Origin: a virus
Virus record (IMG/VR): IMGVR_UViG_3300036760_000065
Location: 1-42,270 of that record
Direction: 5' to 3' (one strand)
Length of the DNA: 42,270 nt
The position numbers and the translations under genes are program-made. Positions 1-42,270 of this stretch are shown piece by piece. Below the pieces are notes generated by a model. The model was not told the DNA's origin, searched no databases, and saw only the letters and a list, made by a program, of their open reading frames with translations. Each line of letters begins with the position of its first letter. Position 1 is the stretch's first letter.

Positions 1-127
1 AGAAGCCTACGACAAGGCGAAAGAAGCCTGCTACAAGGCGATAGAAGCCTACGACAAGGCGAAAGAAGCCTACGACAAGGCGTTAGAAGCCTACTTTAAC
101 GAAAATCGTATTGCTCTAGAGGAACTA
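1..127. repeat. Terminal direct repeat, left copy
   Basis: The first 127 bases are identical to bases 42144-42270. The reading frame of the heptad-repeat gene continues in phase from the last base of the window into base 128, so the overlap reflects a closed or circularly permuted molecule. A length of exactly 127 is a common largest k-mer in short-read assemblers. It is therefore probably an assembly overlap, not a physical terminal repeat (inference). Confidence 0.9.
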
Positions 128-190
128 CACGCCGAGTTATGCCCTAATTGCCCATGGAATGGAAAAACAATATTCCCAAAGGAACAATGA
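1..190 (+). CDS. Heptad-repeat protein, C-terminal part (start at 41755)
   Basis: This is the 3' end of the gene that begins at 41755. Joined across the 127-base overlap, the full protein is 192 residues. The frame here starts at base 2 and reads heptads of the EAYDKAK type, then a unique tail after the array. The tail ends with CPNCPW and a short basic end, and the stop is TGA at 188-190. The CxxC pair near the C-terminus may bind zinc (inference). The stop overlaps the next start in an ATGA arrangement, so translation of the next gene is probably coupled. Function unknown. Confidence 0.8.
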   Translation, partial: EAYDKAKEACYKAIEAYDKAKEAYDKALEAYFNENRIALEELHAELCPNCPWNGKTIFPKEQ

Positions 191-390
191 AAATTAGAAG
201 TTTGAATGATTGCCTTCACGCTAAATACCCCGGTAAGGGGGAATATATCTATTGTGCCAAGGGGCATAAACTCGGCAACGGGAAGGTTCTTAAAAGCCGG
301 GTAGATAAGGGGGTGAAACTAATATTCAAATGCTGTCAACTATGCACTTACTTTGAAAATATGGATGATTTGACAAGCCCAGTAAAATAA
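187..390 (+). CDS. Hypothetical small cysteine-rich protein
   Basis: 67 residues from ATG 187, which overlaps the TGA of the repeat gene. In-frame ATGs at 148 and 154 exist, but they lie inside the upstream gene; AAGGA at 179-183 supports 187. The protein is basic and has cysteines at CAKGH and at CCQLC, spaced like a small metal-binding domain. I do not recognise the family. It is the second gene after the circle join in a run of tiny rightward genes. Confidence 0.65.
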   Translation: MKIRSLNDCLHAKYPGKGEYIYCAKGHKLGNGKVLKSRVDKGVKLIFKCCQLCTYFENMDDLTSPVK

Positions 391-409
391 AGTATTATGG
401 AGGTGTAGT

Positions 410-523
410 ATGATTTTGTTTATAGGCAAAGTAAGGGATTTAACCTTTAGAGAATTATGGCTGGCTTGGAACTTCGGTAGACTTATTGAGCGATTGGAAG
501 CAATAGATTTCAGTAAAAATTAA
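410..523 (+). CDS. Hypothetical 37-residue protein
   Basis: ATG at 410 with a strong GGAGGTG ribosome binding site at 399-405. The protein starts with a hydrophobic stretch (MILFIGK) followed by an amphipathic, Trp-rich helix (ELWLAWNFGRLIERLE). The next gene has its own AAAGGAGG site right after this stop. The clean ribosome binding site and packed context support it as a real gene. No function can be assigned. Confidence 0.55.
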   Translation: MILFIGKVRDLTFRELWLAWNFGRLIERLEAIDFSKN

Positions 524-534
524 AGGAGGTTAAA

Positions 535-711
535 ATGGCTGAATTACAGAAGAGTCTTAGGTATCGCGTAAATGTCTCAATCAGCACAAAAGGACAAAAA
601 ACTTGGGATTGCACGGTAGATGGTGAAAATTGGACAGTGGAAGAAGTGCTTGATAAATCTGATGTCTTAGTCGCTGAACTTGAAAAGCGGTATCCGGCTC
701 AATTAAATTAA
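535..711 (+). CDS. Hypothetical protein, 58 aa
   Basis: ATG 535 preceded by AAAGGAGGT. The first half is beta-rich (SLRYRVNVSIST) and is followed by GENWTVEEVLDKSDVLVAELEKRYP, which predicts helices. The layout suggests a small single-domain accessory protein. It sits in the early cluster just before SSB, with an independent strong ribosome binding site. Family not recognised. Confidence 0.65.
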   Translation: MAELQKSLRYRVNVSISTKGQKTWDCTVDGENWTVEEVLDKSDVLVAELEKRYPAQLN

Positions 712-730
712 AACTAAAGAGGAGGTTAAA

Positions 731-916
731 ATGAAAATCGGATATGGATTAAGCCCGGATGGAATGGCAACTTGGAAGTATAGAATTATTGATGAGACCG
801 TTTCAGGAAAATATGTCGTTAAAGCGATAGACCATTCAAATTGGGGGCTGATGCTCATAGAGAAAGATAAATTAACGGATATTAAAGAGGAGGTAGAAGA
901 TGGCGAATTTAAATAG
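731..916 (+). CDS. Hypothetical protein upstream of SSB
   Basis: 61 residues, ATG 731 behind GAGGAGGT. The sequence is beta-rich with an acidic C-terminus (KEEVEDGEFK). Its last 17 bases overlap the start of the SSB gene, and the SSB ribosome binding site (AGAGGAGG) lies inside it, so the two are probably co-translated. Not recognised. A role beside SSB in replication is only a context guess. Confidence 0.65.
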   Translation: MKIGYGLSPDGMATWKYRIIDETVSGKYVVKAIDHSNWGLMLIEKDKLTDIKEEVEDGEFK

Positions 917-1280
917 AATAGAGATAATAGGCAATTGTGGTAAGGAACCAGAAATGAGGTTCACGACATCGGGTAAGCCGGTGGTGAATTTCTCTGTGGC
1001 AGTTAATTCCAAATATGGTGAGCAGGAGTCAACGGAGTGGTTCAATGTGGTGGCTTGGAATAAACTAGCCGAGAATTGTAACCAGTTTCTAATTAAGGGT
1101 CGTCAGGTATTTGTAGAGGGTAGGCTGCAAACACGAACCTGGGATGGTCAGGATGGGCAAAAACACTACCGAACTGAAATTATTGCTAGTAAAGTTTTGT
1201 TTTTAGGGAAACGGGATGATACAGCAGATGCCGAAAGTCCCGAATCAACAGAAGGCACACCAGAAGACGCACCGTTCTAA
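900..1280 (+). CDS. ssb: Single-stranded DNA-binding protein
   Basis: 126 residues with the bacterial/phage SSB OB-fold throughout. Landmarks are the N-terminal NRIEIIGNCGKEPEMRFT strand, then NFSVAVN, TEWFNVVAWNKLAE and GRQVFVEGRLQTRTW, with a basic-aromatic core for ssDNA binding (residues about 1-105). The tail is acidic and ends EDAPF, matching the usual SSB C-terminal tip that recruits partner proteins. It coats ssDNA during replication and recombination. The ERF annealing protein follows 12 bases downstream, a common phage recombination pair. Confidence 0.97.
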   Translation: MANLNRIEIIGNCGKEPEMRFTTSGKPVVNFSVAVNSKYGEQESTEWFNVVAWNKLAENCNQFLIKGRQVFVEGRLQTRTWDGQDGQKHYRTEIIASKVLFLGKRDDTADAESPESTEGTPEDAPF

Positions 1281-1292
1281 AAGGAGGATAAG

Positions 1293-1949
1293 ATGAATAA
1301 ATCAGAGAGTATTGCTGAACTAGCAAAAGCATTAAATGCCTTTCAGGGCAAGATGAAGGCGGTCAAAAAGGATGCAGTCAATCCATTCTTTAAATCTCAC
1401 TATGCGACCCTTGACGCTATTTGGGAAACAATCAGAGAACCACTGTTAAGCAATGGATTATCCTTGACACAAACGCTAGGGCAATCAAGTGATGGCAAGA
1501 CATTATTAGACACTACACTTCTCCATATAAGCGGTGAGTGGATAGCTGGTAGTATGCTAATCAACCCCGTTAAAGACGACCCACAAGGATTAGGTTCTGC
1601 GATTAGTTATGCTCGCAGATATTCTTTGTGTGCTATGTTGGGGGTGGTTGCCGATGAAGATGATGATGCCAATATTGCAACTAAACCGAAGCCCATAACT
1701 AAAGCACAGATAAAGGGGAAACCCGAAGAAGAAACCACATCTGAACCCAAGATTGGGGTAAGTGTAGAATCTACTACAGGGACAATAACAACAGAAGAAT
1801 TGTATCAGTTCATAGCTAAAAATATGAAATGGAAAACCCCTACAGCAGCTAGAAGTTTTATAATCAACAAGTGTAAAATAGAAGAAGCACGGATAGATAA
1901 CGAAACTGATGCTGTTTATAATGAGATTAAGCAACTCCAGAATTGGTAG
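1293..1949 (+). CDS. erf: ERF-family single-strand annealing protein
   Basis: 218 residues, ATG 1293 behind AAAGGAGG. The ERF domain occupies about residues 1-130: an N-terminal helix (IAELAKALNAFQGKM), the NPFFKSHYATLDAIW motif, LLSNGLSLTQT, and the PQGLGSAISYARRYSL motif followed by an acidic ADEDDDA. ERF proteins anneal complementary strands and promote phage recombination and genome circularisation, usually with SSB, which is the preceding gene. The variable C-terminal half is helical. The stop is TAG. The same frame stays open and coding-like after it (next entry), which is odd. Confidence 0.95.
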   Translation: MNKSESIAELAKALNAFQGKMKAVKKDAVNPFFKSHYATLDAIWETIREPLLSNGLSLTQTLGQSSDGKTLLDTTLLHISGEWIAGSMLINPVKDDPQGLGSAISYARRYSLCAMLGVVADEDDDANIATKPKPITKAQIKGKPEEETTSEPKIGVSVESTTGTITTEELYQFIAKNMKWKTPTAARSFIINKCKIEEARIDNETDAVYNEIKQLQNW

Positions 1950-2069
1950 AATCTTAAAATAGAGGACTTTGAGGAATATCTTGAAGGAAAGGAGGTGCCA
2001 CTGGAGAAAAGTAAATTAGTTGCAGAAGCCAAAAAGTTAGGTGGTAAAGAAATTGAGGAAGGAGGATAA
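1950..2069 (+). CDS. In-frame extension of erf, or small CTG-start gene (2001-2069)
   Basis: Directly after the erf TAG the same frame continues for 39 codons to TAA 2067-2069. It reads like protein (NLKIEDFEEYLEGKE, then SKLVAEAKKLGGKEIEEGG). No ATG, GTG or TTG gives a sensible start. A very strong AAGGAGG at 1989-1995 sits five bases before CTG 2001, which would give a 22-residue peptide. The alternatives are stop readthrough of erf or a decayed gene. I cannot choose between them from sequence alone. Confidence 0.35.
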   Translation, partial: NLKIEDFEEYLEGKEVPLEKSKLVAEAKKLGGKEIEEGG

Positions 2070-2072
2070 CAA

Positions 2073-2168
2073 CTGAATAACTTCTGGTGGCGGAAGAGAG
2101 ACGCTATAAGGCAAGGTAGAATAAGTGAAGAGCCCACTGACCTACTGAGGCGTAATAGTTCCAAATGA
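2073..2168 (+). CDS. Putative 31-residue protein with CTG start
   Basis: The reading frame CTG 2073 to TGA 2166-2168 encodes a basic, Trp-containing peptide (NNFWWRKRDAIRQGRISEEP). AAGGAGG ending at 2065 precedes the CTG by seven bases, an ideal spacing, and no standard start codon is available. It is in the same frame as erf and the preceding segment. The sequence looks coding, but the length is small; a decayed fragment is possible. Confidence 0.4.
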   Translation: MNNFWWRKRDAIRQGRISEEPTDLLRRNSSK

Positions 2169-2220
2169 ACTTAGGCGATACGCCCGAATGAATGGTTGCA
2201 ATATCAGCTAGTTCTACCAT

Positions 2221-2392
2221 CTAAGAGTGAAAGGCTCTTAGCCAGCAAGCCTGCCAGCCACCCGCAGGAGGGTTTCGTCCTATTGGCTATCTGGAAGGAT
2301 AGTTACGGGCTGGCTGGCAGAGCCTGAGCCGAGGAGTGGAGTGGAGGGATTATTCGCAGGGACGGATGAAGTTGCCGTCGTGTAGGCTCAGG
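2221..2392 (+). ncRNA. Candidate structured RNA
   Basis: A gene-poor stretch with nested complementarity. The helices are: CTAAGAG 2221-2227 with CTCTTAG 2235-2241; a 9-bp helix 2251-2259 with 2312-2320, enclosing a 7-bp hairpin (2285-2291 with 2298-2304, two G-U pairs); and an 8-bp helix 2323-2330 with 2385-2392, enclosing GACGG/CCGTC (2361-2365 with 2375-2379). The strand is inferred from the flanking rightward genes. I do not recognise the class. It could be an independent RNA or a long leader for the gene at 2474. Confidence 0.5.
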
Positions 2393-2438
2393 TAACTGGC
2401 GAAGAGGGTGGGGTTGGTAAAGGATTCCCCCTTTGTCT

Positions 2439-2467
2439 CTACCCTCAGTAGCCAGAATAGAAGGAGG
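2439..2467 (+). repeat. 29-bp direct repeat, copy 1 (leader with RBS)
   Basis: Identical to 3102-3130. It ends in AGAAGGAGG, the ribosome binding site for the ATG at 2474. Read through, the repeat encodes TLSSQNRRR in both places, in the frame of the gene that follows. It looks like a duplicated translation-initiation module. Confidence 0.85.
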
Positions 2468-2473
2468 AGAAGA

Positions 2474-2833
2474 ATGAACAAAAGAAGTGAGGCATTAAGG
2501 GAGAAGATATTTAATATAGTTACTGACCCACCTTGTCATTATTGGGAAAGAACGATGGGGAGCTATCAGCGATATTGCGAATTTTGGGATGTGCAAGGGC
2601 ATTATTGTTTTCTAAAAGATATGCACGAATTACCGACTAAATGCAAATTATTGAGTGAAATCCTCCAAGCCATTAAAGAAGCTGGAATGGTCTGGCTTGC
2701 CGAAGACCAGAGCTTGCCCGAAAATCCTTACAGCCCGCCATTAGATAAAACTCAAGAAATCTGGTCGGATATAGTAGTAGCTACTCACCGAGCTATACTC
2801 AAGGCAAACTTCAAGAAGATAAAGGAGGAGTGA
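2474..2833 (+). CDS. Hypothetical protein, 119 aa
   Basis: Start ATG 2474, placed by AAGGAGG at 2461-2467. The frame is open back to 2408, but that part is the repeat leader. The protein has cysteines and aromatics (PPCHYWERT, YCEFWDVQGHYCFLK, LPTKCKLL) in an N-terminal half that could bind metal, then an acidic helical C-terminus. It ends with its own AAAGGAGG for the next gene. I do not recognise it. It is one of a string of small genes between the recombination and replication genes. Confidence 0.7.
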   Translation: MNKRSEALREKIFNIVTDPPCHYWERTMGSYQRYCEFWDVQGHYCFLKDMHELPTKCKLLSEILQAIKEAGMVWLAEDQSLPENPYSPPLDKTQEIWSDIVVATHRAILKANFKKIKEE

Positions 2834-2834
2834 T

Positions 2835-3023
2835 ATGGGAATGACCATAGACGAAGCTATTAAAGTCCTTCAAGAAGTGCATAGAACCGCCGAGTTTCGG
2901 TGGGAAGTTAATACTGTTGCTGCCTTGAGATTAGGCATTGAAGCCATGAAGCGGATACAGTTTCAACGAGCATTGTTGCCTAGTGAGGGAAACTATCCTT
3001 TAGCAGGAGAGACGGAGGAATAA
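2835..3023 (+). CDS. Small conserved-type phage protein, 62 aa
   Basis: ATG 2835 behind AAAGGAGG. The N-terminal MTIDEAIKVLQEV and AALRLGIEAMKRI pattern is the two-helix layout of many short phage proteins of unknown function found in early regions. The family has no established activity that I know of. The following start at 3026 lies two bases after its stop, so coupling is likely. Confidence 0.7.
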   Translation: MGMTIDEAIKVLQEVHRTAEFRWEVNTVAALRLGIEAMKRIQFQRALLPSEGNYPLAGETEE

Positions 3024-3025
3024 CA

Positions 3026-3328
3026 ATGCCAAAGGATGAGAGATTAACACCAGAAGAAATAGCGGGAATATTAGCTGATTGGAGTAAAGGCTCACCAGCC
3101 CCTACCCTCAGTAGCCAGAATAGAAGGAGGTGCAAAACGATGAAACCAGAGCCTTTTGATAAAAAGATGGATGATAAGGCAACTGGGGAAAATCTGAGAT
3201 GTTCACACTGCGAGTCTAGATTAGATTTCTTTAATGGATTAGAGTATATGCCCGCAGGTTTCTATTGTCCCAAATGTAACGATGCTCTCTATAACGAGGA
3301 CGGAGAAGCGATAGCGGAGTTAGAATAA
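3026..3328 (+). CDS. Zinc-ribbon protein (alternative start 3140)
   Basis: The longer reading starts at ATG 3026 (GGAGG at 3013-3017) and gives 100 residues: an N-terminal LTPEEIAGILADW segment, the 29-bp repeat encoding TLSSQNRRR, then the core from MKPEP. A second start, ATG 3140, has the repeat's AAGGAGG nine bases upstream and gives 62 residues. The core has CSHC and CPKC about 25 residues apart, a typical zinc ribbon (probable nucleic-acid or protein binding). The repeat may have fused a short upstream gene to this one. Both products are possible. Confidence 0.7.
   Translation: MPKDERLTPEEIAGILADWSKGSPAPTLSSQNRRRCKTMKPEPFDKKMDDKATGENLRCSHCESRLDFFNGLEYMPAGFYCPKCNDALYNEDGEAIAELE
3102..3130 (+). 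repeat. 29-bp direct repeat, copy 2
   Basis: Exact copy of 2439-2467, here inside an open frame. It again ends in AGAAGGAGG ahead of an in-frame ATG (3140). Neither neighbouring base matches, so the duplication is precisely 29 bp. Confidence 0.85.
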
Positions 3329-3651
3329 TGCCTCTTAATTGCCCCAAATTCACCCAACAATATAACTCTTATTACGCTAGATATAATGCCTGTTTAGACT
3401 GCGGAAGCCAGCACGGGAATGAATGTTGGTTTAATTTTCCGACAGCTCAAAAGTTAGCCGATATATTGACACTTGAAGAAAGAGTTGCTATACTGGAAGA
3501 TAGAAAGGAATCCCCCGAAGTGAATGTAGTAACGATTTCTCATCAAGACTACCAACAACTTCAGCGTCTTATTCTATCTCTACAAGAAAGGATAGACTCT
3601 CATATAGGATTAACCATTGCCAAAAAGAAAGGCTATACTCATTATGAATAA
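3328..3651 (+). CDS. Hypothetical Cys-rich / coiled-coil protein
   Basis: 107 residues; the ATG overlaps the preceding TAA by one base (TAATG), so it is probably translationally coupled. The N-terminal half has CPKF, CLDCGSQHGNECWF, a likely metal-binding cluster. Residues about 48-95 predict a helix or coiled coil (LTLEERVAILEDR, YQQLQRLILSLQERI). It is the last gene before the AT-rich repeat region. Function unknown. Confidence 0.7.
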   Translation: MPLNCPKFTQQYNSYYARYNACLDCGSQHGNECWFNFPTAQKLADILTLEERVAILEDRKESPEVNVVTISHQDYQQLQRLILSLQERIDSHIGLTIAKKKGYTHYE

Positions 3652-3721
3652 ATACTATTATTTAATTAACTATATATATAGCAATTATTATGCCAATGGA
3701 GATACGATACAGCTATGGATT

Positions 3722-3808
3722 TACTGCTAATGGTGCTAATGGCTAGATACAATTTCTGTTAATTATTGCTAATACTGCTAATGGAGTTAATACTGCTAAT
3801 GGAGTTAA
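3722..3808 (+). repeat. Iteron-like repeats, candidate replication origin
   Basis: An 18-base unit, TACTGCTAATGGAGTTAA, occurs twice in tandem (3773-3790, 3791-3808). A close variant lies at 3722-3739 and a partial copy near 3757-3772. The surrounding gap 3652-3811 is very A+T rich, with TATATATA near 3670. Direct repeats next to a replicative ATPase gene fit an origin or an autoregulatory operator. The last unit also supplies the GGAG before the ATPase start at 3812. The origin call is inference. Confidence 0.55.
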
Positions 3809-3811
3809 TGA

Positions 3812-4813
3812 ATGGAACGGCTAAGTGATAAACTTATAGCATATTTAAGATTAGCAGAAGGGAAAAATGTAAACCTAAAAGATATTCGGAGTGCTCTAAA
3901 TATAGAGACTGGGAGTAAGGATGACAATAATTTAAGGACGCAAATGTCTACAACGCTAATAGAAAAGAAAATAGTTTCATCATTAGGGCGGAATGATGGC
4001 ATATATAAAGTTATTAAACCAGTTCAACCTATTAATTGGTGGGAGGATAGAGAGAATGAAGAGCCGTTGAACTTTCGGTTTCCCCGATGCTATGAGGATA
4101 ATACAGAATTTGGGATTGAGGATTTAGTTGAAATATATGCGGGGGATATGATTTTAATAGCGGGAACTTCTAATTATGGGAAAACTACAATAGCATTGAG
4201 TTTGTTAGGTGAAAATCTGGGGCTTATGGCTGCCTATTTAATGGGAAGTGAATATACAGCAGCGAATGGGAAGATAAGCCCAAAGTTTAAGCGGCGAATG
4301 AAACGAATGAATTGGGTGGAATGGATGGCTGGTGGCAAACCCAGGTTTCAGCTTTATCCAGTAGGTGCTGATTATGAAGACTATATCCAGCCTGATGCTT
4401 TGAATGTAGTAGACTGGATTACCTTGCCAGGTGAGTATTATTTAATAGACTCGGTTATGAAATCTATGAAAGATAGAGTAGGGAATGGCGTGATAGTTGC
4501 AGTCCTACAAAAAAATCGCAATATGGAGTGGGGGGAAGGTGGAGAACGCTCTGAAAGATACGCCGATGTTTATATAACTATTGACTCCTTTAGTAATGAA
4601 AGCATCCTTACGCTAGGAAAAGTCAAAGCCCCCAAAAAGAGCAAAGCAACGGGAAGAATGTGGGCTTTCAGCATAGTGGATTATGGGGCAAACCTTCACA
4701 ACATAAGAGAAGTAATTAAGTGTCCTAAATGCTGGGGTAAAGGATATACAGGTTCAGCAAATAATTATAAGAAATGTGATACCTGTGAGGGCAGAAAGTT
4801 TGTAGACCGTTGA
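3812..4813 (+). CDS. RecA/DnaB-fold replication ATPase with winged helix
   Basis: 333 residues. Residues 1-70 look like a winged-helix domain. Walker A is GTSNYGKT at 118-125, Walker B is YYLID with Asp213, and VAVLQKN (about 229-235) fits the sensor strand of RecA-fold helicases. The C-terminus (303-326) carries CPKC...CDTC, a DnaJ-like zinc motif. The fold and the place next to SSB, ERF and iterons suggest a replicative helicase or loader of the RepA/DnaB type acting on phage DNA. Whether it is a hexameric helicase or a loader cannot be decided here. The start at 3812 has only GGAG from the repeat as ribosome binding site. Confidence 0.75.
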   Translation: MERLSDKLIAYLRLAEGKNVNLKDIRSALNIETGSKDDNNLRTQMSTTLIEKKIVSSLGRNDGIYKVIKPVQPINWWEDRENEEPLNFRFPRCYEDNTEFGIEDLVEIYAGDMILIAGTSNYGKTTIALSLLGENLGLMAAYLMGSEYTAANGKISPKFKRRMKRMNWVEWMAGGKPRFQLYPVGADYEDYIQPDALNVVDWITLPGEYYLIDSVMKSMKDRVGNGVIVAVLQKNRNMEWGEGGERSERYADVYITIDSFSNESILTLGKVKAPKKSKATGRMWAFSIVDYGANLHNIREVIKCPKCWGKGYTGSANNYKKCDTCEGRKFVDR

Positions 4814-4835
4814 CAAGTAAAGGAGGGAAATAAAG

Positions 4836-5060
4836 ATGAAATATCCTGATGATTTTAAGCTATTTGATGGGAAGAGGCTTTCTTCGGCAGAGATAAATGA
4901 GCTTATTCAACAGACAGTTAAAATGTCCAAAGAAGTTAAGCTGAGCGACCTAACCCCATTTTTGGCAGGTAGCCACATGGGGGATATTAAGATTGAAGTT
5001 GAGGAATATGGGCATATTATAGTGTGGCAACAAATCGCCAGCTATTGGGAGGAAAAATGA
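4836..5060 (+). CDS. Hypothetical protein, 74 aa
   Basis: ATG 4836 behind AAAGGAGGG. Helical N-terminal half (SSAEINELIQQTVKMSKEV), then a short beta-rich end (IKIEVEEYGHIIVWQQI). Its TGA overlaps the next ATG (ATGA at 5057-5060). Not recognised. Confidence 0.65.
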   Translation: MKYPDDFKLFDGKRLSSAEINELIQQTVKMSKEVKLSDLTPFLAGSHMGDIKIEVEEYGHIIVWQQIASYWEEK

Positions 5061-5290
5061 ATAGCGAGGAATTAAGAGAAGCAATATATACGAAACTATT
5101 TGACCTTAGCCAAATTGAGGCGAGCGAACTTGATATGGAACAATGGTGCCAATTGGCGACAAGCGAAATTATGTCTCTCATCTCCGAGAATTGCTGGCTG
5201 AAGAACGAAAGGCTTGACCCAAAACGCACAATTACTCCGACAACAGATGATTGGCGACCAGTAAAAGCGATTGAGGAGAATAAGTTATGA
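5057..5290 (+). CDS. Hypothetical protein, 77 aa
   Basis: I start this at ATG 5057 with GGAGG just upstream and a stop-start overlap with the preceding gene. The frame is open back to an ATG at 5024, but that lies inside the upstream gene without a binding site. The protein is helical and acidic (SEELREAIYTKLFDLS, QWCQLATSEIMSLI). Unknown function; next start overlaps its stop (ATGA). Confidence 0.65.
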   Translation: MNSEELREAIYTKLFDLSQIEASELDMEQWCQLATSEIMSLISENCWLKNERLDPKRTITPTTDDWRPVKAIEENKL

Positions 5291-5595
5291 TAGAAATATC
5301 GGTATATTACCCAGTGGGAAGAATAATAGGCGAACCTTCGGCAGAGAAAGTGAGGATAGAATTTATATTACCCAAAAGACCATTTCTATTTTGGTCTGCT
5401 TATGAGGTAGCTGAAAAGATACAGTTTCCCCGGGGATATGGGATAGCTTACAAAGACCCGGAAAGGGCTAGGGTCTTATTTGCTCCCATGCCATTTAATC
5501 TCATGGTGGGATTGGTTATCTGGGCTTATCAATGGTTAAGAATTGGCTTTGCTAGATGGTGTTATCGCCATAAGCCGATTGAGGTAGAGAAATGA
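5287..5595 (+). CDS. Hypothetical protein with one membrane-like segment
   Basis: 102 residues. The N-terminal 60 residues are soluble and beta-rich. Residues about 68-88 (MPFNLMVGLVIWAYQWLRIGF) form a hydrophobic segment followed by a basic end, which suggests a C-terminal membrane anchor or amphipathic helix. It is coupled on both sides by four-base stop-start overlaps. Not recognised. Confidence 0.65.
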   Translation: MIEISVYYPVGRIIGEPSAEKVRIEFILPKRPFLFWSAYEVAEKIQFPRGYGIAYKDPERARVLFAPMPFNLMVGLVIWAYQWLRIGFARWCYRHKPIEVEK

Positions 5596-5867
5596 GCAAT
5601 TATTCTATCGGTGCTAATTTTGAGAGACGGCTGATAAAATATCTCCGAGAGCAGGGTTTTAGGGCACATCGGACTGCGGGGAGCCATACTCCTATTGATG
5701 TAATAGCGGGGATAGCCGGGAGGTGCTACGCCTTCCAAGTCCAGATAGATAGATACTTCCCGCCAGCAAAGATTGAGGCATTAAAAGATGAGGCTAAAGA
5801 GTTTGGGGCAATACCTTTTATCGCTTGGCGAGAAGGGAAAGAATTAGAAATGGAAGAGTTAGAGTGA
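5592..5867 (+). CDS. Hjc-like Holliday junction resolvase fold, active site altered
   Basis: 91 residues that follow the archaeal-type Hjc resolvase pattern: G-x2-FERRLIKYLREQGF, then AGSHTPIDVIAG, a core strand, and KIEALKDEAKEFGAIPFIAW. In this PD-(D/E)xK family, catalysis needs Glu (here Glu11), Asp (Asp36) and an ExK pair. At the ExK position this protein has Gln49-Val-Gln51. The fold assignment is fairly strong. Catalysis is doubtful, and it may bind branched DNA without cutting. It lies in a tightly overlapped cluster downstream of the replication ATPase. Confidence 0.75.
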   Translation: MSNYSIGANFERRLIKYLREQGFRAHRTAGSHTPIDVIAGIAGRCYAFQVQIDRYFPPAKIEALKDEAKEFGAIPFIAWREGKELEMEELE

Positions 5868-5868
5868 A

Positions 5869-6081
5869 GTGAAAATCAATGAAACCAGAAAACGCTCATT
5901 GTTGAAAGGCTTGACCCAGAGAATAGTGGAGATTTCTGTGGATACCCTAATACTGTCATTTTTTGCTACACCTCATACAGCCCTAATTCTGGCGGTAACA
6001 ATAGAGTTTCTTTGTTGGGGGGTTCACTATCTCAATGAAAGATTATGGAACAGGATTGATTATGGTAGGGAGATTATATGA
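5869..6081 (+). CDS. DUF2061-like membrane protein
   Basis: 70 residues from GTG 5869. It shows the DUF2061 pattern: ETRKRSLLKGLTQRIVE, a hydrophobic segment (residues about 22-50) and HYLNERLWNRIDYG near the end. Two membrane segments are likely. The family is small and uncharacterised. The next ATG overlaps its stop (ATGA at 6078-6081). Confidence 0.7.
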   Translation: MKINETRKRSLLKGLTQRIVEISVDTLILSFFATPHTALILAVTIEFLCWGVHYLNERLWNRIDYGREII

Positions 6082-6434
6082 GACATACAAGGATTAAACC
6101 TTTAAGTGATAAGAGGCAAGAAGAACTTAAAAGATATTGGAAACTTCATATGGACTTAATAATTCTATGTGGCAACAAATCAGAGTTGAGTGGGGATAAT
6201 CCTGATTGGCAGACCGATTATGTAGTTGAACCGCATCATATAAGTGGTAAAGAGCACGAGAAATTATTAGACCCATTTAATATTTTACTTTTAAGCCGAG
6301 AAGAGCATATAAAAATTCAAAATCACCAACCTATAAATGGTCATATATATACAAGGGAAGAATTGTTGAATATTGTGAGACCCATTCGGATTAAACAAGG
6401 ATTTAAGGAGGCACAAGATGAGCAAGGGAAATGA
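6078..6434 (+). CDS. HNH-like nuclease domain without zinc cysteines
   Basis: 118 residues. The segment EPHHISGKEHEKLLDPFNILLLSREEHIKIQ fits an HNH/beta-beta-alpha-metal motif: a His pair, then DPFN, then a His. The usual CxxC pairs that brace many HNH folds are replaced (ILCGNKSEL, LLSREEH). It could be a recombination-associated endonuclease similar in layout to phage NinG-type proteins, or an inactive relative. It is coupled to the genes on both sides and looks like a resident gene. Confidence 0.65.
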   Translation: MRHTRIKPLSDKRQEELKRYWKLHMDLIILCGNKSELSGDNPDWQTDYVVEPHHISGKEHEKLLDPFNILLLSREEHIKIQNHQPINGHIYTREELLNIVRPIRIKQGFKEAQDEQGK

Positions 6435-6753
6435 TGAGATTATAGAGAAGATAACTAGGGAAGTTGTGGCATTCTGCAATTCTCGCATATGGCATGATGG
6501 GGGATATATTCAGAGAAATCCCAACAAACCCCATATAGATAGTGATTTGCTTGATACCATCGCCAAAATCTTAAATATGGAAACAGATACTTTGAGAATA
6601 GCGATTGTAAGGAAGAAGCCAGAATTACCGGATACTCCCAATGGCGACCCTTATGATGATTACGCAAATGGATATATTCAATCTCAGGAAGATGTGCTCT
6701 CTGCTGGTTTCGTTCAAGAGGAAAAACTTCAGGAGGTGCAACATTCAAACTAA
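6418..6753 (+). CDS. Hypothetical protein, 111 aa
   Basis: ATG 6418 behind AAGGAGG, overlapping the previous gene by 17 bases. The N-terminal helix (DEIIEKITREVVAFCNSRIW) and SDLLDTIAKILNMETDTLRIAIVRKKPELP could form a small alpha-helical domain. The C-terminus is acidic. It contains the AGGAGG that serves the next gene. Not recognised. Confidence 0.65.
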   Translation: MSKGNDEIIEKITREVVAFCNSRIWHDGGYIQRNPNKPHIDSDLLDTIAKILNMETDTLRIAIVRKKPELPDTPNGDPYDDYANGYIQSQEDVLSAGFVQEEKLQEVQHSN

Positions 6754-7570
6754 AGACATCGTAATACCCTATACACGCCTTAATAGTGAATTCAAACTTT
6801 ACTGTTTAGGCGATATTCACTCTGGCACGATACATTGTGTTGAAGAAGATATTAAACGAAAGGTCGCTGAGATAGCCAAAGAACGCAACGCTTTATGGAT
6901 AGGAATGGGGGATTATGCGGAATTCATTACACCTAAAGATAAAAGATTTGACCCAGACCAAAGAGCAATCGCCGAGTGGTGTAAACCAGATAATGTAGCT
7001 CACGACCAAGAGAAATGGGTTTGTAAATTATTTCAACCGATTGCTAAAAAATGTGTTGGTTTACTTTACGGTAATCACGAAGAGTCTATACGGATTTTCA
7101 ACCACGATAATGTCCAGAAGAATATCTGCGATGAATTGGGAGTAGATAATCTAGGGTTCTCCTGCTTTTTAAGAATGTATTTTAAGAGGGAGAATAGTAA
7201 TGAAACTCATCTAATTAAAGGGGCTTTCATTCACGGGGCAAGTGGGGCAATAACCGAAGGTGCAAAGTTAATGGCTCTTATGCGCTGGATGAAATCAATG
7301 GAAGCTGATATTTATGGCTATGCTCATCTTCACGATTATATCCCCAAGTCCTATTCTCGTATGACCATTAACGATACTTCAAAAGGAAAGGCACGAATAA
7401 AAAGTCAAACCTCTATTGGAACGGTTACTGGGAGTTGGTTTAGGACTTATACACGGGGGATTGTCGCTTCTTATGGTGAGAAGAAAGCCTACCCCCCAAC
7501 TGAAATATGCTGTGCTGTTTTTGTAATAAATCCCGATAAGGAGTTTATAGATGTCCATAAATCAGTTTAA
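6743..7570 (+). CDS. Calcineurin-like metallophosphoesterase (ATT start)
   Basis: About 275 residues with all hallmarks of the binuclear metallophosphoesterase family: GDIHSG (residues 23-28), GMGDYAE (54-60), GNHEES (about 115-120), GAFIHG and YGYAHLHDY. These residues hold two metal ions, and family members cleave phosphomonoesters or phosphodiesters, including nucleic acids. AGGAGG at 6731-6736 is followed after six bases by ATT 6743, giving a natural N-terminus just before the first strand. The nearest in-frame ATG (6641) lies far upstream inside the previous gene with no binding site. I therefore propose an AUU start. The true substrate is unknown. Confidence 0.85.
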   Translation: MQTKDIVIPYTRLNSEFKLYCLGDIHSGTIHCVEEDIKRKVAEIAKERNALWIGMGDYAEFITPKDKRFDPDQRAIAEWCKPDNVAHDQEKWVCKLFQPIAKKCVGLLYGNHEESIRIFNHDNVQKNICDELGVDNLGFSCFLRMYFKRENSNETHLIKGAFIHGASGAITEGAKLMALMRWMKSMEADIYGYAHLHDYIPKSYSRMTINDTSKGKARIKSQTSIGTVTGSWFRTYTRGIVASYGEKKAYPPTEICCAVFVINPDKEFIDVHKSV

Positions 7571-7724
7571 TCTAACTGAAAAACAACTAAAAGAAATCAA
7601 AATGGAAGCCAATAAAGAACTCCACAAGAGGTTTCCGATGTTAGGAAATGATACAATAGACTATACCCATATTATCTATGTGCTTGAAGCATATAAGAAA
7701 GTTATTAAAAAGGGAGGTGTTTGA
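7551..7724 (+). CDS. Hypothetical protein, 57 aa
   Basis: ATG 7551 with AAGGAG upstream, inside the last 20 bases of the phosphoesterase gene. A helical small protein (LTEKQLKEIKMEANKELHKRFP, then YTHIIYVLEAYKKVIKKGG). It ends with AGGGAGG, the ribosome binding site for the next gene, and its TGA overlaps that ATG (TGATG). Function unknown. Confidence 0.7.
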   Translation: MSINQFNLTEKQLKEIKMEANKELHKRFPMLGNDTIDYTHIIYVLEAYKKVIKKGGV

Positions 7725-7987
7725 TGCCGTATATTGGACAGTTTAGACGAGATATTTTTGACCCAAATATTGAGTATATACTCCAAAGTTTGAGCACCAT
7801 CGGGGAACTTAATTATGTGATAACCAAATTACTTCTTGGTTATTTCCCTGAAAATAGTTATCAGGAATATAATGCCAAAGTTGGATTGCTGGAATGTGTT
7901 AAACAAGAATTATACCGGCGGGTGATTACCCCTTTTGAGGAGGAGAAACGCAAACTTAACGGGGATGTTTATGGAGGTGTAATATAA
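7724..7987 (+). CDS. Conserved phage protein (DUF6899-like)
   Basis: 87 residues, ATG 7724. The pattern MPYIGQFRRD, TIGELNYVITKLL, CVKQELYRRVITPFEEEKRKLNGDVY matches a short family I know from many phage and bacterial genomes as a conserved protein of unknown function, probably DUF6899. The name is from memory of the pattern, so moderate confidence. Its stop TAA overlaps the proposed AUA start of the next gene. Confidence 0.7.
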   Translation: MPYIGQFRRDIFDPNIEYILQSLSTIGELNYVITKLLLGYFPENSYQEYNAKVGLLECVKQELYRRVITPFEEEKRKLNGDVYGGVI

Positions 7988-8331
7988 AAATTTACCTTTG
8001 CCACACTTATGGTCGGAGACATAATCTATCAGATAAGGAATGTGAAAATAATGTGCTTCATTCTCTTGAGATAACTAGAGAATTAATTAAGTGTGGGCAC
8101 AATCCCTTTAATCCCCTTCTGTGGCATTATATTCATCTCGGTTGGCGACATAGTCCCGATGAAGATAAATATTATGAGTTAGTTTCTGCTTGGATTGTTA
8201 ATTGTGATGCTGTCTTTGTCGGCTCAATACCTAACTGGGAAAACTCTGGAGTCCATAGAGAAATTAAAATGGCAATAGCAATGGGCAAACCAATCTTTTA
8301 TCGGCTTGAAGATATCCCAAATAATATCTAA
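7984..8331 (+). CDS. Nucleoside 2-deoxyribosyltransferase-like protein, ATA start
   Basis: 115 residues of the DUF4406/deoxyribosyltransferase-like type. The N-terminal strand KIYLCHTYGRR, then LIKCGHNPFNPLLWHY, AWIVNCDAVFVG, NSGVHREIKMAIAMGKPIF fit the Rossmann-like fold, with an Asp and a Ser/Glu pair in the nucleotide pocket. The N-terminal strand is part of the fold, and it is only included if translation starts at ATA 7984. GGAGG at 7973-7977 lies six bases before it, and ATA overlaps the preceding TAA. The only standard start in frame is GTG 8053, which would delete the strand. Probable role: nucleoside or base salvage or modification. Confidence 0.8.
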   Translation: MKIYLCHTYGRRHNLSDKECENNVLHSLEITRELIKCGHNPFNPLLWHYIHLGWRHSPDEDKYYELVSAWIVNCDAVFVGSIPNWENSGVHREIKMAIAMGKPIFYRLEDIPNNI

Positions 8332-8349
8332 TATTTTAAGAGGTTATCT

Positions 8350-8862
8350 ATGGAGAATAGAAAGTGTTCAATTTGCAAACTTGAAAAACCTTTGAAGGCA
8401 TTTGTTCGTAGCAAAAATAGACCGAGGGGCTATCGGTGGGAATGTTTATCTTGTTGGAATCAAAGGAATAAAGAACGGAAATTAAAAAATCCTAGTAAAT
8501 ATTATGCGAATCAGAGAAGATATTATTTAACAGCCAAAGGATATTATGCGAGATTGAAAGCACATTTTAAATATCAGACCTCTCTCGTAAGAGAAGATTT
8601 TATACGGTGGTTTAATAACCAAAAGCTTGAATGTTATTATTGTAATAGAAAATTGATTAGGGGTAATGCTGGGCGAAAGAATAATTTGACCATAGATAGA
8701 AAAGATAATAAAAAAGGTTATGAAATAGATAATATGGTTTTTTGTTGCCTTCTTTGCAATACAATCAAAGGTGATACTTTTACTGAACTTGAAATGAAGC
8801 AAATTGCTAACCTGTTTATCAAACCAAAATTAAGTAAGGAGGATATACCCTATGGACATTAA
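8350..8862 (+). CDS. HNH endonuclease with two zinc-finger cysteine sets
   Basis: 170 residues. The N-terminal knuckle is CSICKLEKPLKAF...CLSC (residues 5-38). The middle is very basic and Tyr-rich (NQRRYYLTAKGYYARLKAHFKYQ). The C-terminal HNH is ECYYC...LTIDRKDNKKGYEIDNMVFCCLLCNTIKGD, with the characteristic ID-R-D-x-K-G-Y and N, plus CxxC pairs. Phage HNH proteins of this type are often free-standing homing endonucleases. It has a weaker ribosome binding site than its neighbours and is A+T rich. It slightly overlaps the next gene. Confidence 0.88.
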   Translation: MENRKCSICKLEKPLKAFVRSKNRPRGYRWECLSCWNQRNKERKLKNPSKYYANQRRYYLTAKGYYARLKAHFKYQTSLVREDFIRWFNNQKLECYYCNRKLIRGNAGRKNNLTIDRKDNKKGYEIDNMVFCCLLCNTIKGDTFTELEMKQIANLFIKPKLSKEDIPYGH

Positions 8863-9154
8863 AACTTTTCTTAAACAATCAAAAATGGATAATGAGCGCC
8901 AACTCAAAATATATGAGGAGCGCAATAAAGGATATGGGAGCAAAGAAGATACTTTAATAGATAATGTAGTCGTGGCTTCAATCTGTTTCCTATGGGATAT
9001 TGACCCTTGTGGAAATGCTGTAGATACTGATTGGTTCAGGCTCGTAGATAAATTAACGAGGCATCGTATAAAGCCCAAGTTAGATAATTTGGATAACGCC
9101 ATGAATTATATCAGACGCATTATGGCAGCAGAAAAAGAAAAGGGATTATATTAA
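8852..9154 (+). CDS. Hypothetical protein, 100 aa
   Basis: ATG 8852 behind AAGGAGG. All-helical and charged (MDNERQLKIYEERNKGYGSKED, DNLDNAMNYIRRIMAAEKEKG). The RNKGYGSKEDTLIDNVVVAS region recalls small phage proteins annotated as nucleotide-modification associated, but the match is too weak to name. Its end meets the end of a leftward HNH gene. Confidence 0.6.
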   Translation: MDIKTFLKQSKMDNERQLKIYEERNKGYGSKEDTLIDNVVVASICFLWDIDPCGNAVDTDWFRLVDKLTRHRIKPKLDNLDNAMNYIRRIMAAEKEKGLY

Positions 9155-9453
9155 AGGAGTTGATGTTGATTATTAAGCAATGCCTCAAGTTCTTGGATGC
9201 GTCTAGCTTTTGCCTGGAGGATAAGATAATGTTTTGTGCTAGGCAATGCCACAAGATTGCGGGGTCGGTTATCATTTTTAATGCCATTAAGATGATGAAC
9301 ATGCCAACCCTGTGGCACTGGTTTATTATGGGTTTGTTCCCATACTACAATATGTTCCTGAATATAACCATCTTTATTGGCACGGGGATGTTGGGGTAAT
9401 GAAGTAAAAAGCGATATTGACTTAACGGAACTAAAAGTATGAGGTTTAATCAC
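9151..9453 (-). CDS. HNH_3-type endonuclease inserted antisense
   Basis: 100 residues on the opposite strand to every neighbour. The motif HPRANKDGYIQEHIVVWEQ, then VPQGWHVHHLNGIKNDNRPRNLVAL, is the HNH_3 domain of phage free-standing endonucleases: the central His pair, the Asn of NGIK and the DNRPxNL end. The C-terminus is a short helix. The only upstream start is a GTG at 9453 with no visible ribosome binding site, so the N-terminus is uncertain or the gene is damaged. The reversed orientation suggests it arrived by homing. Confidence 0.8.
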   Translation of the reverse strand: MIKPHTFSSVKSISLFTSLPQHPRANKDGYIQEHIVVWEQTHNKPVPQGWHVHHLNGIKNDNRPRNLVALPSTKHYLILQAKARRIQELEALLNNQHQLL

Positions 9454-9460
9454 TGGGGGA
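9448..9460 (+). repeat. 13-bp direct repeat, copy 1
   Basis: AATCACTGGGGGA, repeated exactly at 9820-9832. The two copies bracket one gene (9468-9815). The run of G also serves as a weak ribosome binding site. The antisense HNH start lies inside this copy. Confidence 0.7.
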
Positions 9461-9467
9461 TATTGTT

Positions 9468-9815
9468 ATGAGTGATGAAACTCCGAAATATTTATACCAT
9501 AGAGTTTTGGGGATGAGCGAGGTAACCCCCGATACTATTAAGGATTTTGTCAGGGCTATTTTGATGTATGGCTTGATACCCCAAGTTCCGTCTGAATATA
9601 AAAATCTGTTGCCAAAGAGACTACAAACCGAACCGATAGTATGGTTGGCAGAGGGGATATATCAGGGATTTGAAAAGGGGAGGATACTTCAAATTGACAC
9701 CGAGAAAATCGCAGATGATAAACTGTTTTGCATTGACGCATTTGTTAAGGGTTGGTGGATATATGAGGGCTTAATCCCGCCAGAAGCAATTGAAGTGTTG
9801 GATGAAATTCTTTAA
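9468..9815 (+). CDS. Hypothetical protein, 115 aa
   Basis: ATG 9468. An acidic helical protein (VTPDTIKDFVRAILMYGLIP, EPIVWLAEGIYQGFEKGRI, AFVKGWWIYEGLIPPEAIEVLDEIL). It is flanked by identical 13-base repeats, so it may be a cassette. Not recognised. Confidence 0.65.
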   Translation: MSDETPKYLYHRVLGMSEVTPDTIKDFVRAILMYGLIPQVPSEYKNLLPKRLQTEPIVWLAEGIYQGFEKGRILQIDTEKIADDKLFCIDAFVKGWWIYEGLIPPEAIEVLDEIL

Positions 9816-9819
9816 GGAC

Positions 9820-9832
9820 AATCACTGGGGGA
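9820..9832 (+). repeat. 13-bp direct repeat, copy 2
   Basis: Exact copy of 9448-9460, placed just before the methyltransferase ATG at 9837; GGAG inside and after it provides the binding site. Confidence 0.7.
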
Positions 9833-9836
9833 GGAG

Positions 9837-10940
9837 ATGAAGTTTCACGAAGATAACCTTATCACGATTTATAACGGAGATGCAAGGGATATGAGCGAGC
9901 TTCCCGATAACTCTATTCAATGCGTGGTAACGAGTCCGCCTTATTGGGGACTGCGCAAGTATGCTGGCTTACCTGATTTGATATGGGGTGATAATCACTG
10001 CAAGCATCAGTGGGGCGATGAAATAATCAGGCGGGATAGAGGAACGGCTAAAGGTAAAACAGCGCAGACGGGCAATCAGATAAACGAAGTATCAGGCATT
10101 GAAACTCCTCAAGGAAATTTCTGTTCCCTCTGCGGAGTTTGGAAAGGACAATACGGATTAGAGCCAACGCCAGAGATGTATATTAAGCATACTCTTGAAT
10201 TCCTGCGGGAGATAAGAAGAGTATTGAGGAAGGATGGAGTGGTGTTTTGGAATATAGGGGATAGTTATATGAGTCACGCTGGGAATAGAGCTAAAGTTGG
10301 TGGTTTTCAGGCTAACCCCAATAAGAACAGACTAGAAGCCGAAAGTTCAATGTCAATGAAAAGGCAAACCACAAATATCTTAAAAGATAAAGACCTCTGC
10401 CTAATTCCCTTCCGTATAGCCATCGCTACCCAAGAAGACGGGTGGTGGATAAGGTCGGTTATTATTTGGTCAAAGCCTAATCCTATGCCAGAGAGCGTTA
10501 CCGATAGACCAACAGAAAGCCACGAGTATATCTTAATGCTGACTAAATCCAAAAACTATTACTGGGATGCGGAGGCAGTAAGAGAATCTATAGCATATCC
10601 AGAACCAAGATGGGGTAAAAATCCAAAGTATGATGAGCAACAAGGTGGTTTATCTAACTATGACGGTGGTGAACACACAGGTCGCAATATCCGTTCAGTC
10701 TGGGAGTTTCCCACACAGCCATATCCCGAAGCCCACTTTGCAACCTTCCCTGAGAAACTACCAGAGATATGTATCAGGGCAGGAAGCAAAGAAGGCGACT
10801 TAATTTTAGACCCCTTTATGGGAAGCGGGACTACTCTGTGGGTAGCAAAGAAATTGGGAAGACGGACTGTAGGCTATGAGTTATCAGAAGAATACTGTGG
10901 GTTAGCCCTTGAAAGAAATCGGCAGATGGGGATGATATGA
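9837..10940 (+). CDS. Site-specific DNA methyltransferase (N4-C or N6-A, beta class)
   Basis: 367 residues. Motif IV TSPPYWGLRKY (catalytic SPPY at 33-36) comes first, and motif I DPFMGSGTT (325-333) with GRRTVGYELSEEYC comes near the C-terminus; this order defines the beta class. SPPY is most common in N4-cytosine enzymes, but N6-adenine is possible. The enzyme transfers a methyl group from S-adenosylmethionine to DNA. A HCKHQW...CSLC segment (about 55-105) may be a zinc-binding insert. No restriction partner is adjacent, so it is an orphan, plausibly shielding phage DNA from host restriction. Confidence 0.93.
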   Translation: MKFHEDNLITIYNGDARDMSELPDNSIQCVVTSPPYWGLRKYAGLPDLIWGDNHCKHQWGDEIIRRDRGTAKGKTAQTGNQINEVSGIETPQGNFCSLCGVWKGQYGLEPTPEMYIKHTLEFLREIRRVLRKDGVVFWNIGDSYMSHAGNRAKVGGFQANPNKNRLEAESSMSMKRQTTNILKDKDLCLIPFRIAIATQEDGWWIRSVIIWSKPNPMPESVTDRPTESHEYILMLTKSKNYYWDAEAVRESIAYPEPRWGKNPKYDEQQGGLSNYDGGEHTGRNIRSVWEFPTQPYPEAHFATFPEKLPEICIRAGSKEGDLILDPFMGSGTTLWVAKKLGRRTVGYELSEEYCGLALERNRQMGMI

Positions 10941-11203
10941 TTATAACAGAGACAAAGTTTAAGCAGTGCCCTCATTGTGGGAGCACCTGCTTGAGTATAG
11001 ATAAAGATGGTTTATATTGTTTGTGTGGTTGGCACGAATACGATAATAGAGAGTTTGAAGAAGCCGTATATGAAACAAAAATACCTAACTATCCCGATAG
11101 GGGATGTAAATTGGCTAAATCTTGTTTTGCCTGTCCCTTCCCCAATTGTAAAGACGGCATAAACGGAAGACCGAAACTTGACACGAAAAGACAGAAAGTA
11201 TAG
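10937..11203 (+). CDS. Zinc-ribbon protein
   Basis: 88 residues, coupled to the methyltransferase by an ATGA overlap. The N-terminal CPHCGSTCLS...LYCLCGW is a classic zinc ribbon. A second Cys cluster, CKLAKSCFACPFPNC, follows at about 57-71. The C-terminus is basic. It probably binds nucleic acid or protein; the coupling hints at a partner role for the methyltransferase, but this is only context. Confidence 0.75.
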   Translation: MIITETKFKQCPHCGSTCLSIDKDGLYCLCGWHEYDNREFEEAVYETKIPNYPDRGCKLAKSCFACPFPNCKDGINGRPKLDTKRQKV

Positions 11204-11215
11204 AATAGGATTGGT

Positions 11216-11380
11216 ATGGAGAAGCAAAGGGAACGCCATTTAATAGAAAATATAACCGAGTTGCTGAAGGAATTACACGAAATTTCTGATGAATACTTTG
11301 GCACGACTGCCCAGTCTTGGCGCAATGGGAAGATAACCACTTACCGTAAAGAAGAGGTAAAAACAACAGATGATAAATAA
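11216..11380 (+). CDS. Hypothetical protein, 54 aa
   Basis: ATG 11216, with AGGA upstream. A charged helix (KQRERHLIENITELLKELHEISDEYF) and a basic tail. The stop TAA is followed at once by a GGAGGG and a 17-codon frame (11388-11441), whose binding site is too close to its ATG to be convincing. Function unknown. Confidence 0.55.
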   Translation: MEKQRERHLIENITELLKELHEISDEYFGTTAQSWRNGKITTYRKEEVKTTDDK

Positions 11381-11421
11381 GGAGGGAATGCTAAAGAGGG
11401 GCACTCAAGGCAAGAAGCAAA

Positions 11422-11766
11422 ATGCCTTGGGGCAGTCCTAGATTTTATGAACCATATTTTTATACGGCTAATATAATTAGTTGTATAGCCAATAGTTATC
11501 ACCATATTTATGAGGGGATAGAATTTTATAGGAAGGGACTTTATCGGTATACACTTACTAACCCTTTTGAAATTGCGGAATATAAGATAGACTTTGAAAG
11601 GGCACTTGCTAGTTTAAGCTATAGACGGAGGAAGGTAATAGAACTCTATATGGAAGGATACACAGATGACGAAATACAGGTATTCGGATTTACGGAAGTG
11701 GAGAAATTCAGGTGGAGTAGTTTTGGGTTAATGGCGAGATTTTTGAATAAGGGAGAAATAAAATGA
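11422..11766 (+). CDS. Sigma-region-4-like / phage transcription regulator
   Basis: 114 residues, ATG 11422 (in-frame stop upstream at 11392). The C-terminal half FERALASLSYRRRKVIELYMEGYTDDEI (about 54-81) resembles sigma-70 region 4 and the HTH of phage late-gene activators such as ArpU-type proteins: a recognition-helix layout after RRRKVIELY. The N-terminus is aromatic and lacks regions 2-3. It likely binds DNA or host RNA polymerase and could switch on the leftward virion genes. That role is inference. Confidence 0.6.
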   Translation: MPWGSPRFYEPYFYTANIISCIANSYHHIYEGIEFYRKGLYRYTLTNPFEIAEYKIDFERALASLSYRRRKVIELYMEGYTDDEIQVFGFTEVEKFRWSSFGLMARFLNKGEIK

Positions 11767-11975
11767 AAATAATAGAACGCAAACAAGTTAGTAGACAATT
11801 CCAACCTGGTAATTCCTATTTTAATATAGATTGGTATGGCGAAACTCTCCTGTCTTGCCCTGTAGAGAAATCTCTCAAATTAAATGAAGTAATTATATTT
11901 ACACTTGAAGATGGCGACTTTGGGATTAAGGGCAAAGAGGGGATAGGTGGAACTTTCATATTCCTTAAAGATTAA
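11763..11975 (+). CDS. Hypothetical protein, 70 aa
   Basis: Starts in an ATGA overlap with the preceding gene. Beta-rich (NSYFNIDWYGETLLSCPV, NEVIIFTLEDGDFGIKGKEG), suggesting a small barrel. Not recognised. Confidence 0.6.
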   Translation: MKIIERKQVSRQFQPGNSYFNIDWYGETLLSCPVEKSLKLNEVIIFTLEDGDFGIKGKEGIGGTFIFLKD

Positions 11976-11990
11976 ATGCGAGGTTCTTAA

Positions 11991-12224
11991 ATGGGAAAAG
12001 AGATTGATTGTTATTGGAGTGGAGACGGGCAAGCCTATATTATGGGCGATAAAGCTTTTGTGCTGACCTCAGACTTGAGAACCATCCGTATTGATAAGGC
12101 TAATTTAGAAAAGTCTGGGAAAGAAAATAAACTTGCTACAGCATATCCCAGACGCTCTAGGATACAAAACTGGCGGGGCAAGTTAACTTCTGATATAAAG
12201 AGACGGCTTACAGAGTTTAAGTAA
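11991..12224 (+). CDS. Hypothetical protein, 77 aa
   Basis: ATG 11991, with only a weak AGG-containing upstream site. Beta-rich N-terminus (CYWSGDGQAYIMGDKAFVLTSDLRTIRID) and a basic C-terminal end (RRSRIQNWRGKLTSDIKRRL), so nucleic-acid binding is possible. Precedes the ClpP-like gene by 19 bases. Not recognised. Confidence 0.6.
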   Translation: MGKEIDCYWSGDGQAYIMGDKAFVLTSDLRTIRIDKANLEKSGKENKLATAYPRRSRIQNWRGKLTSDIKRRLTEFK

Positions 12225-12243
12225 AAAATGAAAGGAGGTATAG

Positions 12244-12879
12244 ATGAACGACCCATTATTGATTAGACGAGGGAAGGGAGACAAGTTAATAGCCAATGAA
12301 AATCTTATGTCTCCAGGGGAACTATTAGTAAATAAAAGGATACTTCAGTTATCCGATGTCGTTAGTTGCACATTTGAAGTATCACAGGGAAGAGGGAATG
12401 CTGATATTTTTAGTGAAGCATTATTATGTCTTGATGCTATTTCTAATGACCCCATTAAACTTATTATCTCCTGTTCGGGTGGGAGTGTCCACGGTGTATT
12501 TTCTCTCTATGATACGATAAAAGCTATTGATTCTCCTGTATGGACTTTTGGTAAAGTTTGTATGAGCGGTGGGGCTTTGCTTTTGGCTGCTGGAGAGAAG
12601 GGACACCGCTATGTTTATCCCAACTCATTCTCTATGCTTCATCTGCTTCAAATTTCCAGTCGTTCTGGTATTACAGATAGCAGAACCGATGCAATTAGGT
12701 CTGCCGAATTTACAAGGCAGAAGGATAGGATGATAGAACTTTTGATTGAATGTGGGGTTAATAAAACACACGACAAAATAAATGAGGACATTGATAGAGA
12801 ACTTTGGATGGATGCCAAGGAAACAGTAACCTATGGTCTAGCTGACCATATTATTAGAGGTGGGGTATTACTGGAATAA
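12244..12879 (+). CDS. ClpP-like serine protease
   Basis: 211 residues, ATG 12244 behind AAAGGAGG. The ClpP fold is clear: DIFSEALLCLDAISNDPIKLIISCSGGSVHGVFSLYD (oxyanion-strand region), then CMSGGALLLAAG with Ser108, SMLHLL with His133, and EDIDRELWMDAKETVTYGLAD with Asp184. The Ser-His-Asp triad is therefore present. In many phages such an enzyme acts as prohead protease beside the portal, but here it lies in the rightward block and a separate HK97-type protease is present. It more likely degrades host or phage proteins, alone or with a host Clp ATPase. Confidence 0.88.
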   Translation: MNDPLLIRRGKGDKLIANENLMSPGELLVNKRILQLSDVVSCTFEVSQGRGNADIFSEALLCLDAISNDPIKLIISCSGGSVHGVFSLYDTIKAIDSPVWTFGKVCMSGGALLLAAGEKGHRYVYPNSFSMLHLLQISSRSGITDSRTDAIRSAEFTRQKDRMIELLIECGVNKTHDKINEDIDRELWMDAKETVTYGLADHIIRGGVLLE

Positions 12880-12923
12880 TGACCCCAGAAATATGGGAAG
12901 AATGGATAAAGGAGAAGAAATAA
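12879..12923 (+). CDS. Possible 14-residue peptide
   Basis: ATG 12879 overlaps the ClpP-like stop (TAATG) and reads MTPEIWEEWIKEKK before TAA. It carries the AAGGAG used by the next gene. Could be a coupled leader peptide or noncoding spacer. Confidence 0.3.
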   Translation: MTPEIWEEWIKEKK

Positions 12924-12924
12924 A

Positions 12925-13089
12925 ATGGATGAACTAATTAAGATGGCTATTAAGGCATTGGAAGAAAGCAATTGTAATGAGATTAAATTAACTGATGGTG
13001 TGGGTAATAAAGTTAGAGTAGTTAAGAATTCCCCTCCTATTTGGTATCAATCTCCTGGAACTAATAATCCGCCATATTCAATCTATTAA
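12925..13089 (+). CDS. Hypothetical protein, last rightward gene
   Basis: 54 residues from ATG 12925 with AAAGGAG upstream. The N-terminus is a helix (DELIKMAIKALEES) followed by a two-strand segment (EIKLTDGVGNKVRVVK). The C-terminal end is rich in Pro, Tyr and Asn (SPPIWYQSPGTNNPPYSIY). Structurally it resembles short phage proteins of unknown role. It ends 30 bases before the end of the leftward block; I see no clear intrinsic terminator in the gap 13090-13118. Confidence 0.6.
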   Translation: MDELIKMAIKALEESNCNEIKLTDGVGNKVRVVKNSPPIWYQSPGTNNPPYSIY

Positions 13090-13118
13090 ATATTGGAATG
13101 GGAGATACTGAGATAAAC

Positions 13119-13391
13119 TCATTTTCTTTTATCAAAGCCCCTGAACAGAAGCAACCAGTATACGAATGAGCTAATCAATCCCAATATTGCCCCGAATATT
13201 AAATAAGCTAAAAAGAGCAAGCCGCCGACCCATATCTGCCCCATTCCTGTATAAATGCCACTGAAATAAATTAAGGGCGTAAGTATCAGCCAATCTATCA
13301 ACCCTATTATTAGTGTTGTTATTATTAGCGGGTGTTTCTTTATTAAATGCCGAAATTCTTTTATGGTAACTTGGAGGGAATTCATCTTCAT
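13119..13391 (-). CDS. Small membrane protein
   Basis: 90 residues with hydrophobic segments at about 22-45 (LIITTLIIGLIDWLILTPLIYF) and 53-84 (IWVGGLLFLAYLIFGAILGLISSFVYWLLLF), so two or three membrane passes, and a basic end. Last gene of the leftward block, in a cluster of tiny membrane proteins that could contain the holin. The family is not recognised. A GGGG precedes ATG 13391. Confidence 0.6.
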   Translation of the reverse strand: MKMNSLQVTIKEFRHLIKKHPLIITTLIIGLIDWLILTPLIYFSGIYTGMGQIWVGGLLFLAYLIFGAILGLISSFVYWLLLFRGFDKRK

Positions 13392-13418
13392 TTCCCCACT
13401 CAGTTTTTATATCCATTG

Positions 13419-13601
13419 CTATATTCCCTTTTTACTCCGTTCCATTTTCTCTTTCAAAATAGGCTCAAGCATTTTAATGTCAGCATTCAACTCATCTAGG
13501 CTTTTCATCATTCTATCCCGGATACCCTTGAGGTTTAGAATTAGTGCCAAAAGGTCGTTATCATCTATAGCTCGGATAACAGAGGGTTTATATTTCACCA
13601 T
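13419..13601 (-). CDS. Hypothetical helical protein, 60 aa
   Basis: I place the start at ATG 13601, since GAGGTTAAA precedes it and the upstream part of the frame belongs to the next gene. The protein is a continuous helix (NDLLALILNLKGIRDRMMKSLDELNADIKMLEPILKEKMER). Start overlaps the stop of the small membrane protein. Function unknown. Confidence 0.6.
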   Translation of the reverse strand: MVKYKPSVIRAIDDNDLLALILNLKGIRDRMMKSLDELNADIKMLEPILKEKMERSKKGI

Positions 13602-13681
13602 TTTAACCTCGCTAACCAAATAAGAAATGCTATTAAAAGCAATGTCCCGATAATTATTCCCCAACAAATTTCAATTAGCAA
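13595..13681 (-). CDS. 28-residue single-pass membrane peptide (TTG start)
   Basis: TTG at 13681 with a strong GAGGAGG upstream on the minus strand gives 28 residues. Nearly all form one hydrophobic helix (IEICWGIIIGTLLLIAFLIWLARLKW) with a basic end. Its TGA overlaps the next gene's ATG. Size and position fit a spanin-, holin- or antiholin-like peptide, but nothing in the sequence proves it. Confidence 0.5.
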   Translation of the reverse strand: MLIEICWGIIIGTLLLIAFLIWLARLKW

Positions 13682-13829
13682 GTATATCCTCCTCTTTTGG
13701 GAGATTTTTATTATTGTTATCAAAGGCACGGATAATTGCTAACTGCTTTATTTTCTCTTGCTTCTTCCAGCGTTTCTTCCCATTGGCTTTTATCTGAATG
13801 CTCTCTGGATATGATTGCTCTTCACACAT
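13671..13829 (-). CDS. Hypothetical basic protein, 52 aa
   Basis: ATG 13829 with GGAGG upstream, inside the 3' end of the transglutaminase-like gene in another frame. The protein is basic and helical (ANGKKRWKKQEKIKQLAIIRAF), then NNNKNLPKEEDILAN. Its C-terminal codons carry the GAGGAGG for the membrane peptide. Overlaps on both sides are typical of compact phage operons. Confidence 0.5.
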   Translation of the reverse strand: MCEEQSYPESIQIKANGKKRWKKQEKIKQLAIIRAFDNNNKNLPKEEDILAN

Positions 13830-14569
13830 TCTTCCCGCCTCCATTCCCGATATAATCTTTTGGGTTTTAATTGCTGTAGCTTGTCAAGCCCCAATACATT
13901 TAGAAGTTTTAAGGGCTTACCTATCAAGGAGAAAATGATACCCGATTTACCTAAATTGGTAGCTCCAATATAATCAAAGTCATCATATCTGGCGTGCTCT
14001 ACATAATAGACATCACCTATTTTAGCAAAGGAGCTTACTTTATCATAAATATCTTTAGAGGGAATTAAGGTATTGACCTCCCGGTGAATTGTAGTCTCAT
14101 CTAAATGTTCCTGTCCTTGATATGGCATTACTGTCCAAGCGTGATAACCTAGAAGCTCATCGGTAGAAGTCTTCCTAACTTCACCCAATCCAGTATAAGC
14201 ATCAATACCACAAGCCCTGAGAATACTAGTCATTAAATTAGCTGTTTCAGCACAGTATCCCAGTTTGGATATTAGGACTTCAACGGGGAAAGCCCAGACA
14301 TAATATTTAAAGGCTTTGAATTGATAATCATTGGGAAGAATAGATTTCTTATACCTTTCAAACCTACCATCGGTTGACGGATTTTTTGATTGGTCAAGGG
14401 GATATTCAAACCCATCCCTGATAAAAAGGGAAACCCGTTTAATTGTCTCATCCTCTGATTCGGAATTTAACTGCTTTGCTAGTTTCACGATTTCATAGCT
14501 TCTACTTTGGATGAATTCATTTACTAGATACTTTTCCCCAAAGCGGAATGAAACTATCTGGATTTCCAT
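13790..14569 (-). CDS. Transglutaminase-like cysteine protein
   Basis: 259 residues. The transglutaminase-like core has FPVEVLISKLGYCAETANLMTSILRACGI with Cys106, LLGYHAWTVM with His143, and HLDETT with Asp157, a full Cys-His-Asp triad in the usual order. Family members act as peptidases or amidases or as cross-linking enzymes. At the end of a virion block next to tiny membrane proteins, a role in wall degradation or virion maturation is possible, but no known lysin domain is visible. Confidence 0.75.
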   Translation of the reverse strand: MEIQIVSFRFGEKYLVNEFIQSRSYEIVKLAKQLNSESEDETIKRVSLFIRDGFEYPLDQSKNPSTDGRFERYKKSILPNDYQFKAFKYYVWAFPVEVLISKLGYCAETANLMTSILRACGIDAYTGLGEVRKTSTDELLGYHAWTVMPYQGQEHLDETTIHREVNTLIPSKDIYDKVSSFAKIGDVYYVEHARYDDFDYIGATNLGKSGIIFSLIGKPLKLLNVLGLDKLQQLKPKRLYREWRREECVKSNHIQRAFR

Positions 14570-14838
14570 ATTACCTCTCTTCCTTTAAGGGCACCAGAAG
14601 CACGATTACCCAAAACATCCACACCAGCACCACCAAGGAAAGCGATAGCTATATCAATCGGTGTTAATCCATTAGTAAAAGTGTATCCTATAGCAAATAC
14701 TACTCCGGCTATTAGTGCCCTAATAACACTGGCACCGAATTTCTTTGGCTGAAAGAAGCCGCCCGAATCAAACCAACCAAGTAAGGCGGCGATAATGCCT
14801 CCTCCAAACGCAGCCCCAGCAATCCAGAAAATATCCAT
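14554..14838 (-). CDS. Membrane protein, holin-like features
   Basis: 94 residues with two hydrophobic segments (IFWIAGAAFGGGIIAALLGWF and VIRALIAGVVFAIGYTFT) and a third Gly/Ala-rich one (IDIAIAFLGGAGVDVLG). Ends in a basic tail. Glycine-rich helices and position near the transglutaminase suggest a holin candidate. No family recognised with certainty. Confidence 0.6.
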   Translation of the reverse strand: MDIFWIAGAAFGGGIIAALLGWFDSGGFFQPKKFGASVIRALIAGVVFAIGYTFTNGLTPIDIAIAFLGGAGVDVLGNRASGALKGREVIWKSR

Positions 14839-15024
14839 TTATTTATCTCCCTTCTGTCCCTTCTCCCAAGGAGTCCCCCAAAATAAATGCCCCAATAGTG
14901 TGCCTATCCCTAGAGTGCAGAATAGCACAATAAGAGGGTGGTCGTGATAGAAATCTCTCATAATATAGGTCCAAGGACGACCCCCAATACGAGACCAAAT
15001 CCAGCGATAAATTTTACCTATCAT
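14839..15024 (-). CDS. Small membrane protein, 61 aa
   Basis: Starts at ATG 15024 behind GGAGAAG; a TTG four codons upstream is less likely. The N-terminus is basic and amphipathic (GKIYRWIWSRIGGRPWTYIMRD), followed by one membrane helix (LIVLFCTLGIGTLLGHLFW) and a charged tail. Directly precedes the holin-like gene. Function unknown. Confidence 0.6.
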   Translation of the reverse strand: MIGKIYRWIWSRIGGRPWTYIMRDFYHDHPLIVLFCTLGIGTLLGHLFWGTPWEKGQKGDK

Positions 15025-15103
15025 CTTCTTCTCCAATGCCCTTTCAAGGTATCAGACTATTCGGAATTACTTTTGACCGTCTAGAATCGTATCCTAGTGC
15101 GTT

Positions 15104-15472
15104 TCACAAGGGAATATGATATTGCTTTGCTAAACCGAGAATATCATCATATTGTTTTTGGGTTATTGCCTCCTTGCTAAGGGCAAAATCCAATGTCTGT
15201 AAAGTAACACTCCAATTTTGAGCATTAAGAGCTATAATAAAAACTGGGTAACGGCTTGCTAAATTATTGGCAGTTTCTAGTCCCAATAAAGTCAAGATTG
15301 CCATTCGGAAACCGCCAACATCTGGAGAAGGGGTGGGAAGTGGTAAAGAAGCAATAAATGTATCAAATTCCTCTTTAGTAATTTTAATCGCCCCTGCAAT
15401 ATCTAAATCATGAGAATAACTTTCAACCGTAGTGGTTATATTCTGTGCATTAACCCGTTTCCAATATTTCAT
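15104..15472 (-). CDS. Hypothetical protein after the tail fibre
   Basis: 122 residues. Begins MKYWKRVNAQNITTTVESYSHDLDI, a beta segment, and ends in helices with a hydrophobic core (FRMAILTLLGLETANNLASRYPVFIIALNAQ, YDDILGLAKQYHIPL). The position right after a tail-fibre-like gene suggests a fibre-associated or assembly protein, by analogy only. Confidence 0.55.
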   Translation of the reverse strand: MKYWKRVNAQNITTTVESYSHDLDIAGAIKITKEEFDTFIASLPLPTPSPDVGGFRMAILTLLGLETANNLASRYPVFIIALNAQNWSVTLQTLDFALSKEAITQKQYDDILGLAKQYHIPL

Positions 15473-15481
15473 ATTTTACTC

Positions 15482-16225
15482 CTATCCTATGGCTACCCAT
15501 AAATAAGACACACTTTGTGAATTAGCACTCGTTATATAATCGGCAGCATTACCGACATAAAAATTAGTTGCATCTGGTGTTGTAACCGCTTTTAGGACAA
15601 AGGCATCGGCGCCACCCATAAGACACTGAATATAACCTTGAGCGCCGAATATATTAAAAAGGTAAGATAGAGTAGCACTTATCACTAAAAAGACAATTTT
15701 GGGTGTTACTCCAAGTCCATGAGGGATAGCTCTATTTACTGTACCATTGCCAGTATAAGAACCTGAACTGGTTACTATGGCAATAGTTGCCCATTCGGGA
15801 GATGTTGCTCCAGCATTCATACGGAGCAATTGGTAACCACTTCCCTTTGCCAGTCGTGCCCAAGTTGAAGCCCCCGTAGCATAAGGAAGGTCAGCTTGAG
15901 TAGTTAAGAGAGATTTCAAAACATATTGAGTATGGTCATCATCGGTTAAACCTGTAAGAGCTAACCCGTGGTCTAATGTGCCACAATTTACTGCATCTTG
16001 ATGGGTATGGTCTTCAACCGCAGCCTTATTGACCTCACCATCAACCCCTACGATTTCAATACTATTTATAGTAAGTTCATTAGCACCTAAATTTAAGCCA
16101 TCTTCTAGAGTAACTGTGCCGTCAAGTCCTTTTAGGAATCTAAAACAATTAACAACTTTTGTCGCCCATCCTAATACGGTTGCGACAGTTCCCGTCCCAG
16201 GGATAGCGGGTAAATCCCAACTCAT
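15482..16225 (-). CDS. Tail fibre / receptor-binding-like protein
   Basis: 247 residues from ATG 16225, placed by GGAGGT upstream; an earlier in-frame start lies inside the LAGLIDADG gene. Typical phage-fibre signatures: HTHQD, LTDDDHTQYVLKSLL, then GYQLLRMNAGATSPEWATI, followed by a beta-rich C-terminal domain (GSYTGNGTVNRAIPHGLGVTPKIVF) that may bind the host surface. Lies at the distal end of the tail genes as expected for a fibre. Confidence 0.8.
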   Translation of the reverse strand: MSWDLPAIPGTGTVATVLGWATKVVNCFRFLKGLDGTVTLEDGLNLGANELTINSIEIVGVDGEVNKAAVEDHTHQDAVNCGTLDHGLALTGLTDDDHTQYVLKSLLTTQADLPYATGASTWARLAKGSGYQLLRMNAGATSPEWATIAIVTSSGSYTGNGTVNRAIPHGLGVTPKIVFLVISATLSYLFNIFGAQGYIQCLMGGADAFVLKAVTTPDATNFYVGNAADYITSANSQSVSYLWVAIG

Positions 16226-16659
16226 TATAATACCTCCGAATGGCGTAATTGTTGTATTTGACATTTGAGAGTATCCCGATAAGCAAGAATTGCGTTGTCC
16301 ACTTTCACACCTCTCCGCCCGACAGTTTTGTAAAAATCAATAGCTAAATCCGCTTCATTATTTTTTACGCAAAGAAATGGTTTAATAGTCCGAAGAAAAC
16401 AATTTGCATTGTTACCAGATAAACTCCAGCGATATGTGTGCTTTCTATATAAAATGGAATGTCTTTCTCTTATATTCCCACCAAAGTATTTTTGTAATTG
16501 TTCCAGAGCTTTTAAACTCGTATTACATATTTCAATAGTCAAACCATATCTGCCATTTACGCTAGTTCGGTTTTTATGTTGTCCATTAGTTAATTCAATA
16601 CTACCCTCGCCATCAAAGAAGCCAGCAACCCAAGCCAATAAAACAGTATCCCAAGCCAT
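16225..16659 (-). CDS. LAGLIDADG homing endonuclease
   Basis: 144 residues with a single LAGLIDADG helix (LLAWVAGFFDGEGSIEL, residues about 7-23). A dimerising I-CreI-like enzyme is therefore likely, cutting a long target to drive its own spread. Strand elements LTIEICNTSLKALEQLQKYFGGNI and RWSLSGNNANCFL follow the family pattern. It sits between tail hub and tail fibre. Its TAA overlaps the fibre ATG (TAATG). Its own leader and first codons (MAWDT) closely copy those of the fibre gene (MSWDL). Confidence 0.9.
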   Translation of the reverse strand: MAWDTVLLAWVAGFFDGEGSIELTNGQHKNRTSVNGRYGLTIEICNTSLKALEQLQKYFGGNIRERHSILYRKHTYRWSLSGNNANCFLRTIKPFLCVKNNEADLAIDFYKTVGRRGVKVDNAILAYRDTLKCQIQQLRHSEVL

Positions 16660-16660
16660 T

Positions 16661-18808
16661 TTAATACCCCCATTTCGTTGAAATTCCCCATAAGGAATAA
16701 TCCCAACAGAAAAAATCTTCGTTTATACAATCGGCTAATCTATAAGTAACCGTATGCGATTTTCCGCTCATTGATATATCGTGTTCCATATGGTCAATAA
16801 AAAAATCAGCATTTACACCGAGTTTTGTATTGACAACAGTAATTCTATCTGAAATTTCACGGTTTAGAATCTGGGTGAGAGTAGCCGCATCCTGATTTAT
16901 AAGAGACATTGTAATTTCGGCACGAGGGTCTTTGTATTTCCCGATGGCATAATCGCAGAGATTTTGTGCTTTATCTGCATCGGTCATATATTTACCAGCA
17001 ATTTCAAGGGTGCGTTTTTGATAGGCAGTTTGTGAAGTAGTGTCTTCTCCTTTGCGGGTTACTTTGGTCTGGTCGTCATAATAAGTTCCCCGTGCCCTCA
17101 AAAGCGTAATAGTAACCGCAACTATATCGGTATTAGTTACTACTATCTTTATTGACTGGGCAAAATTGGTTTGAGCGACAGTAACGGTTCCTGAGGCGGT
17201 ATAATCCGTTGCTCCCGAATTAAGGGTTGTCCAAGCATCAACAAAAACAGGCGTTCCACTTACGGAGGCTTCACCCCAACAGGTATAGGTTCCGCCAATA
17301 GGGATTGATGGAGTTTCTTGCAATCTCCATAACTCCACCGCAGGGGTTATAAGTGTCCACGGGGTAACTGTAACTTTGGTGATATTATAAACATTTTTAG
17401 GATTTAAGGAGTAGGTGATATTGCTCATAGTATTAGTAAATGTGCCTTGCGATGTTTGATGAGTAGCGGTTGACCGATGAGTTCTATCCTCAAATCTAAA
17501 ATATCCCGCCCCATCTACATAACTAAATCCTTGCTCGCTGTCGTCTATTTCTTCCTGTGCAAATCGAGCCTTAACATCGTGTCCATACCAATAGGGGACT
17601 GTATCTTGTCCAGCGTCAAGGGTTCTCATAGTATTTGACCAGCCAGCATCGTCAAGAATATATCCGTGTATAGTTCCCGTTAAAGCATTTTTGTAAAGTG
17701 CTGTTCCTAAATCGTGCCGTGATAGAAAATCCAAACCATCAACTGCTGTGATAATGCAGTCCTGCTCCGTTAGATGAGGATGAGGGATGATTTCTTCTAT
17801 AAAGCCATAAAATAGATTATTATTAGCATTAGTTACTCTTATGGGTCTTTTGGGGAGTAATGAACTAGATATAACCCCGCCTGCTCCTGGTGTATATTTA
17901 CCGGTAGAATTATTTACCGTAATGGAAAGCTGCCCAACTTCCGCTTTGCCGAGTTCATCTGATTTACCCCGTGAAAAGTGGATAGTCTTGACATCGGCAG
18001 TTATATCGTCATAGGTATCTGTAAAATCGCCATCATTATTCCAGTCAACTTCAACTCTGTATTGCCCTATGATAATGGGGGCATAAGGGGTAAGAACCAG
18101 TGCTAGGGTAGATGGCGTAATTACCTCTTTAAGAATTGGGGCATAAGATGTTAGTGTAAGTGCTAGGGTGGATGGTGTTACCGTCTCTTTAAGGGCTGGA
18201 GCATAGGTTGTTAGCACAAGATTTAGGGTGCCTGGAGTTATTGTCTCTTTAAGGACTGGTGCGTAAGTAGTTAAGGTTAAAGCTAAAGTGCCTGGGGTTA
18301 CTATGACTGGTGGATTATAATCAACCTCAACATAGACCTGAGTGCAACGAGCATAGGCATAACTGCCACTGCCTACTTGGTGCAACCAAATCCCAGCTTC
18401 AAGGTTATTATCTATTTCATCCCATGTCCAAGCAGCATTGGTATAGGGATTTGTTGCCCACTCCTGCTCAATGTCAGACCAGTCTGCGTAGGGGATAATA
18501 GTCTTTTCAGCACTTTCATAGGCAGTTGAATAAGTCCGAACAACTAACTTGGCTGTTCCGTTACTATAAGAGGAGCAACCTCGTGCCTTAACAGTTATTT
18601 TATTTATGGTGCCTGAACCAACAGAGTGGCTGGGTAAAGCATATAAATCACGTTTGTTATTAGTGACTAGGTCAACATAAACAAAAGTAGCATTATCATC
18701 AGCAACAGCTTCATCTACCTTATCCCAGTGGTAAGTTTCATCTGGATATTGAAGAGGGATACTGGTTTCACTACCTGCGCCATTGGGTCTTAGAATTTCA
18801 GTTGGCAT
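16661..18808 (-). CDS. Tail hub / tip protein with 4 x 20-residue repeats
   Basis: 715 residues. Residues 1-165 look like a beta-sandwich domain with Trp-rich loops. Residues about 170-249 are four 20-residue repeats of the TPGTLALTLTTYAPVLKETI type. The part from YRVEVDWNNDGDFTDTYDDIT onward has a tail-hub-like arrangement (SVTVNNSTG-like strand ITVNNSTGKYTP, then LLPKRPIRV and GFIEEI). The C-terminal region is beta-rich. It lies between tape measure and fibre genes. Hub or tip identity is inferred from layout and motifs. Confidence 0.7.
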   Translation of the reverse strand: MPTEILRPNGAGSETSIPLQYPDETYHWDKVDEAVADDNATFVYVDLVTNNKRDLYALPSHSVGSGTINKITVKARGCSSYSNGTAKLVVRTYSTAYESAEKTIIPYADWSDIEQEWATNPYTNAAWTWDEIDNNLEAGIWLHQVGSGSYAYARCTQVYVEVDYNPPVIVTPGTLALTLTTYAPVLKETITPGTLNLVLTTYAPALKETVTPSTLALTLTSYAPILKEVITPSTLALVLTPYAPIIIGQYRVEVDWNNDGDFTDTYDDITADVKTIHFSRGKSDELGKAEVGQLSITVNNSTGKYTPGAGGVISSSLLPKRPIRVTNANNNLFYGFIEEIIPHPHLTEQDCIITAVDGLDFLSRHDLGTALYKNALTGTIHGYILDDAGWSNTMRTLDAGQDTVPYWYGHDVKARFAQEEIDDSEQGFSYVDGAGYFRFEDRTHRSTATHQTSQGTFTNTMSNITYSLNPKNVYNITKVTVTPWTLITPAVELWRLQETPSIPIGGTYTCWGEASVSGTPVFVDAWTTLNSGATDYTASGTVTVAQTNFAQSIKIVVTNTDIVAVTITLLRARGTYYDDQTKVTRKGEDTTSQTAYQKRTLEIAGKYMTDADKAQNLCDYAIGKYKDPRAEITMSLINQDAATLTQILNREISDRITVVNTKLGVNADFFIDHMEHDISMSGKSHTVTYRLADCINEDFFCWDYSLWGISTKWGY
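18061..18300 (-). repeat. Four 60-bp tandem repeats in the tail hub gene
   Basis: Four consecutive 60-base units (18061-18120, 18121-18180, 18181-18240, 18241-18300), diverged at the base level but keeping frame. Each encodes TP-[GS]-TL-x-L-x-LT-x-YAP-x-[LI]-KE-type residues. Likely a linker or beta-structured stalk. Confidence 0.9.
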
Positions 18809-19330
18809 TTATTTCCACTCCGTAAGTTCAAGAGCATTTAATAGTCGGATATTCTCAGCCTCAAGTATAGTTACTCGCTTCTCCAAATTAGTGATTTTCA
18901 TCTCAAGGATAGTGATTTGATTGTGCCTGTCGTCTGTAACAAGCTGTAACCCTTCTATACGGTTATCATCTTTAGCCACACCCTTTTTATGATGGACTAT
19001 CTCCCAACGGTGAAGACATCTGCCCAAATGTTTAGCCATAACCAAACGATGTTCCAAGACATAGCCGTTTTGTGCTACCATCGGATAAAAGAAGTCAGTG
19101 GGTTGAAGCCTAACATGCACATAATTGGTTTTAATTGTTATCCTTCTTTTTAGATTACAGCTACGGCATAAAGGTTCATGAGGTATCCCCCCTTTCAGGG
19201 ATATAGGACTTCCGTTGCACAGACGAACCCATCGTTCTTTGCCACAACTTGAACAGGCGTGCCAAATAAAGCTGTTTCCTCCCACTTTCCCTATTTGACT
19301 AGCCTTCTGGATTTCACCGATTACTGCCAT
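18809..19330 (-). CDS. HNH endonuclease with zinc knuckle and coiled coil
   Basis: 173 residues. The N-terminal CSSCGKERWVRL...LCRSC (about 26-57) forms a zinc knuckle. The HNH core is GYVLEHRLVMAKHLGRCLHRWEIVHHKKGVAKDDNRIEGLQLV, with the His pair, the N of DDNRIE and the trailing LQL. The C-terminus is a coiled coil (ITILEMKITNLEKRVTILEAENIRLLNALEL). It sits directly upstream of the tail hub and is probably a free-standing homing endonuclease. Confidence 0.88.
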   Translation of the reverse strand: MAVIGEIQKASQIGKVGGNSFIWHACSSCGKERWVRLCNGSPISLKGGIPHEPLCRSCNLKRRITIKTNYVHVRLQPTDFFYPMVAQNGYVLEHRLVMAKHLGRCLHRWEIVHHKKGVAKDDNRIEGLQLVTDDRHNQITILEMKITNLEKRVTILEAENIRLLNALELTEWK

Positions 19331-19563
19331 TGCTTACCTTTCTCTATATCCTCAGCAATATCCAATTCTGTGCTAGCCTGAAAGAATTCAGCAAGAGAAT
19401 TAAAACCTTGCTTTTTGAGGTTAGTCAGTAAGGTATTCAGTAAAGGAGTATGGGCTTCTGGAATACCCTTATTCCAGCCACCTACATATAACTGGGTATG
19501 GGCAGTTCTATAGGTATCAACGGCTTTTCTACCTTTTAGAACGTTTTGCTTGGTATTGGGCAT
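19321..19563 (-). CDS. Hypothetical protein, 80 aa
   Basis: ATG 19563 with AGGAG upstream (a GTG one codon earlier is less likely). Charged helical protein with KGIPEAHTPLLNTLLTNLKKQGFNSLAEFF. Lies between a structural protein and an HNH gene, and its 3' end overlaps the HNH start by ten bases. Could be a tail accessory protein. Not recognised. Confidence 0.55.
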   Translation of the reverse strand: MPNTKQNVLKGRKAVDTYRTAHTQLYVGGWNKGIPEAHTPLLNTLLTNLKKQGFNSLAEFFQASTELDIAEDIEKGKQWQ

Positions 19564-19575
19564 CACTAACTCCTA

Positions 19576-20001
19576 TTAAGCCAGAGTAAATACGCCAGCT
19601 GCGGCTGCCGCTACGGTTAAAGTATTGCCCGTTGTAACTGTAACATCTGCAGGCGTTGAATCCAGCAAACAATAGCAAAGCACATTGCCGCCCACTTCAT
19701 AAATACAGGCGAACCGAGCCACGATTGACCCGCCACTTGCTGTCCATGTGGGGTCAGTATCAATGTCCGCCTTGACCGTTGTGGTTCCCGTTAATGATAG
19801 GGCAACGGCAATACCTCCAGTCGTATAACCGTTGGCATTGGCGTGTTCATTGGTTACACCCGCATAGGTTGTGCTTGCCGCCCCTAAATTCGATGTGCTT
19901 AAAAATAATGCCATCTTGAAAGTATCTGTTTCAACATTATAAACTGCACTGAGTAAATCCGTTCGTCCCTGATTAGTAAATGTCCAGGCTCCTGCTGCCA
20001 T
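19576..20001 (-). CDS. Tail-associated structural protein
   Basis: 141 residues starting MAAGAWTFTNQGRTDLLSAVYNVETDTFKMALF. Ala/Thr/Gly-rich and beta-dominated, low in charge, with YAGVTNEHANANGYTTGG and a C-terminal TVTTGNTLTVAAAAAG. This is typical of phage tail or minor virion proteins downstream of the tape measure gene. Precise role unknown. Confidence 0.65.
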   Translation of the reverse strand: MAAGAWTFTNQGRTDLLSAVYNVETDTFKMALFLSTSNLGAASTTYAGVTNEHANANGYTTGGIAVALSLTGTTTVKADIDTDPTWTASGGSIVARFACIYEVGGNVLCYCLLDSTPADVTVTTGNTLTVAAAAAGVFTLA

Positions 20002-20017
20002 GTTTTACCTCCTATTT

Positions 20018-22135
20018 TTATGCGAGAGACCTTCCACTTAATCTATACTTTCTATCTAATGTTTTTGAAATTTTATCAACAAATTTATTCATACTATCTT
20101 CTCGGTCAAAAAAGATGGGTTCGGTAAAGTTGATAGTTACATTTCCGCCAAGATTTCCCAGTTTAGAAAGCGGAGTGATTAGTTCTGGCTCTGTCTCGGC
20201 AAGTGAGGCTATTTGCGGATGCCAAGCAATACCGCCATATTGATATTTAGAAAATGTCTCCACTGAAGCAAGGGCTTTTGCACGCAGGGCTTCATAGACG
20301 TCGCCTTCTGCCAAGCGGTTGGTTGCTTGGAGCCATTTAATTATTTCCTCAACGCTCATACCAAGCCCTGACATGGCTGTAAACCCGGGATGTGTCTCCC
20401 TATAGGCTGGGTTGGTTTCCATTAAAGTAAGGATTTCGCCCAAATCACCTTGTTGATTAATAAGGGATAGCGCTTGTTGGTTTGCCTCTATTGCATCACT
20501 ATATTCTTGGTTTATCCGAGTCTGTTCAGCCATACTACCCAGAGCAGGAATATTTGCTAATGCCTCTGTATATGACAGAACAGAAGTTGAGGCACTGTCA
20601 ATTGCTTCCTTATAGTCCTTTGTTTTCTCTGTATTGTCTTGAGTAATATCTGATTGGGTTTGTAGGACATCAACCTTTTTGCCCGATGCCTTGGCAGCAT
20701 CTATTTCCGCTTGGGTAAATAATTGCATACTATATCTATACCCGTCTGCTGTCCAAGTAGCAGAACCCATTGCCTGTTTTGTTCCTTGCGTTGCTCCAGC
20801 CATATTATCCGAAGCATTGGTAACTTTATCTAGTTCCGCTTCTATATCTTTTAGGCTTCTAAGATAAATCGCCCCCTCTTCTCCTCCCCATACTTGTTGC
20901 ACTAATCCTGCAGCCTTTAATTGAGCATAAAGTGCCTTGGTGGTCATTCCCGATGATGCAGCTATGCCATCAAGTTGCGTTTCATAAATTTTCCCTCCTT
21001 CTGTAAGGAGTGTCCAACTTTGTGCATCCAGTTCCCTTTGCAAATTCGTTCTAGCCGTTTGTTCTGCAAGGTCTCCTTCTGCACTGGTTAAATCTTTTGT
21101 TGCACTAGTTGCAGTTAAAATAAAAGGTAAAGCAATAACTAGGGCTGCCCCAATACCCGCAATCGCCCAACCAACTGGCCCCATTGCCGCATCCAGAGCT
21201 AAGAAGGCAATTTTTAATGCAGCAATCTGCCCAATAATTTGAGGCAGGAAAATCAATATTGGCCCAACGGCAAGAGCCAATAGACCCAATCCCCCAACAA
21301 CTAGGAGAATATTCTTTGAAAGTTCAGGGTGTGCATCAGCCCATCCTTTAACCTTGCCCATTATATCAGCTATTTTGCCCGCCAAGTCTGTTATTATTGG
21401 GGCTAGTGAGAGCCCTATGGCATTGAACACTCCGCCCACTGAATCTTTTACGGTATCAAGGGCATCGCCCAACTCATCAGCGGCATTGGCTGTCTCCGTG
21501 CTCATAGTTATGCCAAGTTCCTGTGCTTTCTGTCTTAATTGGGCTATCCCATTTTGTCCTTCGGCTAACATTGGCAGAAGGGCAGTCCCCGAACGCCCAA
21601 AAATATCAACAGCTAAAGCGCTACGTTTTATTGGGTCAGGGATAGAGGCGATAGCACTAGAGAGTTTCATAAATAACCGTTCGGGGTCTAACCCACTTAC
21701 ATCTGCTAAACTAAGTCCTAGCTTTTTAAGGGTTTTGGCTGTTTCCTCGCTTCCAGTTGAGGCAGTTTCCATAAAATTAGCCATACCCCGTATTGCTATT
21801 GCTAAATCGGCGAGGGATACAGAAGTCATATCGCCAACATATTTTAATTCAGATAGAGATTCTACCGATATACCTGTTTTCTGGGATAGTTCCTTTAGTT
21901 CAGTGCCTAGACCAGCAAAGCTTTTAACGGCTAAAACTAAAGTCCCAGTAATGGCTGCGCCAAAAGCGGTTACAGCAACGCCCACAGTCTTGAAGGCTTG
22001 TTTATTGTCCTTGACAAATTGGTCAAAACTCTTGCCAGTTTTTTCTATATCCTTTTCAGATTCGGCAAGGGCTTTCTTTAATTCGGTTGCATCTGCACTA
22101 ATTTTAACAATAAGTTCCGCTAATGTATCAGCCAT
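20018..22135 (-). CDS. Tail tape measure protein
   Basis: 705 residues. The N-terminal half is long helical (LIVKISADATELKKALAESEKDIEKTGKSFDQF), then the TP901-type core LGTELKELSQKTGISVESLSELKYVGDMTSVSLADLAIAIRGM and DPIKRSALAVDIFGRSGTALLPML. Hydrophobic segments at about 255-340 (LLVVGGLGLLALAVGPILIFLP and WAIAGIGAALVIALPFIL) are usual for a protein that enters the membrane during DNA ejection. Length sets tail length; about 100 nm is a rough estimate. Follows the two chaperone-like genes as expected. Confidence 0.93.
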   Translation of the reverse strand: MADTLAELIVKISADATELKKALAESEKDIEKTGKSFDQFVKDNKQAFKTVGVAVTAFGAAITGTLVLAVKSFAGLGTELKELSQKTGISVESLSELKYVGDMTSVSLADLAIAIRGMANFMETASTGSEETAKTLKKLGLSLADVSGLDPERLFMKLSSAIASIPDPIKRSALAVDIFGRSGTALLPMLAEGQNGIAQLRQKAQELGITMSTETANAADELGDALDTVKDSVGGVFNAIGLSLAPIITDLAGKIADIMGKVKGWADAHPELSKNILLVVGGLGLLALAVGPILIFLPQIIGQIAALKIAFLALDAAMGPVGWAIAGIGAALVIALPFILTATSATKDLTSAEGDLAEQTARTNLQRELDAQSWTLLTEGGKIYETQLDGIAASSGMTTKALYAQLKAAGLVQQVWGGEEGAIYLRSLKDIEAELDKVTNASDNMAGATQGTKQAMGSATWTADGYRYSMQLFTQAEIDAAKASGKKVDVLQTQSDITQDNTEKTKDYKEAIDSASTSVLSYTEALANIPALGSMAEQTRINQEYSDAIEANQQALSLINQQGDLGEILTLMETNPAYRETHPGFTAMSGLGMSVEEIIKWLQATNRLAEGDVYEALRAKALASVETFSKYQYGGIAWHPQIASLAETEPELITPLSKLGNLGGNVTINFTEPIFFDREDSMNKFVDKISKTLDRKYRLSGRSLA

Positions 22136-22457
22136 TTATTCCCATCTCTTTTTGGGGCTTCCCCCAGACTTCCGCTATCGCCTTACTAATTTCGGGTATA
22201 ATCTCAATGGAAACTAATTTGCCTATCTGCCTTTTGGTTATTGTCGGATAATTCTCTCTTAGAAATATAAGAAGTAAAGCCCGGAGAATTACAAATGATT
22301 GTTTATCTGGTCTTTTTTTGAGTTCCTCTAAACTACAACCAAATTCTTCTTCTAAATCTGCAAGAATGTTAAGGTTAACTGGACTAAGAACATACTCTTT
22401 GCCATCAGTCAAAACAATAGATTTTCTTGGTGCTTCCGACAAAATGTTTTTTGCCAT
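22128..22457 (-). CDS. Tail assembly chaperone-like protein
   Basis: 109 residues from ATG 22457, which overlaps the stop of the preceding gene (TGATG). KSIVLTDGKEYVLSPVNLNILADLEEEFGCSLEELKK and helices after it match the layout of small tail chaperones (gpG-like) placed just before the tape measure gene. It overlaps the tape measure start by eight bases. I see no obvious slippery site for a gpG-gpGT frameshift. Confidence 0.6.
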   Translation of the reverse strand: MAKNILSEAPRKSIVLTDGKEYVLSPVNLNILADLEEEFGCSLEELKKRPDKQSFVILRALLLIFLRENYPTITKRQIGKLVSIEIIPEISKAIAEVWGKPQKEMGING

Positions 22458-22792
22458 CACTCCTCCTTCACGAGTTTATATTTAGGCATTTCAATATCTG
22501 GTCTATTTTCTGCAATTTTCTTTTTGAGCATCTCACTTTTACGCATTGGGGGTTCTAATTTTAAGAAGTCTTTTGGTTTCATTATTCTAGGTTTTGAGAT
22601 GGGCGCATTATGTATGACGCTTAAAAGCGTAGCAAAGATTTGCAATAGTTCATATCTCTCAACGGCTTCCTGATAACGGAGTTCCTCTACAATTTCACTG
22701 AATTGGGCAGGAGTCAATGCCCCTATTTCTTCCCTATTCCAGTGTAATTTACGAGCTGCATAAACTACGGCTTCAACTAATCCATTATCCAT
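22457..22792 (-). CDS. Possible second tail chaperone / tail assembly protein
   Basis: 111 residues from ATG 22792. All helical with REEIGALTPAQFSEIVEELRYQEAVERYELLQIFATLL and a basic, Pro-rich C-terminus (KPRIMKPKDFLKLEPPMRKSEML). The position two genes before the tape measure and the ALTPAQFSEI pattern fit a tail assembly partner. The start overlaps the previous stop; a start at 22828 is possible but lies inside the upstream gene. Confidence 0.55.
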   Translation of the reverse strand: MDNGLVEAVVYAARKLHWNREEIGALTPAQFSEIVEELRYQEAVERYELLQIFATLLSVIHNAPISKPRIMKPKDFLKLEPPMRKSEMLKKKIAENRPDIEMPKYKLVKEE

Positions 22793-23108
22793 CTTTGCTT
22801 TCCAATACGCCCTCGCCGATAAGTTCAATTGGTTCGGGTATCAGGGTGTCAAAAAGTTTTCTGGTCTGTGAAGCTATCACTCCCTTGCCTTCCCAATATC
22901 CTTTTCCATAATCGGGATAAAGGCGGACTAAAACTTTATCGGGTATATCAAAGAGCCAGTAAGATTGAGCGGTTAATTTCCACTTGGCAAGTTTATAGAT
23001 AGTAGTATTGTCGTGGGGATAGTCAGCTAGGGTTAAATCCAGCGACCAATCCCGTAGACCGCCAATCTGTATTCTGCCTCTGAATAGACCACCAAGTTTC
23101 CCGTCCAT
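22785..23108 (-). CDS. Hypothetical tail protein, 107 aa
   Basis: Beta-rich 107-residue protein (RGRIQIGGLRDWSLDLTLADYPHDN, AQSYWLFDIPDKVLVRLYP, GKGVIAS). The FRGRIQIGGLRDWSLD opening recalls tail-tube-fold proteins, which like the neighbouring tube genes carry a GIKSWTLDY strand. It overlaps both neighbours by one or a few bases. Possibly a tail terminator or tube variant. Confidence 0.55.
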   Translation of the reverse strand: MDGKLGGLFRGRIQIGGLRDWSLDLTLADYPHDNTTIYKLAKWKLTAQSYWLFDIPDKVLVRLYPDYGKGYWEGKGVIASQTRKLFDTLIPEPIELIGEGVLESKDG

Positions 23109-23902
23109 TATGCGTCAGGTGCTTGAAGTGCCCCCGTTCCCTGAAAGTCGTAACTATAAGTAACTATCCCATCGTGTGATGCGCCTGGATGGCAGGCAGT
23201 AATTATCGCCTTGCCAATCCAGTTCTGATATGCCGTAGTTGACTCACCGAGCACTAGATAGACTTCCGAACCAATACCGAGTGGCGTAGTATCTTTGTAT
23301 CCCTCAAACGAACCAGACCAGCCCGACCCGCCAGCGATATAAGCCTTCGTCCCTGCATCGTCAAAATCAGTAGCATCCAAAGTATCGGCAGTATAATCAA
23401 GAGTCCACGATTTTATGCCGTCTATCTCTTTCAGGGCTTCTACATCATCTACATCAAAAGTCCCATCGGCTAAATCGGCTACTTGATACAAACCTACCGC
23501 AGCTACCAAATTAAGAATTGAGGGGTCTGATAGTCTAGCAAAGAACTGTCGCCATATAGTTGCTGTGCAGATAGGGACATTAAGACTTTCGTCTGGGCTT
23601 CCACATCCCGTAGATTCATCTAATAGAATCTGTAAATCTCCAGCAGCCGTTGTTACGCTTGACCTAATCCAGCAATAGATACCATCATAGGTAGTCAAAT
23701 CAACTGTTGATGCCAAATCCTCATATTGAAGTAATGTAGTCGCCCCGATTGTGGTTGTGGTTACTCTAGCGGCATAAGAACCGACTTTCCCCGTAGTCGT
23801 GCTAACAGCCCGCCCAGCGCCACCCGTTGTCCACGCATCCTCGCAGTCTTCCAATAAAAGGGCAGAACTATAAACATTTCCAACTTTTCCACTTATCGCC
23901 AT
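23108..23902 (-). CDS. Major-tail-like protein with inserted carbohydrate-binding-like domain
   Basis: 264 residues. The first residues (MAISGKVGNV) and the last ~105 (GIKSWTLDYTADTLDATDFD to YSYDFQGTGAL) match the adjacent 121-residue tube protein almost exactly. Between them, residues about 15-155 (LEDCEDAWTTGGAGRAVSTTT, TYDGIYCWIRSS, FDVDDVEAL) form an extra jelly-roll-like domain resembling galactose/carbohydrate-binding modules. Probably a decorated tail-tube or minor tail subunit produced by duplication and domain insertion. Confidence 0.8.
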   Translation of the reverse strand: MAISGKVGNVYSSALLLEDCEDAWTTGGAGRAVSTTTGKVGSYAARVTTTTIGATTLLQYEDLASTVDLTTYDGIYCWIRSSVTTAAGDLQILLDESTGCGSPDESLNVPICTATIWRQFFARLSDPSILNLVAAVGLYQVADLADGTFDVDDVEALKEIDGIKSWTLDYTADTLDATDFDDAGTKAYIAGGSGWSGSFEGYKDTTPLGIGSEVYLVLGESTTAYQNWIGKAIITACHPGASHDGIVTYSYDFQGTGALQAPDA

Positions 23903-23914
23903 ATTGCCCTCCTT

Positions 23915-24280
23915 TTATGCCGCCGCCACTGTTAATGCGCCCGTGCCCTGAAAATCGTATGAGTAGGTTACTATACCGTCGTGGGATGTATTAACATGGA
24001 TGCCCGTAATATATGCACTACCCGTCCAAAATTGACTTGCTGTCTGGGACTCATAGAGCTTGACCGTTACGGCTGCCCCCGCTAATGGTAGAGGGGTAGT
24101 ATCCTTATATCCCTCAAAACTTCCCGACCATCCAGAACAACCGACAATGTATGCCTTAACGCCAGCATCATCAAAATCCGTTGCGTCAAGGGTGTCCGCT
24201 ACATAATCTAATGTCCAAGATTTAATCCCTAATACCTCACTGGCAGCATCAACCTGTCCCGCTTTTCCACTAATTGCCAT
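23915..24280 (-). CDS. Major tail (tube) protein
   Basis: 121 residues, with GGAGGT upstream of ATG 24280. Compact tail-tube pattern: GIKSWTLDYVADTLDATDFDDAGVKAYIVG, GWSGSFEGYKDT, VKLYESQTASQFWTGSAYITG, and IVTYSYDFQGTGALT. It is the minimal version of the domain repeated in the next gene. Order (connectors, tube, chaperones, tape measure) supports the major tail protein call. Confidence 0.8.
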   Translation of the reverse strand: MAISGKAGQVDAASEVLGIKSWTLDYVADTLDATDFDDAGVKAYIVGCSGWSGSFEGYKDTTPLPLAGAAVTVKLYESQTASQFWTGSAYITGIHVNTSHDGIVTYSYDFQGTGALTVAAA

Positions 24281-24293
24281 TGTTATTTACCTC

Positions 24294-24440
24294 CTATTTT
24301 TTAATCCACTGTAGAATATAAATTATACCCATAAGAATAAATGCCCCACCCACCAACCAGTTCAATAAATGTGGGAAGACAATCAAACATAAACCAAACC
24401 CTGCTGTTATAACTCCGCCAATAATCCCTGCTATTTTCAT
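24294..24440 (-). CDS. Two-segment membrane protein (DUF3096-like)
   Basis: 48 residues from ATG 24440 with GGAGAAG upstream. Sequence GIIGGVITAGFGLCLIVFPHLLNWLVGGAFILMGIIYIL has the G-x-G...P-x-LL...GG-x-x-x-x-MGI pattern of the small DUF3096 membrane family. Odd placement between tail completion and tail tube genes, so it may be a moron. Function unknown. Confidence 0.6.
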   Translation of the reverse strand: MKIAGIIGGVITAGFGLCLIVFPHLLNWLVGGAFILMGIIYILQWIKK

Positions 24441-24447
24441 TCTTCTC

Positions 24448-25008
24448 CTATAAGCTGATTTGAACCCTATACCTAAGCGGTATCTGGAAAATTAAAGTTT
24501 CACTATCCCAAATCGGAGTTCCGATATATTCTCTTCTGCAAACCATCGGGCTGTATCCGCTCACCGATAAAGTCGCACCATCCATAACCGCCAAAATTTC
24601 ATCTGCTATTTCAGAAACATCGGCAACCGATACATTAGAAAAGGCGTTTATCCAAAAGGTTAAATCCTCTATAATTGCTAAATCTTCAAAAGTTCCGATA
24701 GGTCTATCCGTCAAAAGCCCGAAGGTTACATAGGGCAAAACTGAATTCTGGGGGGCTTTTAGGTTATATGTCCGATTGTCCCAGCAAGTCCAAGTAACCG
24801 TGCCATCTGCCGTTGTCCCGCCATTGGTTGTTCCCCAAGTTGGTTCGGTGGTAGTATGCGATGTTCCCGCCGTTGTGCATTTGTAAGTATGGGAATTATA
24901 GACTGTTGGTTTAACTACATCGCCTAATACGTAAGCCGTATTTTTGACCCAAGTCTCTGCCCAGTATTTAAGGGCTGTATAAAATCCTGTATTTATTGCT
25001 GAAAGCAT
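24448..25008 (-). CDS. Tail completion protein (DUF3168-like) with inserted module
   Basis: 186 residues. N-terminal MLSAINTGFYTALK and the C-terminal half (LPYVTFGLLTDRPIGTFEDL, TLSVSGYSPMVCRREYIGTPIWDSE, FQIPLRYRV) fit the tail-completion fold. Between them (about residues 20-77) is a Trp/Thr-rich module, AYVLGDVVKPT...YKCTTAGTS...PTW...DGTVTWTC, which resembles carbohydrate-binding modules often found in phage virion proteins. Position between HK97 gp10-like and tail tube genes fits tail completion. Confidence 0.75.
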   Translation of the reverse strand: MLSAINTGFYTALKYWAETWVKNTAYVLGDVVKPTVYNSHTYKCTTAGTSHTTTEPTWGTTNGGTTADGTVTWTCWDNRTYNLKAPQNSVLPYVTFGLLTDRPIGTFEDLAIIEDLTFWINAFSNVSVADVSEIADEILAVMDGATLSVSGYSPMVCRREYIGTPIWDSETLIFQIPLRYRVQISL

Positions 25009-25385
25009 TATTCAACACCAAATTTTTTACTACCAAGAATATCAACTATTTTATCTCGGCTCATTTCAACTGCGGGGAAGAGCCACGGATAAGGTGGCAT
25101 CCGAGAAGTCCCAAACTCTAAATAATGGGGATATGGTGGGCTGGTTATATTGCTTCCAATAATAGCCGCTATTTCATTCCCCGACATTTCTACCCTAGAT
25201 GTTTTGTGGATTGAAGAAGCTAATTGCCCCGTTTTCCTTTGGGGATGTTCGCTTCCTGTTTTAGTTACATTTTGAACTGCCTGATTGGAGACAACCTTCA
25301 TTACTTGAATCATCTTTTTTTCTAGGCTATCCGTTATTTCTTTCAGTCTTTCCGTCTTATATGATTTAATAGTTACTTCAGCCAT
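25008..25385 (-). CDS. HK97 gp10-like head-tail joining protein
   Basis: 125 residues with the family pattern: KKMIQVMKVVSNQAVQNVTKTGSEHPQRKTGQLASSIHKT, then IAAIIGSNITSPPYPHYLEFGTSRMPPYPWLFPAVEMSR. HxxxLEFGTSxMxPxPFLxPA is the hallmark of HK97 gp10-type tail components. The start overlaps the previous stop by one base. Confidence 0.9.
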   Translation of the reverse strand: MAEVTIKSYKTERLKEITDSLEKKMIQVMKVVSNQAVQNVTKTGSEHPQRKTGQLASSIHKTSRVEMSGNEIAAIIGSNITSPPYPHYLEFGTSRMPPYPWLFPAVEMSRDKIVDILGSKKFGVE

Positions 25386-25711
25386 TAGTCCAACTCCAAA
25401 ACCAGAATCTCTAGGTGGTCACTAGAATTACTCGGATTAACTACTCCCTTAATCTCAAAATATCTAGTGCTATCAGAATTACGAATACGCTGTGTCTCTG
25501 TGATTGTCTGATTGTTACAATAGAGTTTATGAGAAGCGAATACTGTGGTCTTATCGGCACTCATCCTTTCATCAATCGGTAGGCTTGATAATCTACCCCT
25601 GAAAGCTGTGCCATCAGCCCATACCTCAACTTGCCCGCCCATACCATCATCGGTCATTGTTTTAGTTTGGGGGTAAAAGGTTTCAATTAAAAGCCCACTA
25701 GATATTGACAA
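25385..25711 (-). CDS. Head-tail joining / closure protein
   Basis: 108 residues. The pattern ETFYPQTKTMTDDGMGGQVEVWADGTAFRGRLSSLP, IDERMSADKTTVFASHKLYC, RYFEIKGVVNPSNSSDHLEILVLELD is that of the phage head-tail joining family (SPP1 gp16-type stopper). TTG 25711 is the likely start, AGGAG ten bases before it. Lies between the connector and the gp10-like gene. Confidence 0.8.
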   Translation of the reverse strand: MSISSGLLIETFYPQTKTMTDDGMGGQVEVWADGTAFRGRLSSLPIDERMSADKTTVFASHKLYCNNQTITETQRIRNSDSTRYFEIKGVVNPSNSSDHLEILVLELD

Positions 25712-25733
25712 TCTATTTAATCTCCTGTATAAT
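25705..25733 (+). promoter_or_regulatory. Consensus sigma-70 promoter on the plus strand
   Basis: TTGACA 25705-25710, 17-base spacer, TATAAT 25728-25733: both hexamers are perfect. The predicted transcription start, seven bases after the -10 element, is at or near 25740, the A of the ATG that follows. It points against the leftward virion genes. Confidence 0.85.
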
Positions 25734-25739
25734 TAAAGT

Positions 25740-25934
25740 ATGAAAATATTTGAGTTTAGGAATAGCTTAATTGGTATATTTGCTTTAATAGGATTGGGGG
25801 CTGGTCTTTTTTCTCAAAGTGCCCCTTTCCCTTATTTATCAGGGTTATTTATAGGAATTTCTTCTGCTCTTTGGATAACTAAGCCGCATCCCCAAAAGCC
25901 GATTAAACACTCACCCGCCGATAGCCTGAAATAG
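25740..25934 (+). CDS. Small membrane protein, probably leaderless moron
   Basis: 64 residues on the plus strand inside the leftward head-tail genes. Two hydrophobic segments (SLIGIFALIGLGAGLF and PYLSGLFIGISSALWI), then a basic tail. No Shine-Dalgarno is present, but the perfect promoter directly upstream would start transcription at the ATG. This kind of independently expressed gene in a virion operon is typical of morons, for example superinfection exclusion proteins. The 3' end overlaps the convergent connector gene by 32 bases. Confidence 0.7.
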   Translation: MKIFEFRNSLIGIFALIGLGAGLFSQSAPFPYLSGLFIGISSALWITKPHPQKPIKHSPADSLK

Positions 25935-26730
25935 TATCGGATAAAATCGCATTAACTGCTTCACGGGTCAGGGTATAGGCATAATCGCCAAGCCGTTCCG
26001 TTTGTATCCCCTGCTTTGCTCTATTCTGATAAATAGCTGACGCTAGATTGATACACGCCTGCCAGACATCATAGGGATACTGATAGATATAGAGAGATAT
26101 ACCGGCAGTATGAGATGCCGCCGCAGTAGTTCCATTTACTCCACGTTCAACTGTTAAAGTTTTAGTAGTCGTGTCTATTGAGTAAATAAACATCTGCTCG
26201 GTGTCCATTAAAATTGTCTGTCCTGCCGAGAGATTAGTTACTGCGGTTACTACAACAGCCGTTGTTGAGGCACTAGATATTGTGGTGGCTAGGGTCGTGT
26301 CTACAATATATGGGGTAGCCGATATTCCGTCTCCGTATCCCCATAAACCCGCAATCTCCACGCCTTTCTTAATTCCGTTGGCAAAGCCCGAATAATCAGA
26401 GTCATCGCTTATTTCTATATGAGTTTTGGGATAGGTATTTAAGGGCTTCAGAATATAATCTGTAGTAGCAAAGGTATTTTCAAAAGTAGCGTCACCATCT
26501 TCGTCTGTTTTTAGCCCCGAAGTATTTATGGAGAGCAAATCGTCAACCCATAATCGGCTGCCAGCACCTGCAAAATATCTGGTCTGTGTTTTGCAATAGA
26601 AGAAACGGGAAGTATAAATATCAATCATCCGAGAAGCGGCATCAAGGATTTTCCGCATAATCACGTCATCAGTTGTAGAAGTGATACCCAGTGCAGTTTT
26701 TAAGTCTGATACCGAGGCATAATTATTCAT
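25903..26730 (-). CDS. Head-tail connector (gp6-like) with inserted domain
   Basis: 275 residues. N-terminal YASVSDLKTALGITSTTDDVIMRKILDAASRMIDIYTSRFFY is the connector adaptor pattern, and the C-terminal DVWQACINLASAIYQNRAKQGI...LGDYAYTL...AILSDTISGYRRVSV closes the same domain. Between them, about residues 55-215 form a beta-rich insert (TLTVERGVNGTTAAASHTAGISLYIY) common in virion proteins. It joins portal to tail proteins. ATG at 26730; the promoter of the divergent gene lies just upstream. Confidence 0.75.
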   Translation of the reverse strand: MNNYASVSDLKTALGITSTTDDVIMRKILDAASRMIDIYTSRFFYCKTQTRYFAGAGSRLWVDDLLSINTSGLKTDEDGDATFENTFATTDYILKPLNTYPKTHIEISDDSDYSGFANGIKKGVEIAGLWGYGDGISATPYIVDTTLATTISSASTTAVVVTAVTNLSAGQTILMDTEQMFIYSIDTTTKTLTVERGVNGTTAAASHTAGISLYIYQYPYDVWQACINLASAIYQNRAKQGIQTERLGDYAYTLTREAVNAILSDTISGYRRVSV

Positions 26731-26731
26731 C

Positions 26732-26760
26732 TTGACAAATTCCTTTTATTGTTTTATACT
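26732..26760 (+). promoter_or_regulatory. Sigma-70 promoter for the gene at 26779
   Basis: TTGACA 26732-26737, 17-base spacer, TATACT 26755-26760 (one mismatch). The predicted start near 26767 leaves a leader of about 12 bases holding GGAGGTG for ATG 26779. Confidence 0.85.
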
Positions 26761-26778
26761 TATTGTGGAGGTGAATTT

Positions 26779-27132
26779 ATGGTTGATAATTTAGCATTGG
26801 AACACATTAAACTTATAGCCCTAACCGAACTTGAAAGAGAATTGGTTTATCCCCAAAATTCAAGGGTCTATGAATTAGGGCATTTCAATCCATTCTTTGA
26901 TACTATTGCCTTTAAAATGGTAGCCGAATTTCTTGGCAAGTTAAAAAAGGATACCATTATTAAGTATCCAGCCAATTGGAAGGAATCCCTAAAGGAAAGA
27001 TTTTTGCCTCGTTTTTTAAAATCCCGATTCCCTATCATTTATGAGGAGCGGGCGATTTATAAAGTTTGCCCTCATATCAATACAAAATTTTCCGATAATC
27101 CCGATGTGCACCTAAAATTCTTAAAGGATTAA
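26779..27132 (+). CDS. Plus-strand accessory protein in the virion operon
   Basis: 117 residues from ATG 26779, chosen because GGAGGTG lies seven bases upstream; an ATG at 26749 is upstream of the predicted transcript. Soluble and helical (DNLALEHIKLIALTELERELV, SLKERFLPRFLKSRFPIIYEERAIYKVCP) with some aromatic residues. No family recognised. With its own strong promoter and orientation against the surrounding genes it is a good candidate for a moron acting in the host cell. Confidence 0.75.
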   Translation: MVDNLALEHIKLIALTELERELVYPQNSRVYELGHFNPFFDTIAFKMVAEFLGKLKKDTIIKYPANWKESLKERFLPRFLKSRFPIIYEERAIYKVCPHINTKFSDNPDVHLKFLKD

Positions 27133-27299
27133 CGCCAAATCCTCCCACAGATAGGGCAGCTTCTTTCGCCCCTAGAATTCTCGGATAAATTCCAAGCGCA
27201 GTCGGGGCATTCTGTTGGGCGTATGGCTTCTTCCTTTGCCAACCGTTCCTGCTCTTTATTAAATTCAATACAATCTTTTATAACTTGAAATCCGCCCAT
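27129..27299 (-). CDS. Zinc-ribbon protein next to structural genes
   Basis: 56 residues from ATG 27299. N-terminal helix (QVIKDCIEFNKEQERLAKEEA) then TECPDCAWNLSENSRGERSCPICGRIW, a zinc ribbon with CxxC and CxxC 17 residues apart. Proteins of this layout often lie beside head genes. Overlaps the 3' end of the convergent plus-strand gene by four bases. Confidence 0.65.
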   Translation of the reverse strand: MGGFQVIKDCIEFNKEQERLAKEEAIRPTECPDCAWNLSENSRGERSCPICGRIWR

Positions 27300-27303
27300 A
27301 TCA

Positions 27304-27672
27304 TTACCTGATTAGTAAATATATTGTGCCTATTTTTGAGTTACCTGCGCTTGATACATTAAAGGTTAAGACCGACTGAGCCACGCCAGCCATAGATGCC
27401 TCTGCGATAAACTCGGTGTTAGCCGTATCTCTATTGCCTATAGCTGCGCCTAAAAGCAAATCCACGCCATCGGCATCGGTGATTGTAACTGTATAATTGT
27501 CGCTTGGCGCAGTAGCCCCGGGGTCAGTTATCAGCCCGATAAATCTCCCCGAATAAGACTCGGTTGTCGTTCCGCTTACCGCCCCCGTAGCACTATCGCT
27601 AACCCACGCTGCCTTGATTTTTTTAACAGTTCCAACAGTAGTCTCCGTAAATGTCATTGAGCTTCCAGCCAT
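27304..27672 (-). CDS. Virion structural protein
   Basis: 122 residues starting MAGSSMTFTETTVGTVKKIKAAWVSD. Entirely beta, Thr/Ser/Gly-rich (GTTTESYSGRFIGLITDPGATAPSDNYTVTITDADGVDLL, LTFNVSSAGNSKIGTIYLLI). Layout fits a head decoration or tail-adjacent protein. Ribosome binding site GGAGGT is preceded by a folded leader. Confidence 0.7.
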   Translation of the reverse strand: MAGSSMTFTETTVGTVKKIKAAWVSDSATGAVSGTTTESYSGRFIGLITDPGATAPSDNYTVTITDADGVDLLLGAAIGNRDTANTEFIAEASMAGVAQSVLTFNVSSAGNSKIGTIYLLIR

Positions 27673-27697
27673 AATCTACCTCCATATTCTCCGTAAA

Positions 27698-27795
27698 CGG
27701 AAGGGCGGGGATTGAAAGCCGAAGCCACTCAATATTACTATTGAGTTACCCGCCCATTCCGTGAAGGAGGATGATGCCTGCCTTTTCAGGCAGGC
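27698..27795 (-). ncRNA. Folded leader between two virion genes
   Basis: Intergenic helices: GGGCGGG 27703-27709 with CCCGCCC 27749-27755, extended by CGGAA 27698-27702 with TTCCG 27757-27761 (one bulged base); inside, ACTCAAT 27727-27733 with ATTGAGT 27740-27746; and a separate hairpin GCCTGCC 27776-27782 with GGCAGGC 27789-27795, at the stop of the upstream gene. On the minus strand the set precedes the gene at 27672. No T-run follows the last hairpin, so it is not a clear terminator. Confidence 0.55.
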
Positions 27796-28175
27796 TACTC
27801 AATCTCCACAAACTTCTCAAGAGCCATCAAAATAGATGGCTCAATCTGTAATGGTTTCCCGTCAATCTCTATAGGGAGTTTAATCTTTTCAAAAACTAAT
27901 TCAGTTTCCTGTGCCATAAGCTCATTGAAGTCTGATACGAATTTGGGGTAGCCTTCGTCTTCGGGGTTGACCGATAATTGTCCCCTCTTTTCCAAATTTT
28001 CCTTGCCATACTTACGCACTAAACCATTCCGAACATCCTCAATTACTTTTAGTTGCTCATTTAGTTTGTTGGCAAGTTTGGCTATCTGAAAACTGGTCTT
28101 GACTGGTAGTTGCATTCCCAAAAGTTTCAGTAAGGGTTCTCTCACTACAAAGATTTCGCCATTAGTTAGTTTCAT
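27795..28175 (-). CDS. Conserved-type phage protein, assembly-related
   Basis: 126 residues from ATG 28175 (AAGGAGAG upstream; ATG 28178 is one codon earlier). LTNGEIFVVREPLLKLLGMQLPVKTSFQIAKLANKLNEQLKVIEDVRNGLVRKYGKEN is a pattern common in phage genes between head and tail modules. No established function; a scaffold or chaperone is plausible. Confidence 0.6.
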   Translation of the reverse strand: MKLTNGEIFVVREPLLKLLGMQLPVKTSFQIAKLANKLNEQLKVIEDVRNGLVRKYGKENLEKRGQLSVNPEDEGYPKFVSDFNELMAQETELVFEKIKLPIEIDGKPLQIEPSILMALEKFVEIE

Positions 28176-28193
28176 CATCTCTCCTTATTTATT

Positions 28194-28805
28194 TTAGCTA
28201 CAAGCCGTTACAATTCCGCCAACTACAGTTATTGAGGTTACAGCACCTGGCCCATAGTTGACTGCATTAGCTACTAATGTTCCGCCAGATAAGGTTAGAG
28301 TATTGGCAGTGTGGGTCAAGACTACATCACCATTGTTAAAATCTATAACTGCACCACTAGCCAAAAACAGGTCAGACCACATGAGCGTGCCCGTACCGAG
28401 GGCAGCACCATCAGCGGCATCAGGTTGGCATACCGTTCCGACTGAAACGACTTCACCAACAAACAGCCCCTTAGCAATACCAACACCGCCTGATACTATT
28501 AACGCACCAGTAGCAGTAGTGGTTGAAGCGGTAGCATCGGTAATGGAGAATGGTTTATTGGTTGTTGCCGTAATTCCCACTAACGTAAGAGTCGCAGCCC
28601 CACAGTCTATGATTGCCGACAATGAACCAGTTCCGTAATACTGAAAGTCAACATCCTGAGCAGTATTGCCTATCTTGACCGCAGTCGTGCCGATAGTTAA
28701 AACATCACCCGTAGTGGTTCTACCATAAGCCTTCTCATAAAAGACTAGGTTGCCACTAGCGAATTTAGAATTGATTTGAAAAGTTCCTACACCTTGTGTT
28801 CCCAT
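28194..28805 (-). CDS. Virion surface / fibre-like protein
   Basis: 203 residues, ATG 28805 behind AAGGAGGT. Low-charge repeat-like strands: IGTTAVKIGNTAQDVDFQYYG, TGALIVSGGVGIAKGLFVGEVVSVG, LTHTANTLTLSGGTL. The GALIVSGGVGIAKGLFVG motif is common in fibre or decoration proteins. Its start is mimicked by the LAGLIDADG gene just upstream. Confidence 0.75.
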   Translation of the reverse strand: MGTQGVGTFQINSKFASGNLVFYEKAYGRTTTGDVLTIGTTAVKIGNTAQDVDFQYYGTGSLSAIIDCGAATLTLVGITATTNKPFSITDATASTTTATGALIVSGGVGIAKGLFVGEVVSVGTVCQPDAADGAALGTGTLMWSDLFLASGAVIDFNNGDVVLTHTANTLTLSGGTLVANAVNYGPGAVTSITVVGGIVTACS

Positions 28806-28821
28806 TTAATACCTCCTTGAG

Positions 28822-29244
28822 CTATAAGCCCCTTTGGTTCATTTTGTGCATCAATGATTTATCTATATCGTCCAACATTCTTATTTCTGGGGTTAATCTT
28901 TTCGCCCTTCCCTTTCTAATTCGGCGTTTCTGGAAACTTATAGCTAATTCAGCTTGTGGTCTTTTAATTTGAAGATATGGCAGTATTAACTGTAAAAACT
29001 CACTTGCCTTTTTAGAATCAACCGCCCAATTCCATATTGGTTTGCTCCTAAGATTCCCCCACGAATGTTTTGAATAAACTAAACAGCCACCAAAATTCAT
29101 CTTCAGGAACTTTACTAGCCATTCATTGGTATTTTTAACTGATACCCTCACAAGGTTGGTGGAATGTATCATTATACATCCCTCACCGTCTATTATCCCT
29201 GCGATATAGGCTAGTAATAGTTTACCGCTTAAACCTTGTGCCAA
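28822..29244 (-). CDS. LAGLIDADG homing endonuclease (TTG start)
   Basis: 140 residues with one LAGLIDADG motif (LLAYIAGIIDGEGCIMI, about 9-25), FLKMNFGGCLVYSK and SKKASEFLQLILPYLQIKRPQAELAISF following as in the other copies. Starts with TTG 29244, AGAGG seven bases upstream. The first residues MAQGLSG copy the start of the gene it precedes (MGTQGVGT). Inserted between a zinc-ribbon gene and a virion gene. Confidence 0.88.
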   Translation of the reverse strand: MAQGLSGKLLLAYIAGIIDGEGCIMIHSTNLVRVSVKNTNEWLVKFLKMNFGGCLVYSKHSWGNLRSKPIWNWAVDSKKASEFLQLILPYLQIKRPQAELAISFQKRRIRKGRAKRLTPEIRMLDDIDKSLMHKMNQRGL

Positions 29245-29306
29245 ATTAAACCTCTAAGGTTCAAGATTATTCCAAGTAGCGCAAGCGCATAAATATTTGC
29301 CCTCCG

Positions 29307-29507
29307 CTATTTATTGATTGGTTTCACCCATCCACATTGACATCTGACTGATAACATTACACGCCCACATCTAGGACATTTACTGCTATCATTCCTTATC
29401 ATCCTGTCAATAGGTGGTTTAGTATATGCTTTCTCCTCCATATCGGGAGGAGGAAGAGGGGTTTTGACGCCCCTCTTCCGTCTTTTGTCTCGTTTCAGGA
29501 TTGTCAA
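29307..29507 (-). CDS. Zinc-ribbon protein, 66 aa
   Basis: Basic N-terminus (LKRDKRRKRGVKTPLPPPDME) followed by KCPRCGRVMLSVRCQCGW, a CxxC...CxC zinc site. Sits between a decoration-like gene and an endonuclease gene. Could bind nucleic acid. Unknown family. Confidence 0.6.
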   Translation of the reverse strand: MTILKRDKRRKRGVKTPLPPPDMEEKAYTKPPIDRMIRNDSSKCPRCGRVMLSVRCQCGWVKPINK

Positions 29508-29514
29508 TTTACTC

Positions 29515-29994
29515 CTAAGTTAATGCTGAAGCGTTAGTTTCCTTCGGATACTTTGGCCAGCACAAGGCTACAATGCCCATAAACACATCAGCAGTGGCAT
29601 TGTCGGTAACAGTCAAGCCAACATAGGGTTTAGAAGCGGTAGTCAAGTCTGACGAATCTACATCAATTACTAGCACCATATTTTCGTGTGTGCCGTCTAA
29701 TGTGGTGAAACCAGATGTAGTCAGAGCAGTAACCGCTCCCATAGTATCCGTGCCAGCAGCAGCTGTTAACCGATACCGTGCAGCGATAGCGGTTGAATTA
29801 GAACCAGCCGTTACCGCCGATTGGGTTACTGTAATTACAAAAGAATCACCCGCAATCGCCCCCAGATTAACAATGAATTCCACTTTGTCGTATATCTTCA
29901 TATTTATATGAGGAGCTACGAAAGTGGATGTTAGTTGAGCAGGTGCGGTGATTGGCACGATATGTATATTCTGTGCAACATTCATTTTACCCAT
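29515..29994 (-). CDS. Head decoration-like structural protein
   Basis: 159 residues directly after the capsid gene, ATG 29994 behind TTTGGAGGTTAAAATAA, the same leader as capsid. Beta-rich and Thr/Ala-rich (DKVEFIVNLGAIAGDSFVITVTQSAV, AAARYRLTAAAGTDTMG-like). The position suggests a head decoration or stabilising protein. Confidence 0.7.
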   Translation of the reverse strand: MGKMNVAQNIHIVPITAPAQLTSTFVAPHINMKIYDKVEFIVNLGAIAGDSFVITVTQSAVTAGSNSTAIAARYRLTAAAGTDTMGAVTALTTSGFTTLDGTHENMVLVIDVDSSDLTTASKPYVGLTVTDNATADVFMGIVALCWPKYPKETNASALT

Positions 29995-30023
29995 TTATTT
30001 TAACCTCCAAAGTTATTTGTTTA

Positions 30024-30057
30024 TTAAGGGGGAGTTATTAAACAAACTCCCCCTTAA
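30024..30057. terminator. Strong intergenic hairpin after the capsid gene
   Basis: Thirteen-base perfect inverted repeat: 30024-30036 and 30045-30057, loop of eight, G/C core of five. It lies between the capsid stop and the next leader. There is no uninterrupted T-run on the minus strand, so it may be a weak terminator or an mRNA stabiliser. Confidence 0.6.
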
Positions 30058-30063
30058 GTTTAT

Positions 30064-31263
30064 TTAGGTTCTGGTCGAGTTAAGGACTACAAAAGGAGAC
30101 TGGTAAGAAGTGCTACCCTTATATGGGGTTAGATAGGTAGCCCACATTGGTTGACCATCGCAGCGATAGACAAATCGAAATGCTGTTTCATCTGTCGTAA
30201 ATAACACATGAATAGACGAAGCTGACTGCACCCCGCCCTTGTCAATCATTATATACTGTGATAGGTCGGCAAGGATTATGTCTCCAGCCGTGCCAAGTGT
30301 AGCTGCCTGCTCGCAAGGAATCATTGGTCTGCCCTTCAAGGTAGCATAAGGAGAATTAGACAAGCCACCGACAGGCATATAAGCAGGAACGCCCCCAGTG
30401 CCCACAGCATAAGCCATTTTTGCTAGTTCGGATTCTATATTCTGGTTGTAAAGCCAAACATAGTTAGCCGACCTTGGCCCAAATCTGCTCATCCACATCT
30501 TGTCTATATTCTCAGCCACGATAGTTGAAGCGCCCTGTCCTGTCTCAGCCGTTACTGTTACTAGACAAGGAGAGTTTAGAATACCAAGAGGTTTGCCAGC
30601 ACCATCACCATTGATTATGGCATCGGCAATCTTGAAGTCAAACTCGTTGGCAAACGCTTGCCCAATCCACGCCTCTAATGCCGAAACATCCTGTAAAAGT
30701 TCATCCGTGCAATAAGTAAGCCCAATGAGTTTTTTCAACTCTAAACTAATTTGAGCAAAGCGGGGATAGGTTGGGGTTTTAGTCCCACCTTCAGCAGCCC
30801 AATAAGCCAGAATACCACCAGACCGAGAGCCGTCAGCCCTACTAGAATCAGCGACGGCAGGAATCTTGATAGCATTTGAATTAGAGCTAATTGGGATTTT
30901 AGTAACCCGACTCACTATATCGCTGGTAGCAAAGGTCTTCTCAATTAGTTCTGTGGCAAAGTCTGTCTGCACAAGGAATCCGCCCTCGGCAGGAATCCCC
31001 TCTTCCAAACCCGTTGGAGCCTTGAGCCGTGCATCCATAACCCGACCACCAGATATAGCAAAGTTCTTAACTGCCATAAGTTGCTGCCCAAGTGATTCAA
31101 AGGGTTGGTCACCGGCATCTTTAATGACCTCAACCGAAGGAGTAAACCGCTTCACAATTTGTTTAGCTAGTTCTTCCTCTACCTGTTTCTGGACTCTAAC
31201 ATCTACAATCTCTTGTATATCTTTGTCCAGTTCCTTCTTCTGTTCCTCTGTTAAAATAGGCAT
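30064..31263 (-). CDS. Major capsid protein, HK97 fold
   Basis: 399 residues. The N-terminal ~65 residues are helical and charged (EEQKKELDKDIQEIVDVRVQKQVEEELAKQI), like the HK97 delta domain. Then GLEEGIPAEGGFLVQTDFATELIEKTF marks the start of the mature capsid fold, with GTKTPTYPRFAQISLELKKLIGLTYCTDELLQD (E-loop and P-domain region) and NGDGAGKPLGILNSP. Forms the icosahedral head after removal of the N-terminus by the upstream protease. Leader TTTTGGAGGTTAAATAA is strong. Confidence 0.96.
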   Translation of the reverse strand: MPILTEEQKKELDKDIQEIVDVRVQKQVEEELAKQIVKRFTPSVEVIKDAGDQPFESLGQQLMAVKNFAISGGRVMDARLKAPTGLEEGIPAEGGFLVQTDFATELIEKTFATSDIVSRVTKIPISSNSNAIKIPAVADSSRADGSRSGGILAYWAAEGGTKTPTYPRFAQISLELKKLIGLTYCTDELLQDVSALEAWIGQAFANEFDFKIADAIINGDGAGKPLGILNSPCLVTVTAETGQGASTIVAENIDKMWMSRFGPRSANYVWLYNQNIESELAKMAYAVGTGGVPAYMPVGGLSNSPYATLKGRPMIPCEQAATLGTAGDIILADLSQYIMIDKGGVQSASSIHVLFTTDETAFRFVYRCDGQPMWATYLTPYKGSTSYQSPFVVLNSTRT

Positions 31264-31285
31264 TTATTTAACCTCCAAAATTATT

Positions 31286-31336
31286 TTTGCTCAATAAAAA
31301 AGCCTCCCAGACGGAGGCTCTAAACTTCTGAGCAAA
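31286..31336 (-). terminator. Intrinsic terminator before the capsid gene
   Basis: AGCCTCC 31301-31307 pairs with GGAGGCT 31313-31319, followed on the minus strand by five T. An outer pair, TTTGCTCA 31286-31293 with TGAGCAAA 31329-31336, can extend the structure. It lies between the scaffold-like gene and capsid, so it should lower read-through into capsid, unless capsid has its own promoter or antitermination applies. Confidence 0.75.
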
Positions 31337-31342
31337 CTCAGT

Positions 31343-32299
31343 TTATTTGCTCGCTATCCTTTTAATAGCTTCTTGTATATCTTGCGTAGTAAGTGTTTCC
31401 TTTTCGGGCCTCACTTCTTCAATTGGCACAGCTTTTAAGCCTGCTAATTTCAAAACTTCAGCCACTATCGTCTCAGGTATGTCGCCACCTGTTAAGCGCA
31501 ATACTTCTTCCACTAACCGCCATACATCCTTCTTAACATCATCATTCATTCCTTCGGTATCTATAAGTCTTATGAGATAATCAAGTTCATCTAAGATTTC
31601 TCCTTGGGATACGCTTTTATTCCAGGGCGGTTCTCCTTTATCAAAGTCCTTATAGTGCTTGGCAATATGGGTTTTAGCTCCAGCTATAGATGCTTCCGGC
31701 GCATCCACTCCACCCCTAGCCCCCATTAAAACGGCAGCACAATTAGCAACTGCTCGCCAGACACATGAATGTTCACCCCCCGCCCGATGGTGGGGCAGTT
31801 TGTAGCTAGTTTTGTTTTCAGGGTCGCCCTCTACAATGGCACACATAATTTTGAGGTCATTAACTTCAGCATTTCTGACTTCTTTGCCTGCATCCCATTC
31901 ACCCGATTCATCAAGGGGAGTCCGTTTATATAGGATTGCTCCCTTTATTTCTTCATTATTCAAATCTTTAACAATATAACTATCGGGCTCACGGGGTTCG
32001 TAAACTTCTACAATCTCAAATCCCTTACTATGGTCTTCTACCCACTTTTGAGCTTTAGCCATTGTCCAGCCCTTATCTTTGGCGAATAAATACGTCATTA
32101 CAACTTTACAAGTCCCACAATAGATAGCCTTGATACCTTCTTTTGCTGATATTTCTATGGTGCGGATACGGTGTCCTTCATGATTGCCCCTATCCACTGG
32201 AATCCGTATGTAGGAATCGGTTTCTTCGGGTTTTAAAACTAATTCCAGTTCTTGCTTCCTTTTCAATAATTCTGTTGTGGTCATATTTTTTATATCCAC
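31343..32299 (-). CDS. Scaffold-like virion assembly protein
   Basis: 318 residues from GTG 32299. YCGTCKVVMTYLFAKDKGWTMAKAQKWVEDHSK (about 57-92) is a segment seen in phage protease/scaffold neighbours. The middle has EHSCVWRAVANCAAVLMGARGGV...THIAKHYKD (about 175-215), also common in such proteins. The C-terminal 90 residues are charged helices typical of scaffolds. Lies between prohead protease and capsid, the usual place for a scaffold. Could be a protease extension split off by the LAGLIDADG gene. Confidence 0.65.
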   Translation of the reverse strand: MDIKNMTTTELLKRKQELELVLKPEETDSYIRIPVDRGNHEGHRIRTIEISAKEGIKAIYCGTCKVVMTYLFAKDKGWTMAKAQKWVEDHSKGFEIVEVYEPREPDSYIVKDLNNEEIKGAILYKRTPLDESGEWDAGKEVRNAEVNDLKIMCAIVEGDPENKTSYKLPHHRAGGEHSCVWRAVANCAAVLMGARGGVDAPEASIAGAKTHIAKHYKDFDKGEPPWNKSVSQGEILDELDYLIRLIDTEGMNDDVKKDVWRLVEEVLRLTGGDIPETIVAEVLKLAGLKAVPIEEVRPEKETLTTQDIQEAIKRIASK

Positions 32300-32733
32300 T
32301 ATGCCACCCCCGATTTATTCTTTAGCCCTTGCATTAATATTCTTTGTGCTTCCTCTACTGCCCATTCTTCTTCAGTTTTAAAACACCGCCCGCCATTCCT
32401 TTTGGCATTTTGAAATTTGATGGCTAATTCTGCTTCGCCCTTTTTAATTGTTAAATAGGGCAAAATGCGCATCAAAAAAGCCCTTGCCTTTCTAGCCGAA
32501 ATATGCCATTCCCAAGTAGGTTTGTGTTTAGGGTTTTTATGCTGATAAAGATAAATAGAACCACCAAAACAAAAGCGGAATAAGGCGGGGAGATATTCAT
32601 TCGCCATACTTACAGCACATTCTAAATGATAACCCGGATGATGCCTTCCCTCTCTGGGCATTGCTTTTGAAATACAAATACAACCTTCACCATCAAATAC
32701 TCCAGCCATATATGCCAAATCAATCTTTTTCAT
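32299..32733 (-). CDS. LAGLIDADG homing endonuclease
   Basis: 144 residues, single motif LAYMAGVFDGEGCICI (6-21). The strands and helix ARKARAFLMRILPYLTIKKGEAELAIKFQ and the end EEEWAVEEAQRILMQGL are shared closely with the copy at 38070. Inserted between protease and scaffold-like genes with minimal disturbance: its ATG overlaps the protease stop (ATGA) and its TAG overlaps the next GTG (TAGTG). Expression is probably by translational coupling. Confidence 0.9.
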   Translation of the reverse strand: MKKIDLAYMAGVFDGEGCICISKAMPREGRHHPGYHLECAVSMANEYLPALFRFCFGGSIYLYQHKNPKHKPTWEWHISARKARAFLMRILPYLTIKKGEAELAIKFQNAKRNGGRCFKTEEEWAVEEAQRILMQGLKNKSGVA

Positions 32734-33314
32734 AATTCGCCCCGCTTATGCAATTCTGCTATTACGGCATTATATTCTGTTTCTAGGACTTCTTTCGTTT
32801 CTGGCTCGGCGATAACCTCAAATTCCTTAGTAGTAATCACGCCAGCATCAACCGCTTCCCTGATAGCGTTGGGGTTAGAGGGAATAGGAACAATGGAAAT
32901 TTCCAAAAGCTCTTGTTTCTTATAAAGTTTTCTAGGAGCCTTTTCGCCATCACCATCTTCCCATTCTCTGGGAATAAACCCCACAGACTCAGCTTTTAGA
33001 AACCCAGTATCAACAAGGCGGTGAATTATATCGGCAAATTCGTAAGTTCCTTCTGGCGGGAATTCCACGTGATTTTTAAGGTGTCCATCTTTTGATGCCC
33101 ATATTCTAGGCGCTCTTCCAATTGGGGGCTGATTATAATTGTGTCCATACATCACGACTGGATTTTTCTTAAAGTTTTTCAAGTCCCAGCCAGTTATATC
33201 AATCGCCTCGCCATCTCTATCCATTTCAGAAGTTGACGCTACGAATTCGTAGATATTGTCATCAACCTTTTTGACCTCACAATCTAGCGTTTTCCTAACA
33301 AGATTTTCTGCCAT
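32730..33314 (-). CDS. HK97-type prohead serine protease
   Basis: 194 residues from ATG 33314 (AGGAGG upstream; a longer frame starts at 33350). The fold is shown by NIYEFVASTSEMDRDGEAIDITGWDLKNFKKNPVVMYGHNY (His58), FLKAESVGFIPREW (Ser110) and LLEISIVPIPSNPNA. It cleaves capsid and scaffold during head maturation. Lies between portal and capsid genes as usual. Confidence 0.95.
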   Translation of the reverse strand: MAENLVRKTLDCEVKKVDDNIYEFVASTSEMDRDGEAIDITGWDLKNFKKNPVVMYGHNYNQPPIGRAPRIWASKDGHLKNHVEFPPEGTYEFADIIHRLVDTGFLKAESVGFIPREWEDGDGEKAPRKLYKKQELLEISIVPIPSNPNAIREAVDAGVITTKEFEVIAEPETKEVLETEYNAVIAELHKRGEL

Positions 33315-33325
33315 AAACTGACCTC

Positions 33326-35275
33326 CTATATCACGGCTTGCCATACACACCTACAGAAAGGATGGACTGGTATTATGCCGTGAGACTCTTTTGTATTATA
33401 TTCCCCAATCAATGCCTGACACTCATCGCAGGCATCTGGCGCAGGGTAAAATTCCGATTTCTCAATTCCATATTCCTCATATCTATGTAAAGCACCTTCG
33501 TTATTAGCAGCGATGGTTTCTGTTCTTGCTATCATCTCCGCCCTTCTCTGCTCATTATCGCTAAAGTATCCCTCAATGCGATTAGTTAATTTCTTTATAC
33601 TTTCGCCCTCGGCAAATCCTTCGGCTAACGCTGCTCGCAATTCCTTCAAAGTGGTTTCATTCAGATTTTTAGCCAGTAGTAATGAGCGAGCCTTAATCCA
33701 GCCGAGTGCAAATTGGTCAAGCTGTTTAATTGCCTTCGTATCAAGGGCATCCTCGTATCCCGAAGTATAGACTAATTCAATTACAGGATTAAAGGCGTTA
33801 GCGGTTTTATCAAAAGTCTCATCAGAGATAAATATACTCTCGTCTAAATTCTTTGTCTCTTTAAGGCGTTTAATAGTTTCTGTTTTTTGCTCATTAAATA
33901 AAGTGGTAAAAGTTTTCTTAAATAATTCCTCTTGCCGTGCCGTCTTTTGGGCGTAGGCTTCCCATCGTATTTTCTTCTGATCTAGGGTTAGTGATTTATG
34001 TTTTGCGCTATCAATGTCACTCTTGAGACTATTATCACCGCATAAAACATAAGATTTGGGCATTTCACCAGTTGGTGGAATTGGCTTGCCCTTAATCGGA
34101 GTAGGTATTAAATTAAGTGGCACAAGCAAAACCTCACCAGCACCATTCGGTAACTTATCAAGCCCCCTTAATTGACGGGCTTCGTCTATGGTTAAATACC
34201 CTGCCCTCATACCGCTTTCAGCCAAAAGCATCTTTTGTTCTATGGTCTCTGGCACAACCTCATCATAATCAAGTTCTAGGTTTTCTGATTTTCTGAATAA
34301 AGGTATCAACTGCTCGTTGAGTTTATTTTTTATACGGTTAAGTCTGGGTTTTACAACATCAGCCTTAAAGGTATATTCCCCTGCCTCGGCATTGGCTCGA
34401 TTCACATCTTCTGTTATGCCCATTACAGACCGTGGCATACCAAAAGCACCGAGTATATTATCTCGGTTCATCTTGCGAAGGTTGGCAAAGTCCATATCCT
34501 TTTGAGTGATGCCGATTTGCTTAATTTCTTTTATCCCCTCTACTAATGCTGCTTGATGCGCCTTGCTAATACCCTGATATCTTTCTTTATATTTTGTGCG
34601 GAATTCATCACGTTGCTCTTTGGAAAAATTGCCCTCTGGAATAAAGAATAAATCGGGTCTAGCCGAGTTGTGGAAAAATATCCTATTCCAAAGTCCTGCA
34701 TCTTGCTCGGTGTCAAGGTCAACTGCTAATGCTTGTGTCGCCCCCAGCCCCCTATATTGATTCAGAGGATTAGGAAGTTTGAAATGTATAACCTCTCTGG
34801 TTTCAAGGGGCGTCTTGTTTTTGCCAATTTGATAGACATAACCAGCTATGAATTTATCCTTTGAGGGGATGACTGACATTTTGGACGGAGATGGTATCCA
34901 GATTTCCGCAGGCTCCTTTAATCTGTTAAAGTTCAATACCCAGAAACACTCGCCAACAAGGTCAATATATATCTGGGTCAGTTCTATAAACTCCGCCCCC
35001 GTCATAAAGGGATTAACATAATCAAGCAACTTTAAAATAGGATGGGAGCTAACCGCAGAACGTCCACTCCGCTCATCGCCTTTATATAATCTCCATTTAA
35101 CATCACTTACCCCAACAGCGATTTTAGAGACTACGGCAAAAAGCCACCCGATTTCTCCATAGGCTTTTAGAAAACCCTCGGCAGTCCGTTCTGGGGGGAT
35201 ACTCCCGCCGTAGTTCAAAACATAGGAAAAGTTGGGCTGTTTCCCTCTAATTCTATCCCAAAAACTCATAGCCAC
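33326..35275 (-). CDS. Portal protein fused to MuF-like domain
   Basis: 649 residues. Residues 1-370 are an HK97-family portal: EGFLKAYGEIGWLFAVVSKIA, GAEFIELTQIYIDLVGECFW, PNPLNQYRGLGATQALAVDLDTEQDAGLW, then NRANAEAGEYTF. The C-terminus is MuF-like: EQRRAEMIARTETIAANNEGALHRYEEYGI, CDECQALIGEYNTKES, HPFCRCVW. The portal is the DNA entry ring; MuF proteins help head assembly. The two are usually separate genes, so this is a fusion. Stop overlaps nothing; start overlaps terL by ten bases. Confidence 0.93.
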   Translation of the reverse strand: MAMSFWDRIRGKQPNFSYVLNYGGSIPPERTAEGFLKAYGEIGWLFAVVSKIAVGVSDVKWRLYKGDERSGRSAVSSHPILKLLDYVNPFMTGAEFIELTQIYIDLVGECFWVLNFNRLKEPAEIWIPSPSKMSVIPSKDKFIAGYVYQIGKNKTPLETREVIHFKLPNPLNQYRGLGATQALAVDLDTEQDAGLWNRIFFHNSARPDLFFIPEGNFSKEQRDEFRTKYKERYQGISKAHQAALVEGIKEIKQIGITQKDMDFANLRKMNRDNILGAFGMPRSVMGITEDVNRANAEAGEYTFKADVVKPRLNRIKNKLNEQLIPLFRKSENLELDYDEVVPETIEQKMLLAESGMRAGYLTIDEARQLRGLDKLPNGAGEVLLVPLNLIPTPIKGKPIPPTGEMPKSYVLCGDNSLKSDIDSAKHKSLTLDQKKIRWEAYAQKTARQEELFKKTFTTLFNEQKTETIKRLKETKNLDESIFISDETFDKTANAFNPVIELVYTSGYEDALDTKAIKQLDQFALGWIKARSLLLAKNLNETTLKELRAALAEGFAEGESIKKLTNRIEGYFSDNEQRRAEMIARTETIAANNEGALHRYEEYGIEKSEFYPAPDACDECQALIGEYNTKESHGIIPVHPFCRCVWQAVI

Positions 35276-36657
35276 TCAATCCTTAAAGTCTTAGGTTTCG
35301 TTTCCAAAAAACACAAAGCCAATGCGTCCCCCCTATCGGGAGAACTCACGCCCCGACTCCTCATTTCCTTTTTGCTTTCAATAAGCATCTGGGCCAACTT
35401 GTTGGGGTCTTTCAGCTTTATATCGGTCAGTTGTTTCAGTAAAAGTTTATCATCGGGGATTTGGATTTCGCCCCGCTTAAATCTCTGTGCTAAAGTCCAC
35501 CACATCTCGGCTCTTATATTGGCAAAGGTCTGGGTATCGCTTGCAGAAGATTGAGAGGCAATTCCATTGACGGGGAGTCCCAGTTTTTTAAGCCCATCTA
35601 CCACACCGGGATTATACCCTTCGTCTACATTTACGATAGATGGATTATGTTCTTTTATCTTGGTGTGTATCCTGCCGATACAACCTTCGGTATCAGATTT
35701 CCGCCAGAAAAGAGAATCAATTACTTTCATTCCCTTGCGGACATATAAAGCGTTCTCATCCTCGCCAAACCTCGCCGTATCAACGCCGATTGTAATAATA
35801 TCATCTTTATCAGGAACTATATCTCGGTTAATAGCAGCATCGGCTACGGCGAAGGGAATTAGTCTGTCTCCCTCCCCTGAAGGGAAGTTGCCCAGAATAT
35901 AAACTTCATATAAAGGACTATCCTCTCCCCATTCCTTTTTCTTCTGCTCTACATATTGAGGAGAAATCAGAAAGGGGAAATTATTATCACCCGTAAAAGA
36001 CGGTGTATCAAAGGCGGAAATATGAAATGATTTATAACTTTCTTCGGCAAAGGCGTCGTGGAACTTTCCTAGATTATTTGTCGGGTTACCGAGAAGGAGA
36101 AGCCTTGTAAACCCCGCCGCTAGAGGGTTGTCAATCGCCCCATAAACTTCATCTCCAAGCCCTGCCGCTTCATCTATGACTACCAAAACATTTTCATTGT
36201 GGAAGCCCGTTATTCTATCAGGCTCGTCTGTGGAAAATCCTATCGCTGCCCATCTTGCCTCAAGGTCTATTTTTTGCTGGGTAACATCACCGCCGAGGGG
36301 TATGAGTGCCGAGGCATGTCTAAACCTTATCTCTCTCCATAGTTGTTCTCTAACCTGTCGTGCCGACCTCGCAGTTGTTAAAACCCAACAAGGACGGAAA
36401 GCATATAAGAACCACAAAACAATACAAGCCGAGACTGCCGTCTTCCCCGCTGCCGAACAGGACCTGACCGCCGTTCTGGGATTATCCCTAACACTCTCCG
36501 CTATTTGAGCCTGTTTAGACCATAACTTAACGCCAAGTATCTTATCAATAAACCCAACGGGGTCGGCTCTCCATTGCCTTACCATATCGGGGAAGAAATC
36601 GTCTTCCTGCTTATTTAGTTTCTTAAACCTAAGCTCTGTTTCGAGCGCATTGAGCAT
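35266..36657 (-). CDS. terL: Terminase large subunit
   Basis: 463 residues. ATPase: Walker A CSAAGKT (67-73) and Walker B VLVVIDEAAG (Asp162, Glu163), with LLLLGNPTNNLGKF as motif III. Nuclease: GVDTARFGEDENAL, SIVNVDEGYNPGVVDGL and PDRGDALAL supply the acidic residues of the RNase H fold. It cuts and pumps phage DNA through the portal. ATG 36657 has no Shine-Dalgarno; a short open frame ends six bases upstream, so coupling is likely. Confidence 0.97.
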   Translation of the reverse strand: MLNALETELRFKKLNKQEDDFFPDMVRQWRADPVGFIDKILGVKLWSKQAQIAESVRDNPRTAVRSCSAAGKTAVSACIVLWFLYAFRPCWVLTTARSARQVREQLWREIRFRHASALIPLGGDVTQQKIDLEARWAAIGFSTDEPDRITGFHNENVLVVIDEAAGLGDEVYGAIDNPLAAGFTRLLLLGNPTNNLGKFHDAFAEESYKSFHISAFDTPSFTGDNNFPFLISPQYVEQKKKEWGEDSPLYEVYILGNFPSGEGDRLIPFAVADAAINRDIVPDKDDIITIGVDTARFGEDENALYVRKGMKVIDSLFWRKSDTEGCIGRIHTKIKEHNPSIVNVDEGYNPGVVDGLKKLGLPVNGIASQSSASDTQTFANIRAEMWWTLAQRFKRGEIQIPDDKLLLKQLTDIKLKDPNKLAQMLIESKKEMRSRGVSSPDRGDALALCFLETKPKTLRIEWL

Positions 36658-36663
36658 AAATTT

Positions 36664-36789
36664 TTAATTGACATAAAATATAGGGGAATTTGAATGACCA
36701 TATTTTTTAATCCCAAATACCCACCCCTTAATTAAAAGAAATTCAAGTCTCTGGGCAGTTTTGAATATCCTGATTTTGTAAGTGTATAT
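36664..36789 (-). CDS. Candidate 41-residue protein before terL, possible ATA start
   Basis: An open frame ending TAA at 36664-36666, just before terL, reads as plausible protein: YTYKIRIFKTAQRLEFLLIKGWVFGIKKYGHSNSPIFYVN. A TGA five codons upstream of ATA 36789 closes the frame, and no ATG, GTG or TTG is available in it. GGAG precedes ATA closely (two bases), which is suboptimal. Could be a real gene using AUA, or a decayed remnant. The rest of the gap 36790-36893 is noncoding with a small inverted repeat (ACGTA/TACGT near 36864 and 36879). Confidence 0.4.
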   Translation of the reverse strand: MYTYKIRIFKTAQRLEFLLIKGWVFGIKKYGHSNSPIFYVN

Positions 36790-36893
36790 CTCTCCATCTA
36801 ATCACGAATTCTCTCGTAATTTAAGACCCCCTACCCTTTATAGATAGGGTTTAGATAGGCTACTTTACGTAATGGCTATAGTACGTCCCACAT

Positions 36894-37196
36894 CTAACCG
36901 TACAATTTCTTAACCTCATCTCTCTTAACAATAAGTAAAGGCTCTAACCAATTAGCAAGCATTAAGGCTTTGTTACCCTCCACTACCCACTGATAACCCG
37001 TCTTCCAATGTTCCTTGCGTTTCTTTTGCTGGAAGATATAGCCACCAAAGTTATCCTTTAGCCAATTCATTAAATCTTTATTAGTATTAGAGACAACAAT
37101 GCGAGGTGTATTATACGCCAAGCGGTTGCCTCTTTGTTTATGTTGTGCTAGATAGAAGCAACCTTCACCATCTACTATACCTGCGAGGTAACTCAT
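36894..37196 (-). CDS. LAGLIDADG homing endonuclease, short form
   Basis: About 100 residues from ATG 37196; a longer frame with TTG at 37235 and ATG at 37220 exists without a clear binding site. Motif MSYLAGIVDGEGCFYL, then DLMNWLKDNFGGYIFQQKKRK and MLANWLEPLLIVKRDEVKKLYG. It lacks the C-terminal helix of the other four copies, so it may be truncated. Located between tRNA-Tyr and terL. Confidence 0.8.
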   Translation of the reverse strand: MSYLAGIVDGEGCFYLAQHKQRGNRLAYNTPRIVVSNTNKDLMNWLKDNFGGYIFQQKKRKEHWKTGYQWVVEGNKALMLANWLEPLLIVKRDEVKKLYG

Positions 37197-37329
37197 TTCT
37201 TCTTTGTCTTGAAATATCATATTAGTGCGTCCCAATTTAGATAGGGATTTGGGAGTATTTTCTAGTGTCTGACGGGATGTTTTGGGTTAAAGAAAAGGAG
37301 GAGGAGAGAGCTTAATCCGTTCTTGTTAG

Positions 37330-37414
37330 TGGGTAGGATAGGAGTTGAACCTATACAGGTCCATGACCGCTAGTTTTACAGACTAGTGCAGCTCCCCATC
37401 TCTGCTGCCTACCC
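37330..37414 (-). tRNA. tRNA-Tyr (GUA anticodon)
   Basis: Class II cloverleaf of 85 bases. Acceptor GGGTAGG/CCTACCC, D arm GCAG...CTGC, anticodon arm CTAGT-CTGTAAA-ACTAG with GTA at positions 34-36, long variable arm as usual for bacterial tRNA-Tyr, T arm ATAGG-TTCAACT-CCTAT. Discriminator A follows; CCA is not encoded in full, so the host enzyme must add it. The stop codon of the upstream gene abuts the 5' end. Confidence 0.93.
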
Positions 37415-37591
37415 TTATTCCATACTATCATATTCTAAAGTATAACAATTATCCAGCCAGCAATCACCAGGCTTTTTAACGGTGCAATTTGGGCAATCAT
37501 AGGGATGGCATACAGCACAATACTCATATCCGCACTTATCACACTTGATTGTATTACTTAATCCCCAATCTATTCCATCTTTATCTATCAT
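37415..37591 (-). CDS. Cysteine-rich metal-binding protein
   Basis: 58 residues from ATG 37591, or 62 from GTG 37603. KCDKCGYEYCAVCHPYDCPNC and DCWLDNCYTL give six or more cysteines and a histidine in tight spacing, so at least one zinc site. A 12-base palindrome CACTAATTAGTG (37601-37612) overlaps the GTG and may be an operator. Its stop abuts tRNA-Tyr. Function unknown. Confidence 0.65.
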   Translation of the reverse strand: MIDKDGIDWGLSNTIKCDKCGYEYCAVCHPYDCPNCTVKKPGDCWLDNCYTLEYDSME

Positions 37592-37692
37592 ACTCTTATA
37601 CACTAATTAGTGCACCTAAAGGATAAAGGCAATGAATTAGCTGCCCGAGCGTTGTGGTGGTCTCAATTAGTTTTAGGGATAGCGTCAATTAA

Positions 37693-37974
37693 CTAAGCAG
37701 TAACCTGTAGTAGCTCCCTGACTTTGCTCATTGGTATGTAATCGCTTGTCCCGTAGTGGACTATATTTAATAGATTGCTTCCATCTGATAGCTTCTTATC
37801 CAGGCTTTTACATATGCGTTGTAACTTCTCTCTTTTAATAGGGTCAATTAGAGCATAGACGATAGCAGGATAATCTGTAATACCCTCATCTTTTTGTTCC
37901 CCTTGTAATACCCGATGACGCCTGACTGCTTGTAATACCGCTTCTTTTTGCTTTGTTGGGTCTTTGTATGGCAT
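37693..37974 (-). CDS. Hypothetical basic protein (MPYKD type)
   Basis: 93 residues. MPYKDPTKQKEAVLQAVRRHRVLQ opening, then ITDYPAIVYALIDPIKREKLQRICKSLDKKL and a C-terminal VHYG...MSKVRELLQV. The MPYKDPxKQK opening is shared by many small phage proteins of unknown function. A 22-bp direct repeat sits at its start. The gap 37604-37692 holds no gene I can support. Confidence 0.65.
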   Translation of the reverse strand: MPYKDPTKQKEAVLQAVRRHRVLQGEQKDEGITDYPAIVYALIDPIKREKLQRICKSLDKKLSDGSNLLNIVHYGTSDYIPMSKVRELLQVTA

Positions 37975-37995
37975 ATATCACAAATTCTCTTTATC
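37974..37995 (-). repeat. 22-bp direct repeat, copy 1
   Basis: Exact copy of 38780-38801. Both copies encode a C-terminal DKENL plus stop on the minus strand: here the end of the split small gene, there the end of terS. The 806-base period spans an accessory cassette with an endonuclease gene. Confidence 0.85.
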
Positions 37996-38049
37996 TACTA
38001 AAGCATTGAGTAAGGTAGGAGTAAGGAGACCGCCGCTTGACATTACTGC
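37978..38049 (-). pseudogene. 3' fragment of a small gene split by a LAGLIDADG gene
   Basis: Open frame with the sense AVMSSGGLLTPTLLNALVDKENL and a TGA. It lacks its own start. The upstream fragment at 38483-38563 ends ...IIPHSVYQ in a compatible frame, and the bases just before this fragment encode a diverged copy, IFHNVYQ. Removing the insert would give a protein of about 50 residues. Confidence 0.55.
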
Positions 38050-38069
38050 TTGGTATACATTATGAAATA

Positions 38070-38480
38070 TTACTTGTTCATTCCTTGCATCAACATTTGT
38101 TGTGCTTTTTCTATGAGCCATTCTTCTTCAGGTTTGTGTCCTCCTTGTTGTTTTTTAGCCAATTGGAATTTGATAGCTAATTCCGCTTGGGAGCGTTTAA
38201 TCTTTAGATAAGGTATTATCAAGCGCAAAAACTCCATTGCTTTTTGCGAACTTACTCCCCATTGCCAAAAGGGTTTCCCCCCTTTGGTCTTGTGCAAAAA
38301 ATTGTAATGACCACCAAAGACAAATTTGAACCATTGGCAAACTCCTTCATTGGTATTGCCCATTACAACCCTTAACGTAAATGAAATATTTGGTCGCTTT
38401 TGATAGTGTTGGGGAGTTATTGTAATACAACCCTCCCCATCTATAATCCCAGCTGCATAGGCTAAATCTGCTTTCTTCAT
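38070..38480 (-). CDS. LAGLIDADG homing endonuclease splitting a small gene
   Basis: 136 residues, single motif LAYAAGIIDGEGCITI (6-21), FKFVFGGHYNF and SQKAMEFLRLIIPYLKIKRSQAELAIKFQ. Its end EEEWLIEKAQQMLMQGM matches the copy at 32299, so the two are close relatives. The ATG overlaps the TGA ending the upstream fragment. Likely a site-specific nuclease maintained by homing. Confidence 0.9.
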   Translation of the reverse strand: MKKADLAYAAGIIDGEGCITITPQHYQKRPNISFTLRVVMGNTNEGVCQWFKFVFGGHYNFLHKTKGGKPFWQWGVSSQKAMEFLRLIIPYLKIKRSQAELAIKFQLAKKQQGGHKPEEEWLIEKAQQMLMQGMNK

Positions 38481-38563
38481 AATTGATAGACTGAGTGGGG
38501 TATTATATTGGAATCAACGCCCTTAGAAACTAACGGTGCTTTTGTTAATTTGGACTTTTTCAT
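38477..38563 (-). pseudogene. 5' fragment of a small gene split by a LAGLIDADG gene
   Basis: ATG 38563, 27 original codons (MKKSKLTKAPLVSKGVDSNI...VYQ), then TTA TGA formed at the insertion point. May still be translated as a 28-residue peptide that couples to the endonuclease start. Fragment at 37978-38049 is the other part. Confidence 0.55.
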
Positions 38564-38570
38564 ATCAACC

Positions 38571-38750
38571 TTATGCACTGTCATCTAGGGCTTTTACGGC
38601 AGCATCTAGGCGTGCCTCTTCTTCTTTAGATAACCAGCGAGTAAGGGTTATCTCCGCCTTATCCATAGTACCCCTAATATCTATTTCTGTTACAAGGTTA
38701 GGGTCTATACCGAGCACCCTACATAGAGCATATCCTACTTTGGGGTTCAT
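38571..38750 (-). CDS. Hypothetical protein, 59 aa
   Basis: ATG 38750 behind a strong AAGGAGG. NPKVGYALCRVLGIDPNLVTEIDIRGTMDKAEITLTRWLSKEEEARLDAAVKAL: a short strand followed by helices. It lies between terS and the split gene within the repeat-bounded cassette. Not recognised. Confidence 0.65.
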   Translation of the reverse strand: MNPKVGYALCRVLGIDPNLVTEIDIRGTMDKAEITLTRWLSKEEEARLDAAVKALDDSA

Positions 38751-38779
38751 CGTTCTCCTCCTTTACGGTTATACCCTAT

Positions 38780-38801
38780 TATATCACAAATTCTCTTTAT
38801 C
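38780..38801 (-). repeat. 22-bp direct repeat, copy 2
   Basis: Exact copy of 37974-37995, here covering the last codons and stop of terS. Confidence 0.85.
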
Positions 38802-39164
38802 GTGCAACTGGTAAAGTTCTTTCAATGTGGTTATAATGTGGGCGCTTTTGCGGGGGTCTGACCATCTAGATAGTATATCTTTAGCAGCTTCAAGTTCCAC
38901 TTTCTTATTCTCGCAGTCCATTAAATCCCCGACCTTTTTAATTGCGTCAGGAACTTTATCCTTACCTGCTTGTCTTAGAAGTTTATCTCTATATTCCCAT
39001 ATCTCAGGGTCTTGTTTCCAATTGCAAAGCGTTGCTTCTGAGACCCCAAGTTGCATGGCAAGTTCCTTTTGTGTCTTGGGTTGACGCTCTACAATCGGAG
39101 TTGCAAGCCATTCTGCTAGCCTAATTTGCCCCGCCTTCAATACTGTTAATTCGGTATCTATCAT
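38784..39164 (-). CDS. terS: Terminase small subunit
   Basis: 126 residues. VLKAGQIRLAEWLATP, then a helix-turn-helix KTQKELAMQLGVSEATLCNWKQDPEIWEYRDKLL (about 30-63), followed by helices for oligomerisation (VPDAIKKVGDLMDCENKKVELEAAKDILSRW). The pattern is that of HTH-containing small terminases of the phBC6A51 type. It recognises the packaging site and loads terL. First gene of the leftward block; an insertion now separates it from terL. Confidence 0.85.
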   Translation of the reverse strand: MIDTELTVLKAGQIRLAEWLATPIVERQPKTQKELAMQLGVSEATLCNWKQDPEIWEYRDKLLRQAGKDKVPDAIKKVGDLMDCENKKVELEAAKDILSRWSDPRKSAHIITTLKELYQLHDKENL

Positions 39165-39185
39165 CTTAATAAAAATAACTCCAAA

Positions 39186-39320
39186 GGGGGGCTAGGCGGG
39201 TCTAACATAGGGGCAGCGTTCCATTAGTGTTTAGTCATGCCGGACTCACCCGGGAGGACATCACACCATATCTTGTCCCTATTGCCCATTAGCGGTGGGT
39301 TAACGCTTGCCTAGCCCCAA
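39186..39320 (-). ncRNA. Folded 5' leader of the leftward operon
   Basis: Ten-base helix GGGGCTAGGC 39187-39196 area with GCCTAGCCCC near 39309-39318 encloses about 110 bases. Inside on the minus strand: AGCGTT/AACGCT and ATAGGG/CCCTAT, whose order would form a pseudoknot; GGACA/TGTCC; CCGG/CCGG; AGTC/GACT. It lies between the proposed promoter and terS. Not a class I recognise. Could be a riboregulator, antitermination element or packaging signal. Confidence 0.5.
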
Positions 39321-39339
39321 CAGACCAGTAGGTTACTAC

Positions 39340-39367
39340 CCTATATTAAGTATATACCCATTGTCAA
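39340..39367 (-). promoter_or_regulatory. Candidate promoter of the leftward virion operon
   Basis: On the minus strand TTGACA (39367-39362), 16-base spacer, TATAGG (39345-39340). Predicted start near 39333, just before the folded leader and terS. The -10 element is imperfect, so an activator may help. Confidence 0.55.
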
Positions 39368-39454
39368 GCCCACTGACAGGTAACCATAGCCTCATATACC
39401 CGCATACACCAACTAGAGATATTGTTTTAATAGGAACGCACTATAATTTAACTC

Positions 39455-39510
39455 TTACACGGTAGCGTTTAGATTTTAGACAACTTTAGATACGATTTTA
39501 CACGGTATCG
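39455..39510. promoter_or_regulatory. Paired operator-like repeats between divergent promoters
   Basis: TTACACGGTA-x-CG occurs at 39455-39467 and 39498-39510, with TTTAGA repeated between. The copies are 43 bases apart, four helical turns, on the same face. They lie 23 bases upstream of the rightward -35 element. Likely binding sites for a phage or host regulator. The rest of the intergenic region 39368-39454 shows nothing I can name. Confidence 0.5.
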
Positions 39511-39532
39511 GTTAACTTACCATAAAAAACTA

Positions 39533-39560
39533 TTGACAAATTCAAAGGATATGGTAATAT
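39533..39560 (+). promoter_or_regulatory. Promoter of the rightward block
   Basis: TTGACA 39533-39538, 16-base spacer, TAATAT 39555-39560 preceded by TGG. Start near 39567, leaving a 26-base leader with GGAGAG before ATG 39593. Divergent from the leftward promoter. Confidence 0.7.
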
Positions 39561-39592
39561 AAGAGTAAAGAAAATAAATAGGAGAGAACAAG

Positions 39593-39721
39593 ATGAGAGG
39601 AGCTATTAAAAAATCCAAGACAAGTGCTATTTGTCCTGATTGCGGAAAGCCACACCGTATTCACAAAATATCGCAGGGCGAATATATCAAGGGCTGTCTT
39701 CCCCCTTGTTGTGTGTATTGA
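39593..39721 (+). CDS. Zinc-binding protein, first rightward gene
   Basis: 42 residues from ATG 39593. SAICPDCGKPHRIHKI then GCLPPCCVY: a single zinc-ribbon-like site with an added CC near the end. First gene after the strong rightward promoter, so probably among the earliest made. Early position and size suggest a host-takeover peptide, but there is no direct evidence. Confidence 0.6.
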   Translation: MRGAIKKSKTSAICPDCGKPHRIHKISQGEYIKGCLPPCCVY

Positions 39722-39800
39722 GTGATAGCACCTTTACAACGGCTTAGCAAAATCACTTAGGCTTAAAATAACAGCGGGTTAAATAAATAGGAGGGATAAG

Positions 39801-40007
39801 ATGAAATTTACAGTAGAACGCTGGCTTGGTCATTGGTATGTTATTAAGGATGGTAATCTAATAATCAAGCGCCCAAATAGTATCACGGATACATTCAAAA
39901 CCAAAAAGGAAGCACAGGCATTTGCCCAACAATTACAAACCAAAGCCGAAACGGGAAGACTTAACTTCCCGTCCACTGGTAAAGCCAGTGCTGATGAGGC
40001 TCTTTAA
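39801..40007 (+). CDS. Hypothetical protein, 68 aa (AP2/integrase-N-like)
   Basis: ATG 39801 behind AGGAGGG. FTVERWLGHWYVIKDGNLIIKRPNSITDTFKTKKEAQAFAQQLQ: three strands followed by a helix starting with the KKEAQAFAQ motif, the layout of small DNA-binding (AP2-like/arm-type) domains. DNA binding is plausible. The segment 39722-39800 is a noncoding gap. Confidence 0.6.
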   Translation: MKFTVERWLGHWYVIKDGNLIIKRPNSITDTFKTKKEAQAFAQQLQTKAETGRLNFPSTGKASADEAL

Positions 40008-40046
40008 CAACTGAATAGAGACAGCTTACCAGCTAGTTAGAGACTT

Positions 40047-40353
40047 TAATCCTTGATACTGGAGCGGGTAGGAAAGGAGAATGAGTAGGTGAAATTATTA
40101 TCATCCGAACAAATCCTAAGCTATGTTAATGAAGAACTTACAACTCACCGAGCAACTCTAAAAGCCCTACAGGAACGGGGGAAGACTTACCGAAGCCGAG
40201 AGGTAACAAGAACAGTGGCTCGCCTAAATACCCTATACGATATACAGCGAGTTATAGAGCAACCCCAGAAAAACGCCGACGTTGAAGAAGCAATGAAAAG
40301 ATTTTGTAAGACCAGATAAATAAACACTTTACCCGCTCCAGTATGAGGGATTA
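40047..40353. repeat. Inverted repeats bracketing one gene
   Basis: Fifteen-base perfect inverted repeat: 40056-40070 (ATACTGGAGCGGGTA) and 40330-40344. With mismatches it extends to about 24 bases on each side (40047-40070, 40330-40353). Each copy lies shortly before a gene start (40089 and 40370). Could be a mobile unit end, an operator pair, or form a long-range hairpin in mRNA. Confidence 0.8.
40089..40319 (+). CDS. Hypothetical helical protein, 76 aa
   Basis: GTG 40089, AAAGGAG upstream (nine to ten bases). Helical and basic (KLLSSEQILSYVNEELTTHRATLKALQERGKTYRSREVTRTVARLNTLYDIQRVIEQ). Its gene is enclosed by inverted repeats, so it may be an independently acquired unit. Not recognised. 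Confidence 0.6.
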   Translation: MKLLSSEQILSYVNEELTTHRATLKALQERGKTYRSREVTRTVARLNTLYDIQRVIEQPQKNADVEEAMKRFCKTR

Positions 40354-40369
40354 AATAGGAGGTGCGAGA

Positions 40370-40537
40370 ATGGCAGAACGAGATTATTCACAATTTAATG
40401 AGGAACTTTGGCTTATCCGACAACTCCGAGATATGGCAAAGAAAATCGGTTATGAATTAAATCTTGAGGATGCCAAAGAAGTCGCTGCCCTTATAAAAGA
40501 ACGGGTTGAACTTGGCGATGGTATTATTAAGGTTTAA
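40370..40537 (+). CDS. Hypothetical protein, 55 aa
   Basis: ATG 40370 behind AGGAGGTG. Two helices (FNEELWLIRQLRDMAKKIGYEL, LEDAKEVAALIKERVELGDG). The MAKKIGYEL...DAKEVAALI layout suggests a small helical domain. Not recognised. The gap 40538-40612 contains only an 11-codon frame. Confidence 0.55.
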   Translation: MAERDYSQFNEELWLIRQLRDMAKKIGYELNLEDAKEVAALIKERVELGDGIIKV

Positions 40538-40612
40538 CTCCCTGACAAGTAGGGGAATTAGAGATGAGGCTGAATAGTTTGCTGGGTATTACAAAGTAAG
40601 GGGGGGGGAGAG

Positions 40613-40804
40613 ATGCTGAAAGCTAAAGATTTTTTTATAAGGCAAACCAGTGCGAAATATTATTCGGTCTACCGCATCGTCGGCGAGAAAAGTTTTTGCC
40701 TGCGTTCCCATATTATGGATATAAAGAAGGCTACAAATTATATTGAGTGGCTTATTGATTACATAAATACACATTATCCCGATAAGGAGGCTAGTAATGG
40801 CTGA
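40613..40804 (+). CDS. Hypothetical protein, 63 aa
   Basis: ATG 40613 behind a run of nine G. Strands then a helix (KDFFIRQTSAKYYSVYRIVGEKSFCLRSHI, ATNYIEWLIDYINTHYP). Contains the AAGGAGG used by the next gene, whose ATG overlaps its end. Unknown. Confidence 0.6.
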   Translation: MLKAKDFFIRQTSAKYYSVYRIVGEKSFCLRSHIMDIKKATNYIEWLIDYINTHYPDKEASNG

Positions 40805-40961
40805 TAAGAAACAGGGGACACTAAGGAAAAGATACGAATTAACAGAGTTTTACTGCGAGATTCACAGGGGTTGGCATCGTATTACAGAAGACCAGTTTCA
40901 AAAATGTATCAATCTGCTCGCTTCTTATCATACTTTTAAGGTTAGCGCTTTGATGAAATGA
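40797..40961 (+). CDS. Hypothetical protein, 54 aa
   Basis: ATG 40797, AAGGAGG upstream. Basic N-terminus (DKKQGTLRKRYELTEFYCEIHRGWHRI) and a helix (QFQKCINLLASYHTF). One of the short rightward genes; not recognised. Confidence 0.55.
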   Translation: MADKKQGTLRKRYELTEFYCEIHRGWHRITEDQFQKCINLLASYHTFKVSALMK

Positions 40962-41005
40962 GACGGCAGATATGGTCTGGGTAATATTTAGGGAGGTAAA
41001 GTGTA

Positions 41006-41344
41006 ATGTCTAAACAGGGGATAACGCTGGGGGAATGGATGATTGACCGCATAAAGGGGGATATGATTATAGACCCTGCCATAGATAAGGTTATATGCCG
41101 TTTAGGTTATTCGGGAGAAATGAATGACGATGATAAATCTAACGCCAAGCTAATAGTAACCGCCTATAATCAATGTCAGCTTATTAACAAATCTCATCCT
41201 GAATATGTGGCGGGGAAGATAGGGGAGATGTATAAAGTGCTAAAGCATCTACTGGAACGAGCCAATAAGGGATTGCCATTAAGCAGAGCCATACATTTAG
41301 AGCCAGCAAAGCAAGTCCTAGCCGAGATTGAGAGGAAGGAGTAA
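41006..41344 (+). CDS. Hypothetical phage protein, 112 aa
   Basis: ATG 41006 behind GGGAGGT. Segment KSNAKLIVTAYNQCQLINKSHP with NAKLIVTAYN resembles the NAxLIaxApN pattern of common small phage proteins of unknown function. The C-terminus is helical. Followed two bases later by the next gene. Confidence 0.65.
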   Translation: MSKQGITLGEWMIDRIKGDMIIDPAIDKVICRLGYSGEMNDDDKSNAKLIVTAYNQCQLINKSHPEYVAGKIGEMYKVLKHLLERANKGLPLSRAIHLEPAKQVLAEIERKE

Positions 41345-41345
41345 G

Positions 41346-41549
41346 ATGAAAGTTAAATGCACCAAGTCAAATAAATGTAAAATCAAGGAATGTCTCCATC
41401 ATAAATCTCATTATACAATGATGCTACTTTCAACTATAGCACCTTGCACATCAGGGTTTAATTGTTGGGAATGGGGAGGAAAGGTTTATTGTTATGAACT
41501 GGAAAGTCAAAAGAGCCCCCAAAAGGAACGGGAATTAGTGCCAGCATAA
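41346..41549 (+). CDS. Cysteine-rich small protein
   Basis: 67 residues from ATG 41346 (AAGGAG upstream; the frame is open back to 41328). CTKSNKCKIKECLHHKSH, then CTSGFNCWEWGGKVYCYE: seven cysteines and two histidines, likely binding metal. Not recognised. Confidence 0.6.
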   Translation: MKVKCTKSNKCKIKECLHHKSHYTMMLLSTIAPCTSGFNCWEWGGKVYCYELESQKSPQKERELVPA

Positions 41550-41563
41550 AAAGGAGAATAAAG

Positions 41564-41740
41564 ATGAAAATGGCGTTGAATGATGATAACTTAAAATTTA
41601 TGTGCCGATGCCCTGATTGTGGAGAATATACTACAAGGATGACAGTTACTCACCCCTGGCGCTTATATTGCAAAAAATGTAAACAGGAATTACAAAACCC
41701 TAGCCATCCCAAATATTACCCAACGGGGATTGAAGAATAA
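41564..41740 (+). CDS. Zinc-ribbon protein, 58 aa
   Basis: ATG 41564 behind AAGGAG. CRCPDCGEYTTRM...LYCKKCKQEL gives a zinc ribbon with knuckles about 20 residues apart. The next gene (heptad-repeat protein) starts 14 bases after the stop. Probably binds nucleic acid or protein. Confidence 0.65.
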   Translation: MKMALNDDNLKFMCRCPDCGEYTTRMTVTHPWRLYCKKCKQELQNPSHPKYYPTGIEE

Positions 41741-41754
41741 AGGAGAAGAAAGAA

Positions 41755-42270
41755 ATGAAAGAACGAATTTCGGGATTGGCTTTTCATTGCCATCACGATG
41801 TATTGGTAGAATTTGTTTATGACTATGACGAGAGGGTAAAGTATATTAAAGAATACAAATCTGTCGAAGAACAGAAGTTGCGTCTCCGCTTATTCCAAAT
41901 GATACCCCCGGATAGACTACCCCAGAATGGTTTAGAAGCCTACGACAAAGCGGGAGAAGCCTACGACAAGGCGATAGAAGCCTGCTACAAGGCGAAAGAA
42001 GCCTTCTACAAGGCGATAGAAGCCTACGACAAGGCGAAAGAAGCCTGCTACAAGGCGATAGAAGCCTACGACAAGGCGATAGAAGCCTACGACAAGGCGA
42101 AAGAAGCCTACGACAAGGCGAAAGAAGCCTACGACAAGGCGAAAGAAGCCTACGACAAGGCGAAAGAAGCCTGCTACAAGGCGATAGAAGCCTACGACAA
42201 GGCGAAAGAAGCCTACGACAAGGCGTTAGAAGCCTACTTTAACGAAAATCGTATTGCTCTAGAGGAACTA
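41755..42270 (+). CDS. Heptad-repeat (EAYDKAK) protein, N-terminal 172 residues
   Basis: ATG 41755 with AAGGAG upstream. The unique N-terminal 59 residues (LAFHCHHDVLVEFVYDYDERVKYIKEYKSVEEQKLRLRLF) look globular. Residues 60-157 are fourteen perfect heptads EA-[YCF]-[DY]-KA-[KIGL], and 158-164 a degenerate one, predicting a continuous amphipathic helix or coiled coil. The gene runs across the end of the window and finishes at 190 (192 residues in all). Near-identical codons in all units point to recent expansion. Function unknown; a structural spacer or binding rod is plausible. Confidence 0.8.
   Translation, partial: MKERISGLAFHCHHDVLVEFVYDYDERVKYIKEYKSVEEQKLRLRLFQMIPPDRLPQNGLEAYDKAGEAYDKAIEACYKAKEAFYKAIEAYDKAKEACYKAIEAYDKAIEAYDKAKEAYDKAKEAYDKAKEAYDKAKEACYKAIEAYDKAKEAYDKALEAYFNENRIALEEL
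41932..42246 (+). repeat. 21-bp tandem repeat array
   Basis: Fourteen exact-length units of 21 bases (41932 to 42225) plus one degenerate unit, all in frame. Two main types alternate irregularly: one coding KEAYDKA, one IEACYKA. Most differences are at the first codon and the Tyr-Asp or Cys-Tyr pair. Copy number could be mis-assembled. Confidence 0.95.
42144..42270. repeat. Terminal direct repeat, right copy
   Basis: Identical to 1-127. It includes the last units of the 21-bp array and 33 bases of unique sequence, so closure of the circle does not rest on repeat units alone. Confidence 0.9.

Follow-up and report, generated by a model that had tools for sequence, protein, structure and literature searches.

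A deoxyribosyltransferase-like (dRT-like) gene of a bacterial virus very probably begins at an AUA codon, at position 7984 of the virus record IMGVR_UViG_3300036760_000065, whose whole 42,270 bases we analysed and refer to as the window. After an in-frame TAA at 7957–7959 the reading frame runs open from 7960 to its end at 8331, and the first ATG, GTG or TTG within it is GTG 8053; by frame and homology tests, no standard start includes the conserved N-terminus of the protein. An earlier note on this DNA had proposed the AUA start from a missing first strand, a Shine-Dalgarno (SD) sequence and an overlap with the preceding stop codon. These three lines stand, and homologues, an AF2 model and a ranking of SD energies add support to them.

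Sequence context of the AUA codon

The features of the region and related start sites are collected in Table 1. The placing of GGAGG six bases 5' of the ATA agrees with the coordinates, and the overlap of ATA with the preceding TAA does resemble the ATGA overlaps of this genome, eight or nine of which have this geometry elsewhere in the window.

Table 1. Coordinates of the proposed start, its alternatives and related features (window positions unless a contig is named)
Feature	Position	Strand	Remarks
Proposed ATA (AUA) start	7984–7986	+	Shares bases with the upstream TAA as ATAA
Shine-Dalgarno GGAGGTG	7973–7979	+	End of GGAGG (7973–7977) to ATA, 6 nt; spacer TGTAAT
DUF1937/nucleoside deoxyribosyltransferase-like gene	7984–8331	+	115 codons counted from ATA; Pfam, phrog_355, AF2, Foldseek
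DUF6899 upstream gene	7724–7987	+	ATG start, stop TAA 7985–7987; Pfam PF21840, E 2.8e-23
In-frame near-cognate alternative ATT	7990–7992	+	12-nt spacer, same SD
First standard in-frame start GTG	8053–8055	+	SD weak and badly spaced; strand 1 lost
Candidate start of metallophosphoesterase-like gene, GGAGGTG + ATT 6743–6745	6732–6745	+	Gene ends 7570; 275 aa; phrog_7339
SD + CTG 2001 (22 codons) and SD + CTG 2073 (31 codons)	1991–2168	+	Short ORFs without homology; weak cases
ATA-start frames behind AAGGAGGTG	L070:5297, L120:9939, L102:9476	L102: -	Unrelated viral contigs

Because ATAA differs by one base from ATGA, the commonest overlap in the window, the true base at 7986 might be G, with a sequencing or consensus error concealing an ordinary ATGA overlap. 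We consider such an error unlikely: a separate error would have to be assumed for a second long gene (candidate start ATT 6743), even though start codons make up well under 1% of bases, and the reading frames of adjacent genes are uninterrupted, giving no hint of frequent errors. The occurrence of the same SD-AUA geometry in unrelated contigs, described below, also makes an error less likely.

The SD at the AUA codon is strong. Its predicted anti-SD pairing of -13.2 kcal/mol ranks seventh of 71, exceeded at six of the 70 canonical starts in the window (median -9.0 kcal/mol), and thus outranks about 90% of the genome's canonical sites, placing it in the top tenth. Of the nine copies of GGAGGTG in the window, all on the + strand, five precede ATG, one is intragenic, and the remaining three precede CTG 2001, ATT 6743 and ATA 7984. 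The strongest SDs are thus over-represented before near-cognate codons, as compensation of weak starts by the SD would predict. Local RNA structure adds no signal, a hairpin at the start site being no better than in shuffled sequences, and the only tRNA gene found in the window is a tRNA-Tyr, with no phage-encoded initiator tRNA.

The same SD could instead direct initiation at ATT 7990, the sole other in-frame AUN-type candidate, and AUU start codons are known, including those of Escherichia coli infC and pcnB. The earlier statement that only the ATA codon includes the first strand therefore holds for standard starts and not for this codon, from which most of strand 1 is retained. We nevertheless regard initiation there as very unlikely, since its spacer is beyond the range of most starts in the genome, it has no stop overlap, and the family profile and homologues start at or before the ATA codon.

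Protein family, predicted fold and gene pairing

Read from the ATA codon, the protein matches DUF1937 (PF09152) with 27.5 bits (cut-off 23), residues 3–105 aligning to profile positions 3–112, and matches to phrog_355 and, weakly, to DUF7768 extend to residue 2. The label of DUF4406/deoxyribosyltransferase given earlier was right in that the protein is dRT-like; its best family is DUF1937, and DUF4406 barely exceeds its own cut-off. Similarity to PF05014 (nucleoside 2'-deoxyribosyltransferase) reaches 20.9 bits, under the cut-off of 28.8.

The AF2 model of the ATA form (pLDDT 79, pTM 0.74) has strand 1 at residues 2–6 (KIYLC), followed by a helix at 17–36, a strand at 40–42 and further elements. 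It has the arrangement of the deoxyribosyltransferase fold, an N-terminal first strand followed by a Rossmann-like core, and it bears out the proposal that the first strand is encoded 5' of GTG 8053. With this model as query, Foldseek recovers nucleoside 2'-deoxyribosyltransferases, CMP N-glycosidases and PDB 1t1j, most alignments covering 105–115 columns (deoxyribosyltransferases, E 4.9e-5; 1t1j, TMq 0.67). Glu93 aligns with the catalytic Glu88 of the Chroococcidiopsis enzyme and is invariant in the homologue alignment (A1). From sequence and model, the product is predicted to be a nucleoside deoxyribosyltransferase-like enzyme of nucleotide metabolism.

Initiation at GTG 8053 would give a 92-aa protein from the first standard in-frame start, behind a weak AAGGA. 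This is the least probable of the alternatives that we weighed: the protein would lose strand 1, which is present in all homologues seen, and the strong SD at 7973 would be left without a gene. The DUF1937 score of this form falls to 24.5 bits, with the match starting at profile position 35, the phrog score is also lower, and the AF2 model (pLDDT 75.6, pTM 0.67) retains two of the four strands. It is also highly unlikely that a recent ATG-to-ATA mutation silenced the gene and left it decaying. AUA does initiate weakly, but the frame, the aligned catalytic Glu and the SD are all intact.

A bacterial DUF1937 protein (L285) aligns with the window protein from residue 4 (YLCHTYGRRH/YLATAYSKHP; E 0.016 in a single comparison); across 399 genomes, a single DUF1937 member was found. 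A profile made solely from the seven homologues, being too remote, did not match the window protein as far as its N-terminus, and the N-terminal argument thus rests on Pfam, the pairwise match and the model. At L285:183-1824 the bacterial DUF1937 gene comes immediately after one that is metallophosphoesterase-like, an arrangement reminiscent of that around the window gene.

A dRT-like gene directly follows a DUF6899 gene in eight other viral loci (L004, L009, L005, L014, L017, L018/L019 and L020), which we count as about six distinct cases because L004/L009 and L018/L019 are near-copies. All of these dRT-like genes, which are distant homologues, encode strand 1 from a standard ATG or GTG start; the comparison of KIYLCH with the first strand of homologues, proposed earlier as a check, thus comes out in favour of the longer protein. 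In L004/L009 the dRT-like gene starts with GTG in a GTGA overlap. The recurrence of the arrangement suggests that DUF6899 and the dRT-like gene form a functional pair. Searches of IMG/VR, GenBank phages and GTDB genomes (with dRT, MPE, DUF6899, portal, RecA-like and HNH queries) gave distant dRTs only and no close orthologue of the dRT-like gene, and L044, the relative contig that is closest when judged by replication genes, has no match to it in its record. We rejected a fusion with DUF6899 by -1 frameshifting: no slippery heptamer precedes the DUF6899 stop, and other viruses carry the two as separate genes.

Near-cognate starts in the window and in other viral contigs

For the metallophosphoesterase-like gene, ATT 6743 is a candidate start. 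The SD there (-14.0 kcal/mol) is the third strongest relative to the canonical starts and is stronger than that at ATA 7984. The coding signal of the gene peaks from exactly ATT 6743, although this is not independent, the training data having included the gene as read from 6743, and homology does not fix its start. The ATT sits behind AGGAGGTG, and the gene begins before the preceding one has ended. The CTG 2001 ORF also contains an in-frame GTG. ATT 6743 and the two CTG cases are companions to the AUA case and not proof of it.

The segment 2166–2475 (+), 310 nt with no good ORF, folds strongly at -120 kcal/mol (z -3.15), a value that none of 100 shuffles equals; it has no Rfam match and is a candidate structured RNA. 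A 29-nt direct repeat that ends in AGAAGGAGG is present in identical copies at 2439–2467 and 3102–3130, each just 5' of an ATG (2474 and 3140). At the start of the record, positions 1–100 consist of a tandem repeat that translates as alternating EAYDKAK-like units.

We scanned IMG/VR for AAGGAGGTG-N4-ATAAA, with a matched control carrying ACA. Among the matches listed, the ATA pattern occurs in at least 106 distinct contexts, 46 of them without a nearby standard start. Of these 46, at least three give open frames that begin with the ATA (L102, L120 and L070); they run for 71, 108 and at least 174 codons and lack a standard start in their first 27–63 codons. The ACA control yielded at least 102 contexts, of which 46 have no standard start nearby, and no such frame was seen among the matches listed; in its single long frame (L180), codon 4 is a standard start. 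This difference of three to none among the matches listed is supportive, being not significant alone and giving no estimate of rate. One of the frames, in L070, encodes a RepB-type primase (Pfam 7.9e-7); its first standard start is near codon 49, and phage primases align from residues 4–28, ahead of that start.

Proposed initiation and comparison with known systems

We propose that the strong, optimally spaced SD would hold the 30S subunit at AUA 7984, and that ribosomes terminating on DUF6899 would re-initiate one base back through the ATAA overlap, with the AUA decoded as fMet at modest efficiency. Both the SD and the overlap would offset the weak pairing of AUA with the initiator, and the outcome would be low, coupled expression of a small predicted enzyme of nucleotide metabolism. 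The start probably arose when a single G became A in an ATGA overlap of the ancestor, converting AUG to AUA and UGA to UAA; this is the sole third-position change that preserves the upstream stop. Taken jointly, an AUA start read as fMet, compensation by SD and stop overlap, low coupled expression and a G-to-A origin make up an explanation that we hold to be probable. A broader reading is tentative and on balance doubtful: that near-cognate starts (AUA, AUU and perhaps CUG) form a set of weak, SD-compensated starts in the early operon of this phage lineage, and that AUA behind a perfect SD, including ATAA overlaps, is a recurrent, overlooked class truncated by annotation.

Standard gene finders allow ATG, GTG and TTG only, and genes like this one are therefore shortened, with loss of an essential strand. 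If AUA or AUU with a strong SD does recur in phages, many phage N-termini would be misannotated. The combination of SD and stop overlap gives a simple search rule for such genes, and the cases it finds would be a natural test of how a strong SD and re-initiation make up for weakness of the start codon.

The earlier note described AUA initiation as very rare in bacteria; rare it is, but natural and experimentally mapped precedents exist. In Staphylococcus aureus, ribosome profiling showed that infC, ccpN and citZ start with AUA and that cvfC1 starts with AUU; of these, infC, cvfC1 and ccpN have predicted extended SDs. Measured with reporters, cvfC1, ccpN and citZ reached about 10% of the AUG level in poor medium, and ccpN up to 30% in rich medium (PMC13009471). 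Replacement of ATG by ATA in rpoS of E. coli O104:H4 cut RpoS up to about fivefold (PMC12864459). That report, quoting Hecht 2017, puts the efficiency of AUA in E. coli at up to 1% of that of ATG (PMC12864459), and this low value, as quoted there, counts against an AUA start in the window. No phage example of an AUA start is described in the literature that we searched; AUA initiation is already documented in bacteria, and the window case would add a phage gene to it.

The dRT-like gene shares its proposed AUA start with S. aureus infC, ccpN and citZ, and a strong SD directing a weak start is likewise stated for infC and ccpN. Those are chromosomal genes that were profiled and reporter-tested, whereas the window gene is a phage gene at a stop overlap. 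The AUU starts of S. aureus cvfC1 and E. coli infC and pcnB also combine a near-cognate AUN codon with a compensating SD, and they resemble the companion ATT 6743; their codon differs from AUA, and they belong to regulated chromosomal genes. The nucleoside 2'-deoxyribosyltransferases (Chroococcidiopsis thermalis, PDB 8pqr) and the DUF1937 structure (PDB 1t1j) are like the window protein in predicted fold and aligned catalytic Glu, but identity to them is about 20–25% and the protein scores below the PF05014 cut-off. The ATGA and GTGA overlaps of phage operons, among them the GTGA at the same junction in L004/L009, have the same 4-nt geometry and -1 frame, with short-range coupling expected; the window junction differs in having an ATA start and a TAA stop instead of TGA.
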